Source: Myxococcus guangdongensis (lineage in GTDB: Bacteria > Myxococcota > Myxococcia > Myxococcales > Myxococcaceae). From it: a stretch of DNA of 64,000 bases. The stretch spans positions 62,001 through 126,000 of the forward strand of contig NZ_JAJVKW010000017.1 of the NCBI RefSeq assembly GCF_024198255.1. The letters are read 5' to 3'. Below the pieces are notes generated by a model. That model saw only the letters and a program-made list of their open reading frames with translations. It was not told the DNA's origin and ran no database searches. Of this stretch, positions 1-64,000 are shown piece by piece. Numbering within the stretch: position 1 is the first letter of the stretch; every line of letters starts with the position of its first letter. The translations under genes and the position numbers were made by a program.

Positions 1-1
1 C

Positions 2-607
2 GCGGCGGCGTGTGACGTGGTGCTGCAGAACTGCGCGCAGGGGCAGCGCTGCACGTACGTGAGCACGGGCACGGTGACGGAGCGGCGCTGCGTGGAGGCG
101 GGCACCGTCACCGAGGGCGGGCGTTGCACGCTGTCCCCCACGGACGGCGGGCCGGAGTTCGACACGTGCGCGGCGGGCCTGTTCTGCAAGGACGAGCGAC
201 AGGGCGACGGCGGCGTGGGCTTCTTCTGCCGGAGGCTGTGCCACACCAGCAGCCAGTGCGCGAACGCGGGCGAGTGCAACACGGTGCTGCGGCTGGCTGG
301 CACGTCGGAGCTGCCGCTGTTGTGCGGACCGCGCTCGCAGCCGTGTGACCCGTTCGCGCAGGGCTGCACGGCGCCGTTGAGCTGCTACCCGTCGTCGACG
401 GGCCCGGTGTGCGCGGGCAGTGGGACTCGCGCGACGGGTGAGGCGTGCGACTTCAGCAACCAGTGCGCGCCGGGGAGCGCCTGTGTGAACACGGGGCAAG
501 GGCTCAACTGCCGGCCCCTGTGCAAGCCCTCCAGCTCGCCCGCATGCACCACCGGGACATGCCGTCCACTGAATGACAATCCTGGTGTGGGAGCCTGCAT
601 CCCATGA
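2..607 (+). CDS. Cys-rich secreted-type protein, 5' truncated
   Basis: The reading frame is open to the left edge, so the N-terminus and any signal peptide are missing. About 200 residues are visible with roughly 24 cysteines spread evenly, many in short C-x(4-8)-C spacings with Gly, Ser, Thr and Pro between them. That pattern suggests a disulfide-knotted extracellular protein of the kind myxobacteria encode in many copies. No catalytic motif is seen. It ends in a TGA and is followed by about 214 bases without a gene. Function unknown; being a real gene is likely because the frame and cysteine pattern persist to the stop. Confidence 0.75.
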   Translation, partial: AAACDVVLQNCAQGQRCTYVSTGTVTERRCVEAGTVTEGGRCTLSPTDGGPEFDTCAAGLFCKDERQGDGGVGFFCRRLCHTSSQCANAGECNTVLRLAGTSELPLLCGPRSQPCDPFAQGCTAPLSCYPSSTGPVCAGSGTRATGEACDFSNQCAPGSACVNTGQGLNCRPLCKPSSSPACTTGTCRPLNDNPGVGACIP

Positions 608-821
608 AGCCGGAGACCCACGTGGGGCAACTTCTGTCGCCACGTGGGTGAGCCTCGGACTCGTGCAAGGCCGGCGGGTTCGCGTGACAGGGAAAGAGGT
701 GTCTCCATCTCGCCCGGAGACCAAGGGGGCGTGCGCCGCGAGCCTCGGGACTTGCGCGCATGTTCGGTGGTCGTCGCGGGAATGAGCGGTGTACATCGTG
801 CGTCGTCGGGAGGGAGCGACG

Positions 822-2096
822 ATGCGAATGTGGCGGACGTGGCTCGGTGTCCTCGCGTGCGTGGGTGGCGCGCAGTTGGCGTGCTCTCCCAGCACCGCCG
901 AGGACCCGTTGCCGGAAGAGCCTTCTCAAGAGCAGGGTGAGTCCACGAACGCGCCTGACGCCTCCGTGGATGTGGCGCCGCCATTGGTGCTCAACGACGA
1001 CGGGCACGTGAGCTCGCCGCCGCCGCCCGCGCAGCAGCCGCCCTTACCGAGCATCGGCTTCCAGCCGGGGTTCCACCAGGCGCTGCGCTGGTCCCATTAC
1101 GTGGGCGGTGTCACCACGTTCCGCCTGCGCGTGCCGGTGGCGCGCGCCGGAGAGCGGCTCCAGGTGACGTTCCGCGCGGGCGACGGCAACCTCACGCTCC
1201 AGCGCGCCACGGTGGCGAAGGCGGGCGTGGATGGCTCGCTGGTGTCCGCGCCGGTGGCCTTGAGCTTCGAGGGCAAGCCGGGCTTCAACGTCGGCGCGCG
1301 CGCGCTGGTGACGTCGGACCCGGTGGTGTTCCCCGTGGGCTTCCGCGAGGACGTGGCCATCACCTTCGAGGTGCGCGGGGCGCTGGCCGCCAGCGCCATC
1401 AACGCCTTCCCCGGCAGCTTCGCGCGAGCGGGCACGCATGCGCTGGCGACGGGCGCCATCGGCGGAGAGCCCTTCGAGCGCTCCGTGGGCGTGGCCACCG
1501 TGGCCGTCGAGGGCCCCACGGGCCGCGCCTTCATCGCGCTGGGTGACAGCATCACCGAGGGCTACGTCGACTTGCGCAACGACACGCGCAACGCGTGGCC
1601 GGCGCTGGTGGAGGCGCAGCTGGGTGTGCCCGTGGTCAACGCGGGCGTCAGCGGCCAGGGCTTCTACGACGCGCTGAGGCTGTTGTCCGACGAGGTGCTC
1701 GCGGTGAAGGGCGTCACCGACTGCCTGGTGCTGCTGGGCACGAACGACCTGGGCGACGCGGGCGCGGAGGAGCAGATGGAGACGCGGATGCTCCTGTTGG
1801 TGCAGCGGCTGGAGCCCTTCTGTCGCGTGTGGGTGAGCACGCTGTTGCCGAAGGAGAAGACGAACTACGGCGCCTATGACTACGTGAAGTCGCAGCGGCT
1901 GGGCTTCAACGCGTGGCTGCGCGGCGGCGGCACGAGCACGGACGTCATCGACCTGGAGTCGGTGATGCGGCAGACGAGCAACGTGCACCTCTACCTCGCC
2001 GGGCTGGGCATCGACGGCATCCACCCGAGCACCGAGGGCCACCGGGTGATGGCGGCCGAGGTGGTGCGCACGCTGCGCGAGCAGGGCGGGCTGTAG
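822..2096 (+). CDS. SGNH-hydrolase lipoprotein (esterase)
   Basis: A predicted lipoprotein esterase of 424 residues. The ATG at 822 is preferred over the GTG at 789 because GGAGG lies just upstream and the signal peptide then starts correctly; the lipobox ends QLAC at about residue 21. A roughly 180-residue beta-rich region follows, then the SGNH domain: block I GDSITEGY with nucleophile Ser243, block III GTND with Asn308, and block V DGIHP with Asp398 and His401. The layout of a beta domain before an SGNH domain resembles carbohydrate acetylesterases (CE2/XynB-like), so deacetylation of a polysaccharide is plausible but the substrate is inferred. It is anchored at the cell envelope. Confidence 0.85.
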   Translation: MRMWRTWLGVLACVGGAQLACSPSTAEDPLPEEPSQEQGESTNAPDASVDVAPPLVLNDDGHVSSPPPPAQQPPLPSIGFQPGFHQALRWSHYVGGVTTFRLRVPVARAGERLQVTFRAGDGNLTLQRATVAKAGVDGSLVSAPVALSFEGKPGFNVGARALVTSDPVVFPVGFREDVAITFEVRGALAASAINAFPGSFARAGTHALATGAIGGEPFERSVGVATVAVEGPTGRAFIALGDSITEGYVDLRNDTRNAWPALVEAQLGVPVVNAGVSGQGFYDALRLLSDEVLAVKGVTDCLVLLGTNDLGDAGAEEQMETRMLLLVQRLEPFCRVWVSTLLPKEKTNYGAYDYVKSQRLGFNAWLRGGGTSTDVIDLESVMRQTSNVHLYLAGLGIDGIHPSTEGHRVMAAEVVRTLREQGGL

Positions 2097-2099
2097 CCC

Positions 2100-2130
2100 C
2101 GTGCTCGGGCCTCAGCGCGGTCCGAGCACG
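2100..2130. terminator. Hairpin between convergent genes
   Basis: Perfect 9-bp arms CGTGCTCGG and CCGAGCACG flank a 13-base loop between the SGNH esterase (stop at 2096) and the leftward gene, whose stop lies in the loop. There is no T-tract. A bidirectional terminator is the likely role. Confidence 0.55.
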
Positions 2131-2819
2131 CTGTTGAGGACGAGCAGCTCCGCCAGGCCCGGCGGAGCCAGCACCCAGTCGTTGCCCGTGGGCACCCAGC
2201 GCACGGGCGCGCCCGCGTGCTCCAGCACGGCGTTCACCCGCTGGAGCAGCGGCTCGAAGGTGGTGGCGGGCGCGTCCCAGTCGCCCTGCCCCGCTTCGAC
2301 CTCGTGTCCGCCGGGGTCCACGACGAAGGCCTCGCGCCCCTGGAGGGGCCGCACCGCGAAGCCCGGCAGATAGGGCTGCAGGGCCGCCTCCAGTCGCTCC
2401 AGCAGCGCGCCGTCCCGGTACGGGTGGGACAGCTCCCAGTCGAAGAAGGTGGGCAGCTGCGAGGTCAGCTCGCGGCGCAGCGGATCCTCGCGGCTCTGGC
2501 GCCAGTGGTGCTCGGCGAGCTCCAGCGCGGTCGCGGGGACCTTCAGCTCCCACATCTCCAGCTTCGCGAGCAGCTCCCCCATGCGCTCCACCAGCTCGTA
2601 AGGAGGCTCCACGCGCGTCACCCACGCGACCTCCGTCACGGACTGCCCGCGGCGCTGGCCCGTCACCCGGTCTCCCTTGCGGAGCTGGAAGGGAGGCGCG
2701 TCGGACTCGGGCTCTGGGTAGAGGGGGGCATGGAACGGCCCTTCTCCCGAGTCCGGGCGCAAGAGCGCGAAGCCGTGCTGCGGGTTGATGTCCTCCACCG
2801 TGAATGCGTCCTTGGCCAT
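2112..2819 (-). CDS. Uncharacterised cytoplasmic protein
   Basis: A 235-residue protein without a signal peptide or membrane segment. I do not recognise the family. The first 80 residues look like a small beta-barrel (short strands with GDRVTGQRRGQSVTEVAWV), followed by a mostly helical, acidic region and a C-terminal domain with several Trp and Pro residues. It lies 61 bases downstream of the macro-domain gene on the same strand and could be the last gene of the ppc transcript. No function is assigned. Confidence 0.7.
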   Translation of the reverse strand: MAKDAFTVEDINPQHGFALLRPDSGEGPFHAPLYPEPESDAPPFQLRKGDRVTGQRRGQSVTEVAWVTRVEPPYELVERMGELLAKLEMWELKVPATALELAEHHWRQSREDPLRRELTSQLPTFFDWELSHPYRDGALLERLEAALQPYLPGFAVRPLQGREAFVVDPGGHEVEAGQGDWDAPATTFEPLLQRVNAVLEHAGAPVRWVPTGNDWVLAPPGLAELLVLNSVLGPR

Positions 2820-2880
2820 CCCGACCTCGTCTCGAAAGCCGTTGAAGACGTCTTGCGTTGGGGCGCTGAAGGTTACGTCG

Positions 2881-3345
<465 letters not shown>

Positions 3346-3355
3346 GGCGCGGACT

Positions 3356-6028
3356 CTAACCGGTGTTGCGCATGCCGGCCGCGATGCCGTTGAGCGAGAG
3401 CAGGAGCGGCCTGTCGCAGTCGCAGTCGCTCTCACGCTTGCGGCGCAACAGCTCCACCTGGAGGAAGGACATCGGGTCCACGTACGGGTTGCGCAGGGCG
3501 ATGGCGCGCTGGAGCTGGGGGTTGTTGTCGAGCAGCTTCCCCTCCCCCGTCAGCCGCTTCACCTGGCGCCGCGTGCGCCGGTGCTCCTGCTGGATTCGCC
3601 GCCACAGGGCCTTCGTGGACGCGGGGGCGAGCGCCGCGTAGCGCCCGGCGATGGCCATGTCCGACTTGGCCAGCACCATGGTGACGTTGTCGATGACGGC
3701 CTTGAAGAAGGGCCACTGGCGGTACATGCGCTTGAGCAGCGCGGGCCCACCTGGCTCCTTCGAGAGAGCCTCCAGCGCGGAGCCCACGCCGTACCAGCCC
3801 GGCACGATGGCCCGGTTCTGTGTCCAGGCGAACACCCACGGAATGGCGCGCAGCGACTCGAGCCCTCCGGCCCTGCGCTTGCTGGGCCGCGAGCCGATGG
3901 GCAGCGCGGAGATCTCCTCCACGGGCGTCGCCGTGGTGAAGAACTCGAGGAAGCGAGGGTCCTCCCACACGAGCGCGCGGTAGGCCTTGCGCCCCGTCTC
4001 GGCCAGCGTGTCGAACGTGGCGCGGAAGGTCTTCTCGTCCTCCGGGGTCGGCCGAGGCTGCGCGTCGAGCAGGTGGGGCAGCACGCCGCCCAGGATGAGC
4101 TCCAGCGTGCGGCGCGCCAGCTCCGGCCGCGCGTACTTGTGGTCCAGGGCTTCACCCTGCTCCGTCGCCTTGTAGCCACCGGCCACGGCGCCGGGAGGCA
4201 GCGCGAGGATGGCCTCCTGGGCGGGGCCACCACCGCGGGCCACGGACTCGCCGCGACCATGGAACAGACGCAGGGGGACACCTGCTTGGGCGGCCGCCTC
4301 GGTGAGCGCGACCTGGGCGCGATAGAGCGCGGCGCTGGCGGCCAGCAGTCCCACCTCCTTGCCCGAGTCGCTGTAGCCGACCATCACCTCCTGGAAGCCG
4401 CGCGCGTCGACGTGCTTGCGGTACTCGGCGTTGGCGAAGAGCGTGCGCAGCACGTCGGGTCCACCGTCGAGCGCGCCGAGCTGCTCGAAGAGCGGGACGA
4501 CGTCCACGGTGGCGCAGCCGCGCTTCTCGTCCCACAGGCCGGTGAGCTTGAGGCACTTGAAGGCCGCGAGGACATCCTCGGCCGTGCTGGCCATGCTGAG
4601 GATGAGCGTGCGACAGGCGGGCTCACCGGCCTCGGCCTGCGCCTCGCGCAGCTTCGCCAGCACCGCGAGCAGACGCTTGCCGCCCTCGGACGGAGCGGGG
4701 CCTGCCGCGTCCAACGAGGCCGCCGCGCTCACCGCGTCCTCCGCGGGCACGCGCGCCTCCAGCTCGGCCAGGGACAGGCCCAGCGCGAGGACACGCTCGC
4801 GCATGCGGCGCACCTGACGCAGGCCGGACTTCGCGGCCTTGGCCTCCTCGAGTGAGCGGGACAACAGGTCCAGGTCGGCGAGCAGGGACTCGGGCGTGCG
4901 ATAGGCGCTCGCCGGCATGGGGCCCGCGTCACCGGTGCGCTGGGCCAGCACGTGGCGAAGGGCCTGGTTCAGCCGCTCCTCCATGAAGCGCAGCTTGCGA
5001 CGCCAGGGCTCGCCGATGGTGCGCGGCCCCAGGCGCTGCTCGGCCTCGGGGAGCTCCTTCGCGTCACGCTCCAGGGAGGCGACGAGCTCCGCCGACGGCT
5101 TCGCGTGGCGCTCCGACTGCGAGAGCATTCCGCCCAGGCGCTCCAGGCCTTGGGTCAACAGGCGCAGCCCTCGTGCACGGTGGGCGCGCAGCGTGTCCGC
5201 GAAGACTTCTGGCGTGACGAGCGGGTTGCCATCCATGTCCCCGCCGACCCACGAGTGGACGCGCACCGGCGTGTCCACCTGGCCGAGGGGCTCTCCGTAG
5301 GCGCGCTCGAAGGCCCAGTCGAGCAGCTCGGGCAGCTCGGAGATTTGCTCGGCGATGACCTCCTCGACATACCAGAGGGCGTTCTTCACCTCGTCGCCCA
5401 CGGTGGGCCGCTCGCGACGGAGCTCGTCGGTCTGCCACACCGTGGTGATCTCCTCGCGGAGGGACTCCACGTTGGCGGCACTCTCGCGGGGCGTCAGCTC
5501 GCACCGGTCTCGCTCCTCGAGCAGGCTGGCCATCCGGTAGAGCTTCTCGAGCAGCGTGCGGCGCACGGCCTGCGTGGGATGCGCGGTGAGCGTGAGCGTC
5601 ACGTGCATCTGGCGCAGCGCCTCGCGGACGCGCGTGGCGGAGATGCCCGCGTCCTTGAGCGACAGCATCGTCGCCTCCAGCGAGCCACGCTGGGGCGTCG
5701 TGGACTCGGCGCTGGAGTACGCGCGGGCGCGGCGGATGCGGTGGTGTTGTTCCGCGAGGTTGACGAGCTGGAAGTACACCGAGAAGGCGCGGAGCACGGG
5801 CTCGGTGCGCTCCAGCGGGAGACGTTTGAGTCTCTCCGCGAGCTCGGCCGCGGAGGCGCGTCTTCCCGCCACGGGTCCGCGTCTTCGCTGGATGGCGAGC
5901 CGACGGACCTCTTCTTCCAGGTCGAACAGGTCCTGGCCTTCCTGTTCGACGAGCACCTCTCCCAGCAGTCGCCCGAGCAGGCGGACATCACGACGCAGGG
6001 GCTGATCCACGGCACGGACACGGGCCAT
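3356..6028 (-). CDS. ppc: Phosphoenolpyruvate carboxylase
   Basis: Carboxylates phosphoenolpyruvate to oxaloacetate, an anaplerotic cytoplasmic reaction. The 890-residue length is normal for the bacterial family. Conserved marks in order are TAHPTQAVRR (catalytic His region), GGDMDGNP, VMVGYSDSGKEVG, FHGRGESVARGGGP, and the C-terminal end NGIAAGMRNTG. Two of these differ from the usual text: K-D-x-G is K-E-V-G, and FHGRGG-[ST]-x-GRGGGP reads FHGRGESVARGGGP. The glycine-rich loop binds substrate, so the enzyme should still be PEPC but may be tuned differently. It is the first gene of a likely operon with the macro-domain gene. A strong hairpin lies upstream between it and the preceding gene. 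Confidence 0.95.
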   Translation of the reverse strand: MARVRAVDQPLRRDVRLLGRLLGEVLVEQEGQDLFDLEEEVRRLAIQRRRGPVAGRRASAAELAERLKRLPLERTEPVLRAFSVYFQLVNLAEQHHRIRRARAYSSAESTTPQRGSLEATMLSLKDAGISATRVREALRQMHVTLTLTAHPTQAVRRTLLEKLYRMASLLEERDRCELTPRESAANVESLREEITTVWQTDELRRERPTVGDEVKNALWYVEEVIAEQISELPELLDWAFERAYGEPLGQVDTPVRVHSWVGGDMDGNPLVTPEVFADTLRAHRARGLRLLTQGLERLGGMLSQSERHAKPSAELVASLERDAKELPEAEQRLGPRTIGEPWRRKLRFMEERLNQALRHVLAQRTGDAGPMPASAYRTPESLLADLDLLSRSLEEAKAAKSGLRQVRRMRERVLALGLSLAELEARVPAEDAVSAAASLDAAGPAPSEGGKRLLAVLAKLREAQAEAGEPACRTLILSMASTAEDVLAAFKCLKLTGLWDEKRGCATVDVVPLFEQLGALDGGPDVLRTLFANAEYRKHVDARGFQEVMVGYSDSGKEVGLLAASAALYRAQVALTEAAAQAGVPLRLFHGRGESVARGGGPAQEAILALPPGAVAGGYKATEQGEALDHKYARPELARRTLELILGGVLPHLLDAQPRPTPEDEKTFRATFDTLAETGRKAYRALVWEDPRFLEFFTTATPVEEISALPIGSRPSKRRAGGLESLRAIPWVFAWTQNRAIVPGWYGVGSALEALSKEPGGPALLKRMYRQWPFFKAVIDNVTMVLAKSDMAIAGRYAALAPASTKALWRRIQQEHRRTRRQVKRLTGEGKLLDNNPQLQRAIALRNPYVDPMSFLQVELLRRKRESDCDCDRPLLLSLNGIAAGMRNTG

Positions 6029-6055
6029 ATGCCCTGCAAGGTAACGCCTTCAGCC

Positions 6056-6087
6056 ACGGGCCGCGCGGGCAATGTCCGCGGGCCCGT
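6056..6087 (-). terminator. Strong hairpin after the 6103-6570 gene
   Basis: ACGGGCC and GGCCCGT form 7-bp outer arms and CGCGG/CCGCG 5-bp inner arms around a 7-base loop. It lies downstream of the leftward coiled-coil gene and just before ppc on the same strand, so it probably ends the upstream transcript; an attenuator for ppc is an alternative. No T-tract. Confidence 0.5.
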
Positions 6088-6102
6088 CGTTTCTCGTCCA
6101 CC

Positions 6103-6570
6103 TCAGAACCCAAGGTACTCGAGTTCGTCATCGGTCAGCTGGTGCAGCGGCTGCCGACTCAGGACCTCACCCGTCTCGGGGTGGTTGTACAGCTCCGAGT
6201 CCGGAAGGTTGCGAAGCACCAACTCCAGCTTGCGAATCTGCCCTCGCTCCGAGTCGATCATCTCCCCCTCCTTGATGAGGTTGGCGATGACGCCCGCGGG
6301 CACGATGGCATCACTCGGAGTACCGGCCTGGTTCTGATAGGAGACGAAGTCGGACTTCGTGTTCTGGAACTGCATGACCAGCGTGGCCAGACGCTCGGCG
6401 TCGATCTGGTACTCCGCGCGGATGCGACGCATCCGGCCTTCTCGGTCCTCGATGCGCGCCACCAGCTCCTTGACCTTCTTCTGCATCGCCGCCCGAAGGT
6501 CGGGGGTGGTCTTGGTGTTGTAGCGAACGGATTCGAACAGCTCCGACGGTTGCTCGATGCGGTAGCCCAT
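6103..6570 (-). CDS. Uncharacterised coiled-coil protein
   Basis: A 155-residue soluble protein. The ATG at 6570 has GAGGAA eight bases upstream, which favours it over the longer frame. Residues about 20-85 are strongly charged and helical (KKVKELVARIEDREGRM and onward) and look like a coiled coil; a second helical stretch around the EGEMIDSERGQIRKLE region follows; the tail ends in an acidic segment with LTDDELEYLGF. No signal peptide and no recognised domain. It is separated from ppc by a terminator-like hairpin. Confidence 0.75.
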   Translation of the reverse strand: MGYRIEQPSELFESVRYNTKTTPDLRAAMQKKVKELVARIEDREGRMRRIRAEYQIDAERLATLVMQFQNTKSDFVSYQNQAGTPSDAIVPAGVIANLIKEGEMIDSERGQIRKLELVLRNLPDSELYNHPETGEVLSRQPLHQLTDDELEYLGF

Positions 6571-6652
6571 GGGTCCAGTTCCTCGTTGGGTTCGACGCGG
6601 GTTGAGCGCGCCGACGGCTCGAACGACTCGGAGCTGACCGGGCACCCATCGA

Positions 6653-7525
6653 CTAAGGCTTCGCATCGAAGGCTGTCGAGCAGGCGAGGACCTCCATCCG
6701 GTCGATATCGGTGGCGACGAGGGACAGCTTGGATCGAATCTGTTCGACCGCGTCGCCGCCCAACGGCAGCCGCAACGGAAGTTCCGCGCTCGGCCGCGCG
6801 ATGACGTCCGCCATGACCTGCGCGGCCTTCACGGGGTCCCCGCCCTGTTTGCCATCCGTCTGGCGCACCCACGTGCGCAACTGCCCCACCGTTCCCTCAT
6901 AGGCGTCCATCGCGGGCATGTGCCGGAACGAAGCGCCGAACAGCGAGGTGCGGAACGTGCCCGGCTCCACCACCAGCACGCGAATCCCCAGCGGCTTCAC
7001 CTCCTGCGCGAGGCTCTCGGACATCCCTTCCAGCGCGTGCTTCGCGGCGCAGTACGCACCGAAGCCCGGCGCGGAGGAGAGCCCCGCGACACTCGAGACC
7101 TGCACGATGGTGCCCGAGCCCCGCGCTCGCATGTGAGGCAGCACCTCGCGCGTGGTGGTGACGGCGGCGAAGAACATCAACTCCATCGTCGCCCGCAGGT
7201 CCTGGTCGCTCGTCTCCTCGATGGCGCCGAGGATGCTGAAGCCCGCGTTGTTGACCAGCACGTCGATGTGCCCGAAGCGGGAGATGGCGGTCGTCAGGGC
7301 GTCGCGCACCTTCTCGGGCTGCGTCACGTCCAGCTCGACGAGGCGCAGACGTCCTGGCGCCGACGAGGCCAGCTCCGCGAGGACCTGCGGTTGTCGCGCG
7401 GCGGCGACCACGCTGTCGCCACGCCGCAGCACCTCCTCGACGAGCGCGCGCCCCAGTCCCGAGGACGCTCCCGTGATGAACCAGACCTTGTGGTGGGTGG
7501 ACGCTGAAGAACCTTGAGTGCTCAT
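6653..7525 (-). CDS. Short-chain dehydrogenase/reductase
   Basis: A classical SDR of 290 residues. TGASSGLG near residue 18 is the NAD(P)-binding glycine motif, NNAG follows at about 90, and the Ser-Tyr-Lys catalytic set appears as VSSVAGLSSAPGFGAYCAAK. AAGGAG lies seven bases before the ATG at 7525. The gene is divergent from a LysR-type regulator starting at 7632, with an inverted repeat between them, which is the usual arrangement for a LysR protein controlling an adjacent oxidoreductase. The substrate cannot be read from the sequence. Confidence 0.9.
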   Translation of the reverse strand: MSTQGSSASTHHKVWFITGASSGLGRALVEEVLRRGDSVVAAARQPQVLAELASSAPGRLRLVELDVTQPEKVRDALTTAISRFGHIDVLVNNAGFSILGAIEETSDQDLRATMELMFFAAVTTTREVLPHMRARGSGTIVQVSSVAGLSSAPGFGAYCAAKHALEGMSESLAQEVKPLGIRVLVVEPGTFRTSLFGASFRHMPAMDAYEGTVGQLRTWVRQTDGKQGGDPVKAAQVMADVIARPSAELPLRLPLGGDAVEQIRSKLSLVATDIDRMEVLACSTAFDAKP

Positions 7526-7589
7526 GGTGGACTCCTTCGACTTCGAGTTCGTTGACGCGTTGGAAAATAGGAGTCCGGGGTCCTCGTGA

Positions 7590-7628
7590 TTAGCGGTGGA
7601 ATTGCGATGGGTTTTTAAGTTTCGCTAA
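7590..7628. promoter_or_regulatory. Candidate LysR operator in divergent promoter
   Basis: TTAGCG at 7590-7595 and CGCTAA at 7623-7628 form a spaced inverted repeat in the only AT-rich part of the SDR/LysR intergenic region. The 39-base span would fit the extended footprint of a LysR tetramer. Function is inferred from position. Confidence 0.4.
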
Positions 7629-7631
7629 AAG

Positions 7632-8546
7632 ATGGCCATGCGAGACGACTACTCGGGGCTGAACGCGCTGGCGGCGGTGGCGGACAAGCGCAGCTTCACG
7701 GCCGCGGCGGCCCAGTTGAGCGTGACGCCGTCGGCGCTCAGCCAGAGCATCCGGGCGCTCGAGGAGCGGGTGGGCGTTCGACTGCTCCAGCGCACGACGA
7801 GGAGCGTGGGTCTGACAGAGGCAGGCGAGCGTTTCCTCGCGCAGCTCAGGCCCGCGATGGCGAGCATCCGCGCCGCCTTCGAGTCACTCGACGCGGTGCG
7901 CGGACGACCCTCCGGCACGTTGCGACTGAATGTGCCTCGGTTGGCCATCGCGACGGTGCTCGATTCCATCCTGGGAGACTTCCTCGCCGCCAATCCGGAG
8001 CTCGAGCTCGACATCGTCGTCGACGACGGAATCACCCACATCGTGGAGCACGGGTTCGACGCGGGCATCCGACTCGGCGAGACGCTCGACAAGGACGTCG
8101 TGGCCCTGCGGCTCACCAACGACCTGCGGATGACGGTGGTCGGCTCACCCGCGTATCTGAGCGCACGCGGACGGCCGAAGCATCCCAGAGACCTGCACGC
8201 GCACGACTGCATCAACTACCGTCACCTCAGGAGTGGCGCCGTGTACCGCTGGGAGTTCAGCGACAAGGGGCGAGACCTCACCGTCGCCGTGAAGGGCCGG
8301 CTCGTCGTCAACGACAACGCGCTGATGGTTCGTGGAGCGCTCGATGGCGTGGGGCTCGCGTACGTCATGGAGCACACCATCGAGCGGGAACTGGCCGACA
8401 AGCGCCTCGTCCGGGTGCTCTCCAACCACTGTCCCCCCTTCCCCGGCCTCTTCCTCTACTACCCGAGTCGGACCCAGCTCCCCCTCAAGCTGCGCGCGCT
8501 CGTCGACTTCCTGCGCGCCCGGCGCTTGAGAACGAGAACCCCATGA
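7632..8546 (+). CDS. LysR-family transcriptional regulator
   Basis: A 304-residue LysR protein. The N-terminal winged helix-turn-helix is clear (FTAAAAQLSVTPSALSQSIRALEERVGVRLLQRT at about 20-55), followed by a substrate-binding domain of the type seen in AaeR/DmlR-like regulators. It is divergent from the short-chain dehydrogenase at 6653-7525 and probably controls that gene and its own expression through the shared intergenic region. The alternative ATG at 7638 would shorten it by two residues. Confidence 0.92.
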   Translation: MAMRDDYSGLNALAAVADKRSFTAAAAQLSVTPSALSQSIRALEERVGVRLLQRTTRSVGLTEAGERFLAQLRPAMASIRAAFESLDAVRGRPSGTLRLNVPRLAIATVLDSILGDFLAANPELELDIVVDDGITHIVEHGFDAGIRLGETLDKDVVALRLTNDLRMTVVGSPAYLSARGRPKHPRDLHAHDCINYRHLRSGAVYRWEFSDKGRDLTVAVKGRLVVNDNALMVRGALDGVGLAYVMEHTIERELADKRLVRVLSNHCPPFPGLFLYYPSRTQLPLKLRALVDFLRARRLRTRTP

Positions 8547-8666
8547 GGAGCGCCCCACCAACCACGCGCCCCTGTGTCCCACGACCCGCACTCGAGCCCG
8601 GTCCGCGCCTTGCACAACCCCTGTGCACACGACGCGGCCGACGGCGCCGCACAGGAGTGAAACGTC

Positions 8667-9182
8667 ATGCGGACGACAGGGTGGTGGAAGGTGGCGGTGA
8701 TGTGCGGCTCGCTGGCCGCGTCCGGGGCGCTCGCGCGGTCGACGACGCTCGCTGAGCCCACCAGGCAGCCAGACATGACCGCGCCGCAGCCGAGCCTCAC
8801 CCCACCGTCCCCCGAGGAGCTCTTCGCCGGCGCCCCCGATGAGATGGCCCCGCCGCGCCTGCGCCACGTCGAGCCCGTCGCCTGCGCCTCCGCGCCCGAG
8901 GGCCGCCTCTGGGTCGCCTCCACCGAGGAGTGCGGCGACACCGAGTGCGTCGACAAGACGACGGTCTGGGTCGGCTCGTGGACCGTCGAGGACACCACGG
9001 TCGAAGTCCAGTGCGACGCCGACCGCATCATCCTCTCCACCTTCGACTGGAAGATGGTCCTCATCCCCGACGGCAAGGGCGACTTCGACGTCGAGGAGTC
9101 CGTGCTCGGTGACGGCGAGGTCACCCCCGTCCCCACCGAGCACGCCCAGGCCGAGCCCGTGAAGCCCGGCTCCCAGGGCTGA
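8667..9182 (+). CDS. Secreted protein of unknown function
   Basis: A 171-residue protein with AGGAG eight bases before the ATG and an N-terminal signal-like segment (TGWWKVAVMCGSLAASGALA). A Pro-rich linker to about residue 60 leads to a small acidic domain with four cysteines (VACASAP, STEECGDTECVDK, VQCDAD) that could form two disulfides, then an acidic tail. It ends four bases before the stop of the convergent helicase gene. I do not recognise the family. Confidence 0.75.
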   Translation: MRTTGWWKVAVMCGSLAASGALARSTTLAEPTRQPDMTAPQPSLTPPSPEELFAGAPDEMAPPRLRHVEPVACASAPEGRLWVASTEECGDTECVDKTTVWVGSWTVEDTTVEVQCDADRIILSTFDWKMVLIPDGKGDFDVEESVLGDGEVTPVPTEHAQAEPVKPGSQG

Positions 9183-9185
9183 CGC

Positions 9186-11732
9186 CTACGGACCGATGCG
9201 CCGCAGGATGAGGATGGCTCCCTCGTCCAGGCGCCGGTCGCGCAAGTCAATCTCGCAGTCGAGCATCCAGTCCCCATGTCCCTCGGGGTCCATGATGCGC
9301 TGCTGCACCTCCCAGAGCCGGGGGCCCGTCTCCTTCAGGAACGTGTTGGCCGGCTTGCGAGCCTGGGGCGTGAGCACCACCACCTTGTGCTCCTCGTGGT
9401 ACGGCACCATCGCCTGCTCCAGCTTCGGCGCCGTCCACTCGCCCAGCGGGTTGTCCAAGAGCGTCAGCGCGTCCGTGTAGCGCTTCTGTCCCAGCGCGCG
9501 CAGCAGCCGGTGCAGCTCCTCGCGCACGCGGGCCGCGAAGGCGCGCGGGTCCTCGGTGAGCTCCTTCGGCTTGAGCTCCACCGCCGGCTTCGCCTCGACC
9601 ACGGCGTCCGGGTTGCGCATGCGCTCCCACTCGTCCACCAGGCTCGAGTCCACCTGACGAATCGTCGCGCGCAGGTGGTCGATGATGTCCTCCACCTCCT
9701 CCGTGCGGAAGCGCTCCGGCACCGTCTGCGCCAGCGTCTTGTACACGTCGCTGACGTAGCGCAGCAGCACGCCCTCGCTGCGCTGCAGCCCGTACTCACG
9801 CACGTAGTCGTGGAAGGACATGAAGCGCTCGAACATGTCCCGCACCACCGCCTTGGGACGGATGTTCTCCTCGCCCACCCACGGGTGCTTGCGCGCGAAG
9901 GCGTTGAACGTGCCGTAGATGAAGTCCCGGTTCGGCTTGGGCCACTCCAGCTTCTCCAACTGCTCCATGCGGTCGTCGTACTCGACGCCCTGCGCCTTCA
10001 TCTCTTGAATCTTCTCGCCCTTGAGCTGGTGCAGCTGCGCGTAGAGCACCACCTCCGGGTTCTCCAGGATGGACTCCACCAGCGTCACCACGTCCAGCGC
10101 GTACGTCTCCGTGGTCGGGTCCAACAACTCCAGCGTCTCCAGCAGGTACAGCGACAACGTGTGGTTGAGGCTGAAGTCGTGCTGGAGCTCCTGCGCCACC
10201 TTCACCGTGGCCCCCGAGCCGCCCTCCCCGCGCAGCACCTCCACGATTCCCGCGCCGCGCAGCGTGCGGAAGTCCCGCGCCGCCTCCTTCAGGTGCCTGC
10301 GCTTCAGGAAGTCCGAGTCGTGGCACCGCTGGATGAGCTGCACCAGCCGGTGGTAGCCCCCCGTGCCGCGGACGTGGTCGCTCTGGAGCAGGTTGAGGAT
10401 CATTCCGTGCGACACCGCGAAGCGTGACTCCAGCGGCTCCGGCATGCCCGTCTGCAGCCGCTCGAAGGTGTTCTTGTCGTACTGCACGAAGTTCTTCTGC
10501 GGAGGCTTCTGCTTGGGCGCCTTCTTCTTGCCCGCCGCCTCCTTCGCCGCCTGCTTGACGTTCTCGACGATGTACTCGGGCGCCTGCGCGACGACGCTGC
10601 CCTCGTTGTCGAAGCCCTTGCGGCCCGCGCGCCCGGCGATCTGCTGGAAGTCGCGCACGCTCAGGGTCGCCAGCTTCTCGCCGTTGAACTTGAACAGCTG
10701 CGTGAAGAGCACCGTGCGGATGGGGATGTTCACGCCCACGCCCAGCGTGTCCGTGCCGCTGATGACCTTCAGGTGCCCGCCCTGCGCCAGCTTCTCCACC
10801 AGGAGGCGGTACTTCGGCAGCAGCCCCGCGTGGTGCATGCCGATGCCGTGGCGCAGGAAGCGCTGGAAGTCCTTGCCGTAGGGCGTGTCGAAGGGCGCCT
10901 CCATCAGCGCCAGGCGGATGGCCTCCTTCTCCTCCTTGGTGGAGAAGTCCACGCTCATGAGGTTCTGCGCCTGCTCGGCGGCGGCGCGCTGCGTGAAGTT
11001 CACCAGGTAGATGGGGTACTTCTTGCGCGCGATGAGGTCCTCAATCGTCTCGTGCAGCGCGGACTCGCGGTAGTCGAAGTCCAGCGGCACCGGGCGCTGC
11101 GCGCTCCTCACCGTGGCGACCTCGCGGCCGGTGAGCCGCTGCAGGCTCTCCTCGATGATGTGCGTGGGGCCCAGCGTCGCCGACATCAGCAGGAACGTCA
11201 CCTGCGGCAGCGCGATGAGCGGAATCTGCCAGGCCACGCCGCGGTCGCGGTCCGAGTAGTAGTGGAACTCGTCCATGACGACGTAGTCCACCTTCGCCCC
11301 CGCGTCGCGCAGCGCGAGGTTGGAGAGGATTTCGGCGGTGCAGCAGATGATGGGCGCGTCGCGGTTGATGCTCGCGTCGCCGGTGAGCATGCCCACGTTC
11401 TCCGCGCCGAAGGCGTCACAGAGCGCGAAGAACTTCTCGTTCACCAGCGCCTTGATGGGGCACGTGTAGAAGGAGACCTTGCCCTCGGCCATGGCCTTGA
11501 AGTGGAGGGCGGTGGCGACCAGCGACTTGCCGGAGCCGGTGGGCGTCTTGAGGAACAGGTGCTTGCCCGCGAGCAGCTCCAGGATGGCTTCCTCCTGGGC
11601 GGGGTAGAGGCTGAGCCCGTTCGCCGCGACATAGCCGACGAAACGGTCCAGGATGCTGTCCGGGTCGAGCGCGGGCTCTCCCTTCTTCGGGAGCAGGGCT
11701 GCGAGCGGCGCTTGGGATTCAGGGGTGGCCAT
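9186..11732 (-). CDS. Ski2-like DEAD/DEAH-box RNA helicase
   Basis: An ATP-dependent superfamily 2 helicase of 848 residues. Motif I TPTGSGKS is at about 63, motif II DEFHYYSD at about 153, motif III LMSATLG at about 190, and motif VI QIAGRAGRKGFD at about 365. The DEFH form of motif II and the AGRAGRKG motif VI match the Ski2/Mtr4/DOB1-like group. A long C-terminal helical region follows, with a Lys/Pro-rich insertion (KKKAPKQKPPQK) near 400. A role in RNA turnover or processing is inferred. A GTG lies at 11735 directly before the ATG at 11732; a -10-like TAGAGT nearby suggests a leaderless message. Confidence 0.88.
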   Translation of the reverse strand: MATPESQAPLAALLPKKGEPALDPDSILDRFVGYVAANGLSLYPAQEEAILELLAGKHLFLKTPTGSGKSLVATALHFKAMAEGKVSFYTCPIKALVNEKFFALCDAFGAENVGMLTGDASINRDAPIICCTAEILSNLALRDAGAKVDYVVMDEFHYYSDRDRGVAWQIPLIALPQVTFLLMSATLGPTHIIEESLQRLTGREVATVRSAQRPVPLDFDYRESALHETIEDLIARKKYPIYLVNFTQRAAAEQAQNLMSVDFSTKEEKEAIRLALMEAPFDTPYGKDFQRFLRHGIGMHHAGLLPKYRLLVEKLAQGGHLKVISGTDTLGVGVNIPIRTVLFTQLFKFNGEKLATLSVRDFQQIAGRAGRKGFDNEGSVVAQAPEYIVENVKQAAKEAAGKKKAPKQKPPQKNFVQYDKNTFERLQTGMPEPLESRFAVSHGMILNLLQSDHVRGTGGYHRLVQLIQRCHDSDFLKRRHLKEAARDFRTLRGAGIVEVLRGEGGSGATVKVAQELQHDFSLNHTLSLYLLETLELLDPTTETYALDVVTLVESILENPEVVLYAQLHQLKGEKIQEMKAQGVEYDDRMEQLEKLEWPKPNRDFIYGTFNAFARKHPWVGEENIRPKAVVRDMFERFMSFHDYVREYGLQRSEGVLLRYVSDVYKTLAQTVPERFRTEEVEDIIDHLRATIRQVDSSLVDEWERMRNPDAVVEAKPAVELKPKELTEDPRAFAARVREELHRLLRALGQKRYTDALTLLDNPLGEWTAPKLEQAMVPYHEEHKVVVLTPQARKPANTFLKETGPRLWEVQQRIMDPEGHGDWMLDCEIDLRDRRLDEGAILILRRIGP

Positions 11733-11741
11733 CACCGCCGG

Positions 11742-11747
11742 ACTCTA
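11742..11747 (-). promoter_or_regulatory. Putative -10 box of the helicase gene
   Basis: On the minus strand TAGAGT (TANNNT form) lies 6 bases before the GTG and 9 bases before the ATG of the helicase. No Shine-Dalgarno sequence is seen. This spacing is what a leaderless transcript would show. Confidence 0.35.
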
Positions 11748-11921
11748 GAGCAGCCCCCGCCTCCCGTCCGCTGTGAAATCCCGGGGCGCCCCCCGTACGA
11801 GTCTCGACGCCGGGCCCATGGCACGGTCCACCGCGCGTCATTGGCCACGCACGCCGGAACGATGTGGCCGCCCGGTCGCATGCCTACCGTTGCGCGACCT
11901 TTCGACCCACAAAGGGGCTGC

Positions 11922-14636
11922 ATGATGTTCCATCGATGGCGTCTCGCCTTGCTTTCCGTCTGGGTTTCGGTCGCGGTCGCCCAGGCCCAGTCCACGGACC
12001 CGGCCGTCGTCGGCCAATGGACGCCCGTCAAGAAGTGGCCCTACTCCGCCGTCCACACCCACGTGCTGCCCACCGGGAAGGTGATGTTCTTCTCCGAGTT
12101 CGCGGACGGCGACAATCCCTATCTCTGGGACCCCGCCACCGACGCGCTCACCGCCCTGCCCAAGGCGGGCTTCAACATCTTCTGTTCTGGCCACGCCTTC
12201 ATGGCGGACGGGCGGCTCTTCGTCGCCGGCGGCCACATCATGGATGACTCGGGCCTTCCGTACGCCTCCATCTTCGACCCCTTCAAGCTCACCTGGACGC
12301 GGCTGCCCAACATGAACGCGGGCCGCTGGTACCCCACCGTCACCACCCTGCCCAACGGCGACATGCTGGTGATTGGCGGCGCCAAGGAGGACCGCACCAA
12401 GAACCTGATTCCCCAGGTGTGGCAGACCTCAAAGGGCTCCTGGAGGACGCTCACCGGCGCGAGCCTGGAGCTGATGTACTACCCGTGGATGTTCGTCATG
12501 CCCTCGGGCAAGACGCTCATGGCCGGCTACTGGAGGCCCGCGCGCTACCTGGACACGGACGGCGTGGGCGCGTGGACCACCGGGCCGCGTACGACCTACA
12601 CCGCCAGCCGCAACTACGGCAGCGCGGTGATGTACGACGAGGGCAAGGTGCTCATCACCGGCGGCGACAACCCGCCCACCAACAACGTGGAGGTGCTGGA
12701 CCTCAACGCCACCAAGCCCGCGTGGCGCCCCATCGCCCCCATGCGCTACGTGCGCCGCCAGCACAACAGCACCATGCTCCCGGACGGGACGGTGCTCGTC
12801 ACCGGCGGCCACGGTGGCCCCGGCACGGACAACCCCAACTACCCCCGGCTGGAGACGGAGCTGTGGGACCCCGTCACGGAGACCTGGTCGCTGCTCGCCC
12901 CGCTGGGGACCTATCGCGGCTACCACTCCACCACCGTGCTCCTGCCGGACGGGCGGCTGTTGTCCGCCGGCAGCCGCAACGTGAAGACGATGCAGGTCTA
13001 CTCGCCGCCCTACTTGTTCAAGGGCCCGCGGCCCACCATCGCCTCCGCGCCCGCGGCCATCAGCTATGGGGAGACCTTCCGCGTCAACACGCCGGACGCG
13101 GCCAACATCACCATGGCGTCCTGGGTGCGCCTGGGCTCCGTCACGCACGCGTTCGACGAGAACCAGCGCTTCATGAAGCTGCGCTTCACCGCGAGCGGCG
13201 GTGGGCTCAACATCGTCGCGCCTGCCAACGCCAACGTGGCGCCGCCGGGGCACTACATGCTGTTCCTGCTCAACGGGCGCAAGGTGCCGTCCGTCGCGAA
13301 GATCATCCGCATCGGCGGGGATGGCACCACGCCGCCGCCCACGGACCCGCCGCCGAACACGGGCTTCACCGCCGTGGCCTTCGGCGCCGAGTGGAAGTAC
13401 GACGACCGCAACGTCGACCCGGGCCCGACGTGGAAGGCCGCGACGTTCAACGACAGCGCATGGAAGAAGGGCCTGGCCCAGCTCGGCTATGGCGAGGCGG
13501 ACGAGCGCACGGTGCTGACGAAGACGACGCCCGCGCAGCCGACGGTGTACTTCCGCAAGAAGTTCACCCTCCACGGCATGGTGGAGCAGGCCACGCTCAA
13601 GGTGATTCACGATGACGGCGTGGCGGTGTTCCTCAACGGCACCCAGGTGTTCAACAGCCTGATTCCCAACCCCGCGCACGCGGCCTACGCCCAGGGCGCC
13701 AGCCCCGACAACCACCTGAGCCAGACCACCATCCCCGGCATGCGCTTCGAGATGGGTGAGAACACGCTGGCCGTCATGGTGAAGCAGGCGAACGCCACCT
13801 CCAGTGACTTGTCGTTCGACCTGGAGCTGAAGGTGACGACGGACGGCATGCAGCACGACGCCCTCTTCCTGGAGAGCCCCAACGGGGGTGAGACGCTGCG
13901 CCCGGGCCAGTTGCAGACGGTGCAGTGGATGACGCACGGCGCGGGCGTCGACACCGTCGACGTGCAGTTCTCCCAGGACAACGGCGCCAGTTGGAGCGCC
14001 GTGGCGGCGGGCGTGCCGAACATCGGGTTCTATGACTGGAAGGTGCCGCGCATGGAGACGGCGCAGGGCGTGCTGCGCATCAAGGACGCCGCGCGGCCGG
14101 ACATCGAGGACAAGACGGACCTGCCGTTCACCATCACCGCCACGCCCCGGTTCAAGGCCATCGCCTTCGGGGAGTACTGGAAGCTCGACGACCGCAACGT
14201 GAGCCCTGGCGCGCAGTGGACGTCGCTGGGCTTCAACGACAGCGCGTGGCGGCAGGGTCCCGCGCGGCTCGGCTATGGCGACGGGGACGAGCACACGGTG
14301 CTCACCAAGACGAACCCCGTGCAGCCGAGCGTGTACTTCCGCAAGAAGCTCACCCTGGACGAGGCCATCCGCACCGCGCACCTCCAGGTCCTCCATGATG
14401 ACGGCGTGGCCGTCTGGGTGAACGGGCGGCTCGTCTTCTCGCGCTACATGGACAACGGGATGGAGCACGGCGCCTTCGCCAGCGGCGTGGTGAAGGACGC
14501 GGTCTCGAGCACCCTCAGCTTCGACGGCTCCGTCTTCGTCGAGGGGGAGAACATCATCGCGGTGATGGTGAAGCAGGCCAACGCGGAGTCGAGCGACGTG
14601 GCCTTCGACCTCGAGCTGGACCTCGAGGCCCGCTGA
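11922..14636 (+). CDS. Secreted galactose-oxidase-like copper enzyme
   Basis: A 904-residue secreted protein with a signal peptide ending near AQAQ. Residues about 25-360 are a kelch-type seven-bladed propeller and 365-470 the DUF1929 early-set domain of the galactose/glyoxal oxidase family. All copper-radical residues are visible: Cys88 in FCSGHAF and Tyr137 in GRWYPT (the expected Cys-Tyr crosslink), Tyr334-His335 in GYHST, and His409 in VTHAF. It should oxidise an alcohol or aldehyde to give hydrogen peroxide. The C-terminus holds two copies of a module of about 150 residues (starting near FGAEWKYDDRNV and FGEYWKLDDRNV) separated by an Ig-like segment; these look like carbohydrate or surface-binding domains. 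GGGG before the ATG at 11922 sets the start. The longer open frame to the left is antisense to the helicase. Confidence 0.88.
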   Translation: MMFHRWRLALLSVWVSVAVAQAQSTDPAVVGQWTPVKKWPYSAVHTHVLPTGKVMFFSEFADGDNPYLWDPATDALTALPKAGFNIFCSGHAFMADGRLFVAGGHIMDDSGLPYASIFDPFKLTWTRLPNMNAGRWYPTVTTLPNGDMLVIGGAKEDRTKNLIPQVWQTSKGSWRTLTGASLELMYYPWMFVMPSGKTLMAGYWRPARYLDTDGVGAWTTGPRTTYTASRNYGSAVMYDEGKVLITGGDNPPTNNVEVLDLNATKPAWRPIAPMRYVRRQHNSTMLPDGTVLVTGGHGGPGTDNPNYPRLETELWDPVTETWSLLAPLGTYRGYHSTTVLLPDGRLLSAGSRNVKTMQVYSPPYLFKGPRPTIASAPAAISYGETFRVNTPDAANITMASWVRLGSVTHAFDENQRFMKLRFTASGGGLNIVAPANANVAPPGHYMLFLLNGRKVPSVAKIIRIGGDGTTPPPTDPPPNTGFTAVAFGAEWKYDDRNVDPGPTWKAATFNDSAWKKGLAQLGYGEADERTVLTKTTPAQPTVYFRKKFTLHGMVEQATLKVIHDDGVAVFLNGTQVFNSLIPNPAHAAYAQGASPDNHLSQTTIPGMRFEMGENTLAVMVKQANATSSDLSFDLELKVTTDGMQHDALFLESPNGGETLRPGQLQTVQWMTHGAGVDTVDVQFSQDNGASWSAVAAGVPNIGFYDWKVPRMETAQGVLRIKDAARPDIEDKTDLPFTITATPRFKAIAFGEYWKLDDRNVSPGAQWTSLGFNDSAWRQGPARLGYGDGDEHTVLTKTNPVQPSVYFRKKLTLDEAIRTAHLQVLHDDGVAVWVNGRLVFSRYMDNGMEHGAFASGVVKDAVSSTLSFDGSVFVEGENIIAVMVKQANAESSDVAFDLELDLEAR

Positions 14637-14666
14637 ACCCGGAGCGTCACCGGCCCCGGATGCGGG

Positions 14667-17408
14667 TCAGAGCACCTTCACCGCTTTGACCATGTCCGGG
14701 GCCAGCTCCTCGTGCGGCAGGATGGAGAACCCCAGCTGCTTGCTGACGTTCTGCATGGCCCGGTTGCCCGCCAGGATGTCCGCGACGATGCGCCGCATGC
14801 CCCACGCGCGCCCCACCTCCACCAGCCGGCGCAGCATCTCCGTCCCCAGGCCCTGGTGCTGCACCTCGTCGCTGATGAGGATGGCGTACTCCGCGTCCTC
14901 CGTGCCTCGCAGGCGCGTCAGGCGGCCCACCCCCAACAGCTCTCCGCCCTTGCGCTCGGCCACCAGCGCCAGCTCGCGCGCGTAGTCGTTGAAGCAGATG
15001 CGCGCCAGGCGCTCGTGCGCCACGCGCGTGCTCAGCTGCATCAGCCCCGCGTAGCGCAGGAACACCGTCTGCTCGGAGAGCGTCTTGTGGAAGCGCGCCA
15101 TCGCCGGCTCGTCCTCGGGGCGGATGGGACGCAGCATCAGCTCCTCGCCGCTCTTCATCCGGAAGGGCGCCACGTACTGCTGCGGGTATGGCTCGATGAC
15201 CAGCCGGGGCAGCTCGGCTTCCGTCACGGACGGGGGATGCAACACCACCCGCGCGTCCAGCGCGAGCAGGCGCTCGGGAGAGGCGAGCAGTGGATTGATG
15301 TCCACCTCCTTCACCCAGCGCTGCTCCACCACGAGCTGGCCGAAGCGCACGAGCAGCCGCTCCAGTTCGGGCAGGTCCACGGGCTTCGCCCCTCGCACGC
15401 CCTTGAGCGCCTGGAGGATGCGCGTCTGCTCCATCATCCTCCGCGCGAGCGTGGTGTTGAGCGGCGGGAAGCCCAGCCCCCGGTCCTTGAACACCTCCAC
15501 CAGCGTCCCACCCGCGCCGAACAGCAGCACCGGGCCGAACTGCGGGTCCAGGCTGCTGCCCACGATGAGCTCGTAGCCTCCGAGGCGCACCATCGGCTGA
15601 ACCGTGACGCCCGCGAACGCATCCCCCTGCCCCAGCTCCACCAGTCGCTCACGGATGCCCCGGAACGCCGCGCGCACGGCGTCCACGTCCGGGAGGTCCA
15701 GCCGCACGCCTCCGACGTCCGTCTTGTGCGTCACCGTGAAGGAGTGGAGCTTGAGCACCACGGGGAAGCCCAGGGACTGGGCCTCGGCCACCGCGCCGTC
15801 CTCGGTCGTGGCGAGCCGTGTCTCCACCGTGGGGATGCCGTAGGCGGCGAGCAGCTGCTTGGACTCGAACTCCGTCAGCAGCGTGCGACCTTGTGCCCTC
15901 GCCGCGTCCACGAGGCCGCGCGCCACGTCCCGACGCCCGGTGGCCTCCTCGGTGAGCGTGGGCGTCTCATACAGGCCCGCGAGGTTGTACGCGTAGCGCC
16001 ACATGTAATTGAAGATGCGCGCGGCCGTGTCGGGATAGCCGAAGGTGGGGATGCCCGCGTCGTTGAGGATGCGCTCACCGGCGGCGACCTCGGAGCCGCC
16101 CATCCAGCTCGCCAGCACCGGCTTGTGCCCGAGCTTCGCGTAGGGCTTGAGCCGGTCCGCCGTCTGCGTGGGCTCGGTCATGTCCTGCGGCGTGAGGATG
16201 ACCAGCAGCCCGTCGCTGTTCGGGTCCTTGCCCGCCACCTCGAGCGCCCGCGCGTAGCGCTCCGGGTCCGCGTCTCCCAGCACGTCCACGGGATTGGCGT
16301 GGCTCCACTGGGGCGGGAGGAAGGTGTTCAGGGCCGCGCGCGTGTCGTCTCCGAGCACCGCCAGCTCGCCTCCGCCAGCCACGAGCGCATCGGTTGCGAG
16401 GACTCCGGGACCTCCCGCGTTGGTGAGCACCGTGAGACGACGGCCCGACGGCCTGGGCTGCCGGGCGAGTGTCTCCGCCATGTAGAAGAGGTCGGAGATG
16501 GACTCCACGCGCAGCACGCCGGAGCGACGGAACGCGGCGGTGAGCACCTCGTCGCTGCCCGTCAGCGTGCCGGTGTGGGAAGCGGCGGCCTGCGCGGCCT
16601 GCGCCGTGCGCCCCGCCTTGATGACGATGATGGGCTTGGTGAGCGCCACCTCACGCGCGGCCGAGAGGAAGGCTCGCGCGTCGCCGATGGACTCCATGTA
16701 GATGAGGATGGAGCGCGTCATCGGGTCATCGGCGAGGTAGTCGATGAGGTCGCCCCAGCCCACATCCAGCATGGAGCCCACGGAGACGAAGGCGCTGAAG
16801 CCCACCGACTCGCGCAGGCTCCAGTCGAGGATGGCCGTCAGGAGCGCGCCGCTCTGGCTGATGAAGGCCACGTTGCCAGGGCGGGCCATGGAGCCCGCGA
16901 AGGTGGCGTTGAAGCCCGTGGGTGGGCGCATCACGCCCAGGCAGTTGGGGCCGATGATGCGGATGCCGGCGGCCCGCGCAATCTGGAGCACCTCCTGCTC
17001 CAGGGCCGCGCCCTCGGGCCCTGTCTCCTTGAAGCCCGCGGAGATGATGATGGCGCCCTGAACGCCCACCTCCGCGCACTCACGGATGACGTCGGGCACG
17101 GCGGCCGCGGGCGTGACGACGACGGCCAGGTCCACCGGCTCCGGCAGGGCCCGCAGGGACGGCCAGGCGCGGATGCCGAGCACATTGGGGCGCTTGGGGT
17201 TGATGGGATAGACGGTGCCGCCGAAGGGGTTGCTGATGAGGTTCCAGAGGACGGTGCGCCCCACGCTCCCCGGACGCTCGCTGGCGCCCACCACCGCGAC
17301 GCTGCGGGGTTTGAAGAGGACGTCCAGGGGCTGACGTGTGCGCTGCTGCTGGTGCAGCACGTCGTAGGAAGGGTCCGACTTCCGGGAGCCTGGGGCGCGC
17401 GGGTCCAT
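14667..17408 (-). CDS. NDP-forming acyl-CoA ligase fused to GNAT (Pat-like)
   Basis: A 913-residue fusion. Residues about 30-160 are a CoA-binding Rossmann domain ([12 protein letters not shown]), 170-480 succinyl-CoA-ligase-like domains with [11 protein letters not shown] holding the His normally phosphorylated in the ADP-forming ligases, 500-720 an ATP-grasp domain ([23 protein letters not shown]), and about 735-905 a GNAT acetyltransferase with the acetyl-CoA loop QHQGLG. This is the domain order of E. coli PatZ and Salmonella Pat, which acetylate lysines of acetyl-CoA synthetase and other enzymes. Unlike those proteins, whose ligase half lacks activity, the ligase His appears to be retained here, so both activities may be present. 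Confidence 0.9.
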
Positions 17409-17438
17409 GGGTCCCGTGTCTCACGCGACGCGGGGCCA

Positions 17439-17457
17439 CACGCAAGGCTCTTGCGTG
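17439..17457 (-). terminator. Hairpin between two leftward genes
   Basis: CACGCAAG and CTTGCGTG form 8-bp arms around a 3-base loop. It lies between the stop of the flavin reductase-like gene (17513) and the start of the acyl-CoA ligase/GNAT gene, so it probably ends the former transcript. Confidence 0.5.
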
Positions 17458-17512
17458 AAAAGCGTGTGGCACTCGTCATCCGTCCCGGCGAGAAGGGAGC
17501 CCCGTGTGTGCC

Positions 17513-18274
17513 TCAGTCGAGGCCGCGTTTGCCGTCGGCCCAGTAGGCCTTCACCTTCTGGCCTGCGTGGGGTGCGCCGCTGTCGCGCAGCGTGGCGCGC
17601 AGGGCTTGGATGGAGCGGGCGCGGCCGGTCAGGACGAGCTGTGCGCCAGGTCTGCGCTCCAGCGCCGCGCGCACCCGCGACGCCACCTCCTTCGCGTGCG
17701 CGTCGGCCGCCTGCCGCTCCACCAACGTGGCTCCGGTGAGCCCCAGCTCCGTGAGCACGGACTCCGACTCGGCGCACGCGGAGACCTCGAACACGTATTC
17801 GACGTCGGCCGTGCTCGCTCGCAGGTTGCGCAGCGTGTACGCCACGGCGAAGGACGTCTCGTCGCCGAAGAGCACCACGGGGCCGCGCAGGGACTTCAGG
17901 TCGATGGAGCCTCGTGGCCCGAAGAACTGGCAGCGGTCCCCGGGCTTGAGGGCGCGTCCCCACGCCGCGCCAGGGCCGTCACCGTGCAGATAGACGAGGA
18001 AGCGCGTGGCCCCCAACGCCGCGTCCCAACCCAGCGGTGTGTACGTCCGCATGCCCTCGCCCGGGAGGTAGACCTGCACCTTGTCACCTGGGCTCCAGGA
18101 GATGTCCCGCAGACCCGCCCCCGCCCACTCCACCCAGCGGAAGTGCGGCGACACCTCGCGGACGCGCTCCACCGTCGCCTCCCGGAAGAACAACCGCCCC
18201 AACAATCCGCCGATGATTCCCTGCCCCGAAGCCATGACTCGCTCTCCACGCACGACGTCGTAACGAGAGGACAT
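17513..18274 (-). CDS. Siderophore-interacting-family flavin reductase
   Basis: A 253-residue protein of the siderophore-interacting (SIP/ViuB-type) flavin reductase family, which reduces ferric siderophores using NAD(P)H. The FAD domain shows MRTYTPLGW (R-x-Y-T) and HGDGPGAAWG, the typical SIP FAD signature; the C-terminal half holds the NAD(P)-binding domain with VVLFGDETSFAVAYTL and the closing KAYWADGKRGLD (norm GYWR.G). The ATG at 18274 has GGAGG six bases upstream; one at 18235 with GGAG is an alternative. No siderophore cluster is seen nearby, so the physiological acceptor is open. Confidence 0.85.
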   Translation of the reverse strand: MSSRYDVVRGERVMASGQGIIGGLLGRLFFREATVERVREVSPHFRWVEWAGAGLRDISWSPGDKVQVYLPGEGMRTYTPLGWDAALGATRFLVYLHGDGPGAAWGRALKPGDRCQFFGPRGSIDLKSLRGPVVLFGDETSFAVAYTLRNLRASTADVEYVFEVSACAESESVLTELGLTGATLVERQAADAHAKEVASRVRAALERRPGAQLVLTGRARSIQALRATLRDSGAPHAGQKVKAYWADGKRGLD

Positions 18275-18760
18275 TCTCCCCCTCCGCACCGTCTCGCGCA
18301 TGAACAGAGATGACGCTCGGATGAAGAAGTGTGAAGCGCCGAGAACAGCCGGACACCTCCTTTCGCCGAGGTCCGTCAGCAGCCCTCCCCTTCACGCGAC
18401 CTCGGGAGCGTGGGCCGTGCGGTTCACCGATTCGCTCCAATACGACCTGACCACATCCGTAAGGACAGGTCGGCGCGGCCCTCAGTGGGCTGGGGCGCCA
18501 TGAGAATCCTCGACATGGGTGAAGCGTGGCTCGGCCTGAGGTGCGGATCGCCCCACTCCTCCACCCATGACAGGCAGCGATTCATCGCTGACACCACCGA
18601 ATCCGGCGGCAAGCCACGGATGTGATTGAATGAGGCCACGCCCAAACACATCATCGCAAATCAAAAGAGCACCCACTGGAAGCCAAGGGGGTCTCTCTCG
18701 ACCATGAGTCAGTCAGACACTCATGCCTGCCTTTTGCATCTCCTCCATCGACGCACCAGA

Positions 18761-18913
18761 ATGGACACAGGCATGGAATCGGGCTCTACCCAGGTGAGGC
18801 TCGAGGTCGCCTGCAGAAAGATTCTCTACACCATCGACAAGTACGTGAGGGTTCTGCTCCCGGACGGCACGACGTGCGTCCTCCACGTCGTCCATTCCGT
18901 CGACGGGCCTTGA
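18761..18913 (+). CDS. Small hypothetical ORF, doubtful
   Basis: A 50-residue frame beginning MDTGMESGSTQ and ending VVHSVDGP. The middle (RLEVACRKILYTIDKYVRVLLPDG) reads like a small beta-hairpin domain, and codon use is less random than in the surrounding sequence. There is no clear ribosome-binding site. It could be a fragment of a lost gene or chance. Confidence 0.25.
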   Translation: MDTGMESGSTQVRLEVACRKILYTIDKYVRVLLPDGTTCVLHVVHSVDGP

Positions 18914-19011
18914 CACGAGGGAATGCGGAGGGTGGACATGCATGGGTTCCTCGAGGGGCTCAATGCCTCGCTGGCCTGACCGCGGGAGCGCAGCTGGGCT
19001 GGTCGCTCTGC

Positions 19012-19185
19012 ATGCCGGGCCCCGCTCGCTGCGTCGTTCCGGCGCGAGGCAACCGCTTGAAGAAAGACGGGAGCGGCCCTCAGTCATGGTGCAGGAAGTG
19101 TCGCTCCGGAACCAACTACCACTCGCGCCCACGAGTCTACCGGAAGGCCGGTACCAGTAACGCGGCCAGGCGCCCCAACCGGTAA
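19012..19185 (+). CDS. Zinc-finger-like fragment, doubtful
   Basis: A 57-residue frame in which RLKKDGSGPQSWCRKC resembles the second zinc knuckle of small HNH/zinc-ribbon proteins, where a DG..S-[WY]-C-[KR]-x-C pattern is common. Only one other cysteine (ARCVVPARG) precedes it and the expected C-x-x-C partner is missing. It may be the remnant of an HNH nuclease or phage-type zinc protein. No ribosome-binding site is seen. Confidence 0.25.
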   Translation: MPGPARCVVPARGNRLKKDGSGPQSWCRKCRSGTNYHSRPRVYRKAGTSNAARRPNR

Positions 19186-19334
19186 GCGTCGCGCGGCGGC
19201 CACAAGCGAAGTGGGGACCACCGACTACGACACGGTGAGCGAGATTCGCAGGCAAGGTGACACATCCATGGTGCTCACCTGTGATGACGATACTGGCGAC
19301 TCCCAGCAAGGACGCGGCAGGGTTCGAGGTCTCT

Positions 19335-19421
19335 CCCAGGGGCTCAAGTTGCCATCATCATTGCCGGGGATGATGGAAGCCGCGGCAACTCAGTGTGGAC
19401 AGGCCGCTTGAGCCCCTTGGG
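19335..19421. repeat. Nested inverted repeat, possible structured RNA
   Basis: Outer arms CCCAGGGGCTCAAG (19335-19348) and CTTGAGCCCCTTGGG (19407-19421) pair over 14 bases with one bulge. Inside, TTGCC (19349-19353) can pair with GGCAA (19384-19388), and CCATCATC (19352-19359) pairs perfectly with GATGATGG (19369-19376). The element lies in non-coding DNA about 250 bases upstream of the protease gene. It could be a structured RNA, a strong terminator for an unseen transcript, or a small transposon-like relic. Confidence 0.5.
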
Positions 19422-19668
19422 CACACGCCTGCCCAGGCCAACGGGGATGGGTGTTTCCATACCCAAGATGTGGTGTTCTGGACTTCGGTCTTCATCAGGC
19501 CCAAGTGCCGAGAATGTCTGTGAATGTCTGGGTTGATTGACGACGGGCGTCCAACTCGCATCCGATGGCCCCTCCATTCGTCCTCGGTGGTCATTGTCGA
19601 GCGGCCGCCTGGAGGCGACGCAGGCCACCAAGCCCGTGTGCGCCGGTGACATTCTCAAAGGATGCCTC

Positions 19669-21171
19669 ATGAACCGAAGACAGCATGTGCTCTGGACCGC
19701 GGCAGGGTTGTTCACCACCCTGGTCCTTTCCACCTCCGCGCTCGCGAAGGTCGAGGAGGTCTCCACCGAAGTGCTCACCGCGATGCAGCGGGACCTGGGG
19801 CTGACCACCGAGCAGGCGCGTGAGCGGCTGGAGAACGAGGCCATCGCCGCGCGTACGGAGCGGACGCTTCGCGGTGAGCTGGGTGACTCCTTCGGTGGCG
19901 CGTGGCTGAGCGAGACGGCAGACCGGCTCATCGTCGGCGTCACCACCGCCGCGGGCGAGCAGGCCGTGCGTCGGGCGGGCGCGGAGCCTCGTTGGGTGAG
20001 GCGCACGGAGCGGGAGTTGGACGCGCTGAAGGAGTCGCTGGACCGGGGCGCGGACGTGGTCAGCAAGGACATCCATGGTTGGTACGTGGACCTCCCCACC
20101 AACAGCGTCGTGGTGCTCGCCCAGGACACGGCGGTGGTGAACGCCGAGCGCTTCATCGCGGAGAGTGGAGTGAGGGACGGCGCTGTGCGGGTCGTCATCT
20201 CCCGCGAGCGGTTCCGGCCCCGGTATGACGTGCGCGGCGGTGATGCCTATTACATCAACAGCGTGAGCGCTCGCTGCACCATCGGCTTCGCCGTGGACGG
20301 AGGCTTTGTCACCGCGGGCCACTGCGGCGCGGTGAACTCCTTCACCCTGGGCAACAACGGCGTGATTCAAGGCATCGTGCGCGGCTCGTCCTTCCCGAGC
20401 AATGACTACGGCTGGGTGCAGGTGAGCTGGGACTGGATTCCACGACCGTGGGTCTACAACTACGCGTGGGCCAACGTCCCTGTCGCCGGCTCCGCCGAGG
20501 CGGGCCTCAATGCGTCCGTCTGTCGCTCGGGCTCCAGTAGCGGGTGGCACTGCGGGACCATCATTGCGAAGAACGTCACCGCCAACTACGCCGAAGGCCA
20601 CGTGTACGGGCTCACGTACAGCTGGATGTGCGTGGAGCCCGGCGACTCGGGGGGCCCGGTGCTCTGGGGCAACCAGGCGCAGGGCGTGGTCTCGGGCGGC
20701 ACGGGCAACTGCGCTGCCGCCAGCGGCTACGTGCTCTTCCAGCCGGTGAACGAGATTCTCTCCGCCTACGGCCTGTCGCTCACCACCCAGGGCGCGAGTG
20801 AAATCGTCGGACTCCAGGGCAGCTGCATCGACGTGGCCTACTCCAGCACGGCCAATGGGACGCCGCTCCAGCTCTGGGCCTGCAACAGCACGGACGCGCA
20901 GAAGTGGAGCTTCCTCGCCGATGGCTCGTTGCGCGCCTTCGGCAAGTGCATGGATGTCACCTGGAGCTCCCCGACGAGCGGCACGCCCCTTCAGCTCTGG
21001 GACTGCAACGGCACGGACGCGCAGAAGTTCTACTTCAGCGACGCTGGCGAGCTGGTCAATCGGCTGACCCAGAAGTGCGTGACGGTGGAGAGCTCGAGCG
21101 GTGGCAACGGCGCGCGCCTGCAAATCTGGGAATGCATCGGCGCCGCCACCCAGAAGTGGCAGCCGCGCTGA
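19669..21171 (+). CDS. Alpha-lytic-type protease with ricin-type lectin domain
   Basis: A 500-residue secreted S1 serine protease. The ATG at 19669 has AAAGGA six bases upstream and starts a signal peptide ending near TSALA. A pro-region of the alpha-lytic type (about 28-185) should act as folding chaperone and be removed. The protease domain holds the triad His218 (VTAGHC), Asp246 (SNDYGW) and Ser327 (PGDSGGP), with cysteines placed as in alpha-lytic protease. Residues about 375-500 form a ricin-type beta-trefoil with three repeats (QLWACN, QLWDCNG, QIWECIG, each followed by a QKW/QKF), a sugar-binding domain. The enzyme fits the predatory lifestyle by attacking glycosylated or cell-wall-bound proteins; this use is inferred. 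Confidence 0.93.
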   Translation: MNRRQHVLWTAAGLFTTLVLSTSALAKVEEVSTEVLTAMQRDLGLTTEQARERLENEAIAARTERTLRGELGDSFGGAWLSETADRLIVGVTTAAGEQAVRRAGAEPRWVRRTERELDALKESLDRGADVVSKDIHGWYVDLPTNSVVVLAQDTAVVNAERFIAESGVRDGAVRVVISRERFRPRYDVRGGDAYYINSVSARCTIGFAVDGGFVTAGHCGAVNSFTLGNNGVIQGIVRGSSFPSNDYGWVQVSWDWIPRPWVYNYAWANVPVAGSAEAGLNASVCRSGSSSGWHCGTIIAKNVTANYAEGHVYGLTYSWMCVEPGDSGGPVLWGNQAQGVVSGGTGNCAAASGYVLFQPVNEILSAYGLSLTTQGASEIVGLQGSCIDVAYSSTANGTPLQLWACNSTDAQKWSFLADGSLRAFGKCMDVTWSSPTSGTPLQLWDCNGTDAQKFYFSDAGELVNRLTQKCVTVESSSGGNGARLQIWECIGAATQKWQPR

Positions 21172-21184
21172 CTCCAACATCCGC

Positions 21185-21289
21185 GAGCGGCAAGGCCCGG
21201 ACAACCGGACGATGCCGCTCGTGGAGGCGTCACTCAGGGCGAGACGATCAGGTCCGCAGGAGACCGGGGGCCACCTCGCAGGTGGTCTC
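21185..21289. terminator. Two hairpins between convergent genes
   Basis: CGAGCGGCA/TGCCGCTCG type arms (GAGCGGCA 21185-21192, TGCCGCTC 21213-21220) are followed by CCACCT-CGC-AGGTGG (21271-21285) inside outer GAGACC/GGTCTC arms (21260-21265, 21284-21289). They separate the rightward protease gene from the leftward gene ending at 21307 and probably terminate both. Confidence 0.5.
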
Positions 21290-21306
21290 GTACCGGGCGG
21301 CCAGTC

Positions 21307-21963
21307 TCAACGAGAGGCTTTGCTCTTGAGCGAACGGACGACGAATCTGCCATCCACGTAGTCGACCGTTCCGAGCTTCTTTCCGTAGAGGCTGGGCGGC
21401 TCTTCGACATCCGCCTTGATGACGATGCTCCTACCCTTTCGTGGCAGCGCCAGGGTGACGATGGTCCCCGCCCAGTCCTCGAGCGTCTTCCTTTCAGCCC
21501 CCTTCTTTCCGTCGGCGGAGAGCAGCCCCGCGTCCGCGTACAGTTGAATGGCTTCCTCGGTGGAAATCTTCAAGGCCGCGGGGTCTGCAGTCAGACCCTC
21601 CTGGGTGCAACGGAACACGGTGAAGTCATTCACCGACCCACCCGAGGCCACGATGACCAGGTGATACCCCGTCGGGTTCTTGAAGAGGGCGGCCTCGAAG
21701 CTCGCGATGAGGTCCGGGCTCTCGAAGGTCGCGTAGCCGTTCGGCACATCGCGGACCTTCAGCGACTTCGCGACGAAGTCCGGGGCGAGCGGGTCGCCGG
21801 AGTCGCGACCGATGTTGAGGGGCCCGCCATCAGGATAGCGCTCGAAGAGGTGGCGGAGCGCGGTCTCGATGTTGGTGGTCATGCAGCCGGAGTTGCTCGC
21901 GGGCTTGGAGGCCGGGGTGGACGAAAGCAGCGCGAGGACAGCGACGGTCTTCAAGAGAATCAC
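21307..21963 (-). CDS. Exported protein of unknown function
   Basis: A 218-residue protein starting with GTG; GGGAG lies five bases upstream. The first 20 residues (ILLKTVAVLALLSSTPAS) look like a signal peptide. The remainder is a soluble mixed alpha/beta domain without recognised motifs; single cysteines at about 27 and 118 could pair. It stands alone between two hairpins. No function assigned. Confidence 0.75.
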   Translation of the reverse strand: MILLKTVAVLALLSSTPASKPASNSGCMTTNIETALRHLFERYPDGGPLNIGRDSGDPLAPDFVAKSLKVRDVPNGYATFESPDLIASFEAALFKNPTGYHLVIVASGGSVNDFTVFRCTQEGLTADPAALKISTEEAIQLYADAGLLSADGKKGAERKTLEDWAGTIVTLALPRKGRSIVIKADVEEPPSLYGKKLGTVDYVDGRFVVRSLKSKASR

Positions 21964-22116
21964 AGGGGCTCCCGTGGGAAACCAGGAGCATAGGGCCGAA
22001 GGACGCCCTTTCCACCTGCGCTACGCCGTATCTTGACCTTCTTCCACGACCTCTACCGGGCCCGGCAGCGCCGCCCGCACTGACCACGGAGCGCAGTTGG
22101 GCAGAGCGACGGAGTC

Positions 22117-22146
22117 GACGCAGTGGGAGAATCCTCCCACTGCGTC
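22117..22146 (-). terminator. 13-bp-arm hairpin
   Basis: GACGCAGTGGGAG and CTCCCACTGCGTC are perfect 13-bp arms around the tetraloop AATC. The element lies just downstream of the leftward lipoprotein gene ending at 22173. No T-tract follows on either strand. Confidence 0.6.
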
Positions 22147-22172
22147 ACCCGGGGAGCTGGAGGTCCGGGAGA

Positions 22173-23846
22173 CTACGGATTCGCCAGGACGCCCACATCC
22201 GAAGCCACGACGGGGCCGGACGTCATGCCACCGCAGCGGGAGGCGGCATTCGCGGTCGTGGTGCTGAAGTCGTTCAGGAAGACGACCCGCAGCGAGTAGC
22301 CCGGGGCGGCGCCGAAGATGCCGCGAAGGCGCTGCGCATCCGTGACCGTGTCATTCACACCGAAGCGCACCGACGCGCTGCCGAACATGTTGTTCACCTT
22401 GAACGTGCAACCCGGCGTGTAGTGGTACGTCGACGTGGACAAGACCGTCGGCGACGTGCGCGCCAGCAAGCGGGCGATGGGCTGGGCATTCCAGACGGGG
22501 TTGGACGCACGGCTCAACGTCTGCGGATTCGGCCACGTGGTGGAGCCATGGCGCGGAACACCACTGGGCCCCGAGTAGAGCGTCGTCTGGGGCGTCACAC
22601 CGGCGATGTAGTCATTCACGCCCAGGCCGCTCGCGAGCAGCGTCAGGTTCTCGCCCGAGGGGAAGAGCGTCGCGCTCCGGGTCATGTCGAACGCGTCGTA
22701 CGGAACGTTGATCTTGATGGAGGGCGCCGGCAGCTTGAGGTTGACGAGCAGCTCGTTGGTGCGCGTCGTCGAGCCATCGAGGAACAGCTGCACGGAGCCC
22801 GTCTCCGGCAGCGAATCGATGATGGAGTCCTCGATGGTGGAGCTCATGCTGCCCGCCGCCTCGCTCTCGACGATGTCGTAGATGAGGTTCGGGATGAGGC
22901 CAAGGATGGGAATGACCTGCACCGCGCTGCAGAGGGCCGGCCAATCGAGGCTCGCCTGGGGCGGCGTCACCCACTGCACCGAGATGCCCGTGAAGTCCGC
23001 CTTCAGCTTGAACGTGCCATAGGCGCGAATCGTCGGATCACACCAGTTGTTGATGTCCGTCTTGAACTTGAACGAGAAGCCCACGCCATTCGAGGTGACG
23101 GAGAGCTGGAGGCTGCTCGGGTCGTAGGCGTAGATGCGGCGCATGGAGCCGTCCGTCGACGTGATGACGGTCGAGTTCGTCTCGCGATTGAACTTCTCGT
23201 AGAGCGCCTTGCCGAACATGTTCCACAGCTCGGCCCGAGAGAAGCCCATGGGCGCGGAGGCGTAGCTCGCCTCGACGGTATCGACCTGCACCATCGGGAA
23301 GCTGTACGTCGCGACGCCGCTGCCGAAGGTGCGCCCCACGGTGATGGTGACCTGATTCGTGGAGCCGTCTCCCAGATAGGGGAAGAAGATCCACAAGTTG
23401 TAACCATAACGACTGGTGTCAGCGGGTTGGCTCGAGGCGTCCGTGGCGGAATACCAATAGCCCTCCGTAAAGTCCGGCGTCACGACGCGCGAGCCGACCT
23501 TGACCTCCTTGATGTACGTGCACCTGTCAGTGATGAGGTCGAAGCGGAGACCATTGGCAGAGACGTATTCGATGCCTCCGCGGCGGATGCGGCCACTCTC
23601 TGGATTCCAGTTCGCGGGGGCGCTGCCGCCCATGCCGAGGGCCGGGGGACTCATCAGCGTATTGCTGAAGATTTGAGGCGGGGTGCCCGCGTTGCCGCAC
23701 GCATTCTGGAGGGTCCACCCGCCGCGGGTGGCCGGGTCGACCCGCGAGGAGAGCGTCTCGGCTTCGTTTTCGGGGAGCGCTTCCTGACCACAGCCAATGA
23801 CAAGCGACACGAGCAACAGGCCCGTGACACGGCGCAATGAACGCAT
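22173..23846 (-). CDS. Large lipoprotein of unknown function
   Basis: A 557-residue lipoprotein. The ATG at 23846 gives a proper signal peptide (RSLRRVTGLLLVSLVIGC) with lipobox VIGC; the 50-residue extension in the open frame upstream is not needed. The mature part is rich in Ser, Thr, Asn and Tyr with short alternating strands, as in extracellular beta-sandwich proteins, and carries few cysteines (NACGN, DRCTY, NWCD, ALCS, PGCT, SRCG). No catalytic motif is recognised. Likely exposed at the cell envelope. Confidence 0.8.
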   Translation of the reverse strand: MRSLRRVTGLLLVSLVIGCGQEALPENEAETLSSRVDPATRGGWTLQNACGNAGTPPQIFSNTLMSPPALGMGGSAPANWNPESGRIRRGGIEYVSANGLRFDLITDRCTYIKEVKVGSRVVTPDFTEGYWYSATDASSQPADTSRYGYNLWIFFPYLGDGSTNQVTITVGRTFGSGVATYSFPMVQVDTVEASYASAPMGFSRAELWNMFGKALYEKFNRETNSTVITSTDGSMRRIYAYDPSSLQLSVTSNGVGFSFKFKTDINNWCDPTIRAYGTFKLKADFTGISVQWVTPPQASLDWPALCSAVQVIPILGLIPNLIYDIVESEAAGSMSSTIEDSIIDSLPETGSVQLFLDGSTTRTNELLVNLKLPAPSIKINVPYDAFDMTRSATLFPSGENLTLLASGLGVNDYIAGVTPQTTLYSGPSGVPRHGSTTWPNPQTLSRASNPVWNAQPIARLLARTSPTVLSTSTYHYTPGCTFKVNNMFGSASVRFGVNDTVTDAQRLRGIFGAAPGYSLRVVFLNDFSTTTANAASRCGGMTSGPVVASDVGVLANP

Positions 23847-24035
23847 GGAGAACCTTGGGTGGAAGGGAGGACCCCTCGCGCCGTGAGCAGGCACGGGCCA
23901 GCGGTCCAAGACAGGTGCAGTGTGTCTACACTTCCACCCGGCGTGAGGCTTCCGCACAGGCGACAGATGCTTCCGCAGCCACGCCACCACCTTCATCGCA
24001 ACGAAGATGGCAGCCTTTGCCAGTGTCCCTGCACT

Positions 24036-24944
24036 TCAGCCGTCGATGCGGGTCCAGGTCGCTCCGTCGAACGCGAGGATGTCCTTCGCGCCGGTGCTCC
24101 AGAGGACCCCGTCCCCCACGCTCAGGCGATAGAAGGTCTTGGGATTCTCCGCGCCGAAGTCCACGGGCACCAGGGCGTCTCCCTTCAGGACGTAGAGCTC
24201 CCCCATCGTCGCCACATAGAGCTGGCCCTGGAACCACATCAGGTCCCAGATGTCCTCGAGGATGCGCTGCGCGACGACCTCCCACGTGTCGTTCCGGCCG
24301 CGCAGCAACAGTCCCCGGCGCCCGGCTGCGTACACCTTCCCATCCTCCGCGCAGCACAGGGCGGTGAGCACGTGCTCGGTGGGGCTCGGACACCGCTGCC
24401 ATCGCACACCGTCGCACCGCCAGATTTCTCCGTTCCAGCCCGCCGCGTAGAGGTCCTCCTCGGAGAAGCCGTCCACCGCCTCGAAGCCCACCACTCCTGT
24501 GGAGCCCGGCTCCGGGCGAGCGCCCTCGTCCATCGACACCCAGGCGTCGTCACCGTCACGGCGGTAGACCTGTCGACCCATCCCGACGACATAGACGCGC
24601 TGGCCGATGGTCCGCACGCCCTTCAAGGGGCCTCGCTGCTCGATGGCCGCGACCGAGCCGCCGATCTGCTCGTCGTGCCGATCACCACTCCCCATCATCC
24701 TCACGCCGCCGTTCCAGCCCACCGCGCACATCTGCTGCCTCGGCACCTGCGCCACGGCGAGGCCCGCCAGCGGCCAGTCGACCGCCCCACCATCCCCCCA
24801 CGCCCCCGCATCCCACTCACAGAAATACGTCTTGGCCACCCTCATCCGTGACAGCTCGTCTCCCGTCATGGCGACGTAGGCGAGGTCCTTGTATCGGACC
24901 GTGGAAGAGGTGAACGAGAAGGTATCGGTCCAGTGGCCTGCCAC
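24036..24944 (-). CDS. Beta-propeller-like repeat protein
   Basis: A 302-residue cytoplasmic protein with repeated short blades such as VYVVGMGRQVYRRDGDDAWVSM, LYAAGWNGEIWRCDGVRWQRC, VYAAGRRGLLLRGRNDTWEVV, LYVATMGELYVLKGDALVPV and LWSTGAKDILAFDGATWTRI. Each follows the plan of two strands, a G-x-x-G-x-[IL] turn, then a W-containing strand, so a five- to seven-bladed propeller is likely. There is no signal peptide. Such propellers bind proteins or ligands; some serve as immunity or toxin-adjacent proteins, but nothing here shows that. Confidence 0.75.
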   Translation of the reverse strand: MAGHWTDTFSFTSSTVRYKDLAYVAMTGDELSRMRVAKTYFCEWDAGAWGDGGAVDWPLAGLAVAQVPRQQMCAVGWNGGVRMMGSGDRHDEQIGGSVAAIEQRGPLKGVRTIGQRVYVVGMGRQVYRRDGDDAWVSMDEGARPEPGSTGVVGFEAVDGFSEEDLYAAGWNGEIWRCDGVRWQRCPSPTEHVLTALCCAEDGKVYAAGRRGLLLRGRNDTWEVVAQRILEDIWDLMWFQGQLYVATMGELYVLKGDALVPVDFGAENPKTFYRLSVGDGVLWSTGAKDILAFDGATWTRIDG

Positions 24945-25170
24945 GAACGACTCCGACGAGAGGGTGGAGGTCGAACCCTATTTCATCCCTGTCCGGGCTA
25001 CTCCATCTCTCCACGCCGCCGCACTGAAATCCGTCAGAGCGCCGCCGACAAAACAAGGATTGAGACACTTCCAGGTTGCTGGTGGCGCCCCGCTGCCTGC
25101 GACGTTCAAGGAGCGTGGCAATCACATCCAGTCCAGCAAGTCTCCCAACGCGATGATTGCGGGAGACCAA

Positions 25171-25195
25171 GAGGAGCACCCCGACGGTGCTCCTC
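25171..25195 (-). terminator. 10-bp-arm hairpin after the NmrA-like gene
   Basis: GAGGAGCACC and GGTGCTCCTC are perfect 10-bp arms around CCGAC, 18 bases past the stop of the leftward NmrA-like gene. A second, weaker stem (GTCTCC/GGAGAC) follows in the direction of transcription. Confidence 0.6.
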
Positions 25196-25212
25196 CCTCG
25201 CGCCGCTCAGCA

Positions 25213-26112
25213 CTACGCCGCCGCCGCGCGAGCCTGCTCCACAGCCGGCACGAGCACCGTCTTCGCCCACTGCGCCAGCGTCGTGGCCGTGGTGGTCTCC
25301 GCGCTGCGCGGCTCCGCGGGGTCCATGCGCCCCTCGCCCACCGCCTGGTACATCTCCGCCAGCAGCCCCACCAGGAAGTCCGGCAGGCCGTACCCCGTCA
25401 TCGCCTTGCGGAAGTCGTCGATGGAGATCTGCACGGCGCTCACCGGCTTGCCGGACACCTCCGTGAGGATGCGCGCCACGTCCACGTACGACAGGTGCGC
25501 GGGGCCGTGCACGCCGAGGATGCGCGAGCCCTTCCAGCCCGCGTCCAGCAGCACGTCCGCCGCCTTGCGCGCGATGTCCGCCACCGCCACCATGGGCAGC
25601 GCGCGCGCCATGGGGATGGGCACGAACAGCGTGCTCGCGCTCGCCAGCGTCGGCAGCGACTGCAGCAGGTTCTCCATGAAGTAGCCCGGACGCAGGATGG
25701 TGACGTCCGCGACGGCGGCCTTGAACGCCTCCTCCACCGCCAGGAGCGCGCCCACCGGGCCGGTGCCCCGGCCCGTCTGCGCGCCGATGCTCGACAGCAC
25801 CACCACCCGCTTCACGCCGTGCTGCTTCGCCTTGCCCGCCGCCAGCCGCGCCGTCGCCTCGGCCCACTCGATGAAGTCCGGCCGCGTCGCCGGGGGCGTC
25901 AGCCAGAAGAGGGCGCTCGCTCCCGCGAGGGCCTTGTCCAGCACCGCCGCGTCGTCCGTGGAGCCCTCCACCACCTTCGCGCCGCGCTTGACCAGGTCCT
26001 CCACCTTGCGCGCGTCCCGGCTGATGAGCGTGAGCTGCTTGCCCGCATCCAGCAGCGCGTGCGCGAGGGGACGGCCAATGTTTCCGTTCGGGGTGTTGAT
26101 GACGATGCTCAT
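25213..26112 (-). CDS. NmrA-like NAD(P)-binding reductase
   Basis: A 299-residue atypical short-chain reductase of the NmrA/QOR2 type. It begins with a Rossmann glycine motif (NTPNGNIGRPLAHALL), keeps VVVLSSIGA after strand 4, and ends strand 5 with LRPGYFMENLL, typical of the NmrA group. It lacks the canonical YxxxK pair, so it may sense the redox state or act as quinone/nitroreductase-like enzyme. It is divergent from a LysR regulator only about 50 bases away, which most likely controls it. Confidence 0.85.
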   Translation of the reverse strand: MSIVINTPNGNIGRPLAHALLDAGKQLTLISRDARKVEDLVKRGAKVVEGSTDDAAVLDKALAGASALFWLTPPATRPDFIEWAEATARLAAGKAKQHGVKRVVVLSSIGAQTGRGTGPVGALLAVEEAFKAAVADVTILRPGYFMENLLQSLPTLASASTLFVPIPMARALPMVAVADIARKAADVLLDAGWKGSRILGVHGPAHLSYVDVARILTEVSGKPVSAVQISIDDFRKAMTGYGLPDFLVGLLAEMYQAVGEGRMDPAEPRSAETTTATTLAQWAKTVLVPAVEQARAAAA

Positions 26113-26162
26113 GGGCGACTCCAGTCACTTCGAGATGGGCGAAAGATGCGCCCGGCCACACC

Positions 26163-27206
26163 ATGAGGCGACCACATGTTACTCATATGCCCATGAGCGC
26201 CATGCATACCGCCCGCCGCAAGGCCCGCGCCCCCAGACGGCCCCGTGCCCCACGCCCCCGCGCGCCGAGCCCGCCCGCGAACCCCGACCTGGACCTGGCG
26301 AACATCAACCTCAACCTCGCGGTGGCGCTCGACGCGCTGCTGACCGAAGGCAACGTCACCCGCGCCGCGACCCGCGTGGGAATCACCCAGTCCGCCATGA
26401 GCCACGCGCTGCGCCAGCTGCGCGAGCTGCTCGGGGACGCGCTGCTCATCCGGGGACGCGGCGGCATGGTGCGCACCCCTCGCGCCGAGCAGCTCGCCAC
26501 GCCCCTGCACCGGGGCCTGCTCGAGGTCCAACGCGCCCTGCGCAACGAGTCCGTCTTCGACCCGAAGGCCTCCTCGCGGCGCTTCGTCCTCGCCACGACG
26601 GACTACTTCGCCTCCGCCCTGCTCCCCTCCCTCCTGGAGCTGATGGACACCGAGGCCCCCCAGGTGGACCTGGTGGTGCGCCCCCTCGTCATCCCCCAAA
26701 TCGAATCCCAGCTGGAGAGCGGCGAGCTGGACCTGGTGGTGGGCGCCTACCCAGAGCCCTCCCCCGTCCTGCGCCAGCAGAAGCTCTTCACCGAGCACTT
26801 CGTGTGCGTCGTGCGCCGCGACAACTCCGTGGTGAAGCAACGGTTGGACCTGGAAACATTCCTGCGGCTGCCGCACGTGTTGATGAGCCCGCGGGGCGAG
26901 GGCGTGGGAGCGGTGGACATCGCGTTGGAGAAGCTGGGTCGCACGCGACGCATCGGCCTGCGGCTGCCGTACTTCCTCACCGCGGCGCTGGCGGTGACGC
27001 GCACCAACCACGTGCTCACCGCCCCTCGCCGGCTCGCCGAGCTGCTCGTCGAGCCAGGCAACCTCCGCATCCTCCCTCCCCCCGTGGAGCTCGCCCCGTT
27101 CGACGTCCTCCAGGTCTGGCACGAGCGTTTCGACGGCGACCCGGCCCACCGGTGGCTCCGGGGGATGATGGTCCGCGCCGCCGCCGCACCGCGTAGCAAC
27201 CGCTAA
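26163..27206 (+). CDS. LysR regulator, NahR/NodD type
   Basis: A LysR protein of up to 347 residues. An unusual Arg/Pro/Ala-rich N-terminal extension of about 40 residues precedes the helix-turn-helix (NLNLAVALDALLTEGNVTRAATRVGITQ), which has the spacing of the NahR/NodD/PnbR subgroup. In-frame ATGs at 26187, 26193 and 26202 are alternative starts and none has a good ribosome-binding site. The sequence around 26182-26197 is an imperfect palindrome (CTCAT-N6-ATGAG) overlapping these starts. Divergent from the NmrA-like gene, its probable target. Confidence 0.9.
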   Translation: MRRPHVTHMPMSAMHTARRKARAPRRPRAPRPRAPSPPANPDLDLANINLNLAVALDALLTEGNVTRAATRVGITQSAMSHALRQLRELLGDALLIRGRGGMVRTPRAEQLATPLHRGLLEVQRALRNESVFDPKASSRRFVLATTDYFASALLPSLLELMDTEAPQVDLVVRPLVIPQIESQLESGELDLVVGAYPEPSPVLRQQKLFTEHFVCVVRRDNSVVKQRLDLETFLRLPHVLMSPRGEGVGAVDIALEKLGRTRRIGLRLPYFLTAALAVTRTNHVLTAPRRLAELLVEPGNLRILPPPVELAPFDVLQVWHERFDGDPAHRWLRGMMVRAAAAPRSNR

Positions 27207-27317
27207 CCCCCCGACACTCCGAGACTTTTTCTCGGCGAGCAGTCGGGCTGTCGCTCGCCGACAGGGACACTGAACGCCGATTCACCTGTGGGCGAGCATG
27301 CGACGGGCCGACCGGTG

Positions 27318-27332
27318 TAGGGTGCGACCCTA
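27318..27332 (+). promoter_or_regulatory. Palindromic -10 region of the DUF2378 gene
   Basis: TAGGGT-GCG-ACCCTA is a perfect 6-bp-arm palindrome whose last base is the A of the start codon at 27332. TAGGGT fits a TANNNT -10 box placed eight bases before the ATG, and no Shine-Dalgarno sequence is present. It may be both promoter and operator. Confidence 0.4.
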
Positions 27333-27952
27333 TGACTTCTTCCGAGAAGCTGATTTTCACGCAAACCGTGGAAGCGATCTTCCTTCGCGCTCTCGAGAAC
27401 CGGCTGACGCCCGCGTGCCGCGAGCACCTGCGTCGTGCGGGGCTGGACCTCGAGCAGAAGCTGGAGCGGACCTACACGTTGGAGCAATGGAAGGAGTTCC
27501 TTCGCATCGCCGCGGGCCACGTCTACGGCGGCGTTCCCGCCGAGGCCGCCTACTACTCGCTGGGCGAGCGCTTCATGGACGCCTACTTCGGGACCTTCTT
27601 CGGTCGCGCGCTGCTGGGCGTCGTGCGGCTCGCCGGCCCCCGGAGGATGCTGCTGCGGGCGGGGATGGGCTTTCGCGCCGGCAACAACTTCAGTGTGGTC
27701 GAAATCGTCGAGCGCAGTCCCACTTTCGTGGAGCTGCGGATGAACGACGTGCTGGCGGACCTGCCCACGTTCTCCGCGGGGCTGCTGGCCCGGGCGGTGG
27801 AGCTGTGTGGTGGCTTCCGCGTGGTGGTGCTGCCGGAGGAGTTCGACGGCACGGCGTCCACGTTCCACATCCGCTGGGCGGAGGTGACGGCGGAGGCGGC
27901 CATGCCTCCTCCCGAGGATGGTTCGGCGGGCGCGTCGCGTCCTCGCGCCTGA
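27332..27952 (+). CDS. DUF2378 family protein
   Basis: A 206-residue cytoplasmic protein of the DUF2378 (TIGR02265) family, known to me only from myxobacteria, where many paralogues occur. Recognisable marks are the opening KLIFTQTVEAIFLRAL, GLDLEQKLERTYTLEQW, VYGGVPAEAAYYSLGERFMDAY and the late FRVVVLPEEFDGTASTFHIRW. The fold seems related to haem/nitric-oxide-binding-like sensors, but this is uncertain. Function unknown; it is mainly useful as a taxonomic marker. The short, palindromic upstream sequence suggests leaderless expression. Confidence 0.85.
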   Translation: MTSSEKLIFTQTVEAIFLRALENRLTPACREHLRRAGLDLEQKLERTYTLEQWKEFLRIAAGHVYGGVPAEAAYYSLGERFMDAYFGTFFGRALLGVVRLAGPRRMLLRAGMGFRAGNNFSVVEIVERSPTFVELRMNDVLADLPTFSAGLLARAVELCGGFRVVVLPEEFDGTASTFHIRWAEVTAEAAMPPPEDGSAGASRPRA

Positions 27953-28147
27953 CGCACCCCGAGTCCCGCGGGCCCCCCTGTCGCAATCCGCCAGGGTGGC
28001 GCGCGGAACGCCATGCTCGTGCAGCTTGCGAGCGGGCGCGTCGATGGCCCCGGGAGCGCGCGCTCCCGAGTGAGGCCTCGCCGCCCTCCCCCACGTCCCC
28101 TCGCTGGCATCCGCGCTGCAATCGCTGAGTCCCGAAGTGGAGGACTC

Positions 28148-28945
28148 ATGGACGGCAATGGCGGTGATGTGGTGGGGAAGCTCGAGCGTGGCGCGCTCTG
28201 GGGTTGGGGCCTGGTGATTCTGGTGGCGGCGGTGCTCGCGGGAGCCGGGGTATGGCACGGCCTCCTGCATCGAGCACCGGATGCGCCCGCCGCCCCGCTG
28301 CCCGTCGCCCAGGCGCCCAGGGCGTTGGACCGGGGCCCGGACACGCCGCTGCCTCCCGCCGCGGAGATCGACGCGCTCCTGCGCTCGCGGCTCGCGGGCG
28401 CCTCGTCCCAGCGCGAGTTCGGCGTGTGGCTGCGCGAGGCGGACCTGCTGCGCCGCTTCGTCGCCGTGGTGTCGAACATGGCCAGCGGCGAGAGCCCCCG
28501 GGCGGTGGTGGGGTTCCTGGCCCCCTCCGGTGACTTCCAGGTCCGCACCCACGAGGGCCGCACGCACATCGCGAAGCGGACGTACGCCCGCTATGACGCG
28601 GTGGGCCGGGTGGTGGGCAGCCTGGACTCGACGCTGCTGGTGGACACGTACCGCGAGGTGCGCCGTTTGGCCGAGCGCATCCACCAGGAGAGCGCTCCGC
28701 CGGGCAGCTCGTTCGAGTCCACGCTCCAGCGCGCCTTCGAGCAGGTGCTCGCGGTGCCGGTGCTCGACAGCGACGTGGAGGTGATGGCCAAGGGCGCGCT
28801 GTACGTGTACGCGGACCCGGCGCTGGAGGCGCTCACGCCCGCGCAGAAGCACCTGCTGCGGATGGGCCCCGCGAACCTGCGCCTCATCCAGGGCAAGGTC
28901 CGCGAGGTGTCGCAGAAGCTCAACCAGCAGGCCTCGAGGCCCTGA
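28148..28945 (+). CDS. DUF3014 membrane-anchored protein
   Basis: A 265-residue inner-membrane protein. One N-terminal transmembrane helix (LWGWGLVILVAAVLAGAGVW, about 17-37) is followed by a Pro/Ala-rich linker and a periplasmic DUF3014 domain, recognisable from READLLRRFVAVVSNMASGESPR and YARYDAVGRVVGSLD. The ATG at 28148 has GGAGG four to five bases upstream. It lies upstream of the sensor-kinase gene on the same strand, with about 110 bases between, and could be a partner in the periplasm; that link is inferred only from position. Confidence 0.85.
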   Translation: MDGNGGDVVGKLERGALWGWGLVILVAAVLAGAGVWHGLLHRAPDAPAAPLPVAQAPRALDRGPDTPLPPAAEIDALLRSRLAGASSQREFGVWLREADLLRRFVAVVSNMASGESPRAVVGFLAPSGDFQVRTHEGRTHIAKRTYARYDAVGRVVGSLDSTLLVDTYREVRRLAERIHQESAPPGSSFESTLQRAFEQVLAVPVLDSDVEVMAKGALYVYADPALEALTPAQKHLLRMGPANLRLIQGKVREVSQKLNQQASRP

Positions 28946-29058
28946 GTCCTCCGTTGCCGCCCGAGCCGGGCACCGACATGACGCCCGGGCCCCCGGAGCA
29001 AGGGCGGCCTGGCGGGCAACATCCCCCTCCTCGGCGCGGGATGTTGCTATCTGCCCCC

Positions 29059-31162
29059 ATGCGCTTCTCCCTGCTGCCCGTCCTGTTGTTGTGCACGGCG
29101 CTCACCGGCGTCATCGGCGGAGCCGTGTATTTCATCCAGCGGGACAGGCAGGCGCTGGTGGACCAGTTCGCCCGGGAGCGGCAGGCGCAGCTGCGCGAGG
29201 CCGCTCGCGGGGTGTCCGAGGCGCTGGAGGACGTGGGTGAGGACCTGCGCTTCACCGCCGAGCTGCTCTCCCAGCCCGGCTCGCCCGAGGAGCACCGCCG
29301 GGAGCTGCGCGCGCTCCTGGAGGCGGTGGGCCAGTACAAGGCCATCGTCGTCTTCGGCCCCGAGGGCGACGAGCGCCTGCGCCTGTTGGACCGGCGCACC
29401 GGTGAGTCCATCGCCCGGCAATACCCCGCCCAGGCGCTGGGCCTCACCGCGAAGAGCGCGCTGGAGGGGCCCGAGGGCCACATCGCGTCCTCGCCGCCGT
29501 TGAGCGGAGACGTGTCCGGGTGGCTGAGGGCCTTCGCCACGGCGTTGCCGGAGGACTCGCCGGGCGGTGGTGGCGCGGTGGTGGTGCTGGTGGACGCCGA
29601 GCCCCTCTTCGCGCCGCTCAAGCTGCTCACCGCGGAGAGCGACACCCATCTCTTGTTGCTGGGCGCGCACGGCACGCCCACCGCCCTGAGCGCGCCGATG
29701 CTCGCGGCCCGCTACCAGCGGCTCGGCACGGAGGCGAAGGACACGCCGGGGCTGGCGCTCCTGCGCGAGCGCATGCGCGAGGGCGAGGCGGGCTCGCTGG
29801 TCATCGACCGCGCGGAGGCGGCGACGCTGGGGCTGGGCGACGCGGAGGTGGTGGCCAGCTTCGCGCCGGTGAGCATGAAGAACGGCGCGCTGTGGCCCCT
29901 GGCGTCGCTGTCCTCCACGCGCGGGCTGCGCTCGCACGAGCGGAGCCTGGTGCTGCGGCTGTCGTTCGCGGCCTTCCTGTTCTCGTCGTTCCTCATCGCC
30001 TTCGGCGTGTACGTGGTGCTGGCGCGGAGCCGCGCGGTGGCGCTCCAGGAGAGCCTGCGGCACGCCAGCCGCCTGGCCCACCTGCACGACAAGACGCAGA
30101 AGATCCTCGACCACATCCCCACGGGCGTACTCGCCCTGTCCACGTCGGGCCGCATCACCTCCGCCAACCAGGCGCTCAGCTCGCGGATGCCGAAGGACGT
30201 GGTGGGCTCCACGCTCGCGGCGGCGTTCCCCCAGGCCCACGCGCCCGTCATCCAGCGGCTGGAGGAGCTGGTCAACGCCGCGGGCCAGGACAACCGCGTG
30301 CGCAGCCTGCACGCCGAGCCGCTGCGCCTGTTCGAAGCGGAGGGCCAGTACAACGTCCACGCGGTGCCGCTGGAGCCGCACCAGCCCGACGTGCGGACGC
30401 TGCTGGTGCTGGAGGACTTGAGCAACCTGCGCGCGCTGGAGGGACAGCTCCTGCGCGCGGAGAAACTCGCCACCGTGGGCGTGCTCGCGGCGGGAATCGC
30501 GCACGAGATTGGCACGCCCCTGGGCATCATCCGCGGCCGGGCCGAGTACGTGCAGGACAAGCTGGGCCCGGAGCACCCGCAGGGCCCGGGCGTGGGCGCC
30601 ATCGTCGAGCAGATCGACCGCGTCAGCCGCACCATCCGCCAGCTGCTGGACTTCTCCCGGCTGCAGCCCGCCGAGTCGCGCGCGGTGAGCCTGGCGCCGC
30701 TCGTGCGGAGCGTGCAGGAGCTGCTGCGCGTGGAGGCGGAGCGGCGCCACGTGGACCTGCGGCTGGAGGTGTCCCAGCCCCTGCCCTCGCTGGCGGCGGA
30801 CGCGGACCAGCTCCAGCAGGTCCTGGTGAACCTGCTGCTCAACGCGTGCGACGCGTGCGAGCCCGGAGGCCAGGTGCGGCTGACGGCGACGCCGGGCGAG
30901 GCGGACGCGTCCGGCGCGTGGGGGCGCGTGTGCATCACCATCGAGGACGACGGGTGCGGCATCGCCCCCCGGCACCTGCACCAGGTCTTCGACCCATTCT
31001 TCACCACCAAGAAGCGCGGCCTGGGCACGGGCCTGGGACTCACCATGGTGGCGCACATCGTGCGCAACCACGGTGGCCGCATCGAGCTGGACAGCGCGCC
31101 CGGTCAAGGCACGCGAGTGATGCTGCAGTGGCCCGCCGCGGCCCCCGCGCGAGAGGAGCAAC

Positions 31163-31173
<11 letters not shown>
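29059..31173 (+). CDS. Membrane sensor histidine kinase with PAS
   Basis: A 704-residue sensor kinase. A first transmembrane helix (LLPVLLLCTALTGVIGGAVYF) and a second near 300 (SFAAFLFSSFLIAFGVYVVL) bracket a periplasmic sensing domain of about 270 residues. After a short linker without an obvious HAMP come a PAS domain (about 345-450), the HisKA box with phospho-acceptor His482 (AAGIAHEIGTPLG), the N box (NLLLNACDACEPGG) and the G boxes (DDGCGIAP, GLGTGLGLTM). It belongs to the NtrB-like kinases that pair with sigma-54 activators. The next gene, such an activator, overlaps its end by 11 bases. The start could also be the ATG at 29041. Confidence 0.93.
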
Positions 31174-32524
<1,351 letters not shown>

Positions 32525-32620
32525 CCATGGGCGGCTTGGCGTTTCGCAACACCGGCTGAGCGTTGCCGGGGACGTCCCGAGTGACGCCCCCCCGGCACGG
32601 CGCGTGCTCAGCACGAGGAC

Positions 32621-33130
32621 ATGCGCCCCTTCCTCTCGCTTCTCGTCGTCGTCCTTGGTCTGGTGGGTTGTGCCGCGAAGCAACCCCTCTCCACGGTCTC
32701 CACCGACTCCCAGCCCCCTCATGCTCCGGTGGCCACGCGTCCGGAGCCGGAGCGTCCCTCAGCGATGACCCAGAATTCCGACACGGACCTGCTCCCCATC
32801 CGCCTGGAGCCCGTCTACTTCGAGCTCGACTCGACGACGCTGCGCCCGGAGTTCCGGGACACGCTGACGCAGCTGGCGGACGCGCTGCGCCAGCGGCCGC
32901 AGGCGAAGGTGAGCATCACCGGCCACACGTGCGAGCTGGGGACCACGGAGTACAACCTGGCGCTCGGCCAGCGTCGGGCCTCGGTGGTGCGCGACTACCT
33001 GCGCCGGCTGGGCGTGGAGCCGTCCCGGCTGTCCACCCTGTCCTACGGCGAGGAGCGGCCGCTCTCCGCCTCCGAGCTGGAGAAGAACCGCCGCGCGGAG
33101 TTCCTGGTCTCCGGTGGCTACCTGAACTGA
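32621..33130 (+). CDS. OmpA-family peptidoglycan-binding lipoprotein
   Basis: A 169-residue outer-membrane lipoprotein similar to Pal. Signal peptide and lipobox LVGC are at the N-terminus, a Pro-rich linker reaches about residue 55, and the OmpA C-terminal domain follows with VYFELDSTTLRPEF, the HT.E.G peptidoglycan loop (ITGHTCELGTTEYNLALGQRRA) and GEERPL..SE..KNRRAEF. The usual Asp of the GHTDxxG loop is Cys here (GHTCELG), a small oddity. No tol genes are nearby, so it is a paralogue rather than the Tol-Pal protein itself. Confidence 0.9.
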   Translation: MRPFLSLLVVVLGLVGCAAKQPLSTVSTDSQPPHAPVATRPEPERPSAMTQNSDTDLLPIRLEPVYFELDSTTLRPEFRDTLTQLADALRQRPQAKVSITGHTCELGTTEYNLALGQRRASVVRDYLRRLGVEPSRLSTLSYGEERPLSASELEKNRRAEFLVSGGYLN

Positions 33131-33180
33131 CGAAGGCGCCCTGGCGTGACGTGGGCGTGACGGGCCGGGCTGGAAACGAC

Positions 33181-33218
33181 GACGTCCGCCACGGGCACCG
33201 GGTGCCTGGGCGGACGTC
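33181..33218. terminator. Long hairpin between convergent genes
   Basis: Perfect 10-bp arms GACGTCCGCC and GGCGGACGTC enclose a second stem, GGCACC/GGTGCC. The element separates the OmpA-family gene from the leftward low-complexity protein gene and should terminate both. Confidence 0.65.
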
Positions 33219-33250
33219 CTCGAAACCTCGGTGCTGTGTGCAGCCGGACG

Positions 33251-33847
33251 TCAGTCCAGGCCGCGCAGCATCTTCGACTGGGCGAAGGCGGCGAGCTGCT
33301 GGGCGTTGAACTTGCCCTGGGCGATGTCGCCCACCGCGGTGGCCGCCGAGCGGACCGTGTCCACGGTGTCCGCGAGCTTGCCCACGTTGGAGGCGCCGTT
33401 GAACAGGCTGCTGACGCCGGCCAGGGGGCCGCCGGCCACCATGGACAGGCCGTTGTCGATGAACTTGTCCGCGAAGGGCTTGGCCAGCTGGCCCAGGCCG
33501 AACGGGAGGTTGTCGAGCGCCTTGCCGACGATGTCCTTGAGGGGGCCGGTGATGGCGCCGAGCGCCTTGTCCAGCAGGCCCGAGACGGAGCTGAGCGCCT
33601 CGGAGACCTTGCCCACCACGTCGCTGAGGCCCTTGGCCAGGCCGCTGAGGCCCTGCGCCAGTCCGCCCAGGCCGCTCAGGCCCTTCGACAGCCCACCGAG
33701 CGCCTTGCCCAGGCCGCCCAGCGCGTTGCTGATGCTGTTGGCCGCCTTGCTGGCCGCGTCCGCCGCCTTGCTCGCGGCGTTGCTGGCGCTGTTCGCACCG
33801 TTCGTGCCGTTGCTACCACCCGCGCCACTGGAGCCGCCGACAGACAT
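33251..33847 (-). CDS. Glycine-zipper-like low-complexity protein
   Basis: A 198-residue protein with no Cys, Trp or Tyr. After a Ser/Gly/Asn/Ala start come Ala/Ser/Lys helices (about 20-45), then about six imperfect repeats of a seven-residue unit of the form GL-x-K/Q-G/A-L-S/G (about 44-80), then an amphipathic helical region ending in a Lys/Arg-rich tail. Spaced glycines on one helix face resemble glycine zippers that pack in membranes or pores. A strong GAGGAAA lies five to six bases before the ATG. It has no classical signal peptide. It follows the 33919-34359 gene by 71 bases on the same strand. I do not recognise the family. Confidence 0.8.
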   Translation of the reverse strand: MSVGGSSGAGGSNGTNGANSASNAASKAADAASKAANSISNALGGLGKALGGLSKGLSGLGGLAQGLSGLAKGLSDVVGKVSEALSSVSGLLDKALGAITGPLKDIVGKALDNLPFGLGQLAKPFADKFIDNGLSMVAGGPLAGVSSLFNGASNVGKLADTVDTVRSAATAVGDIAQGKFNAQQLAAFAQSKMLRGLD

Positions 33848-33918
33848 GGGATTTCCTCGGTAAAAAATGGATACCCGATTATCGGAGGAGTCCTGCGGAA
33901 GTTGCCTCCAAGGTAGGT

Positions 33919-34359
33919 TCAGAGGCGATCAGGCCCTCGGGGGACGTGCTTGAGGAGGGCCTTGCGGGTCTCCTCGTCGACCTCCACCTGGGCCTGGGCC
34001 TGGCCTTCGTCGCCGCGGAGGGCGGGCTTGCCCGCGCTCGGGGCGGGCTTGGACTCGAAGCCGCTGTAGTAGGCCGGCGGGGGACCCAGGCCGAGCTCAC
34101 CCCGGGCGGCGCCGAGGAAGAACTCGCCGACCTCCTCGATGCTGGCCGGCTCATAGCCGGATTGCTTGAGGATTTCGTCGGGGACGACCTGGAGGACGGG
34201 CTCCTTCTCCGGGTGCTGGGCATAGTCGAGGACGAGCTCGACATAGGCGGCCAGCTCCATGCCCACGGACTTCGCGATGCGCTGGGTGTCGGGGTCCGCG
34301 AGCAGCTCGGCGCGGACGTTCTCGACGGGACGCTTGAGGCGGGGCTTGGACTCGGACAT
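33919..34359 (-). CDS. Uncharacterised protein, partner of the glycine-rich gene
   Basis: A 146-residue soluble protein with GGAG eight bases before the ATG. The N-terminal 70 residues are helical (ENVRAELLADPDTQRIAKSVGMELAAYVELVLDYAQHPEKEP), the centre has PPAYYSGFESKPAPS, and the C-terminus is charged (VDEETRKALLKHV). No membrane segment. It is the first gene of a probable two-gene unit with the glycine-zipper-like protein and might keep that protein soluble; this is a guess from context. Confidence 0.75.
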   Translation of the reverse strand: MSESKPRLKRPVENVRAELLADPDTQRIAKSVGMELAAYVELVLDYAQHPEKEPVLQVVPDEILKQSGYEPASIEEVGEFFLGAARGELGLGPPPAYYSGFESKPAPSAGKPALRGDEGQAQAQVEVDEETRKALLKHVPRGPDRL

Positions 34360-34441
34360 GGAATCACTCCAGGCAGCGCGGGTGACTCCCGAGGTTAGAC
34401 GGACCTCGGAGCAAGCTCCAGCCTGTCTGAAATTCCAGTCG

Positions 34442-34885
34442 TTACGATGTCACGGGACGGGGCATGGCCAGGTGGAGGAGCGGATAGGGCCGGCCCTCGC
34501 CGTCGGTGGGGCTGCGGCCCGTCTGGACGAAGCCGCAGTGGAGATAGAAGCCCACGGCGCGGGGGTTCTGCTCGTTGACGTCGACGGTGAGCGGTCCGCG
34601 ACTGGCCACGTGGGCGAGCAGCCGTCGCCCCAGTCCGCCGCCCATCGCCGAGGGGTCCACGAACAGCATCTCCACGTGGTGTCCGCTCATACCGATGAAG
34701 GCCACGGGCCGAGTGTCCTCACAGGCGACGTGCACCTCGACGGCGGGGAGATAGACGGGGCCGAGCTTGCGGTGGATGTCCTCGAAGTCCGCGATGCTCA
34801 GGAAGTCGTGCGTCTCGCGGACGGCGCGGGCCCAGATGTCGACCAGCGCATCGGTATCAGCGGGTTGGAAGGGGCGAATGGTCAT
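34442..34885 (-). CDS. GNAT N-acetyltransferase
   Basis: A 147-residue GNAT-fold enzyme close to the YjaB type. TIRPFQPADTDALVDIWARAV begins the fold, EMLFVDPSAMGGGLGRRLLAHV contains the acetyl-CoA pyrophosphate loop, and VDVNEQNPRAVGFYLHCGFV is motif B. The ATG at 34885 is where similarity starts; an ATG at 34924, directly touching the stop of the upstream gspC-like gene, would add 13 residues. The acetylated substrate is unknown. Confidence 0.88.
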   Translation of the reverse strand: MTIRPFQPADTDALVDIWARAVRETHDFLSIADFEDIHRKLGPVYLPAVEVHVACEDTRPVAFIGMSGHHVEMLFVDPSAMGGGLGRRLLAHVASRGPLTVDVNEQNPRAVGFYLHCGFVQTGRSPTDGEGRPYPLLHLAMPRPVTS

Positions 34886-34924
34886 GGCGCGAGGGGGGAC
34901 GCTACCCGCCCTTCCTCCTGACAT

Positions 34925-35782
34925 TCACGGTTGGACGTCGTAGACCTTGCGCACCGTCACCCCGCCCCGTTCGATTTCGACCTCCAGGCGCCGCTGGCTC
35001 TTGAGCAGCATGTACGTCTCCATGGCCTTCTCCAGCGAGTCGAGCGGCATGCCGTTGATGCGCTGGAGGACGTCCCCGTTCTGGAGGCCGAGCTTCTCGT
35101 AGAGCGAGCCCTTCCGGAGGGAGAGGACCTTGAAGCCTTGCGCCTTCCCATCCTTGAACGCCGGCACCATCCGCGCGTCCGAGAGCGTCGATCCGCCCGT
35201 CATGCGCTCGAGGTCGAGATACCGGCCTGGGACTTCGTAGGTGTGCTCCCCCACGCGACGGATGTCCGTGTCCGCGGTCGGCCTCGGCATCGGTGAAACG
35301 GCGCCGGAGGGACCTCCCCGGTCGATGACCTCGCGTCGTCCCTGGACCGTGACGATGACGCGCCCACGCTCGATGGCGACGACCTCCGAGTCCTGGAGCA
35401 CATCGCCCACGCGGAGGCTGCGCACGCGCTGACTGTCCAGGTCCTCGACCGACGCGAGCGACCAATGCGCCTCGCGAGACGTCAACGTCCCCACCAACCG
35501 CGCACGCCGTGCACTGCGGGGCGGGCCTTCCTCCTCCTCGGGGACGTCGTCCGTGCGCAGGGCCACGCCCAGCAACCTCGACAGCCTGTCCTCACTCAGC
35601 GGTGTGCGTGCGGTGCCTTGGGCAATCCGGATGGGGCGCGTGCTCGACGCCTCTCCTCCAGGGACCGGTGCACTGAGTTGGAACTCGGTGAAGACGTGGA
35701 CGATGCGCGACAGCAGGAACGCGACCGCGAGGATGAATGCCCCATGCAACCACCACGAATGCCGCTCGAGCCAATGTCTCAT
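34925..35782 (-). CDS. gspC: GspC-like type II secretion protein with PDZ domain
   Basis: A 285-residue inner-membrane protein with the full GspC plan: short cytoplasmic N-terminus, one transmembrane helix (LHGAFILAVAFLLSRIVHVF, about 13-32), a periplasmic homology region (LVGTLTSREAHWSLASVEDLD and VGDVLQDSEVVAIERGRVIV, about 95-155), and a C-terminal PDZ domain (GFKVLSLRKGSLYEKLGLQNGDVLQRINGMPL). GspC links the secretin to the inner-membrane platform. No other gsp gene is in the window, so it is an orphan copy here. GGAGGAGG lies nine bases before the ATG. Confidence 0.88.
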   Translation of the reverse strand: MRHWLERHSWWLHGAFILAVAFLLSRIVHVFTEFQLSAPVPGGEASSTRPIRIAQGTARTPLSEDRLSRLLGVALRTDDVPEEEEGPPRSARRARLVGTLTSREAHWSLASVEDLDSQRVRSLRVGDVLQDSEVVAIERGRVIVTVQGRREVIDRGGPSGAVSPMPRPTADTDIRRVGEHTYEVPGRYLDLERMTGGSTLSDARMVPAFKDGKAQGFKVLSLRKGSLYEKLGLQNGDVLQRINGMPLDSLEKAMETYMLLKSQRRLEVEIERGGVTVRKVYDVQP

Positions 35783-36013
35783 CGGGCCCTACCTCCTCCC
35801 CTCCAGGGATGAGCAGGGACTGAGCAAGCACGAGGCCAGGAGCCTCCGCGCCCGGGACTTCAGAGGGAGCGCCGTGGAATCACCACGCGGCCCGGGTCCT
35901 CGCGCCCGAACAGGCTGTCACGGCAGCAAGCATCCTCCGAGACAGAGTGTCACGGTGGACGCTTGTATCAACGTCGCGGTATGGGACGGACTCCACCCCG
36001 AGCGGAGTCAGGC

Positions 36014-36835
36014 ATGTTCATCATCTACGGAAACGCGCCGAAGCAGCAGGAGCTCGGGGAGCGTCCTGCCCTCTGCCGGGACTGCCAGCGGGAGACGACC
36101 CACCGACTCCAGCGGCACTACAACGTCATCCACGTCTTCTGGTTCCCGCTCTTCTCCGTGCGGACGAAGTACGTCCTCGCCTGCTCCCGCTGCAACCTGC
36201 ACTCGGAGGTGCCGGAGCAGTCCATCGGCGCCGTGCCGACCAGGCCCGTGCTGCACCGCATGGGCGGTCTTTTCCCCCTCGGCGCCCTGCTCTTCTGCTG
36301 CGTGGGATTCCCCGTGGTCGGCGCGGTGACTTCCGTCGTCGCGGGCACCTCGTCGAGCGAGACCGAGGTCCAGGAAGAACGCCACGGCTTCGACCAACGC
36401 TTCCACGCCCAGGCCGAGGACCTCGCCGCCCAGGAGGAGCTCCAGTCGGTGTTCGAGGACGCGGGCCACACGTCGATGTCCGTCACCGCCGCATCGGCGT
36501 CCGTGAAGGACCAGGGCATCCGGGTCATCACCGCGCGCTCCACGCATCTCAAGAAGGTGGGCAACCCGGACCGCGTGAAGCTGCTCGAATTGATGCAGCG
36601 GACCGCGGACCAGCGCTTCGAGAAGGACGAGGTCTTCCTCGGGCTGCAGGGCAAGCTGCTCTGGGGTGGCTACGCGCACCGTCCGCCGGGCGGCGCCTGG
36701 CGGCACATCGTGAAGAGCACCACGACCAGCCCCAAGGCCGCGGCCTTCGAGGCGCTCCTCCAGCTCGAAGCCCAGCAGCCCTCGGAGTCGCCGGAGGCGC
36801 TCCCGACGCCCGTGGCCGACGAAACGGCCCCCTAG
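36014..36835 (+). CDS. Zinc-ribbon membrane protein of unknown function
   Basis: A 273-residue protein. The N-terminal 60 residues form a zinc ribbon of the CRDC...CSRC type (about residues 21-24 and 49-52) like that of small zinc-ribbon-15 proteins. A hydrophobic segment (GGLFPLGALLFCCVGFPVVGAVTSVVAG, about 77-104) follows, then a charged soluble tail. A GGAG lies eight bases before the ATG at 36014. Its last four bases overlap the end of the convergent hydrolase gene. Function unknown. Confidence 0.8.
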   Translation: MFIIYGNAPKQQELGERPALCRDCQRETTHRLQRHYNVIHVFWFPLFSVRTKYVLACSRCNLHSEVPEQSIGAVPTRPVLHRMGGLFPLGALLFCCVGFPVVGAVTSVVAGTSSSETEVQEERHGFDQRFHAQAEDLAAQEELQSVFEDAGHTSMSVTAASASVKDQGIRVITARSTHLKKVGNPDRVKLLELMQRTADQRFEKDEVFLGLQGKLLWGGYAHRPPGGAWRHIVKSTTTSPKAAAFEALLQLEAQQPSESPEALPTPVADETAP

Positions 36836-37695
36836 CGCGCCTGACGCAGCGGCTCGCCAGGCGCCTCGAGTGTGTCCAGGAACGCGAGGATGCGCCGGGC
36901 ACAGTCCGCCGGGTCCTCCAGCGGGAACAGGTGCCCACCCGGAGCCTCCTCCAGTCGAACGCCTGGGATGACCCGCCGGGCCTTGGCGAAAGCGGAGGCA
37001 GCCAACGTGCGCGTGCGCGCCCCACGAACGATGAGCGTGGGCACGGAGATGGAGCGCAGCGAGTTCCACATCCCCTTCGGCGTCGTCTCGAAGACGCGTG
37101 CCTCCCACTCGCGGGGGATGGTCAGCCGGAAGCCGCCCTCGGGCGCCTCCGTGAGTCCGTACGTCACGTAGTCCTGGAAGCACGCCTCGTCGAACGCCGC
37201 GAACAGCGGCTTCTTGCGATAGACGGTGAAGGCCAGCTCCCGCGTGGGCCAGTGCGCACGGCGGCGACGCGCCAGGCTCGCGGGAGGCACGCGGCTTCGC
37301 TGTCCGAGCAGCGTCAGCACGTCCAGCACCAGCTTGCGCATCCCGGAGAACAGCACCGGGTCCAGGGTGACGACGGCGCGGAAGAGGCTCGGGTCCTTCA
37401 CGGAGGCGAGCAGTGTCGCCACGCCGCCCATGCTGTGCCCCACCCCGACGATGCCCTCCAGCTTCGCGGCGCGGAGCGCTCCGATGAGGTCATCCGCCAT
37501 GTCGTTCCAGTCCCGCATGGACAGCGGGTCCGAGCCGGGGACGAGGCATCGCGAGCGCACCGTGACGACGCGGAAGCGCGGCTTCAGCCGCTCGATGAGC
37601 TGGCGATACGTGCCGGGAGGAAATCCGTTGGCGTGCGCCAGGTGCAGCACGGGGCCGGTGCCGCCCCAGTCGTCCAGTTGAAGGGCCTCGCTCAT
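36832..37695 (-). CDS. Alpha/beta hydrolase
   Basis: A 287-residue alpha/beta hydrolase. HANGFPPGTY provides the oxyanion strand-loop, GHSMGG is the nucleophile elbow (Ser near 95), and EAPGGHLFPLEDP contains the catalytic His near the C-terminus; the acid residue is less clear because the usual D after RG is replaced (RGARTRTL). The ATG at 37695 has GGGAGGGG just upstream and removes a random-looking 51-residue extension. Substrate unknown; similarity is to short-chain esterases and lipases. Confidence 0.88.
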   Translation of the reverse strand: MSEALQLDDWGGTGPVLHLAHANGFPPGTYRQLIERLKPRFRVVTVRSRCLVPGSDPLSMRDWNDMADDLIGALRAAKLEGIVGVGHSMGGVATLLASVKDPSLFRAVVTLDPVLFSGMRKLVLDVLTLLGQRSRVPPASLARRRRAHWPTRELAFTVYRKKPLFAAFDEACFQDYVTYGLTEAPEGGFRLTIPREWEARVFETTPKGMWNSLRSISVPTLIVRGARTRTLAASAFAKARRVIPGVRLEEAPGGHLFPLEDPADCARRILAFLDTLEAPGEPLRQAR

Positions 37696-37892
37696 CGCCC
37701 CTCCCGGATACCCCGAACCGCCCCGGTTGTCTGCCTCGACGACAGCCGAACGCGGCGCCCATCCCGGCACAGGCAGGCGACATCTCCCTCGATGGGTCGC
37801 TCCCCGCCCCTCGCGCGTGCGACGGACCGAAGCGCACCTCTCGTTCACGGCCCGTCGCGATGTCCATCTTCCACCACAGGGGGACGCGGACC

Positions 37893-38351
37893 ATGGAAGA
37901 CCTGATCAGCGAAGCCTGGTTGCACGGCGCCGTGACGCTGTTGGTGCGCCTGGTCGAGGCCGCCGCCGCCCTCGTCATCTTCACGGGCGCCGCCATTGGC
38001 TTCGTGCGCTTCGTCCTGGCGACCGTCCAACGCAAGCACGACCAGTCCTTCACCCGCATCCGGCTCACCCTCGGCCGATTCCTCGCGCTGGGGCTGGAGT
38101 TCCAGCTCGGCGCGGACCTGCTGCGAACGGCCGTCGCGCCCACGTGGGAGCAGATTGGCCAGGTCGCGGCGGTGGCTGCCCTCCGGACAGCGCTCAACTA
38201 CTTCCTCGGCCGGGAGATTCGAGAGGAGCAACGACAGGACGCGACGACACGAGGAGCGCCCACGCGTTTCGACGACACCCGCCCACCGCGAGAGCAGGCG
38301 CCCTCCAGCTCGAAGACAGGAGAGGACTCCGAGGCTCAGGCCCCACACTGA
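37893..38351 (+). CDS. DUF1622 membrane protein
   Basis: A 152-residue inner-membrane protein of the DUF1622 family. Two transmembrane helices are seen (TLLVRLVEAAAALVIFTGAAIGFV and QIGQVAAVAALRTALNYFL), joined by a conserved basic loop (RIRLTLGRFLALGLEFQLGADLLRTA) that is the family mark. The hydrophilic tail after about residue 110 is Pro/Ser/Arg-rich. GGGGGA lies eight bases before the ATG at 37893. Function unknown. Confidence 0.85.
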   Translation: MEDLISEAWLHGAVTLLVRLVEAAAALVIFTGAAIGFVRFVLATVQRKHDQSFTRIRLTLGRFLALGLEFQLGADLLRTAVAPTWEQIGQVAAVAALRTALNYFLGREIREEQRQDATTRGAPTRFDDTRPPREQAPSSSKTGEDSEAQAPH

Positions 38352-38401
38352 GACCCCTCCTCCAAGCGCGGACCGCCCCGAGGATGCGAGTTCGGCCCGA
38401 C

Positions 38402-38926
38402 TCAGAGCAGGCCGACGATGGTGAAGACCGCCGGGCCCGTCGTCGCGGTGACGCCCTCCTCCGTGAAGCACCCCAGGATGTCCGTCTGGGTGAGCACCAG
38501 CGTCGCCGTCGCGGTGGCGCCCTGGAACCGGCCCGCGGACACCGTGCCCGCATAGACGGACACCACCTGTCCCGTCGGCCGGGTGTTGATTGTCTGCGTC
38601 AGGGAGAGCGTGCTCACCGTGCCGTCGTTCCACGTCAGCGTCAGGTTCGCCATCGTCGAACTGGTCAGACAGCTCGTCGTCCCATGCGCCACGCCGGAAT
38701 AGTCCGCGGACAGGATGCTGAGCGGCAATCCCACACACGGGCCGAACGTGCCCGTCCCGGTGATGGTCATGAAGCGCGGAGCGTTCGTCATGCCGGGCGA
38801 GTCGTTCACCGCCATGGTGCCCGGGCAGTTGAGGGTGACGGGCTCAGCGCTCGCGGGCCCCGCATACAGGAAGAGCACCGCGACGAGAGAGGACAACGAC
38901 ACCCGTCGAGCACGCAAGGCAGACAT
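38402..38926 (-). CDS. Secreted protein of unknown function
   Basis: A 174-residue exported protein. The ATG at 38926 has GGGAG eight bases upstream and opens a signal peptide (SLSSLVAVLFLYAGPASA). The mature part is a Thr/Ser/Gly-rich beta protein with four cysteines (LNCPG, GPCVG, SCLT, GCFTEEG) that could form two disulfides. The pattern fits an extracellular beta-sandwich. Family not recognised. Confidence 0.78.
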   Translation of the reverse strand: MSALRARRVSLSSLVAVLFLYAGPASAEPVTLNCPGTMAVNDSPGMTNAPRFMTITGTGTFGPCVGLPLSILSADYSGVAHGTTSCLTSSTMANLTLTWNDGTVSTLSLTQTINTRPTGQVVSVYAGTVSAGRFQGATATATLVLTQTDILGCFTEEGVTATTGPAVFTIVGLL

Positions 38927-39053
38927 GAGGGCGCTCCCACCCCGCGAAAGCACTGCTCGCGGAAGCGTGACTCCTAACGCCAATGCCTCCCGCCACCCAT
39001 TGCACCCTCGTCCCAGGGGGCCCGCGCGCACCTGGGGCCCCGAAAGAACCCGC

Positions 39054-42876
<3,823 letters not shown>

Positions 42877-42895
42877 CGCACCGCTTCAGGGTCAC

Positions 42896-42923
42896 GCGCC
42901 GGGGCCACCGTACGCCCCGGCGC
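42896..42923 (+). terminator. 10-bp-arm hairpin after ybiT
   Basis: GCGCCGGGGC and GCCCCGGCGC are perfect 10-bp arms around an 8-base loop, 20 bases after the ybiT stop and upstream of the sigma-factor gene. No T-tract. Confidence 0.6.
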
Positions 42924-42960
42924 CTGGCCTGCCGCGCGGAGGCTTGATAGAGGCCCGGCC

Positions 42961-43941
42961 ATGGCTGAAGGCCCTTCCCCCGCACCGCAGGCCGCGCTCC
43001 TCGCGATGGAGGAGCACCGCACCGCGCTCACCGGACACTGCTATCGGATGCTCGGCTCCGTCGCCGAGGCCGAGGACGCCGTCCAGGAGACCTTCGTGCG
43101 CGCGCTGCGCCACCTGGAGCACTTCGAGGGACGCTCCAGCGCGCGCACGTGGCTGTACCGCATCGCCACCCACCGCTGCATCGACGTGCTCCAGGAGCGC
43201 ACCCACCGCGTGCGTCCCATGGAGCTGGGGCCGCCGGGGCCGCTGGACGCGCCCCTGGGCGAGCGGCCCGGGGAGGAGTGGCTGGAGCCCGTGCCAGACG
43301 CGCTCGTGGTGCCGAGCCACGCCACGCCCGTGGAGCTGGTGATGATGCGCCAGAGCATCCGGCTCGCCTTCGTCGCCGCGCTCCAGCACCTGCCGCCCCG
43401 TCAGCGCGCGGCGCTGCTGCTCACGGACGTGCTGGACTGGTCCGCCGCCGAGGTCGCCGACGCGCTGGAGCTGACGGTGCCCGCCGTCAACAGCGCCCTG
43501 CAGCGGGCCCGCGCCACGCTGGCCACGAAGGACGTGAGCGCGCCCAAGCAGCCGCTGTCGGAGAAGCAGGCCACGCTGGTGGACCGGTACGTGGACGCGT
43601 TCGAGCGCTACGACATGACCGCGCTCACCGCCCTGCTCCACCAGGAGGTCAACATGTCCATGCCTCCGCTGTCGCTCTGGGTCCACGGGCCCCAGCAGGT
43701 GGCCCTGTGGATGGAGGGACGGGGCGCGGCGTGCCGGGGCTCACGGCTGGTGCCCGTGTCGGCCAACGGTGCCCCCGCGTTCGGCCAGTACAAGCCGGGC
43801 GGTCCGGACGGGACGCTCACCCCGTGGGCGCTCAACGTGCTCGAAATCGAGGGGGAGCGCATCGTCGGGCTCAACTACTTCCTCGACGTGAAGACGCTCT
43901 TCCCCCGCTTCGGGCTGCCCCCCTTCCTGCCCGCGCGCTGA
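42961..43941 (+). CDS. ECF sigma factor with SnoaL-like C-terminal domain
   Basis: A 326-residue ECF sigma factor. Region 2 is [28 protein letters not shown] (about 25-52), region 4 [44 protein letters not shown] (about 142-185). After these comes a SnoaL/NTF2-like domain (about 200-320: [50 protein letters not shown]). This layout matches the SigG/SigJ-like group, in which the tail controls the sigma factor, so no separate anti-sigma factor is expected and none is adjacent. A VOC-domain gene follows on the same strand. Confidence 0.92.
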
Positions 43942-44031
43942 GGGCCCAGGCGTCTTTTTCTCGGGGGCACCGATGATTCCGGGCCCCCTCGGCTGTCCAT
44001 GCCATGCAACCCACCCGAGGTGGAGGCACCC

Positions 44032-44448
44032 ATGGCCATGGCCGGCTCCCGCAAGCTCTTCGTCAACCTGCCCGTGAAGGACTTGAAGCGCACGAACGCG
44101 TTCTTCACGAAGCTGGGCTTCGCGTTCGACCCGCGCTTCTGTGATGACCACGCGACGTGCATGGTCATCAGCGACGAGGCCTTCGTGATGCTGCTCACCG
44201 AGGCGCGCTTCCAGGACTTCAGCAAGAAGGCCCTGTGCGACACGCGCACCACCGCCGAGGGCATCTTCGCGCTGTCGGCCTCCAGCCGTGAGGACGTGGA
44301 CCGGATGGTGAGGACCGCGGTGGCGTCCGGCGGTTCAACGGCGGGGGAGCCCCAGGACCACGGCTTCATGTACGGCTGGAGCTTCTTCGACCCGGATGGC
44401 CATCACTGGGAGGTCATCCACATGGACCTGGGCGCCCTGCCGCACTGA
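44032..44448 (+). CDS. VOC-superfamily (glyoxalase-like) protein
   Basis: A 138-residue vicinal-oxygen-chelate protein with the pattern KLFVNLPVKDLKRTNAFFTKLGF, EAFVMLL and a closing YGWSFFDPDGHHWEVI. This is the compact type annotated as glyoxalase/bleomycin-resistance-like. GGAGG six bases before the ATG at 44032 sets the start. It follows the ECF sigma gene by about 90 bases and may be its target; it meets a convergent Rrf2 gene with only three bases between. The ligand is unknown. Confidence 0.88.
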   Translation: MAMAGSRKLFVNLPVKDLKRTNAFFTKLGFAFDPRFCDDHATCMVISDEAFVMLLTEARFQDFSKKALCDTRTTAEGIFALSASSREDVDRMVRTAVASGGSTAGEPQDHGFMYGWSFFDPDGHHWEVIHMDLGALPH

Positions 44449-44451
44449 GGT

Positions 44452-44910
44452 TCAGCCGGACTTCTCGAAGGAGGGATTGAGCGCGCGGAAGCGGGCCTCC
44501 AGGTCCTCGGACATCTGCGCGACGGTGGTGCCCTCCAGGCTCTTCTTCAGCGCGGCCTCCGCGCGGCCGAAGACGCCCTCCAGGTACTCGGCCACGCACG
44601 GGCCGATGGTGCAGTCCGGCGCGGGCCCCACGGGGTGGCGGCCGAACAGCTCGCCCTCCTCCACGGACTCGTAGATGTCGCGCAGGGTGATGGCCTCCGG
44701 CTTGCGGGCCAGCGTCACGCCGCCCCGGGCGCCGCGCTTCGTCTCGATGAGCCCCGAGCGCGCCAGGTCGCCCAGCAGCCGCCGCACCACGACGGGGTTC
44801 GTCTGGATGCTGCGCGCCATGACCTCGGACGTGAGCGGACCCTCCGCTTTCGCCGAGCACTTCGCGAGCATCGCGACGATGTGCGCCGCCATGGTGAATC
44901 GGCTGTTCAC
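44452..44910 (-). CDS. Rrf2-family transcriptional regulator
   Basis: A 152-residue Rrf2 regulator starting at GTG, with GGAGGG four bases upstream. The winged helix is clear (LTSEVMARSIQTNPVVVRRLLGDLARSGLIETKRGARGGVTLA). Rrf2 proteins such as NsrR and IscR bind an iron-sulfur cluster through three clustered cysteines; here only Cys100 and Cys105 (PDCTIGPC) lie in that region with a further Cys18, so it could respond through a disulfide or a non-standard cluster, as in YwnA/CymR-like members. Target genes are not identified. Confidence 0.9.
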   Translation of the reverse strand: MNSRFTMAAHIVAMLAKCSAKAEGPLTSEVMARSIQTNPVVVRRLLGDLARSGLIETKRGARGGVTLARKPEAITLRDIYESVEEGELFGRHPVGPAPDCTIGPCVAEYLEGVFGRAEAALKKSLEGTTVAQMSEDLEARFRALNPSFEKSG

Positions 44911-45021
44911 TCACCCTCCGGGCTGGGATTCGGACACCTCCAGGTTACCTATCGCCCGCCCTGGCGGCGTGCAACCCGGCAATCCCCGCCCCCGAGGGAG
45001 ACGCCTGCTTCCGGACGGGCC

Positions 45022-46089
45022 TCAGCGAGACGTCTTGCGCAGGAAGAAGACGCCCAGGCCCAGGCCCGCGGCCCACTTGGCGGCGGCGGCCAGGGGCGTC
45101 TGCCCGAGCCTCGGAGGCGCGTTCGCGACCGGCTGGCCCGTGGTCGGGTCCACCTGGGGTCGGAAGTCACGCGAGCCGGGCAGGCCCACGCCGCCCTCCT
45201 CCAGCTCCGTCTTGGTGGCCGTCAGGGCCTTGCCCTGCCCCGGCACGTGCTGGCCCGGCGCCTTCCCCTCCGGAGAGCGCTGCTCGAGGATGGCGTTGAT
45301 TTCGGCGCCCAGCAGCACCACCTGCGAGGACAGCCACATCCACAGCAGGAGCACGATGACGCCGCCGATGGCGCCGTAGTTCACGTCGTACTTGCCGAAG
45401 TTGGCCACGTACTTCGAGAAGGCCCAGGACGCGCCCACCCAGATGAGCACGCCCACCACGGAGCCCGGGGTGATGAACCGGAACTTCTGCTTCGCGTTGG
45501 GCAGGAAGTAATAGAGCACCGCCCACAGGAACATCATCAGCAGGCCCGCCACGGGCAGGCGCAGCCACAGCGCCACCGTGGACGCGGGACCGGGCAGCTT
45601 GCTGGCCAGCGCGGGCGTGGCCACGGCCGCCAGGGCCGCGACGATGGCGACCACCGCGGCAATCAGCGTGGTGGAGACCGCGATGAGCCGCAGCTTCCAC
45701 ACCGGCCGCGTCTCCTCGACGCCGTAGGCGGTGTTGAGCGCGTTGATCAACGCGACGATGCCACCGGACGCCGCCCAGATGGCGCCCACGCCGCCCACCG
45801 TCAGCAGGCCCACGGGGTTGCTGCTGGCGAGCGATTCGATGCGCTGGCTCAGGATGGAGGTGACTTCCTTGGGCGCCACCTTGCCCAGCTCGTGGATGAG
45901 CACCTGCGCCTGGTTGGGGTCGATGATGACGCCCGCCAGGGACACCAGGAACAGGAGGAACGGGAACAGCGCGAGGATGGCGCGGAACGTCAACGCACCG
46001 GCGACGTCCCCCACGTCATCGCGTTTCCATTCGTCCTTCAGGAGCTTGAAGAACTCCAGCCACCCCATGCCCTTGCCCGGCAAGACCAT
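45022..46089 (-). CDS. YihY/UPF0761 family membrane protein
   Basis: A 355-residue inner-membrane protein formerly annotated as RNase BN. DVAGALTFRAILALFPFLLFLVSLAG is the family mark, followed by about five further transmembrane segments (VGGVGAIWAASGGIVALINAL, LIAAVVAIVAALAAV, AGLLMMFLWAVLYYFLP, VVGVLIWVGASWAF, GGVIVLLLWMWLSSQVVLLGAEINA). The C-terminal 80 residues are hydrophilic and end in an extra hydrophobic stretch (WAAGLGLGVFFL), which is unusual. GAGGAA lies eight bases before the ATG. The molecular function of YihY proteins is not settled. Confidence 0.88.
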   Translation of the reverse strand: MVLPGKGMGWLEFFKLLKDEWKRDDVGDVAGALTFRAILALFPFLLFLVSLAGVIIDPNQAQVLIHELGKVAPKEVTSILSQRIESLASSNPVGLLTVGGVGAIWAASGGIVALINALNTAYGVEETRPVWKLRLIAVSTTLIAAVVAIVAALAAVATPALASKLPGPASTVALWLRLPVAGLLMMFLWAVLYYFLPNAKQKFRFITPGSVVGVLIWVGASWAFSKYVANFGKYDVNYGAIGGVIVLLLWMWLSSQVVLLGAEINAILEQRSPEGKAPGQHVPGQGKALTATKTELEEGGVGLPGSRDFRPQVDPTTGQPVANAPPRLGQTPLAAAAKWAAGLGLGVFFLRKTSR

Positions 46090-46229
46090 CGCGCATTCCT
46101 CATCCCATGAAGTCCCTGGGGATATTGGCCATGCGCGCCCTCGGTGGCGCCCCTGCCCGGATGGACAGCCTCCTCGCCCGCTCCCCCAGGGAGGACCTCG
46201 CGTTGGGGGCAGGCATCCAGGGGAGCGCT

Positions 46230-46258
46230 CCTCCGGGCTCCCATGGGAGGACCGGAGG
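46230..46258 (-). terminator. Nested hairpin between leftward genes
   Basis: CCTCCGG and CCGGAGG arms enclose the perfect 12-bp palindrome CTCCCATGGGAG. It lies downstream of the small lipoprotein gene and upstream of the YihY gene on the same strand. Confidence 0.45.
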
Positions 46259-46324
46259 GCGTGCTCGAACCCTGGATGAGGAGCGCGGACGGAGCCAGGG
46301 GGCTGCGTCCACGTGCGTCGAGGA

Positions 46325-46654
46325 CTACCCGGCCGGGTTGCAGCCCGGGGTGCAGTGGTTGGTGTTGATGAGCTTCTTGGTGCCGGCGATGTTGGACTGA
46401 CAGGCCGCGTACTGGGTGGCCTGCTGTCCCGGCTTGTTGGTCGTCCCGCACTTCGCCTTGCAGAACGTCACGTCCTCGAGCCAGTAGATCACGCTGTCAC
46501 CCGCCGGGCACGACGGTGGAAATCCCACGCCCTGTTCCACGCTCTCGGTGCTCTCGGCGGGCGGCGCGGTGGACGCGGGCTCCTGGCCGCCGCAGGCCAG
46601 GAGGGACAGGGAGAAGCAGGCACTCAGCATGGTGACGAAACGAAGAGCCTTCAT
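46325..46654 (-). CDS. Small Cys-rich lipoprotein
   Basis: A 109-residue lipoprotein with AAGGAG eight bases before the ATG at 46654. The signal peptide ends in the lipobox LLAC. A Ser/Thr/Glu-rich linker leads to a small domain with seven cysteines, the core being FCKAKCG and NHCTPGCNPAG. Odd cysteine number counts the lipidated Cys apart. Such short disulfide-rich lipoproteins are frequent in myxobacteria but I do not recognise a defined family. Confidence 0.75.
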   Translation of the reverse strand: MKALRFVTMLSACFSLSLLACGGQEPASTAPPAESTESVEQGVGFPPSCPAGDSVIYWLEDVTFCKAKCGTTNKPGQQATQYAACQSNIAGTKKLINTNHCTPGCNPAG

Positions 46655-46763
46655 GTGGGGAGCTCCTTGTCGGAAGTGAAGCGCCCGCATCATGAGGGTT
46701 CTCGGAATTCCGGAGAAGGCTCCGCAACAGGAACCGGATGGCACCTGTATCGGAGGATTCCCT

Positions 46764-47786
<1,023 letters not shown>

Positions 47787-47859
47787 CGGAGGACCTCAGG
47801 GCGCGCACGCGCAACGAGGGACGGGCCCGTCCCGTCCCGGGCGGCGCCATCCCCGGAGC

Positions 47860-47877
47860 CCCTGCGTTAACGCAGGG
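47860..47877. promoter_or_regulatory. 18-bp perfect palindrome, candidate operator
   Basis: CCCTGCGTTAACGCAGGG is a perfect palindrome 74 bases upstream of the LLM oxidoreductase start. A further half-site AACGCAGG occurs at 47897-47904. A repressor or activator dimer is the likely ligand; its gene is not obvious nearby. Confidence 0.5.
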
Positions 47878-47924
47878 CGCGTGTCCTTGCACGGGAAACG
47901 CAGGAGGGCTTGGACGGCCCCTCG

Positions 47925-48530
47925 TCACCGCGTCGTGGGCGGCGACTCGAAGCGGTGGGGGGCGAAGAGCCCGGCCCGCTCGTGGTTGCGCACCCAGGGC
48001 CGCTCCCCCTTGTCCAGTGACACCGTCTCCTTCAGCTGCCCCTGCGCGTACTCGTAATGCTGCTGGATGCGGTAGGTGTCGAAGGGCGCGAAGGAGCTCA
48101 GCTCCAGATGGAACACCAGCTTCGCCTCCCGGAACGCGCGGTCGGTCGTCCCCTCGCCCGGCCCCAACGTCGAGGCCAGCTTCAGGGCCACACGCCCGGA
48201 CGGCTCCACCGCCCCCAGGTCGACCCGGAAGAACATCGTCTGCTCTCGCGGGCCCGCGCTCCCGTCGTAGTCCGGGTGCCGCCGCCGCAGGTGCTTCACC
48301 GACTCCCAGTGGCCAGCGAAGCGGCGCTGCTCGACGGTGAACTCGTAGTCGAACGCCGGAACCCGCTTCCACGCCCCCTCCTCGAAGCGCTCCGCCTGCG
48401 CCTCTCCCACCCACAACAAGGTGACCTCCGGCTCCGGCCCCTTCTCCGCTCGCAAGGGCAACGCGCCCGGCACGGTGCTGGCGCAGGCGAAGGTGAACAA
48501 CAACCACGGGACGAGGACCCAACGCTTCAT
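47925..48530 (-). CDS. Lipoprotein of unknown function
   Basis: A 201-residue lipoprotein. The ATG at 48530 has AGAGG eight to nine bases upstream and opens a signal peptide with lipobox TFAC. The mature protein is acidic and beta-rich, with EYTFTVEQRRFAG-like strands, REQTMFFRVDLGAVEPSGRVALKLAST and HYEYAQGQLKETVSLDKGERPWVR. No catalytic residues are evident. It is divergent from a LysR regulator whose start is 113 bases away, but so far apart in type that co-regulation is only a possibility. Confidence 0.75.
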   Translation of the reverse strand: MKRWVLVPWLLFTFACASTVPGALPLRAEKGPEPEVTLLWVGEAQAERFEEGAWKRVPAFDYEFTVEQRRFAGHWESVKHLRRRHPDYDGSAGPREQTMFFRVDLGAVEPSGRVALKLASTLGPGEGTTDRAFREAKLVFHLELSSFAPFDTYRIQQHYEYAQGQLKETVSLDKGERPWVRNHERAGLFAPHRFESPPTTR

Positions 48531-48643
48531 GGGAACAACCTCTTCGGGCTCGATGGCGCGACATGCGCGAGCCCCACCATGCGTCCATCCCGCCTCCTCA
48601 ACAATCCGATGAAACGCAACCCATTGTTGTAGAATCCGCAACG

Positions 48644-49528
48644 ATGAACCTCAACCATCTGACGGTCTTCCTCGCGGTGTCGCAGACGCGCGGCTACACC
48701 CAGGCCGCGAAGCGGCTCGGCGTGGACAAGGGACACGTGAGCCGGGTGGTCCGCGCGCTCGAGGCGGAGCTGGGCGTCGTACTCCTCACCCGGACCACGC
48801 GCGCCGTGGCACTGACCCTCGCCGGGGAGCAACTCCTCGCGCGCATCGCCGAGCCCCTCGCCGCGCTCGAATCCGCCACGGCCTCGCTCGAGGACCAGCC
48901 CGTGACACCCTCGGGACTGGTGACGGTGACGACGACGCCAGACCTGGGCCGCACCGTGGTGGCGCCCCTGGTGGCGGCCTTCCGCGCGCGCTACCCGTTG
49001 GTCCGGGTGCGGCTCGTCCTGGAGTCCTCCGTGGTGGCGCTCGCGGCGACGCGCTCGGACCTGGCCCTGCGAGTGGGCACGCTGCGCCCCGGGCCGTTCA
49101 AGGCGCGCAAGCTGGGCACCCTGGAGGCGGGCTTCTTCGCCTCGCCCCGCTACCTCGCGTCACGCGGGAGCATGAAGTCGGTGAGCGAGCTGGCCCGACA
49201 TGACGGCCTGTGGCCCTCGACCCAACCGGGGCGCAAGAGCTTCGCCGCGAAGAAGGACTCGCCCCCTGCAGCAGTCGAGTGCGAGGACTTCGGCGCCCTG
49301 CTGGAGCTGGCCCGGAACGCGGGCGGCGTGGCGCTGCTGCCCACGTTCCTCGCCGCGCGCGACGTGGCGCAGGGAACACTCGTTCGGGTGCTGTCGGACC
49401 TCACCTTCCCCAGCACCCCACTCTCCCTCGTCACCCTCCCCGAGCGCCCCCTCGCGCCCCGCGTCGTGGCGATGCGAGACTTCCTCATCGAACACGTTCC
49501 GACGGCGCTCGCGATGAAGCCCGGTTAG
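48644..49528 (+). CDS. LysR-family transcriptional regulator
   Basis: A 294-residue LysR protein. NLNHLTVFLAVSQTRGYTQAAKRLGVDKGHVSRVVRALEAELGVVLLTRTTR is a standard LysR helix-turn-helix; the ligand-binding half is of the CrgA/DmlR type. The ATG at 48644 is used, as the 27 residues upstream are not family-like. TTGTAGAATCCGCAA (TTG-N9-CAA) and CAAC-N5-GTTG motifs just before the start fit LysR boxes. Thirteen bases after its stop begins the AAC(3) gene, so the two are probably co-transcribed. Confidence 0.92.
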   Translation: MNLNHLTVFLAVSQTRGYTQAAKRLGVDKGHVSRVVRALEAELGVVLLTRTTRAVALTLAGEQLLARIAEPLAALESATASLEDQPVTPSGLVTVTTTPDLGRTVVAPLVAAFRARYPLVRVRLVLESSVVALAATRSDLALRVGTLRPGPFKARKLGTLEAGFFASPRYLASRGSMKSVSELARHDGLWPSTQPGRKSFAAKKDSPPAAVECEDFGALLELARNAGGVALLPTFLAARDVAQGTLVRVLSDLTFPSTPLSLVTLPERPLAPRVVAMRDFLIEHVPTALAMKPG

Positions 49529-49541
49529 GATTTCGAACCCG

Positions 49542-50318
49542 ATGTCCAACGAGGTCAGCCAGCAACAGATGGTGGAGCAGCTTCGCGCGCTCGGCGTTCG
49601 CGAGGCGGGCGTGCTCCTGGTCCACACGTCGTTCCGGGCCGTGCGTCCCGTCGAAGGCGGGCCCCTCGGACTGGTGGCCGCCCTGCGCGCGGCCGTAGGT
49701 CCTCGTGGGACGTTGGTGATGCCGACGATGACGGATGGCGAGTCCGTCTTCGACCCGCGCTCCACGCCCACCACGGACATGGGCATCACCGCGGAGCTGT
49801 TCTGGCGCCAACCGGGCGTGGTCCGCAGCACCCATCCAGGCGGCTCGTTCGCCGCGGCCGGTCCCCACGCGGTGCGAATCTGCCGTCCTCAGCCGCTCTC
49901 TCCGCCACACGGCCCCGACAGTCCCGTGGGCCAGGTGCATGCCCTCGGAGGCCAGGTCCTCCTGCTCGGCGTGACACACAGCGAGGACACCACGCTGCAC
50001 CTCGCGGAGGCGCTCGCGGAGGTGCCCTACTCCATCTCCCATCCCTGCGTCGTCGAGGTCGACGGCGCCGTCCGCACGGTGGATATCGCCGAGACCGACC
50101 ACTGCTGCACCGGCTTCCGTCGCGCCGACACCTGGCTCCGTCCCCGAGGACTCCAGCGTGAAGGCAAGGTGGGCCACGCCGACGCGCGACTGGCGGACGC
50201 GCGGGACATCGTCGCCGTCGCGCTGGAGCAGCTCGCCGTGGACCCGCTCGTCTTCCTCTGCGGGCCAGACTCGGGCTGCGAGGAGTGCACGCTGGCCCGT
50301 GACAGCGTCGCGCGCTGA
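49542..50318 (+). CDS. Aminoglycoside 3-N-acetyltransferase family protein
   Basis: A 258-residue member of the AAC(3)/antibiotic-NAT family, which transfers acetyl from acetyl-CoA to the 3-amino group of aminoglycosides. Marks are VLLVHTSFRAVRPVEGG, GTLVMPTMTDG, FWRQPGVVRSTHPGGSFAAAGPHA, SPPHGPDSPVGQV and LLLGVTHSEDTTLHLAE, which supplies the late conserved His and Glu. It follows a LysR gene with a 13-base gap. Whether it confers resistance or acts on another amine cannot be told from sequence; chromosomal homologues often have other substrates. Confidence 0.88.
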   Translation: MSNEVSQQQMVEQLRALGVREAGVLLVHTSFRAVRPVEGGPLGLVAALRAAVGPRGTLVMPTMTDGESVFDPRSTPTTDMGITAELFWRQPGVVRSTHPGGSFAAAGPHAVRICRPQPLSPPHGPDSPVGQVHALGGQVLLLGVTHSEDTTLHLAEALAEVPYSISHPCVVEVDGAVRTVDIAETDHCCTGFRRADTWLRPRGLQREGKVGHADARLADARDIVAVALEQLAVDPLVFLCGPDSGCEECTLARDSVAR

Positions 50319-50458
50319 TTGCCCCGCACCCGGAAGCATGGCGCACGACGCTCGCGCTCCCGATTGAGCACAGGCGATCAACTCTGGTGTCGCTGAAGCG
50401 ACAGGCCTCGAGTCCCACGCCGAATGCACGTGCCACCCTGGCCCGAGGTGCCTCAATA

Positions 50459-50483
50459 GCTGAGCGCTTTGAAGCGCATCAGC
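50459..50483 (+). promoter_or_regulatory. Hairpin in the leader of the cytochrome gene
   Basis: GCTGA-GCGCTT-TG-AAGCGC-A-TCAGC forms an 11-bp stem with one bulged A, ending 14 bases before the ATG at 50498. It could terminate the AAC(3) transcript, protect the 5' end, or modulate ribosome access. Confidence 0.4.
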
Positions 50484-50497
50484 ATTGGGGGACAAGG

Positions 50498-52180
50498 ATG
50501 AAGAGGAATCGTGGGAAGGTCGGCTGGGTGTTTCTTGCCACCAGCCTGGCCATGGCGCAGGGAGCTTGTTCGAAGAGCAAGGACAGCGGTCCGAGCACCA
50601 ACCAGAACCAGACGAAGGACGGCCCCGCGGACCAGGGGCCGGACCTGCCGCGATTGACGGGCGGTGACAGCACTCGCGGCGAGCAGGTGTTCCGCTTCGA
50701 GACCTTCGGCAACGAGGGCTTCTGGACGGACGCGGCGCGCCTGCCCGCGGGAATCGTCGCCGCGCGACTCACCCCGGTGCAGGCGCTGCAAGCGGGCCTC
50801 AGCGTCAACGTGGACGCGCTGGACGACGCCACGAAAACGGCCGTCGCGAACGAGTTGGCCACGCAGGGCACCAACGGCCCGCTGCTCAATGCCCCAGCCA
50901 CCACCCTCGCGCTCATCAACGCCAATGCGGTGATTGGCGTCGTGGTCAAGGACACCAACGCGGACGGCAAGCTGGACGTCGCCAGCGGTGACAAGGTGGG
51001 CGTCTCCTGCGCGCTGTGCCACGCGATTACGGATGGCTCGGTGGTGAAGTCGCCGAACAACCTGGGCGGCGGCTCCATCGGCAAGCAGATTGACGGCCCC
51101 ACGCCCCACAACCTCAACGTGGGCGGCATCTTCGCGTTGGCCGCCAACACGCGCGCGCTCTACCCGCTCCTCCAGGTGAAGCTGACCGCCAACGGGGACA
51201 AGTCCATCGGCCGAGCGCCCTCGGAGAAGGGGCTCACGGAGAAGTCCACGGAGGCGGAGGTCGATGCCCTCGTGAGCAACCCGGCCTACTACCCTCTGGG
51301 CACGTTCGACGACGCGCCAGACGGCACGGGCGCGCAGCAGCACATCGCGCCCTTCTTCCGCACGGACCTGGCGGCGCCCTGGGGCACGCCCGGTGACATC
51401 GCGCGGCTCGAGAACTTCGACAACATCGTCTACACCGTGCTGCTGGACCCCACGAGCCTCGTGACCCCCAACGGGCGCACCTTCCTCCAGGCCCTGGGTG
51501 GAAAGGCCGCCGGCGCCGAGCTGGCCGACGACTACCTGGCCATCCTCAAGGAGACCCAGGTGGCGGGCAAGGGCGGCGTGGTGGGCGAGGGCTTCCCCTA
51601 CATCACCGCGACCCTCGTCCCCGCCGACCAGGCCGGCACCGAGGCCGCGCCCGTGGGCTTGCGCGTGGACGAGACCGCGCTGAGGGACCTCAACGCGTAC
51701 ACCGACAGCCTCCAGGCGCCCGCGCCCGTCGCCTTCGACGCCACCCGGGCCGCGCGCGGACGCGAGCAGTTCACCGCGCGCTGCACCAACTGCCACAACG
51801 TGGACCAGAGCAAGCGCGTCCCGTCCTTCATCGTGCCGATGAAGAGCATCTACCCGGGCTACAACCCGACGGTGCTCGCCGAGCGTCCCGCGGAGCCCGG
51901 CATCCGGCCCATCGCCTTCGCGCCCATCCAGGACGACCCCACCACCATCTTCGACGACAAGACGGTCGTCGTGGACGCCAGCCGCCGCGGTGAGCCTCGC
52001 GGCTCCGCCATGCCCCTGCTGTTGGACCTGGGGCGCAAGGACCGCTTCCTCCACGACAGCGAGGTGGTCGGGCTGGACTCGCTGATGGACCCCGCGCGCG
52101 GCGACAAGGCGCCCCACCCCGTCTACGTGCAGGACGCCACGCAGCGCGGTGATTTGGTGGAGTTCCTCAAGAGCCTGTAG
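50498..52180 (+). CDS. Di-haem c-type cytochrome lipoprotein
   Basis: A 560-residue exported lipoprotein. Signal peptide and lipobox QGAC begin at the ATG at 50498. Two haem-binding CxxCH sites are visible: CALCH at Cys171 and CTNCH at Cys429, each in a cytochrome-c-like helical region; methionines such as FIVPMKSIYPG after the second may be distal ligands. Between lie helical segments with acidic loops (DTNADGKLDVASGDKV, possibly calcium-binding). The arrangement resembles di-haem electron carriers or peroxidase-like proteins but lacks clear peroxidase residues. It should work in periplasmic electron transfer. Confidence 0.88.
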   Translation: MKRNRGKVGWVFLATSLAMAQGACSKSKDSGPSTNQNQTKDGPADQGPDLPRLTGGDSTRGEQVFRFETFGNEGFWTDAARLPAGIVAARLTPVQALQAGLSVNVDALDDATKTAVANELATQGTNGPLLNAPATTLALINANAVIGVVVKDTNADGKLDVASGDKVGVSCALCHAITDGSVVKSPNNLGGGSIGKQIDGPTPHNLNVGGIFALAANTRALYPLLQVKLTANGDKSIGRAPSEKGLTEKSTEAEVDALVSNPAYYPLGTFDDAPDGTGAQQHIAPFFRTDLAAPWGTPGDIARLENFDNIVYTVLLDPTSLVTPNGRTFLQALGGKAAGAELADDYLAILKETQVAGKGGVVGEGFPYITATLVPADQAGTEAAPVGLRVDETALRDLNAYTDSLQAPAPVAFDATRAARGREQFTARCTNCHNVDQSKRVPSFIVPMKSIYPGYNPTVLAERPAEPGIRPIAFAPIQDDPTTIFDDKTVVVDASRRGEPRGSAMPLLLDLGRKDRFLHDSEVVGLDSLMDPARGDKAPHPVYVQDATQRGDLVEFLKSL

Positions 52181-52195
52181 CCGCTGTCCCAGCGG
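52181..52195. terminator. Short hairpin between convergent genes
   Basis: CCGCTG-TCC-CAGCGG follows the cytochrome stop codon directly and lies four bases before the end of the convergent ArsR gene. Confidence 0.45.
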
Positions 52196-52199
52196 GGCG

Positions 52200-52529
52200 T
52201 CAGTCGTCTTCCACGCCCCGCTTCAGCTTCGACAGGAGGCCCACGGCCTCCCGTGCATAGGGGGAGATCCACCGCTCGTGGATCTCCTGGAAGGGCGTGA
52301 CGTCGAGGTAGTTCCAACGCGTGCGCCCTTCCTTCACCGCGATGACCAGCCCCGCGCGCTCCAGCACCTTCAGGTGCTGCATCACCGTGCACCGGTCCAG
52401 CGAGCCCTCGAACCGCTCGCACAGGTCCCCCGTCGTCCGCGGCGCCTCCTTCAACAAGTCCAGCATCGCCCGCCTCCGCGAGTCCGCCAGCGCCTTGAAG
52501 ATGAGGTCATCCCGCTCCGCCCTCGACAT
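52200..52529 (-). CDS. ArsR-family transcriptional repressor
   Basis: A 109-residue winged-helix regulator of the ArsR/SmtB fold. IFKALADSRRRAMLDLLKEAPRTTGDLCERF and DRCTVMQHLKVLERAGLVIAVKEGRTRWNYLD are the helix-turn-helix and wing. The metal-binding cysteine pair (CVC) of ArsR proper is absent, so it belongs to the metal-free group that is commonly paired with SRPBCC (AHSA1) genes. It is divergent from such a gene at 52584, and a palindrome overlapping its own start codon is the likely operator. Confidence 0.92.
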   Translation of the reverse strand: MSRAERDDLIFKALADSRRRAMLDLLKEAPRTTGDLCERFEGSLDRCTVMQHLKVLERAGLVIAVKEGRTRWNYLDVTPFQEIHERWISPYAREAVGLLSKLKRGVEDD

Positions 52530-52547
52530 GTTATAATTCTATAACAT
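52528..52547. promoter_or_regulatory. ArsR operator overlapping the start codon
   Basis: ATGTTATA-ATTC-TATAACAT is a perfect palindrome with 8-bp arms, by far the most AT-rich sequence around. Its left two bases are part of the arsR start codon. A dimer bound here would block arsR and probably also the SRPBCC gene 37 bases away. Confidence 0.7.
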
Positions 52548-52583
52548 ATTGTCCGGCCGAACCCCAGCGGGAGGAGCAACGAG

Positions 52584-53024
52584 ATGGAGCCCAGGTTCCA
52601 GGTGCAGCTGAAGGTCCAGAAGCCGGTGGCGGAGGTGTTCGACGCGGTGGTGGACCCGCGCAAGCTCAGCGGCTACTTCGTCCAGGCGGCGAGCGGTCCG
52701 CTGGTGGCGGGCACCACGGTGAAGTGGCGCTTCGCGGAGGTGCCGGGCGAGCACGACGTCATCGTCCGCGAGGTGGAGAAGGACGCCCGGCTCGTCTTCG
52801 AGTGGGAGGCGGGCCCCGGCGGCTATCAGATCCGGGTGGAGATGCGCTTCTCGTCCATCGACGCCGGCAACACGATGGTCCAGATTCGCGAGTCGGGCTG
52901 GAAGGACTCGAAGGCGGACATCCAGGCGTCCTACGGCAACTGTGGCGGCTGGATGCACATGATGTCGTGCCTCAAGGCCTACCTCGAGTACGGCATCAAC
53001 CTGCGCGCCGGCGGAGCGATGTGA
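52584..53024 (+). CDS. SRPBCC (AHSA1-like) protein
   Basis: A 146-residue START-like protein of the activator-of-Hsp90-homologue-1 group. VQKPVAEVFDAVVDPRKLSGYFV is the opening signature, LVFEWEAGPGGYQIRVEMRFSSIDAGNTMVQIRESGW the central sheet and GGWMHMMSCLKAYLEYGINLR the closing helix. GGAGGAG lies upstream of the ATG. These proteins enclose a hydrophobic ligand pocket; the ligand is unknown. Divergent from its probable regulator, the ArsR protein. Confidence 0.9.
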   Translation: MEPRFQVQLKVQKPVAEVFDAVVDPRKLSGYFVQAASGPLVAGTTVKWRFAEVPGEHDVIVREVEKDARLVFEWEAGPGGYQIRVEMRFSSIDAGNTMVQIRESGWKDSKADIQASYGNCGGWMHMMSCLKAYLEYGINLRAGGAM

Positions 53025-53051
53025 GCGGGCCCGTCGCCCGCCCAGGCGACG
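53025..53051. terminator. Alternative hairpins between convergent genes
   Basis: GCGGGC-CCGTC-GCCCGC (53025-53041) and CGTCGCC-N6-GGCGACG (53032-53051) overlap, so only one can form at a time. They fill the gap between the SRPBCC gene and the end of rmlC. Confidence 0.45.
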
Positions 53052-53052
53052 A

Positions 53053-53598
53053 TTACAGCGACGGCAGCACCTGCGCGTCCTTGAGCCGGGGGGCGCGCAG
53101 GTCCTTCGGAGACATGAGCGGCTCCGTCACCGGCCAGGGGATGGCGAGGTCCGGGTCATCCCACGCGATGCAGCGCTCGACCTCGGGCGCGTACTGCGTG
53201 GTGCACTTGTAATGGAAGTCCGCGGTGGTACTCGTCACGCAGAAGCCGTGCGCGAAGCCCGGCGGAATCCAGAGCTGCCGGCGGTTCTCCGCGGACAGCT
53301 CCACGCCCACCCACCGGCCGAACGTCGGCGAGCCGCGCCGCACGTCCACGGCCACGTCGTACACGGCGCCCGCGAGCACCTGCACCAGCTTCCCCTGCCC
53401 CTGCGGCTCCTGGAAGTGCAGCCCGCGAAGGGTGCCCTTCCCCGAGCGCGAGTAGTTGTCCTGCACGAAGGGCCCGGGGATGCCGGCGTCCGCGTAGCGC
53501 TTCGCGTGGAACAGCTCCATGAAGAAGCCCCGGTCGTCACCGAAGACCTTGGGCTCGAGCAACAGCAGCTCTGGAATCTCCTGGGGGAGGACCTTCAC
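53053..53598 (-). CDS. rmlC: dTDP-4-dehydrorhamnose 3,5-epimerase
   Basis: Third enzyme of dTDP-L-rhamnose synthesis; epimerises carbons 3 and 5 of the 4-keto sugar. The 181-residue cupin protein shows [32 protein letters not shown] with the catalytic His, [18 protein letters not shown] and [10 protein letters not shown]. The start is GTG at 53598, overlapping the rmlA stop by four bases (GTGA), so the two are translationally coupled. It is the last gene of the rml operon. Confidence 0.95.
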
Positions 53599-54485
53599 GA
53601 CACCGCCCCCCGGTTCTCCGCGACGGCCATCAGGTACTCGCCGTACTCGTTCTTCCGCATCGGCTCGGCCAGCGCCATGAGCTGCTGCGCGTCGATGTAG
53701 CCCATCCGGTACGCAATCTCCTCGGGGCACGACACCTTGAGGCCCTGCCGCCGCTCGATGACCTCGATGAAGTTGGAGGCCTCCATCAGCGAGCTGTGCG
53801 TCCCCGTGTCGAGCCACGCATAGCCGCGCCCCATCAGCTCCACGTCGAGCTGCCCTCGGCGCAGGTACTCGATGTTGACGTCGGTGATCTCCAGCTCGCC
53901 ACGCGGGCTCGGCTTGAGCGCGGCGGCGATGTCGAGCACCTGGTTGTCGTAGAAGTACAGCCCGGTGACGGCGTAGCTGGACTTGGGCTTCGCCGGCTTT
54001 TCCTCCAGGCTCACCGCGCGGTTCTTCGCGTCCAGTTCGACGACGCCGTAGCGCTGCGGGTCCTTCACGTAGTAGCCGAACACTGTGGCGCCGGAGGACG
54101 TGCGGCGCGCGGCCTCGCGCACCAGGTTGCTGAGCCCGTGGCCGTAGAAGATGTTGTCGCCCAGGATGAGCGACACCGGGTCCTTGCCCACGAAGTCGCG
54201 GCCGATGATGAACGCCTGCGCCAGGCCCTCGGGTCGGGGCTGCTCGGCGTACTCGAAGCGCATGCCCCACTGCGAGCCGTCACCCAGCAGCTCCCGGAAG
54301 CGCGGCAGGTCCTGCGGCGTGGAGATGATGAGCACGTCGCGGATGCCCGCCAGCATCAGCGTGCTGAGCGGGTAGTAGATCATCGGCTTGTCGTGCACCG
54401 GGAGCAGCTGCTTGCTGACCACGCGGGTCAGCGGATACAGCCGGGTGCCCGAGCCGCCGGCGAGGATGATGCCCTTCATGTCCAC
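53595..54485 (-). CDS. rmlA: Glucose-1-phosphate thymidylyltransferase
   Basis: First enzyme of the pathway: joins dTTP and glucose-1-phosphate to dTDP-glucose. [13 protein letters not shown] is the nucleotide-binding signature, followed by [31 protein letters not shown] and [10 protein letters not shown]. The 296-residue length is typical of the short RmlA type. The true start may be the second Met (54479). It lies nine bases downstream of rmlD and overlaps rmlC by four bases. Confidence 0.96.
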
Positions 54486-54494
54486 CTCTCCACG

Positions 54495-55397
54495 TCAGTG
54501 CCCCCGCGCGGCCTTCCACGTGGCGTGGAAGCGCGCGAGCGACTCGGCCAGCTCCAGCGGCTTCGCCTCGAGCCCGGTGCGGACCTTGTCCGTCTTCAGC
54601 CCGCTCTTCAGCGGGCGGGGGCTGGGCAGCTTCAGCTCCGCCATGCGCGTCGGGACGATGAGCTTCGCGTCGAACCCGAACACCTCGCACAGCGCCCGGC
54701 CGTAGGCCACCCGGTCCACCACGGCGGCGCCGCAGGTGTTCCAGACGCCGCCGAGCTTGCGCTCGCCCAGCTCCACCAGCATGGCCGCCACGTTGTCCGC
54801 GAGGCTGGGCGAGACCACCTGGTCCTCGAAGAGCTTCGCGGGCTGGCCCTTCTCCAGATTCGTCACCAGCCACGCGCCGAAGTTGAGCCGCCCCTCCACC
54901 GGGGGCCAGCCGTACACCACCGCCGTGCGGGCGATGGCACAGCCGGGCGCGAGCACCCGCGCCGCCTGCTCACCCATGTGCTTGGTCACCGCGTAGACGC
55001 CGCGCGGGTTGGGCACGGCGTCCTCGTCGTACGGGCCCGCCTCGCCGTCGAAGACGTAGTCGGTGGACACGTGCACCAGGTGCGCCCCGGCCTTGCGAGC
55101 GCCCCGGGCGACGAACTCGGTGGCGCGCACGTTGCCCGCGTAGGCGGCCTCCGGGTCCTTCTCGCACGCGTCCACCTCCGTCATGGAGGCGCAGTGGATG
55201 ATGACCTCGGGCGCCGCGGCCTCGAGCGCCGAGGCCACGTCCGCCTCGCGCGTCAGGTCCACCGTCGCGTAGCCATACGCGCCACCGGTGCGCCGGGGAC
55301 CTCGCCCCAGGCCCACCACGGTGTGGCCGCGCTGCTCCAACTGCAGACAGGCGCGGCTGCCCACCAGTCCATTCGAGCCCGTGACGAGCACGCGCAT
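54495..55397 (-). CDS. rmlD: dTDP-4-dehydrorhamnose reductase
   Basis: Last step of dTDP-L-rhamnose synthesis. A 300-residue extended SDR with VTGSNGLVGS at the N-terminus, HCASMTEVDACEKDP (norm NAAAYTAVDKAE), VHVSTDYVFDGEAGPYDEDAVPNPRGVYAVTKHMGE containing the YxxxK pair. The text around the second motif deviates from the E. coli RmlD norm, so a related 4-ketoreductase is possible, but placement within rmlB-D-A-C makes RmlD most likely. It starts one base after the rmlB stop. Confidence 0.9.
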   Translation of the reverse strand: MRVLVTGSNGLVGSRACLQLEQRGHTVVGLGRGPRRTGGAYGYATVDLTREADVASALEAAAPEVIIHCASMTEVDACEKDPEAAYAGNVRATEFVARGARKAGAHLVHVSTDYVFDGEAGPYDEDAVPNPRGVYAVTKHMGEQAARVLAPGCAIARTAVVYGWPPVEGRLNFGAWLVTNLEKGQPAKLFEDQVVSPSLADNVAAMLVELGERKLGGVWNTCGAAVVDRVAYGRALCEVFGFDAKLIVPTRMAELKLPSPRPLKSGLKTDKVRTGLEAKPLELAESLARFHATWKAARGH

Positions 55398-55398
55398 G

Positions 55399-56424
55399 TC
55401 ACGCCCTCCCCTGGAGGCGGTGCTGGTACTGCGTCTCGAAGTACTGGCGATACGCGCCGCTCATCACCCGGCCCCACCACGCCGGGTGGTCCACGTACCA
55501 GCGCACCGTCTGGGCCAGCCCCTCCTCGAAGGTGTGCGCGGGCGTCCAGCCCAGCTCCGCGCGAATCTTCGACGGGTCGATGGCGTATCTCCGGTCATGT
55601 CCCGGCCGGTCCTTGACGTACTGGATGAGCGACTCGGGCTTGCCCACGAGGCCGAGGATGGCCTTCACGATGTCGATGTTGCGCCGCTCCGCGCCGCCGC
55701 CGATGTTGTAGACCTCGCCCGCGCGGCCCTTCTCCAGCGCGAGCAGCAGCGCCCGGCAGTGGTCCTCCACGTGGAGCCAGTCGCGCACGTTGGCGCCGTC
55801 GCCGTACACCGGCAGGGGCTTGTCGTGCAGCGCGTTGACCACCATGAGCGGGATGAGCTTCTCGGGGAACTGGTAGCGGCCGTAGTTGTTCGAGCAGCGC
55901 GTCACCACCACGTCCATCTTGAACGTGTGGTGGTACGCGAGCGCCACCAGGTCCGAGCTCGTCTTGCTGGCCGAGTAGGGGCTGGAGGGGTTGAGCGGCG
56001 AGGACTCGGTGAAGGCGCCCGTGGGGCCCAGCGAGCCGTAGACCTCGTCGGTGGACACCATGACGAAGCGCTGGATGCCGCGCGCGCGGCTGGCCTCGAG
56101 CAGCCGCTGGGTGCCCAGCACGTTGGTGGTGACGAAGACCTCGGGGCCGAGGATGGAGCGGTCCACGTGGCTCTCGGCCGCCAGGTGCAGCACGGCGTCG
56201 ATGGCGTGCACGGCCATCAGGTGCTCCACCAGCTCGCGATTGCCGATGTCACCGCGGACGAAGACGTGGCGGGGGTCGCCCTCCAGGTCGGAGAGGTTCT
56301 CCAGGTTGCCCGCGTACGTGAGCTGGTCGAGATTGAGCACCGTCCAGTCGGGTCGCTCGCGTCGCAGGTACCGCACGAGGTTGGAGCCGATGAAGCCACA
56401 CCCTCCTGTCACCATTACGTTCAT
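55399..56424 (-). CDS. rmlB: dTDP-glucose 4,6-dehydratase
   Basis: Second enzyme of the pathway: oxidises and dehydrates dTDP-glucose to the 4-keto-6-deoxy sugar. The 341-residue protein has VTGGCGFIGSNLVRYL, HLAAESHVDRSI, VSTDEVYGSLG (with the Asp-Glu dehydratase pair) and SPYSASKTSSDL with YxxxK. The ATG at 56424 is the family start; the open frame upstream is not similar. It is the first gene of the leftward rml operon, behind a possible TTGACC-N17-TACGCA promoter. Confidence 0.96.
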   Translation of the reverse strand: MNVMVTGGCGFIGSNLVRYLRRERPDWTVLNLDQLTYAGNLENLSDLEGDPRHVFVRGDIGNRELVEHLMAVHAIDAVLHLAAESHVDRSILGPEVFVTTNVLGTQRLLEASRARGIQRFVMVSTDEVYGSLGPTGAFTESSPLNPSSPYSASKTSSDLVALAYHHTFKMDVVVTRCSNNYGRYQFPEKLIPLMVVNALHDKPLPVYGDGANVRDWLHVEDHCRALLLALEKGRAGEVYNIGGGAERRNIDIVKAILGLVGKPESLIQYVKDRPGHDRRYAIDPSKIRAELGWTPAHTFEEGLAQTVRWYVDHPAWWGRVMSGAYRQYFETQYQHRLQGRA

Positions 56425-56458
56425 GTGCCGCGGGCCTCGAGTGCTCAGAGAGGGTGCC

Positions 56459-56488
56459 TGCGTATCGGAGAGGTTCTTGACGGTCAAG
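56459..56488 (-). promoter_or_regulatory. Putative rmlBDAC promoter with operator-like palindrome
   Basis: On the minus strand TTGACC (56487-56482) and TACGCA (56464-56459) are separated by 17 bases. The -35 hexamer sits inside the perfect palindrome CTTGAC-C-GTCAAG (56476-56488), a good site for a repressor. Confidence 0.4.
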
Positions 56489-56506
56489 GCGCCAGGGGCC
56501 TCGGGC

Positions 56507-56535
56507 TTGTGTGCTCCCCCTCGCGGGGCTAAGGG
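56507..56535 (+). promoter_or_regulatory. Putative promoter of the first glycosyltransferase
   Basis: TTGTGT (56507-56512), a 17-base spacer and TAAGGG (56530-56535) lie nine bases before the GTG start at 56545, with no ribosome-binding site. A leaderless message is suggested. Confidence 0.35.
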
Positions 56536-56544
56536 AGCCTTCGC

Positions 56545-58170
56545 GTGAGTGAATCCAGACGCAGCCCCCCGACGACGGGACTCCCGGCGGTCCACCAGCT
56601 CCTGCCCCGGCTCGCCTGGGGCGACGCGGTGGGCAACCAGGTGCGCTACCTCCAGGACCTGCTGCGTCGCTGGGGCCACACGTCGGACCTCTACGCCGAG
56701 GACTGGGACGACGCCTGCAAGGACCAGGTCCGCCACGCGCGCGAGTACGCGAAAGACGCTCGCCCGGACTCCATCCTGCTGGTGCACCACAGCTTCCAGT
56801 CGCGGCTGGTGCCGCTCATCGCCCGGGCGCCTGGTCGCAAGGTGCTCGTGTACCACAACGTGACGCCCGCCCGGCTGTTCGAGGGGTTCGAGCGGAAGGT
56901 CGCCGCCGCGTGTGATGCGGCGCGGGATGAGCTGTTGGAGCTGCGGCCTCATGTCGAGCGGGCGTTCGGCTACTCACGCTTCAGCGCGGAGGAGCTGGTG
57001 GCCGCGGGCCATGGCTCGGTGGCGACGCTGCCCTTCGCCATCGACTGGAGCGCGTTCGACACGGCCCCGGACCCGGCGCTGCTCGCGGAGCTGGGGGATG
57101 GGTGCGCGAACGTCCTCTTCGTGGGACGCGCGGTGCCGAGCAAGAAGGTGGACGACGTGCTGCGCGTCTTCACCGCGTACCAGCGGCTGTACCAGCCGAG
57201 GAGCCGGTTGGTCGTCGCGGGGTATCTGCATCGGGACGGGGCCCATGGCGCGTATCTGCACGGGCTCAAGGAGGTGCTCGGCGCGGAGCGGGTGCTGTTC
57301 CTCGGGCGCGTGAGTCCGGCGCAGCTCTCCGCGTGCTTCAGGACCGCGTCGGCGTATCTGTCGATGAGCCGGCACGAGGGCTTCGGCGTGCCGCTGCTGG
57401 AGGCGATGTACCGCGACGTGCCCGTGGTGGCGTATGGGGCGGCGGCCGTCCCCGAGACGATGGGCGGCGCGGGGCTGACCACGCTGACGGATGCGCCGGC
57501 CGAGGTGGCGCAGCTGCTTGCCGTGTTGGACCGGAACCCCACCCTGCGCGCGGAGGTGCTCGAGGGACAGCGCGCACGACTGGCTTCGCTCTCGCAGGAG
57601 AAGGTGGCCGAGCAGGTGCGCCAGGCGTTCGGAGACCTGCTCACGGCGCGCCCGAGCGAGCCGGCGCTGACAGGGGAGACGCCCGCTGTCGAGGTGGTGT
57701 GTCCCGCGTTCACCGTGCGCCCCGACGATGCGTCCTCCCGACTGGCGCGGCGACTGGTGGAGCGGTTGCCGGGAGCGCGGGTGCTGGCGTTGCGGCCCCG
57801 GGGACAGGCGGCGTCCATGACGCTGGGCCCCGAGGATGTCGAGGGCGTGTCCGTGTGGCACTTCACGCCGGACCAACCGGTGAGCCCGGGCGCGGGTGTG
57901 CTGCCTGGGTCTTCGTCACTGGAGACCGCGGTGCGCGTGTCCTCGGCGCCGGTGGTGCTGTTGGGTGTGGAGACGTTGGTGGCACAGGCGCTCCTGCCGC
58001 ACGTGGGCGCCAGGGCTTGCGGCGCTCATGATGCGTCGACGGTGTTGGAACCCGCGCGCCGGCATCTGGGGGCGCGGCTGGTGGCCATGGAGCCTTCGCA
58101 TCCGGAGCGGACCGTGGCGGCGCTGGTGGAGGCCCTTTCTTCTGCCCGAGGTGGTTCGAATGCGCGCTGA
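56545..58170 (+). CDS. GT4-family glycosyltransferase
   Basis: A 541-residue glycosyltransferase starting at GTG. The first 370 residues form a GT-B enzyme of family GT4: ILLVHHSFQSRLVPLIA, KVLVYHNVTPARLF, LFVGRAVPSKKVDDVLRVF and the C-terminal donor-site motif HEGFGVPLLEA (E-x7-E type). The last 170 residues are a poorly conserved domain with no known motif. It lies divergent from rmlB and begins a rightward unit with the next two genes, so transfer of rhamnose or another sugar onto a surface polysaccharide is probable. Confidence 0.9.
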   Translation: MSESRRSPPTTGLPAVHQLLPRLAWGDAVGNQVRYLQDLLRRWGHTSDLYAEDWDDACKDQVRHAREYAKDARPDSILLVHHSFQSRLVPLIARAPGRKVLVYHNVTPARLFEGFERKVAAACDAARDELLELRPHVERAFGYSRFSAEELVAAGHGSVATLPFAIDWSAFDTAPDPALLAELGDGCANVLFVGRAVPSKKVDDVLRVFTAYQRLYQPRSRLVVAGYLHRDGAHGAYLHGLKEVLGAERVLFLGRVSPAQLSACFRTASAYLSMSRHEGFGVPLLEAMYRDVPVVAYGAAAVPETMGGAGLTTLTDAPAEVAQLLAVLDRNPTLRAEVLEGQRARLASLSQEKVAEQVRQAFGDLLTARPSEPALTGETPAVEVVCPAFTVRPDDASSRLARRLVERLPGARVLALRPRGQAASMTLGPEDVEGVSVWHFTPDQPVSPGAGVLPGSSSLETAVRVSSAPVVLLGVETLVAQALLPHVGARACGAHDASTVLEPARRHLGARLVAMEPSHPERTVAALVEALSSARGGSNAR

Positions 58171-58759
58171 GGACTTGTTGACCCGAGCGCCCTCCGCCGA
58201 GTCGGTGGCGAGGGAGACGCAGAGACTTCCGGAGCCCTCGGCCGAGGCGCGGGAGTCGCTTCGTCAGGTGCTGGAGGCGTCCGCGAGACCCGCGACCACC
58301 ACGCCCTGGCCCGCGCTGCTCACCGAGGCGCGCGGGAAGATGGACAGCCGCTACGCGGGGCCGGTGACGTCGCACCGGGGCGGATTGACGGGGCCGGCGC
58401 TGGTGCTGGCGAAGCGCGCCTTCCGGCTCGTCTTCCAGCCGTTCATCAACGAGGCGCTGCGCAAGCAGGTGGAGTTCAACGAGTCCATCCTCGATGCGCT
58501 GGCGACGATTCACGACGTGCAGCGCGAGCACGCACGCACCCAGGCCACCTGGAGGCAGGACGTCGAGCGGAGACTCGCGCGCATCGAGGAGGCCGCTCGC
58601 GATGAGCGGGGCGCGACGCCAGGTGGCGATGCAGCACCTTCACGGCCCTCCACGGCGGCCAGCGTCATGACCTCCGAGCCGCGAACATCCGGCGCCCCCC
58701 TCGACCCTCCGACGCTCCCCGGCGGAGCGAAGCGCGGTCGTCGTCCGGGGCGGCGGTAG
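58160..58759 (+). CDS. Small protein resembling O-antigen methyltransferase linker
   Basis: A 199-residue protein whose ATG overlaps the end of the preceding glycosyltransferase by 11 bases. The central segment TSHRGGLTGPALVLAKRAFRLVFQPFINEALRKQVEFNESILDAL closely resembles the region that precedes the catalytic domain in WbdD-like O-antigen methyltransferases and some glycosyltransferases. Here nothing catalytic follows; instead a charged helix, possibly a coiled coil (QREHARTQATWRQDVERRLARIEEAARDE), and a Pro/Arg-rich tail. It may act as a scaffold or membrane adaptor for the glycosyltransferases. Confidence 0.75.
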   Translation: MRAEDLLTRAPSAESVARETQRLPEPSAEARESLRQVLEASARPATTTPWPALLTEARGKMDSRYAGPVTSHRGGLTGPALVLAKRAFRLVFQPFINEALRKQVEFNESILDALATIHDVQREHARTQATWRQDVERRLARIEEAARDERGATPGGDAAPSRPSTAASVMTSEPRTSGAPLDPPTLPGGAKRGRRPGRR

Positions 58760-58780
58760 CCCCTTCCTTCCGAGGTCCCC

Positions 58781-60964
58781 TTGCGCATCTGCCTGGTCTC
58801 CCGAGAGCTCGCTCCCTTCTTCGGCGGTGGAATCGGCTCCTACGCGTCGCTGATGTGCCGCGCCTTCGCGGAGGCGGGCCACGAGATACATGTGCTCACC
58901 GCGCCCCACGCGGGACTGGAGCGCGCCGCGACGCTGCTGCCTGGCGTCCACGTGCACACCGTCGCCCAGGACCTGGCCCCCGGCTTCGCGGGAGCCTTCC
59001 CCTTCCCGCCGCTCCGGCATTCGATGAAGGTGTACCTGGCCCTGCGTGCGTTGCACGAGCGCCACGCCTTCGACTTCATCGAGTTCCCCGAGTACGAGGG
59101 TGAGGGCTACTTCGCCCTGCGAGCCCGGCGCACGCTGGACCACTTCGCCTCCGCCGTGCTCGCCGTGCGGCTGCACACGCCGACCTTCGACGTGCAGCAA
59201 CTCAACCGCGTCACCACCCTGGACATGGATGCGGCGCAGCAGGAGTACCTCGAGGACACGTGCATCCGCGAGGCGGACCTCTTGCTGTCTCCCACGCGCT
59301 CGCTGCTCGACAGGGTGAGCACGCGGCTGAAGCTGGAGACCCGGGGCGTCGTGGTCCCCCACCCCTTCACCGCCCAGGACTTTCCACGCCTGCCGCCGCG
59401 CCCCCCCACGGGCCGCCAGCGCGTCCTGTACTTCGGACGCCTGGAGTTTCGAAAGGGTGTCCACCTCCTCATCGAGGCGATGCAGTCGCTCTTCGAGCGC
59501 GGCGTGGACGCGGAGCTCCAGCTCATCGGAGGCGACACCCAGACGGGCCCCTTCGGGCGCTCCGTGCGCGCCTGGCTGGAGCGCCGCGTGGCGCCCGCCT
59601 GGAAGGACCGCATCCGCTTCGAGCCCCCACGCTCGCGTCCGGAGGTCGCCGCCGCGCTCGCCGAGGCCACCGTGTGCTGCTTCCCCTCCCTCTGGGAGAA
59701 CTTCCCCAACGTCTGTCTCGAGGCCATGGCCTCCGGCGCGCTCGTCGTCGGCAGCGACGCGGGCGGCATGGCCGAGCTCATCGAGGATGGCCGCAGCGGA
59801 TTGCTCTTCCGCTCGGGTGACGTGGAGCACCTGGCGGCCACGTTGGAGAAGGCGCTCACCACGCCCGCCCTGAAGGAGACCGCGCACCACGAGGCCCCAC
59901 TGCGTATCGCCGAGGTCTGCGCCCCCGCGACCGTCGTGCGGCAGGTGGAAGCGGCGGTGGAGGGCGTGGCGCACGCGCGCCACCGCATCCTCCCGAAGCC
60001 CGCGCGGGACAAGTCCGACACGCCTCGCGTGTCCATCCTCGTGCCCTACTACAACATGGGGCGCTACCTGCCGGAGACGCTGCGCTCCATCCGCGCGCAG
60101 ACCTTCACCGACTACGAGATTGTCCTCGTGGATGATGGCTCCACGGAGGAGGAGAGCATCGAGCTGCTCGACAGGGTCCAGGCGCCAGACCTGCGCATCC
60201 TCCGCAAGCAGAACGGCGGCCTGAGCTCCGCGCGCAACGCGGGCCTGAAGGTGGCCCGAGGGCACTACCTCCTCCCGTTGGACCCCGACGACCTCATCGC
60301 GCCGACCTTCCTGGAGAAGGCCGTCACCGTGATGGAGGCAACCCCTGGGCTCGGCTACGTCACCTCGCTGGTGACCTACTTCGTCGATGACGCCACGCAG
60401 GTGACGGGCGGCTGGGCTCCCTGGGGCATGGAGCGTGACGCGCTCTGGGTCGCCAACGTGGCGTCCACCTGCACGGCGCTGATGCGGCGTCGGGACGTCG
60501 AGGACGTGGGCGGGTACGACGAGTGGCTCACGGGCTACGAGGACTGGGACGTCTTCTGCTCGCTCGCGGAGAACGGGCTCGGGGGCTCCGTCATCCCGGA
60601 GCCCCTGTTCCAGTACCGGCTGCGACCTGACTCGATGACGCGCACGTCCCTCGTCGGAGACCGTTACCGGCTGATGGCCTACCTGTACCAGAAGCACCCC
60701 AAGCTCGCGCTCCACCCCGAGCGCTCGCTGCGCATCCTCCAAGGCGAGGCCCACAAGCAGGAGGCGCTGCTGCACACCCGGCTCGCGGACGCCACGCCAC
60801 GCCCCCTGCTGGACAAGGTCGTCGACCGCGTCAACGCAACGCTCAAGCGTTTCGACGTCGTCCACCATGCGCTGCGAGGCGTGGCGACGCGGGTGGTGGG
60901 AACAGAGGACACCTCGCGTCCGCTGCGTCAGCAGCTCGTGGACCGGCTGCGCGGTCGGCGCTGA
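58781..60964 (+). CDS. Bifunctional GT4-GT2 glycosyltransferase
   Basis: A 727-residue fusion starting at TTG (GAGG five bases upstream). Residues 1-400 are a GT4 enzyme (ELAPFFGGGIGSYASLM, VLYFGRLEFRKGVHLLIEAM, FPSLWENFPNVCLEAMASG); 410-650 are a GT2 enzyme (VSILVPYYNMGRYLPETL, VDDGSTEEESIELL, PLDPDDLIAPTFLE with the metal-binding DxD-type motif, and TGYEDWDVF). The final 75 residues carry a motif LLDKVVDRVNATLKRFDVVHHAL that also occurs in the opposing fusion gene. Two transferase activities in one chain would add two sugars in sequence. Confidence 0.92.
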   Translation: MRICLVSRELAPFFGGGIGSYASLMCRAFAEAGHEIHVLTAPHAGLERAATLLPGVHVHTVAQDLAPGFAGAFPFPPLRHSMKVYLALRALHERHAFDFIEFPEYEGEGYFALRARRTLDHFASAVLAVRLHTPTFDVQQLNRVTTLDMDAAQQEYLEDTCIREADLLLSPTRSLLDRVSTRLKLETRGVVVPHPFTAQDFPRLPPRPPTGRQRVLYFGRLEFRKGVHLLIEAMQSLFERGVDAELQLIGGDTQTGPFGRSVRAWLERRVAPAWKDRIRFEPPRSRPEVAAALAEATVCCFPSLWENFPNVCLEAMASGALVVGSDAGGMAELIEDGRSGLLFRSGDVEHLAATLEKALTTPALKETAHHEAPLRIAEVCAPATVVRQVEAAVEGVAHARHRILPKPARDKSDTPRVSILVPYYNMGRYLPETLRSIRAQTFTDYEIVLVDDGSTEEESIELLDRVQAPDLRILRKQNGGLSSARNAGLKVARGHYLLPLDPDDLIAPTFLEKAVTVMEATPGLGYVTSLVTYFVDDATQVTGGWAPWGMERDALWVANVASTCTALMRRRDVEDVGGYDEWLTGYEDWDVFCSLAENGLGGSVIPEPLFQYRLRPDSMTRTSLVGDRYRLMAYLYQKHPKLALHPERSLRILQGEAHKQEALLHTRLADATPRPLLDKVVDRVNATLKRFDVVHHALRGVATRVVGTEDTSRPLRQQLVDRLRGRR

Positions 60965-60975
60965 GGCCCCTTCAG

Positions 60976-61015
60976 GGCGCCCGGAGGACACGGTGAAGTG
61001 TCCGCTCCGGGCGCC
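60976..61015. terminator. Long hairpin between convergent glycosyltransferases
   Basis: GGCGCCCGGAG and CTCCGGGCGCC (11-bp arms) enclose a second stem GACAC/GTGTC around a 6-base loop. It fills the gap between the two convergent glycosyltransferase genes. Confidence 0.7.
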
Positions 61016-61020
61016 GCCCG

Positions 61021-63312
61021 TCAGCGACGGCTGAGCCCCCACTGGCTGGTGGTGCGAACCACCTGCTTCATGCGGGGATGCACCGCGGGCATCCGCTTGA
61101 GGGTGCGGTTGAGCAGGTCCACCAGGGAGTACCGGATGGGCCGGACCTCCTCGCCCTCCGGCGTCAGTCCGGCCGCGGCGACCTTGAGCATCCGGTGCAC
61201 CACGGGCACGCGCTTCAACGCCCGGTTGACCTTGTCCACCACGTCGTAGCGCAGCGGCGCCTCGCTCGCCGCCGACGCCGACACCACCTCCGCGGCCGTC
61301 GCGTGCAGCGCGTGCTCAGGCTGGGCCAGCAACAGGAACATGGCCAGCTGCGTACCCGCGGGAAGTGGCCGGGGGAGACCCTGGTGGAGCTGATACAGGA
61401 GCTCCAGATGCCGCTGCCGGTTGACCCCGGTAATCATCGAGCCCTTGCGCCGCCGGTAGTGGAAGTGCAACGCGTTGCTGACCAGGAACCGGCTGCCCGA
61501 GTGGGCCAGCCGCAGGTAGAGGTCCCAGTCCTCGTAGCTCGTCAGCTGCTCGTTGTAGCGGAGCCGCTCGAACAGCGAGCGCCGCATCAGCGACGTGGCG
61601 CACGCCAACCGGTTGGCGACCATGCCAAGGGATGGGCAGTCTCCGATGAAGAGCGCGTAGTCGATGAAGCGACGCTGGGCCCGCGCCTCGTCGGTGTCGA
61701 AGTAGCCGGTGGACGGCACCACCACGTCGAACTCGCGGTGACGCTCGAGCGCCTCCACGGCGATTCGGATGAAGGTGGGGCTGATGCAGTCATCCGCATC
61801 CAACGGCAGGATGTAGTCACCCGTCGCGGCGCGCAGGCCGACGTTGCGCGAGGCCGGCAACCCTCGATTGACGGGGTTGCGGATGAGCTTCACCCCGCTG
61901 TCGCCCGCGAGGATGGACTCCTCGATGTGAGCCAGCACCTCGTGGTCGAACGCCCCCGTGGAGGCGTCATCCACGATGATGACTTCGATCTCCGGGTAGT
62001 CGCTGTCCGCGATGCTCTCGAGCGTCTCCGGGAGGAAGCGCCCCAGGTTGTGGTTGGTGATGAGCACGCTGACGCGAGGCCGCCGCTCGTCCGGGAGCCT
62101 CTCGGTCCACGCGGGCTCCGGCTGGGGCCGCTCCCAATACGGCGCGTCCGCCGTCCACGCCACCGGATGGAGCACACCGGAGCGCCACGCGCGCTCCATC
62201 GCATCCACCAGCCCCTCCACCGAGCCGTCGAAGGTGTGGCAGTTGAGGCCGTCCACGAAGGGACTCCCCGGGGCGAAGGCCACGCACGCCGCGTTGAGCA
62301 CCAGCGTGGCGCCCGCGCTGGCGGCCTCGTACGCGGTGAGGTTGAGGGACTCGTAGGCGGACGGGATGACGACGATGCCCTGCCCCATCAGCGCGTCCCG
62401 GTCCTTGCTGGGGCCGGTGAAGACGAAGCGCGGACGCAGGTCCTCCGGAATCATCGCCTGGACCTGGGCCAGGTACGCGGCGCTCGCGACGTGGCAGGCC
62501 AGCACCGCCTTGCCGCGGTACTCGGGGCAGCGGCGCATGAAGGCGCCGGCTCCGCGCACGAAGACGTCCGCGCGCTTGATACTCTGCACCTTGGTCACGA
62601 ACAGCAGGTCCGGCTCGCCCTCGCCTCGCAGCGGCACCAGCTCCCGCTTCGGCGCGACGGGCGGAAACTCCCGGATGACCTTGTCCAGCCAGCCCTGAGC
62701 GAAGCCGTAGTGCGAACAGTTGAGCTCGGCGACGCCGGGGATGTGCGCGACGATGAGGTCCGCGTCCAGCAGCGCCTTGCGCTCCAGCTCGTACTGCCCC
62801 AGGTGCTCGCGCCCCGGCAGCTGACGCTCGAAGGGCGCCAGCATCCCGGCCGTCGAGTGCAGCCGCACCACCATCCGCGCGCCCACGAGGCCGCAGCCGA
62901 GCAGCTTCTCCTGGATGGCGCAGAAGGCCCAGCCCCGGTAGTCCGGGAACTCGATGACCTCGAAGTCGAGGCCCTCGGACTCCAGCCGGCGCAGCTCGAG
63001 CAGCAGCTCCATCGACTGGGCATGACATTGGGTGTCGGTGAAGGCCCCCGGAGGCGGATAGACGCCGCCCTCGTCGAAGCTCGTCTCCCAGTCATCGCGG
63101 GGCGCGGCGCGGTGCGCGCTCACCCGGTCCTGGAAGTGCTGCTCCACCTCACGAGGGTTCAACGTCGAGTTCGACGGGAAGAGCAGGTGCAGCTCGATGT
63201 CCGCGTCGCGCTGGAGCGAGTCCTCGATCAGGTTGTGGAGGACCCGTCCGATGCCGCCCGCGGTGAAGGGATAGAGCTCGTCGGTGACGAGACAGACACG
63301 ACGCGGGCTCAT
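61021..63312 (-). CDS. Bifunctional GT4-GT2 glycosyltransferase, second copy
   Basis: A 763-residue fusion with the same plan as the opposing gene. The GT4 half (1-400) has DELYPFTAGGIGRVLHNLI, LLFVTKVQSIKRADVFV and PSAYESLNLTAYEAASAG; the GT2 half (410-680) has VSVLITNHNLGRFLPETL, VDDASTGAFDHEVL, PLDADDCISPTFI and TSYEDWDLY. The tail contains two copies of a short motif, DVVDKVNRALKRVPVVHRML and SLVDLLNRTLKRMPAVHPRM. The ATG at 63312 overlaps the stop of the upstream glycosyltransferase by four bases. A 100-residue extension in the open frame is out of frame with that gene's protein and is ignored. Confidence 0.92.
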   Translation of the reverse strand: MSPRRVCLVTDELYPFTAGGIGRVLHNLIEDSLQRDADIELHLLFPSNSTLNPREVEQHFQDRVSAHRAAPRDDWETSFDEGGVYPPPGAFTDTQCHAQSMELLLELRRLESEGLDFEVIEFPDYRGWAFCAIQEKLLGCGLVGARMVVRLHSTAGMLAPFERQLPGREHLGQYELERKALLDADLIVAHIPGVAELNCSHYGFAQGWLDKVIREFPPVAPKRELVPLRGEGEPDLLFVTKVQSIKRADVFVRGAGAFMRRCPEYRGKAVLACHVASAAYLAQVQAMIPEDLRPRFVFTGPSKDRDALMGQGIVVIPSAYESLNLTAYEAASAGATLVLNAACVAFAPGSPFVDGLNCHTFDGSVEGLVDAMERAWRSGVLHPVAWTADAPYWERPQPEPAWTERLPDERRPRVSVLITNHNLGRFLPETLESIADSDYPEIEVIIVDDASTGAFDHEVLAHIEESILAGDSGVKLIRNPVNRGLPASRNVGLRAATGDYILPLDADDCISPTFIRIAVEALERHREFDVVVPSTGYFDTDEARAQRRFIDYALFIGDCPSLGMVANRLACATSLMRRSLFERLRYNEQLTSYEDWDLYLRLAHSGSRFLVSNALHFHYRRRKGSMITGVNRQRHLELLYQLHQGLPRPLPAGTQLAMFLLLAQPEHALHATAAEVVSASAASEAPLRYDVVDKVNRALKRVPVVHRMLKVAAAGLTPEGEEVRPIRYSLVDLLNRTLKRMPAVHPRMKQVVRTTSQWGLSRR

Positions 63313-64000
63313 GACTGAACGAACTCCCCCAGGACCTCGACCGCCTCCGCCGTCAGGGCGCGCTCGTAGTCCGTCATCATCCCCGCCAGCTCCTCGGGCG
63401 CGCGCTCGCGCAGCGACACCACCTGCTCGATGGCCGCGGTGACGGCCTCCACGGAGTCCACACCGGCGATCTGCGAGAGTCGCTGATAGGGATGCGCATC
63501 CAGCGCCCCCATGCTCAGCGTGCCATGGACACACGGGATGCCCAGCGAGAGCGCCTCCAGCGCCGTCATGGGCTGGCACTCCGACAGCGAGGCGTTCAGG
63601 ACGATGTCGCACCGGCGCACCAGCTCGAACAGCTCCGTGCGGCTGGGGCGCGCGACGTGGTGGATGCGGCGGCGGGCCTTGAGCGCCTCGGGCAGCTTGT
63701 AGCTCGCGGTGACGTAGACGTCGTCGATGCGCGTGGAGGCCTGGCAGGCGAAGAGGTTGGTGAAGAAGTTCTTGCGCCAGTCGTTGGGCGTGGGGATGAG
63801 CGCCGCGCGCGTCATCCGCCGCGTCGGCGAGGTGCGCTCGGCGTCCGACACGCGCGGCGGCAGGTTGATGACCGTCTTGGGGAAGATGTCCGGGGACAGC
63901 AGGTGCATGCCCGGCTTGACGGTGGCCACCTCGTCGATGACGCCCCGCCGCTTCAGCTCCACGAGCTGCGCGAAGTAGTCGAGCTCCAGCGCGTAGTGGA
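63309..64000 (-). CDS. GT4-family glycosyltransferase, 5' truncated
   Basis: The frame is open to the right edge, so the N-terminal part is missing. The visible 230 residues are the donor-binding half of a GT4 enzyme: RAALIPTPNDWRKNFFTNLFA, CDIVLNASLSECQPMTALEALSLGIPCVHG holds the E-x7-E-type motif (ECQPMTALEA), and TDYERALTAEAVEVLGEF closes the protein. It is coupled by a four-base overlap to the downstream GT4-GT2 fusion, so the two act in the same leftward operon. Confidence 0.85.
   Translation of the reverse strand, partial: HYALELDYFAQLVELKRRGVIDEVATVKPGMHLLSPDIFPKTVINLPPRVSDAERTSPTRRMTRAALIPTPNDWRKNFFTNLFACQASTRIDDVYVTASYKLPEALKARRRIHHVARPSRTELFELVRRCDIVLNASLSECQPMTALEALSLGIPCVHGTLSMGALDAHPYQRLSQIAGVDSVEAVTAAIEQVVSLRERAPEELAGMMTDYERALTAEAVEVLGEFVQS

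What the first reader, a model, noticed from the sequence alone, without database searches (positions are those of the whole stretch)
33251..34359. Two-gene unit with a glycine-zipper-like repeat protein
The 198-residue product has seven-residue repeats with glycines on one helix face, no Cys, Trp or Tyr, and a very strong ribosome-binding site. Its upstream partner is a soluble helical protein of unknown family. Glycine-zipper proteins form pores, fibrils or membrane sheets, so this could be an undescribed pore-forming or structural system with a chaperone-like partner.
Basis: partly seen in the sequence, partly recalled or inferred. Interest (0 to 1): 0.6.

Follow-up and report, generated by a model that had tools for sequence, protein, structure and literature searches.

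The report
Likely predation effector with binding partner
A glycine-rich protein and its small partner in a predatory soil bacterium carry the same DNA signal that marks genes of the bacterium's contact weapon, so the protein is a good candidate for one of the unknown molecules it uses on its prey.

Summary
The two-gene unit is real and conserved in Myxococcota: in 69 of 70 loci read, the divergent Gly/Ala-rich gene (B) lies directly downstream of the small, usually acidic gene (A). B ends in a conserved motif with an invariant Asn (47 of 47 aligned). The A-B gap carries a promoter-like element, G[CA]AAC-N16-CGANAATC (strict form in 54 of 67 gaps; 0.04 expected from shuffles; 0 of 70 upstream of A; 1 of 469 upstream of other genes). 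In the own genome it precedes about 14 genes whose products lack signal peptides, among them cell-wall lytic enzymes and M91 'effector' peptidases, and genes of a type III secretion cluster that encodes a FliA/WhiG-type sigma factor. Net charges of A and B are opposite in 64 of 67 pairs, which suggests binding. Best reading: B is a candidate substrate of the predation T3SS*, whose effectors are described as unknown, and A its chaperone or, less likely, immunity protein. Export, toxicity and sigma dependence are not shown.

The parts
33251..33847 (-). Gene B: 198-aa Gly/Ala/Ser-rich basic protein (pI 9.4), no signal peptide seen; candidate T3SS* substrate
33919..34359 (-). Gene A: 146-aa acidic helical protein (pI 4.9), proposed binding partner (chaperone, or immunity protein) of B
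33877..33905 (-). Promoter-like element GCAAC-N16-CGATAATC of gene B, ending 29 nt before its ATG
33854..33858 (-). Ribosome-binding site GAGGA of gene B, 6 nt from ATG
33275..33307 (-). Codons 181-191 of B: conserved C-terminal motif N-x-x-[QE]-x-x-A-x-x-x-[AS]; N181 invariant in the 47 aligned B proteins
33518..33733 (-).

Best explanation
B is a protein exported without a signal peptide during predation, most likely through the 'needleless' type III secretion system (T3SS*) of myxobacteria that acts with the Kil/Tad pilus. A is a dedicated partner that binds B in the predator's cytoplasm, keeps the sticky, cationic, Gly/Ala-rich helices soluble and presents them to the export machine. B would then reach the prey and act on its envelope, membrane activity being the best guess from its amphipathic cationic helices. 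B is transcribed from its own promoter, read by the FliA/WhiG-type sigma factor encoded in the T3SS* cluster, together with lytic enzymes. Shown by computation: the conserved pair, the element, its genome-wide set, the sigma-sctV linkage, the C-terminal motif, the charge complementarity. Inferred: sigma recognition, export route, A-B binding, action on prey membranes.
For: Pair: A in 83 of 145 genomes of the order and 91 of 195 of the phylum; B directly downstream in 69 of 70 loci. Element: 62 of 67 gaps in relaxed form, 54 of 67 strict; of the gaps 13-20 tried, the strict form occurs at 16 (49), 17 (5) and 19 (1) only; dinucleotide-shuffle mean 0.04; 0 of 70 A-upstream; 1 of 469 other upstream regions. 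Genome scan: 19 sites against 1 for the reversed pattern in the own genome; spacing control in 3 genomes: 22 of 61 hits at gap 16, 6 at 17, 33 over the other 15 gaps. Gene set: sites in the T3SS cluster (four by a slightly relaxed pattern, a fifth hit lies outside it in the same 60 kb), Amidase_2 + PG_binding, SLT + LysM + C39-like peptidase, subtilase, two RTX + Peptidase_M91 'Effector protein' genes. DUF1521 proteins follow sites in the own cluster and in two relatives, an Endonuclease I protein in one; DUF1521 is the autocleavage domain of T3SS-secreted NopE proteins (PMC6506597, passages). FliA/WhiG-family sigma in the T3SS cluster, 15.5-24.9 kb from the best sctV in 23 of 23 genomes with both on one contig, 2 more on other contigs. 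sctV-family hit in 90 of 91 A-carrying genomes. Charge: Spearman -0.59 over 67 pairs; over 22 pairs whose A are under 60% identical, Spearman -0.65 (p 0.001) and opposite signs in 20 of 22 (permutation p 0.002).
Against: No experiment. The -35 half (G[CA]AAC) differs from FliA's TAAAGTTT and recalls ECF-type -35 elements (recalled), so another sigma could read it; the T of the -10 core GATAA is present in only 28 of 62 sites. Genomes with a diverged copy of the cluster sigma (62-75% identity) hold only 0-7 genome-wide sites, no more than genomes without it, so the link holds inside one clade and is confounded by kinship. One genome (G156, 82% complete) has an A and a B with the tail motif but no sctV hit and no element in the gap. 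35 of 60 A-less genomes of the order also have an sctV-family hit; hits below the cut-off can include flagellar FlhA-type genes, as the control genomes show. Five of 67 pairs (L098-L101, L105) lack the element, as does L097. The chaperone candidates recognised in the cluster are TPR proteins; A is not. A's model has no PDB match.
Confidence: 0.6

Rival explanations
1. Toxin-immunity pair: B harms membranes and A, not under B's element, protects the producer; delivery may be by T3SS*, Kil or another route.
For: A has no copy of the element upstream (0 of 70), so A may be made when B is not; opposite charges suggest binding; cationic amphipathic helices in B.
Against: Paralogous pairs keep conserved neighbourhoods, unlike mobile polymorphic cassettes, although B itself diverges fast. 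A has no membrane-like segment (0 of 70 reach hydropathy 1.6), unusual for immunity against a membrane toxin acting from outside.
Confidence: 0.2
2. B is a component of the secretion machine itself (a translocon-like or inner-rod-like piece that the 'needleless' T3SS* seems to lack), not a toxin.
For: Cluster genes include a needle-like 71-aa protein behind the element (PF09392 E 0.0022, below cut-off) and an SctI-like protein; one B of 47 matches SseC weakly (E 0.056); A, hence usually B, is in 83 of 96 genomes of the own family.
Against: Several diverged B paralogues per genome and no classical transmembrane hairpin in the window's B.
Confidence: 0.2
3. The element is read by another sigma factor and B is a general stress or developmental surface/matrix protein, with no tie to T3SS* beyond shared regulation.
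For: -35 half is ECF-like (recalled); up to 7 sites also occur in genomes without the cluster sigma; G156 has the pair without sctV.
Against: Sites lie inside the T3SS cluster and upstream of lytic enzymes without signal peptides.
Confidence: 0.15
4. A is a DNA-binding autoregulator (weak sigma-70 region 3 resemblance) and the element is its operator.
For: 11 of 49 A proteins match Sigma70_r3, best E 0.00014.
Against: The same element precedes many genes with no A beside them (the own genome has three A genes) and keeps a fixed promoter-like spacing.
Confidence: 0.04

Closest known systems
Myxococcus xanthus needleless T3SS* (MXAN_2434-2464) acting with the Kil/Tad pilus (PMC12075869, PMC10433427; passages read)
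   Same: The own genome has a like cluster with sctV, an SctI-like gene and TPR genes; T3SS* is needed for prey lysis, and the genes sharing B's element include cell-wall lytic enzymes.
   Different: The passages read call its effectors unknown or potential; the word 'sigma' is absent from the main text of PMC12075869.
HrpL regulon of Pseudomonas syringae (PMC4149516; abstract in search listing)
   Same: An alternative sigma factor and a common promoter sequence mark T3SS genes.
   Different: HrpL is an ECF sigma (recalled); here the candidate is FliA/WhiG-like and the targets would be prey bacteria.
FliA (sigma-28) promoters, TAAAGTTT-N11-GCCGATAA (PMC7286023; passages read)
   Same: CGA-AA core of the -10 half and nearly the same spacing.
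   Different: -35 half is G[CA]AACt instead of TAAAGTTT; the T of GATAA is in 28 of 62 sites.
Type III secretion chaperone-substrate pairs (recalled)
   Same: Small acidic protein encoded next to one secreted protein; A has pI under 6.5 in 60 of 67 pairs.
   Different: A is not a TPR (class II) protein and matches no known chaperone; its fold match is inconclusive.
Glycine-zipper pore formers or fibrils (recalled)
   Same: Periodic glycines in the window's B.
   Different: Not conserved in the family; no glycine-zipper family among the Pfam matches.

Membership tests
T3SS substrate / effector | No Sec signal peptide; polar N-terminus poor in acidic residues | tested here: met
   52 of 67 B proteins have no Asp/Glu in the first 15 residues; N-terminal hydropathy peak 0.48 for the window's B against 3.51 for a lipoprotein. 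A crude test, not a trained predictor
T3SS substrate / effector | Shares a promoter element with T3SS genes and effector-like genes | tested here: met
   recognition by the cluster sigma is inferred
T3SS substrate / effector | Secretion depends on the T3SS | not testable with these tools
   needs a secretion assay
T3SS substrate / effector | Occurs only where a T3SS occurs | tested here: inconclusive
   90 of 91 A-carrying genomes have an sctV-family hit at E 1e-20; the exception G156 has A and B but no hit; 35 of 60 A-less genomes of the order have a hit too
T3SS chaperone | Small, acidic, encoded beside its substrate | tested here: met
   A 103-160 aa, pI under 6.5 in 60 of 67; adjacent in 69 of 70
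T3SS chaperone | TPR (class II) sequence | tested here: not met
   no TPR family among the matches of 49 A proteins at E 0.1
T3SS chaperone | CesT-like (class I) fold | tested here: inconclusive
   no Foldseek match at E 0.001; one VIA row, Z 2.0
T3SS translocon protein (SseC/YopB-like) | Hydrophobic membrane hairpin and SseC family match | tested here: not met
   5 of 67 reach hydropathy 1.6, window 1.09; SseC only 1 of 47 at E 0.056
FliA-type sigma-28 promoter | -10 half GCCGATAA, 11 nt after an 8-nt -35 half | tested here: inconclusive
   CGA-AA core and a fixed gap of 16 (7 of 62: 17) after AAC agree; the T is in 28 of 62
FliA-type sigma-28 promoter | -35 half TAAAGTTT | tested here: not met
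   consensus is G[CA]AACt

The most novel reading that the evidence does not exclude
B proteins are the missing membrane-penetrating end of the 'needleless' T3SS*: sigma-controlled, chaperoned, amphipathic proteins passed through T3SS* and the Kil pilus that open the prey envelope and let in a cocktail of amidases, transglycosylases, proteases and nucleases from the same regulon. A whole antibacterial type III effector regulon would lie scattered through the genomes of core Myxococcaceae.
Probability: 0.22. Interest if true: 0.92.

Novelty: new variant of a known kind. Interest (0 to 1): 0.78.

Why it matters
The effectors of the myxobacterial T3SS*, which turns dead prey into lysed, edible prey, are called unknown in a 2023 review and 'potential' in a 2025 paper (PMC10433427, PMC12075869; passages). 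The shared promoter-like element gives a short, testable list of candidates in core Myxococcaceae genomes, names a candidate regulator, and places a protein family without a curated name in the libraries searched inside it. It would also be an injectisome-type system with a sigma-controlled substrate set aimed at bacteria rather than at eukaryotic hosts.

Tried and rejected
Considered and rejected: phage or plasmid origin (no tblastn match of A in 72,556 plasmid records at E 0.01 or 50,697 phage records at E 1); RiPP/lanthipeptide role (LanB-like genes lie beside some copies, but L078 and L080, of the same kind of pair, lack them); simple toxin-antitoxin module on mobile DNA (conserved neighbourhoods); tape-measure, phiKZ internal protein, collagen and rotavirus VP4 matches of B (below Pfam cut-offs or low-complexity-like PDB hits, up to E 1.9e-8 against designed coiled coils); A as transcription factor (rival 4). 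Fold search of A gave nothing: no Foldseek match at E 0.001, one VIA row at Z 2.0 (49 residues, 4.9 A). B's model was too poor to search. The needle-like match of the 71-aa cluster protein did not extend to two relatives in G077. The reversed-pattern control may be biased in a GC-rich genome, so spacing, shuffle and upstream-region controls were added. Left out of counts: the element and charge counts use the 67 pairs; L056 (no B), L075 and L097 were not in it. On the later check L075 has B and element, L097 has B without element. Alignments A2 and A3 used 49 of 70 A and 47 of 67 B proteins. The 'other genes' control left out genes at positions 0 to +2 and weak gene calls.

Full report
What is there. 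The window belongs to an 11.2 Mb myxobacterial genome (six of the seven named records found with A are Myxococcus, one is labelled Comamonas). On the minus strand lie gene A (33919-34359, 146 aa) and, 71 nt downstream, gene B (33251-33847, 198 aa). Neither protein has a Pfam or NCBIfam match above a cut-off.

The pair is conserved. The own genome holds three A genes, each followed by a B. A occurs in 83 of 145 genomes of the order by single-sequence search and in 91 of 195 of the phylum by profile: 83 of 96 in the own family, two in other families of the order, six outside the order. Of 70 A loci read in detail, 69 have a downstream, same-strand B: 67 by script, L075 and L097 on a second look; L056 has none. 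Of 15 further, more distant loci, ten have a B with the C-terminal motif (L127, L129-L134, L136, L139, L141), L138 has a B-like gene without the motif, L135 a B-like gene upstream, and L128, L137 and L140 no clear B. Copies sit in several different but internally conserved neighbourhoods.

What is conserved in B. B varies greatly in length (127-232 aa) and sequence; the Gly-rich heptads of the window are not general. In 47 aligned B proteins only M1 and one C-terminal Asn are invariant. The motif N-x-x-[QEN]-x-x-[AS]-x-x-x-A is found in the last 35 residues of 49 of 67, against 0.9 in shuffles, and N-x5-A-x3-[AMSV] in 63 of 67 against 5.9. This looks like a recognition tail.

A and B probably bind. 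A is acidic (pI under 6.5) in 60 of 67 and B basic (pI over 9) in 62 of 67. The net charges are opposite in 64 of 67 pairs; all five pairs with an acidic B have a positively charged A (three lineages). One pair (L089) has both positive and two have a neutral A. Spearman is -0.59 over 67 pairs and -0.65 over 22 pairs whose A are less than 60% identical; opposite signs in 20 of those 22, permutation p 0.002. This is inference from covariation, not a binding test. A is modelled as helical with a low-confidence tail with no structural match.

A promoter-like element in front of B. The A-B gap carries G[CA]AAC(t)-N16-CGA[TGC]AATC, its CGA 32-91 nt before B's start. Relaxed form: 62 of 67 gaps (55 at gap 16, 7 at gap 17). 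Strict form: 54 of 67, against a mean of 0.04 in 200 dinucleotide shuffles, 0 of 70 upstream of A, and 1 of 469 regions upstream of other genes in the same loci. In L018, a named M. xanthus strain (AM003), the element is present. Five of the 67 pairs (L098-L101, L105) lack it; L100 and L101 have a 6-nt gap.

The element marks a gene set. Scanning the own genome with SNAAC-N16-CGANAATC gave 19 sites and 1 for the reversed pattern. I count 14 sites as leading into genes: twelve with a start 29-79 nt away, and L145 and L152, where the script chose an inner start and the likely starts, read, lie about 36 and 6 nt away. The other five (L142, L147, L150, L153, L158) look like chance hits. With all gaps from 8 to 24 allowed in three genomes, 22 of 61 sites have gap 16, 6 have 17, and 33 are spread over the other 15 gaps, about 2 each. 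In 36 other genomes, 18 Myxococcaceae of the core clade hold 14-34 sites each (329 in all; reversed control 3) while the 18 others hold 0-7 (50 in all; reversed control 9); these genomes are related, so the contrast is not a set of independent tests.

What the set encodes. Besides two of the own genome's B genes (the third, at L008, carries a variant, CGATAACT), the sites precede: an N-acetylmuramoyl-L-alanine amidase with peptidoglycan-binding domain, an SLT transglycosylase with LysM and C39-like peptidase domains, a subtilase with P-domain, two adjacent RTX proteins with Peptidase_M91 ('Effector protein'), a DUF7689/DUF6209 protein, a DUF2515 protein and unassigned proteins. The starts chosen for these genes show no signal peptide (N-terminal hydropathy peak at most 1.5 against 3.5 for a lipoprotein). 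In relatives G118 (10 strict sites) and G077 (14) the set repeats in part: B genes in both, DUF1521 proteins in both, a subtilase and an L169-type protein in G118, an amidase and an Endonuclease I protein in G077; several G118 and G077 sites lead to unassigned or unconvincing ORFs. DUF1521 is the autocleavage domain of T3SS-secreted NopE proteins (PMC6506597, passages).

The link to type III secretion. One own-genome site lies 1.6 kb from sctV (TIGR01399 E 1.7e-246); with CGANAAY four sites fall in the cluster region C5:172.9-195.9 kb and a fifth 20 kb beyond it. The region also encodes TPR proteins, an SctI-like protein, a weakly needle-like 71-aa protein and a FliA/WhiG-family sigma factor (TIGR02479 E 3.9e-34, below its curated cut-off). 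In 25 genomes with an orthologous sigma (62-99% identity) it lies 15.5-24.9 kb from the best sctV in all 23 where both are on one contig. FliA's published consensus is TAAAGTTT-N11-GCCGATAA (PMC7286023, passages): spacing and the CGA-AA core agree, the -35 half does not. A review says that a sigma factor called SigF is upregulated during predation (PMC10849154, passages; likewise PMC9548883, passages); whether that is this gene could not be checked, because the SigF paper is not held. An sctV-family hit exists in 90 of 91 A-carrying genomes (84, six). The exception, G156, has A and a B with the tail motif but no element and no sctV hit in an 82% complete assembly. Of the 60 A-less genomes of the order 35 have a hit.

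Known biology. M. xanthus T3SS* (MXAN_2434-2464) lacks recognised secretin, needle and translocon, assembles at prey contacts with the Kil pilus and is needed for prey lysis; the passages I read call its effectors unknown or potential (PMC12075869, PMC10433427, PMC10849154). One transcriptome paper reports part of the T3SS genes upregulated on prey (PMC10196010, passages). My full-text searches (open-licence PMC only, listings plus the passages named) showed no paper naming this pair, this element or a T3SS* regulon; subscription papers, among them the original T3SS* paper (Thiery et al. 2022, cited in those passages), were not seen.

Conclusion. B is best read as a sigma-regulated candidate substrate of the predation T3SS* and A as its private partner. 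The regulatory grouping is strong, binding is moderately supported, the export route is inferred, and action on prey membranes is a guess. The result that would change my mind soonest is unchanged B transcription in a mutant of the cluster sigma gene.

Noticed in passing
L162:5518-5730 (own genome C5:190517-190732); L224, L226-L229 (G077): A 71-aa cluster protein weakly resembles a T3SS needle subunit (PF09392 E 0.0022, below cut-off) although the system is called needleless; G077 has tandem, apparently identical 72-aa genes each behind its own promoter-like element, which do not match the needle family themselves.
   Followed up: partly
G043, G044, G047, G048 next to sctV: Four to six similar copies of the promoter-like element in a row beside sctV, mostly 430-1130 bp apart (two gaps of 2.3-2.7 kb), perhaps local amplification of a small regulon gene.
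   Followed up: no
L172:10699-14273: Two adjacent genes coding RTX repeats fused to Peptidase_M91 effector domains, each with the element.
   Followed up: partly
L162:9303-10376; L217:1578-2741; L226:1631-2746: DUF1521 (NopE-type autocleavage) proteins behind the element in three genomes.
   Followed up: partly
L129, gene about 100 nt downstream of A: A B protein with several cysteines, unlike the family at large (65 of 67 have none).
   Followed up: no
L008:4941-10994 and loci L082, L084-L087: The third A-B pair sits near LanB-like genes (cluster c9; label recalled from sequence, no family search made) in Myxococcus, and in several genomes a small unassigned protein (c20) follows B.
   Followed up: no
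L097:5981-6385: A diverged A whose B has no element; its B ends in the conserved tail motif.
   Followed up: partly
window 34925-35782: A gene matching type II secretion protein C (just above cut-off) with PDZ-like matches lies upstream of the pair.
   Followed up: no
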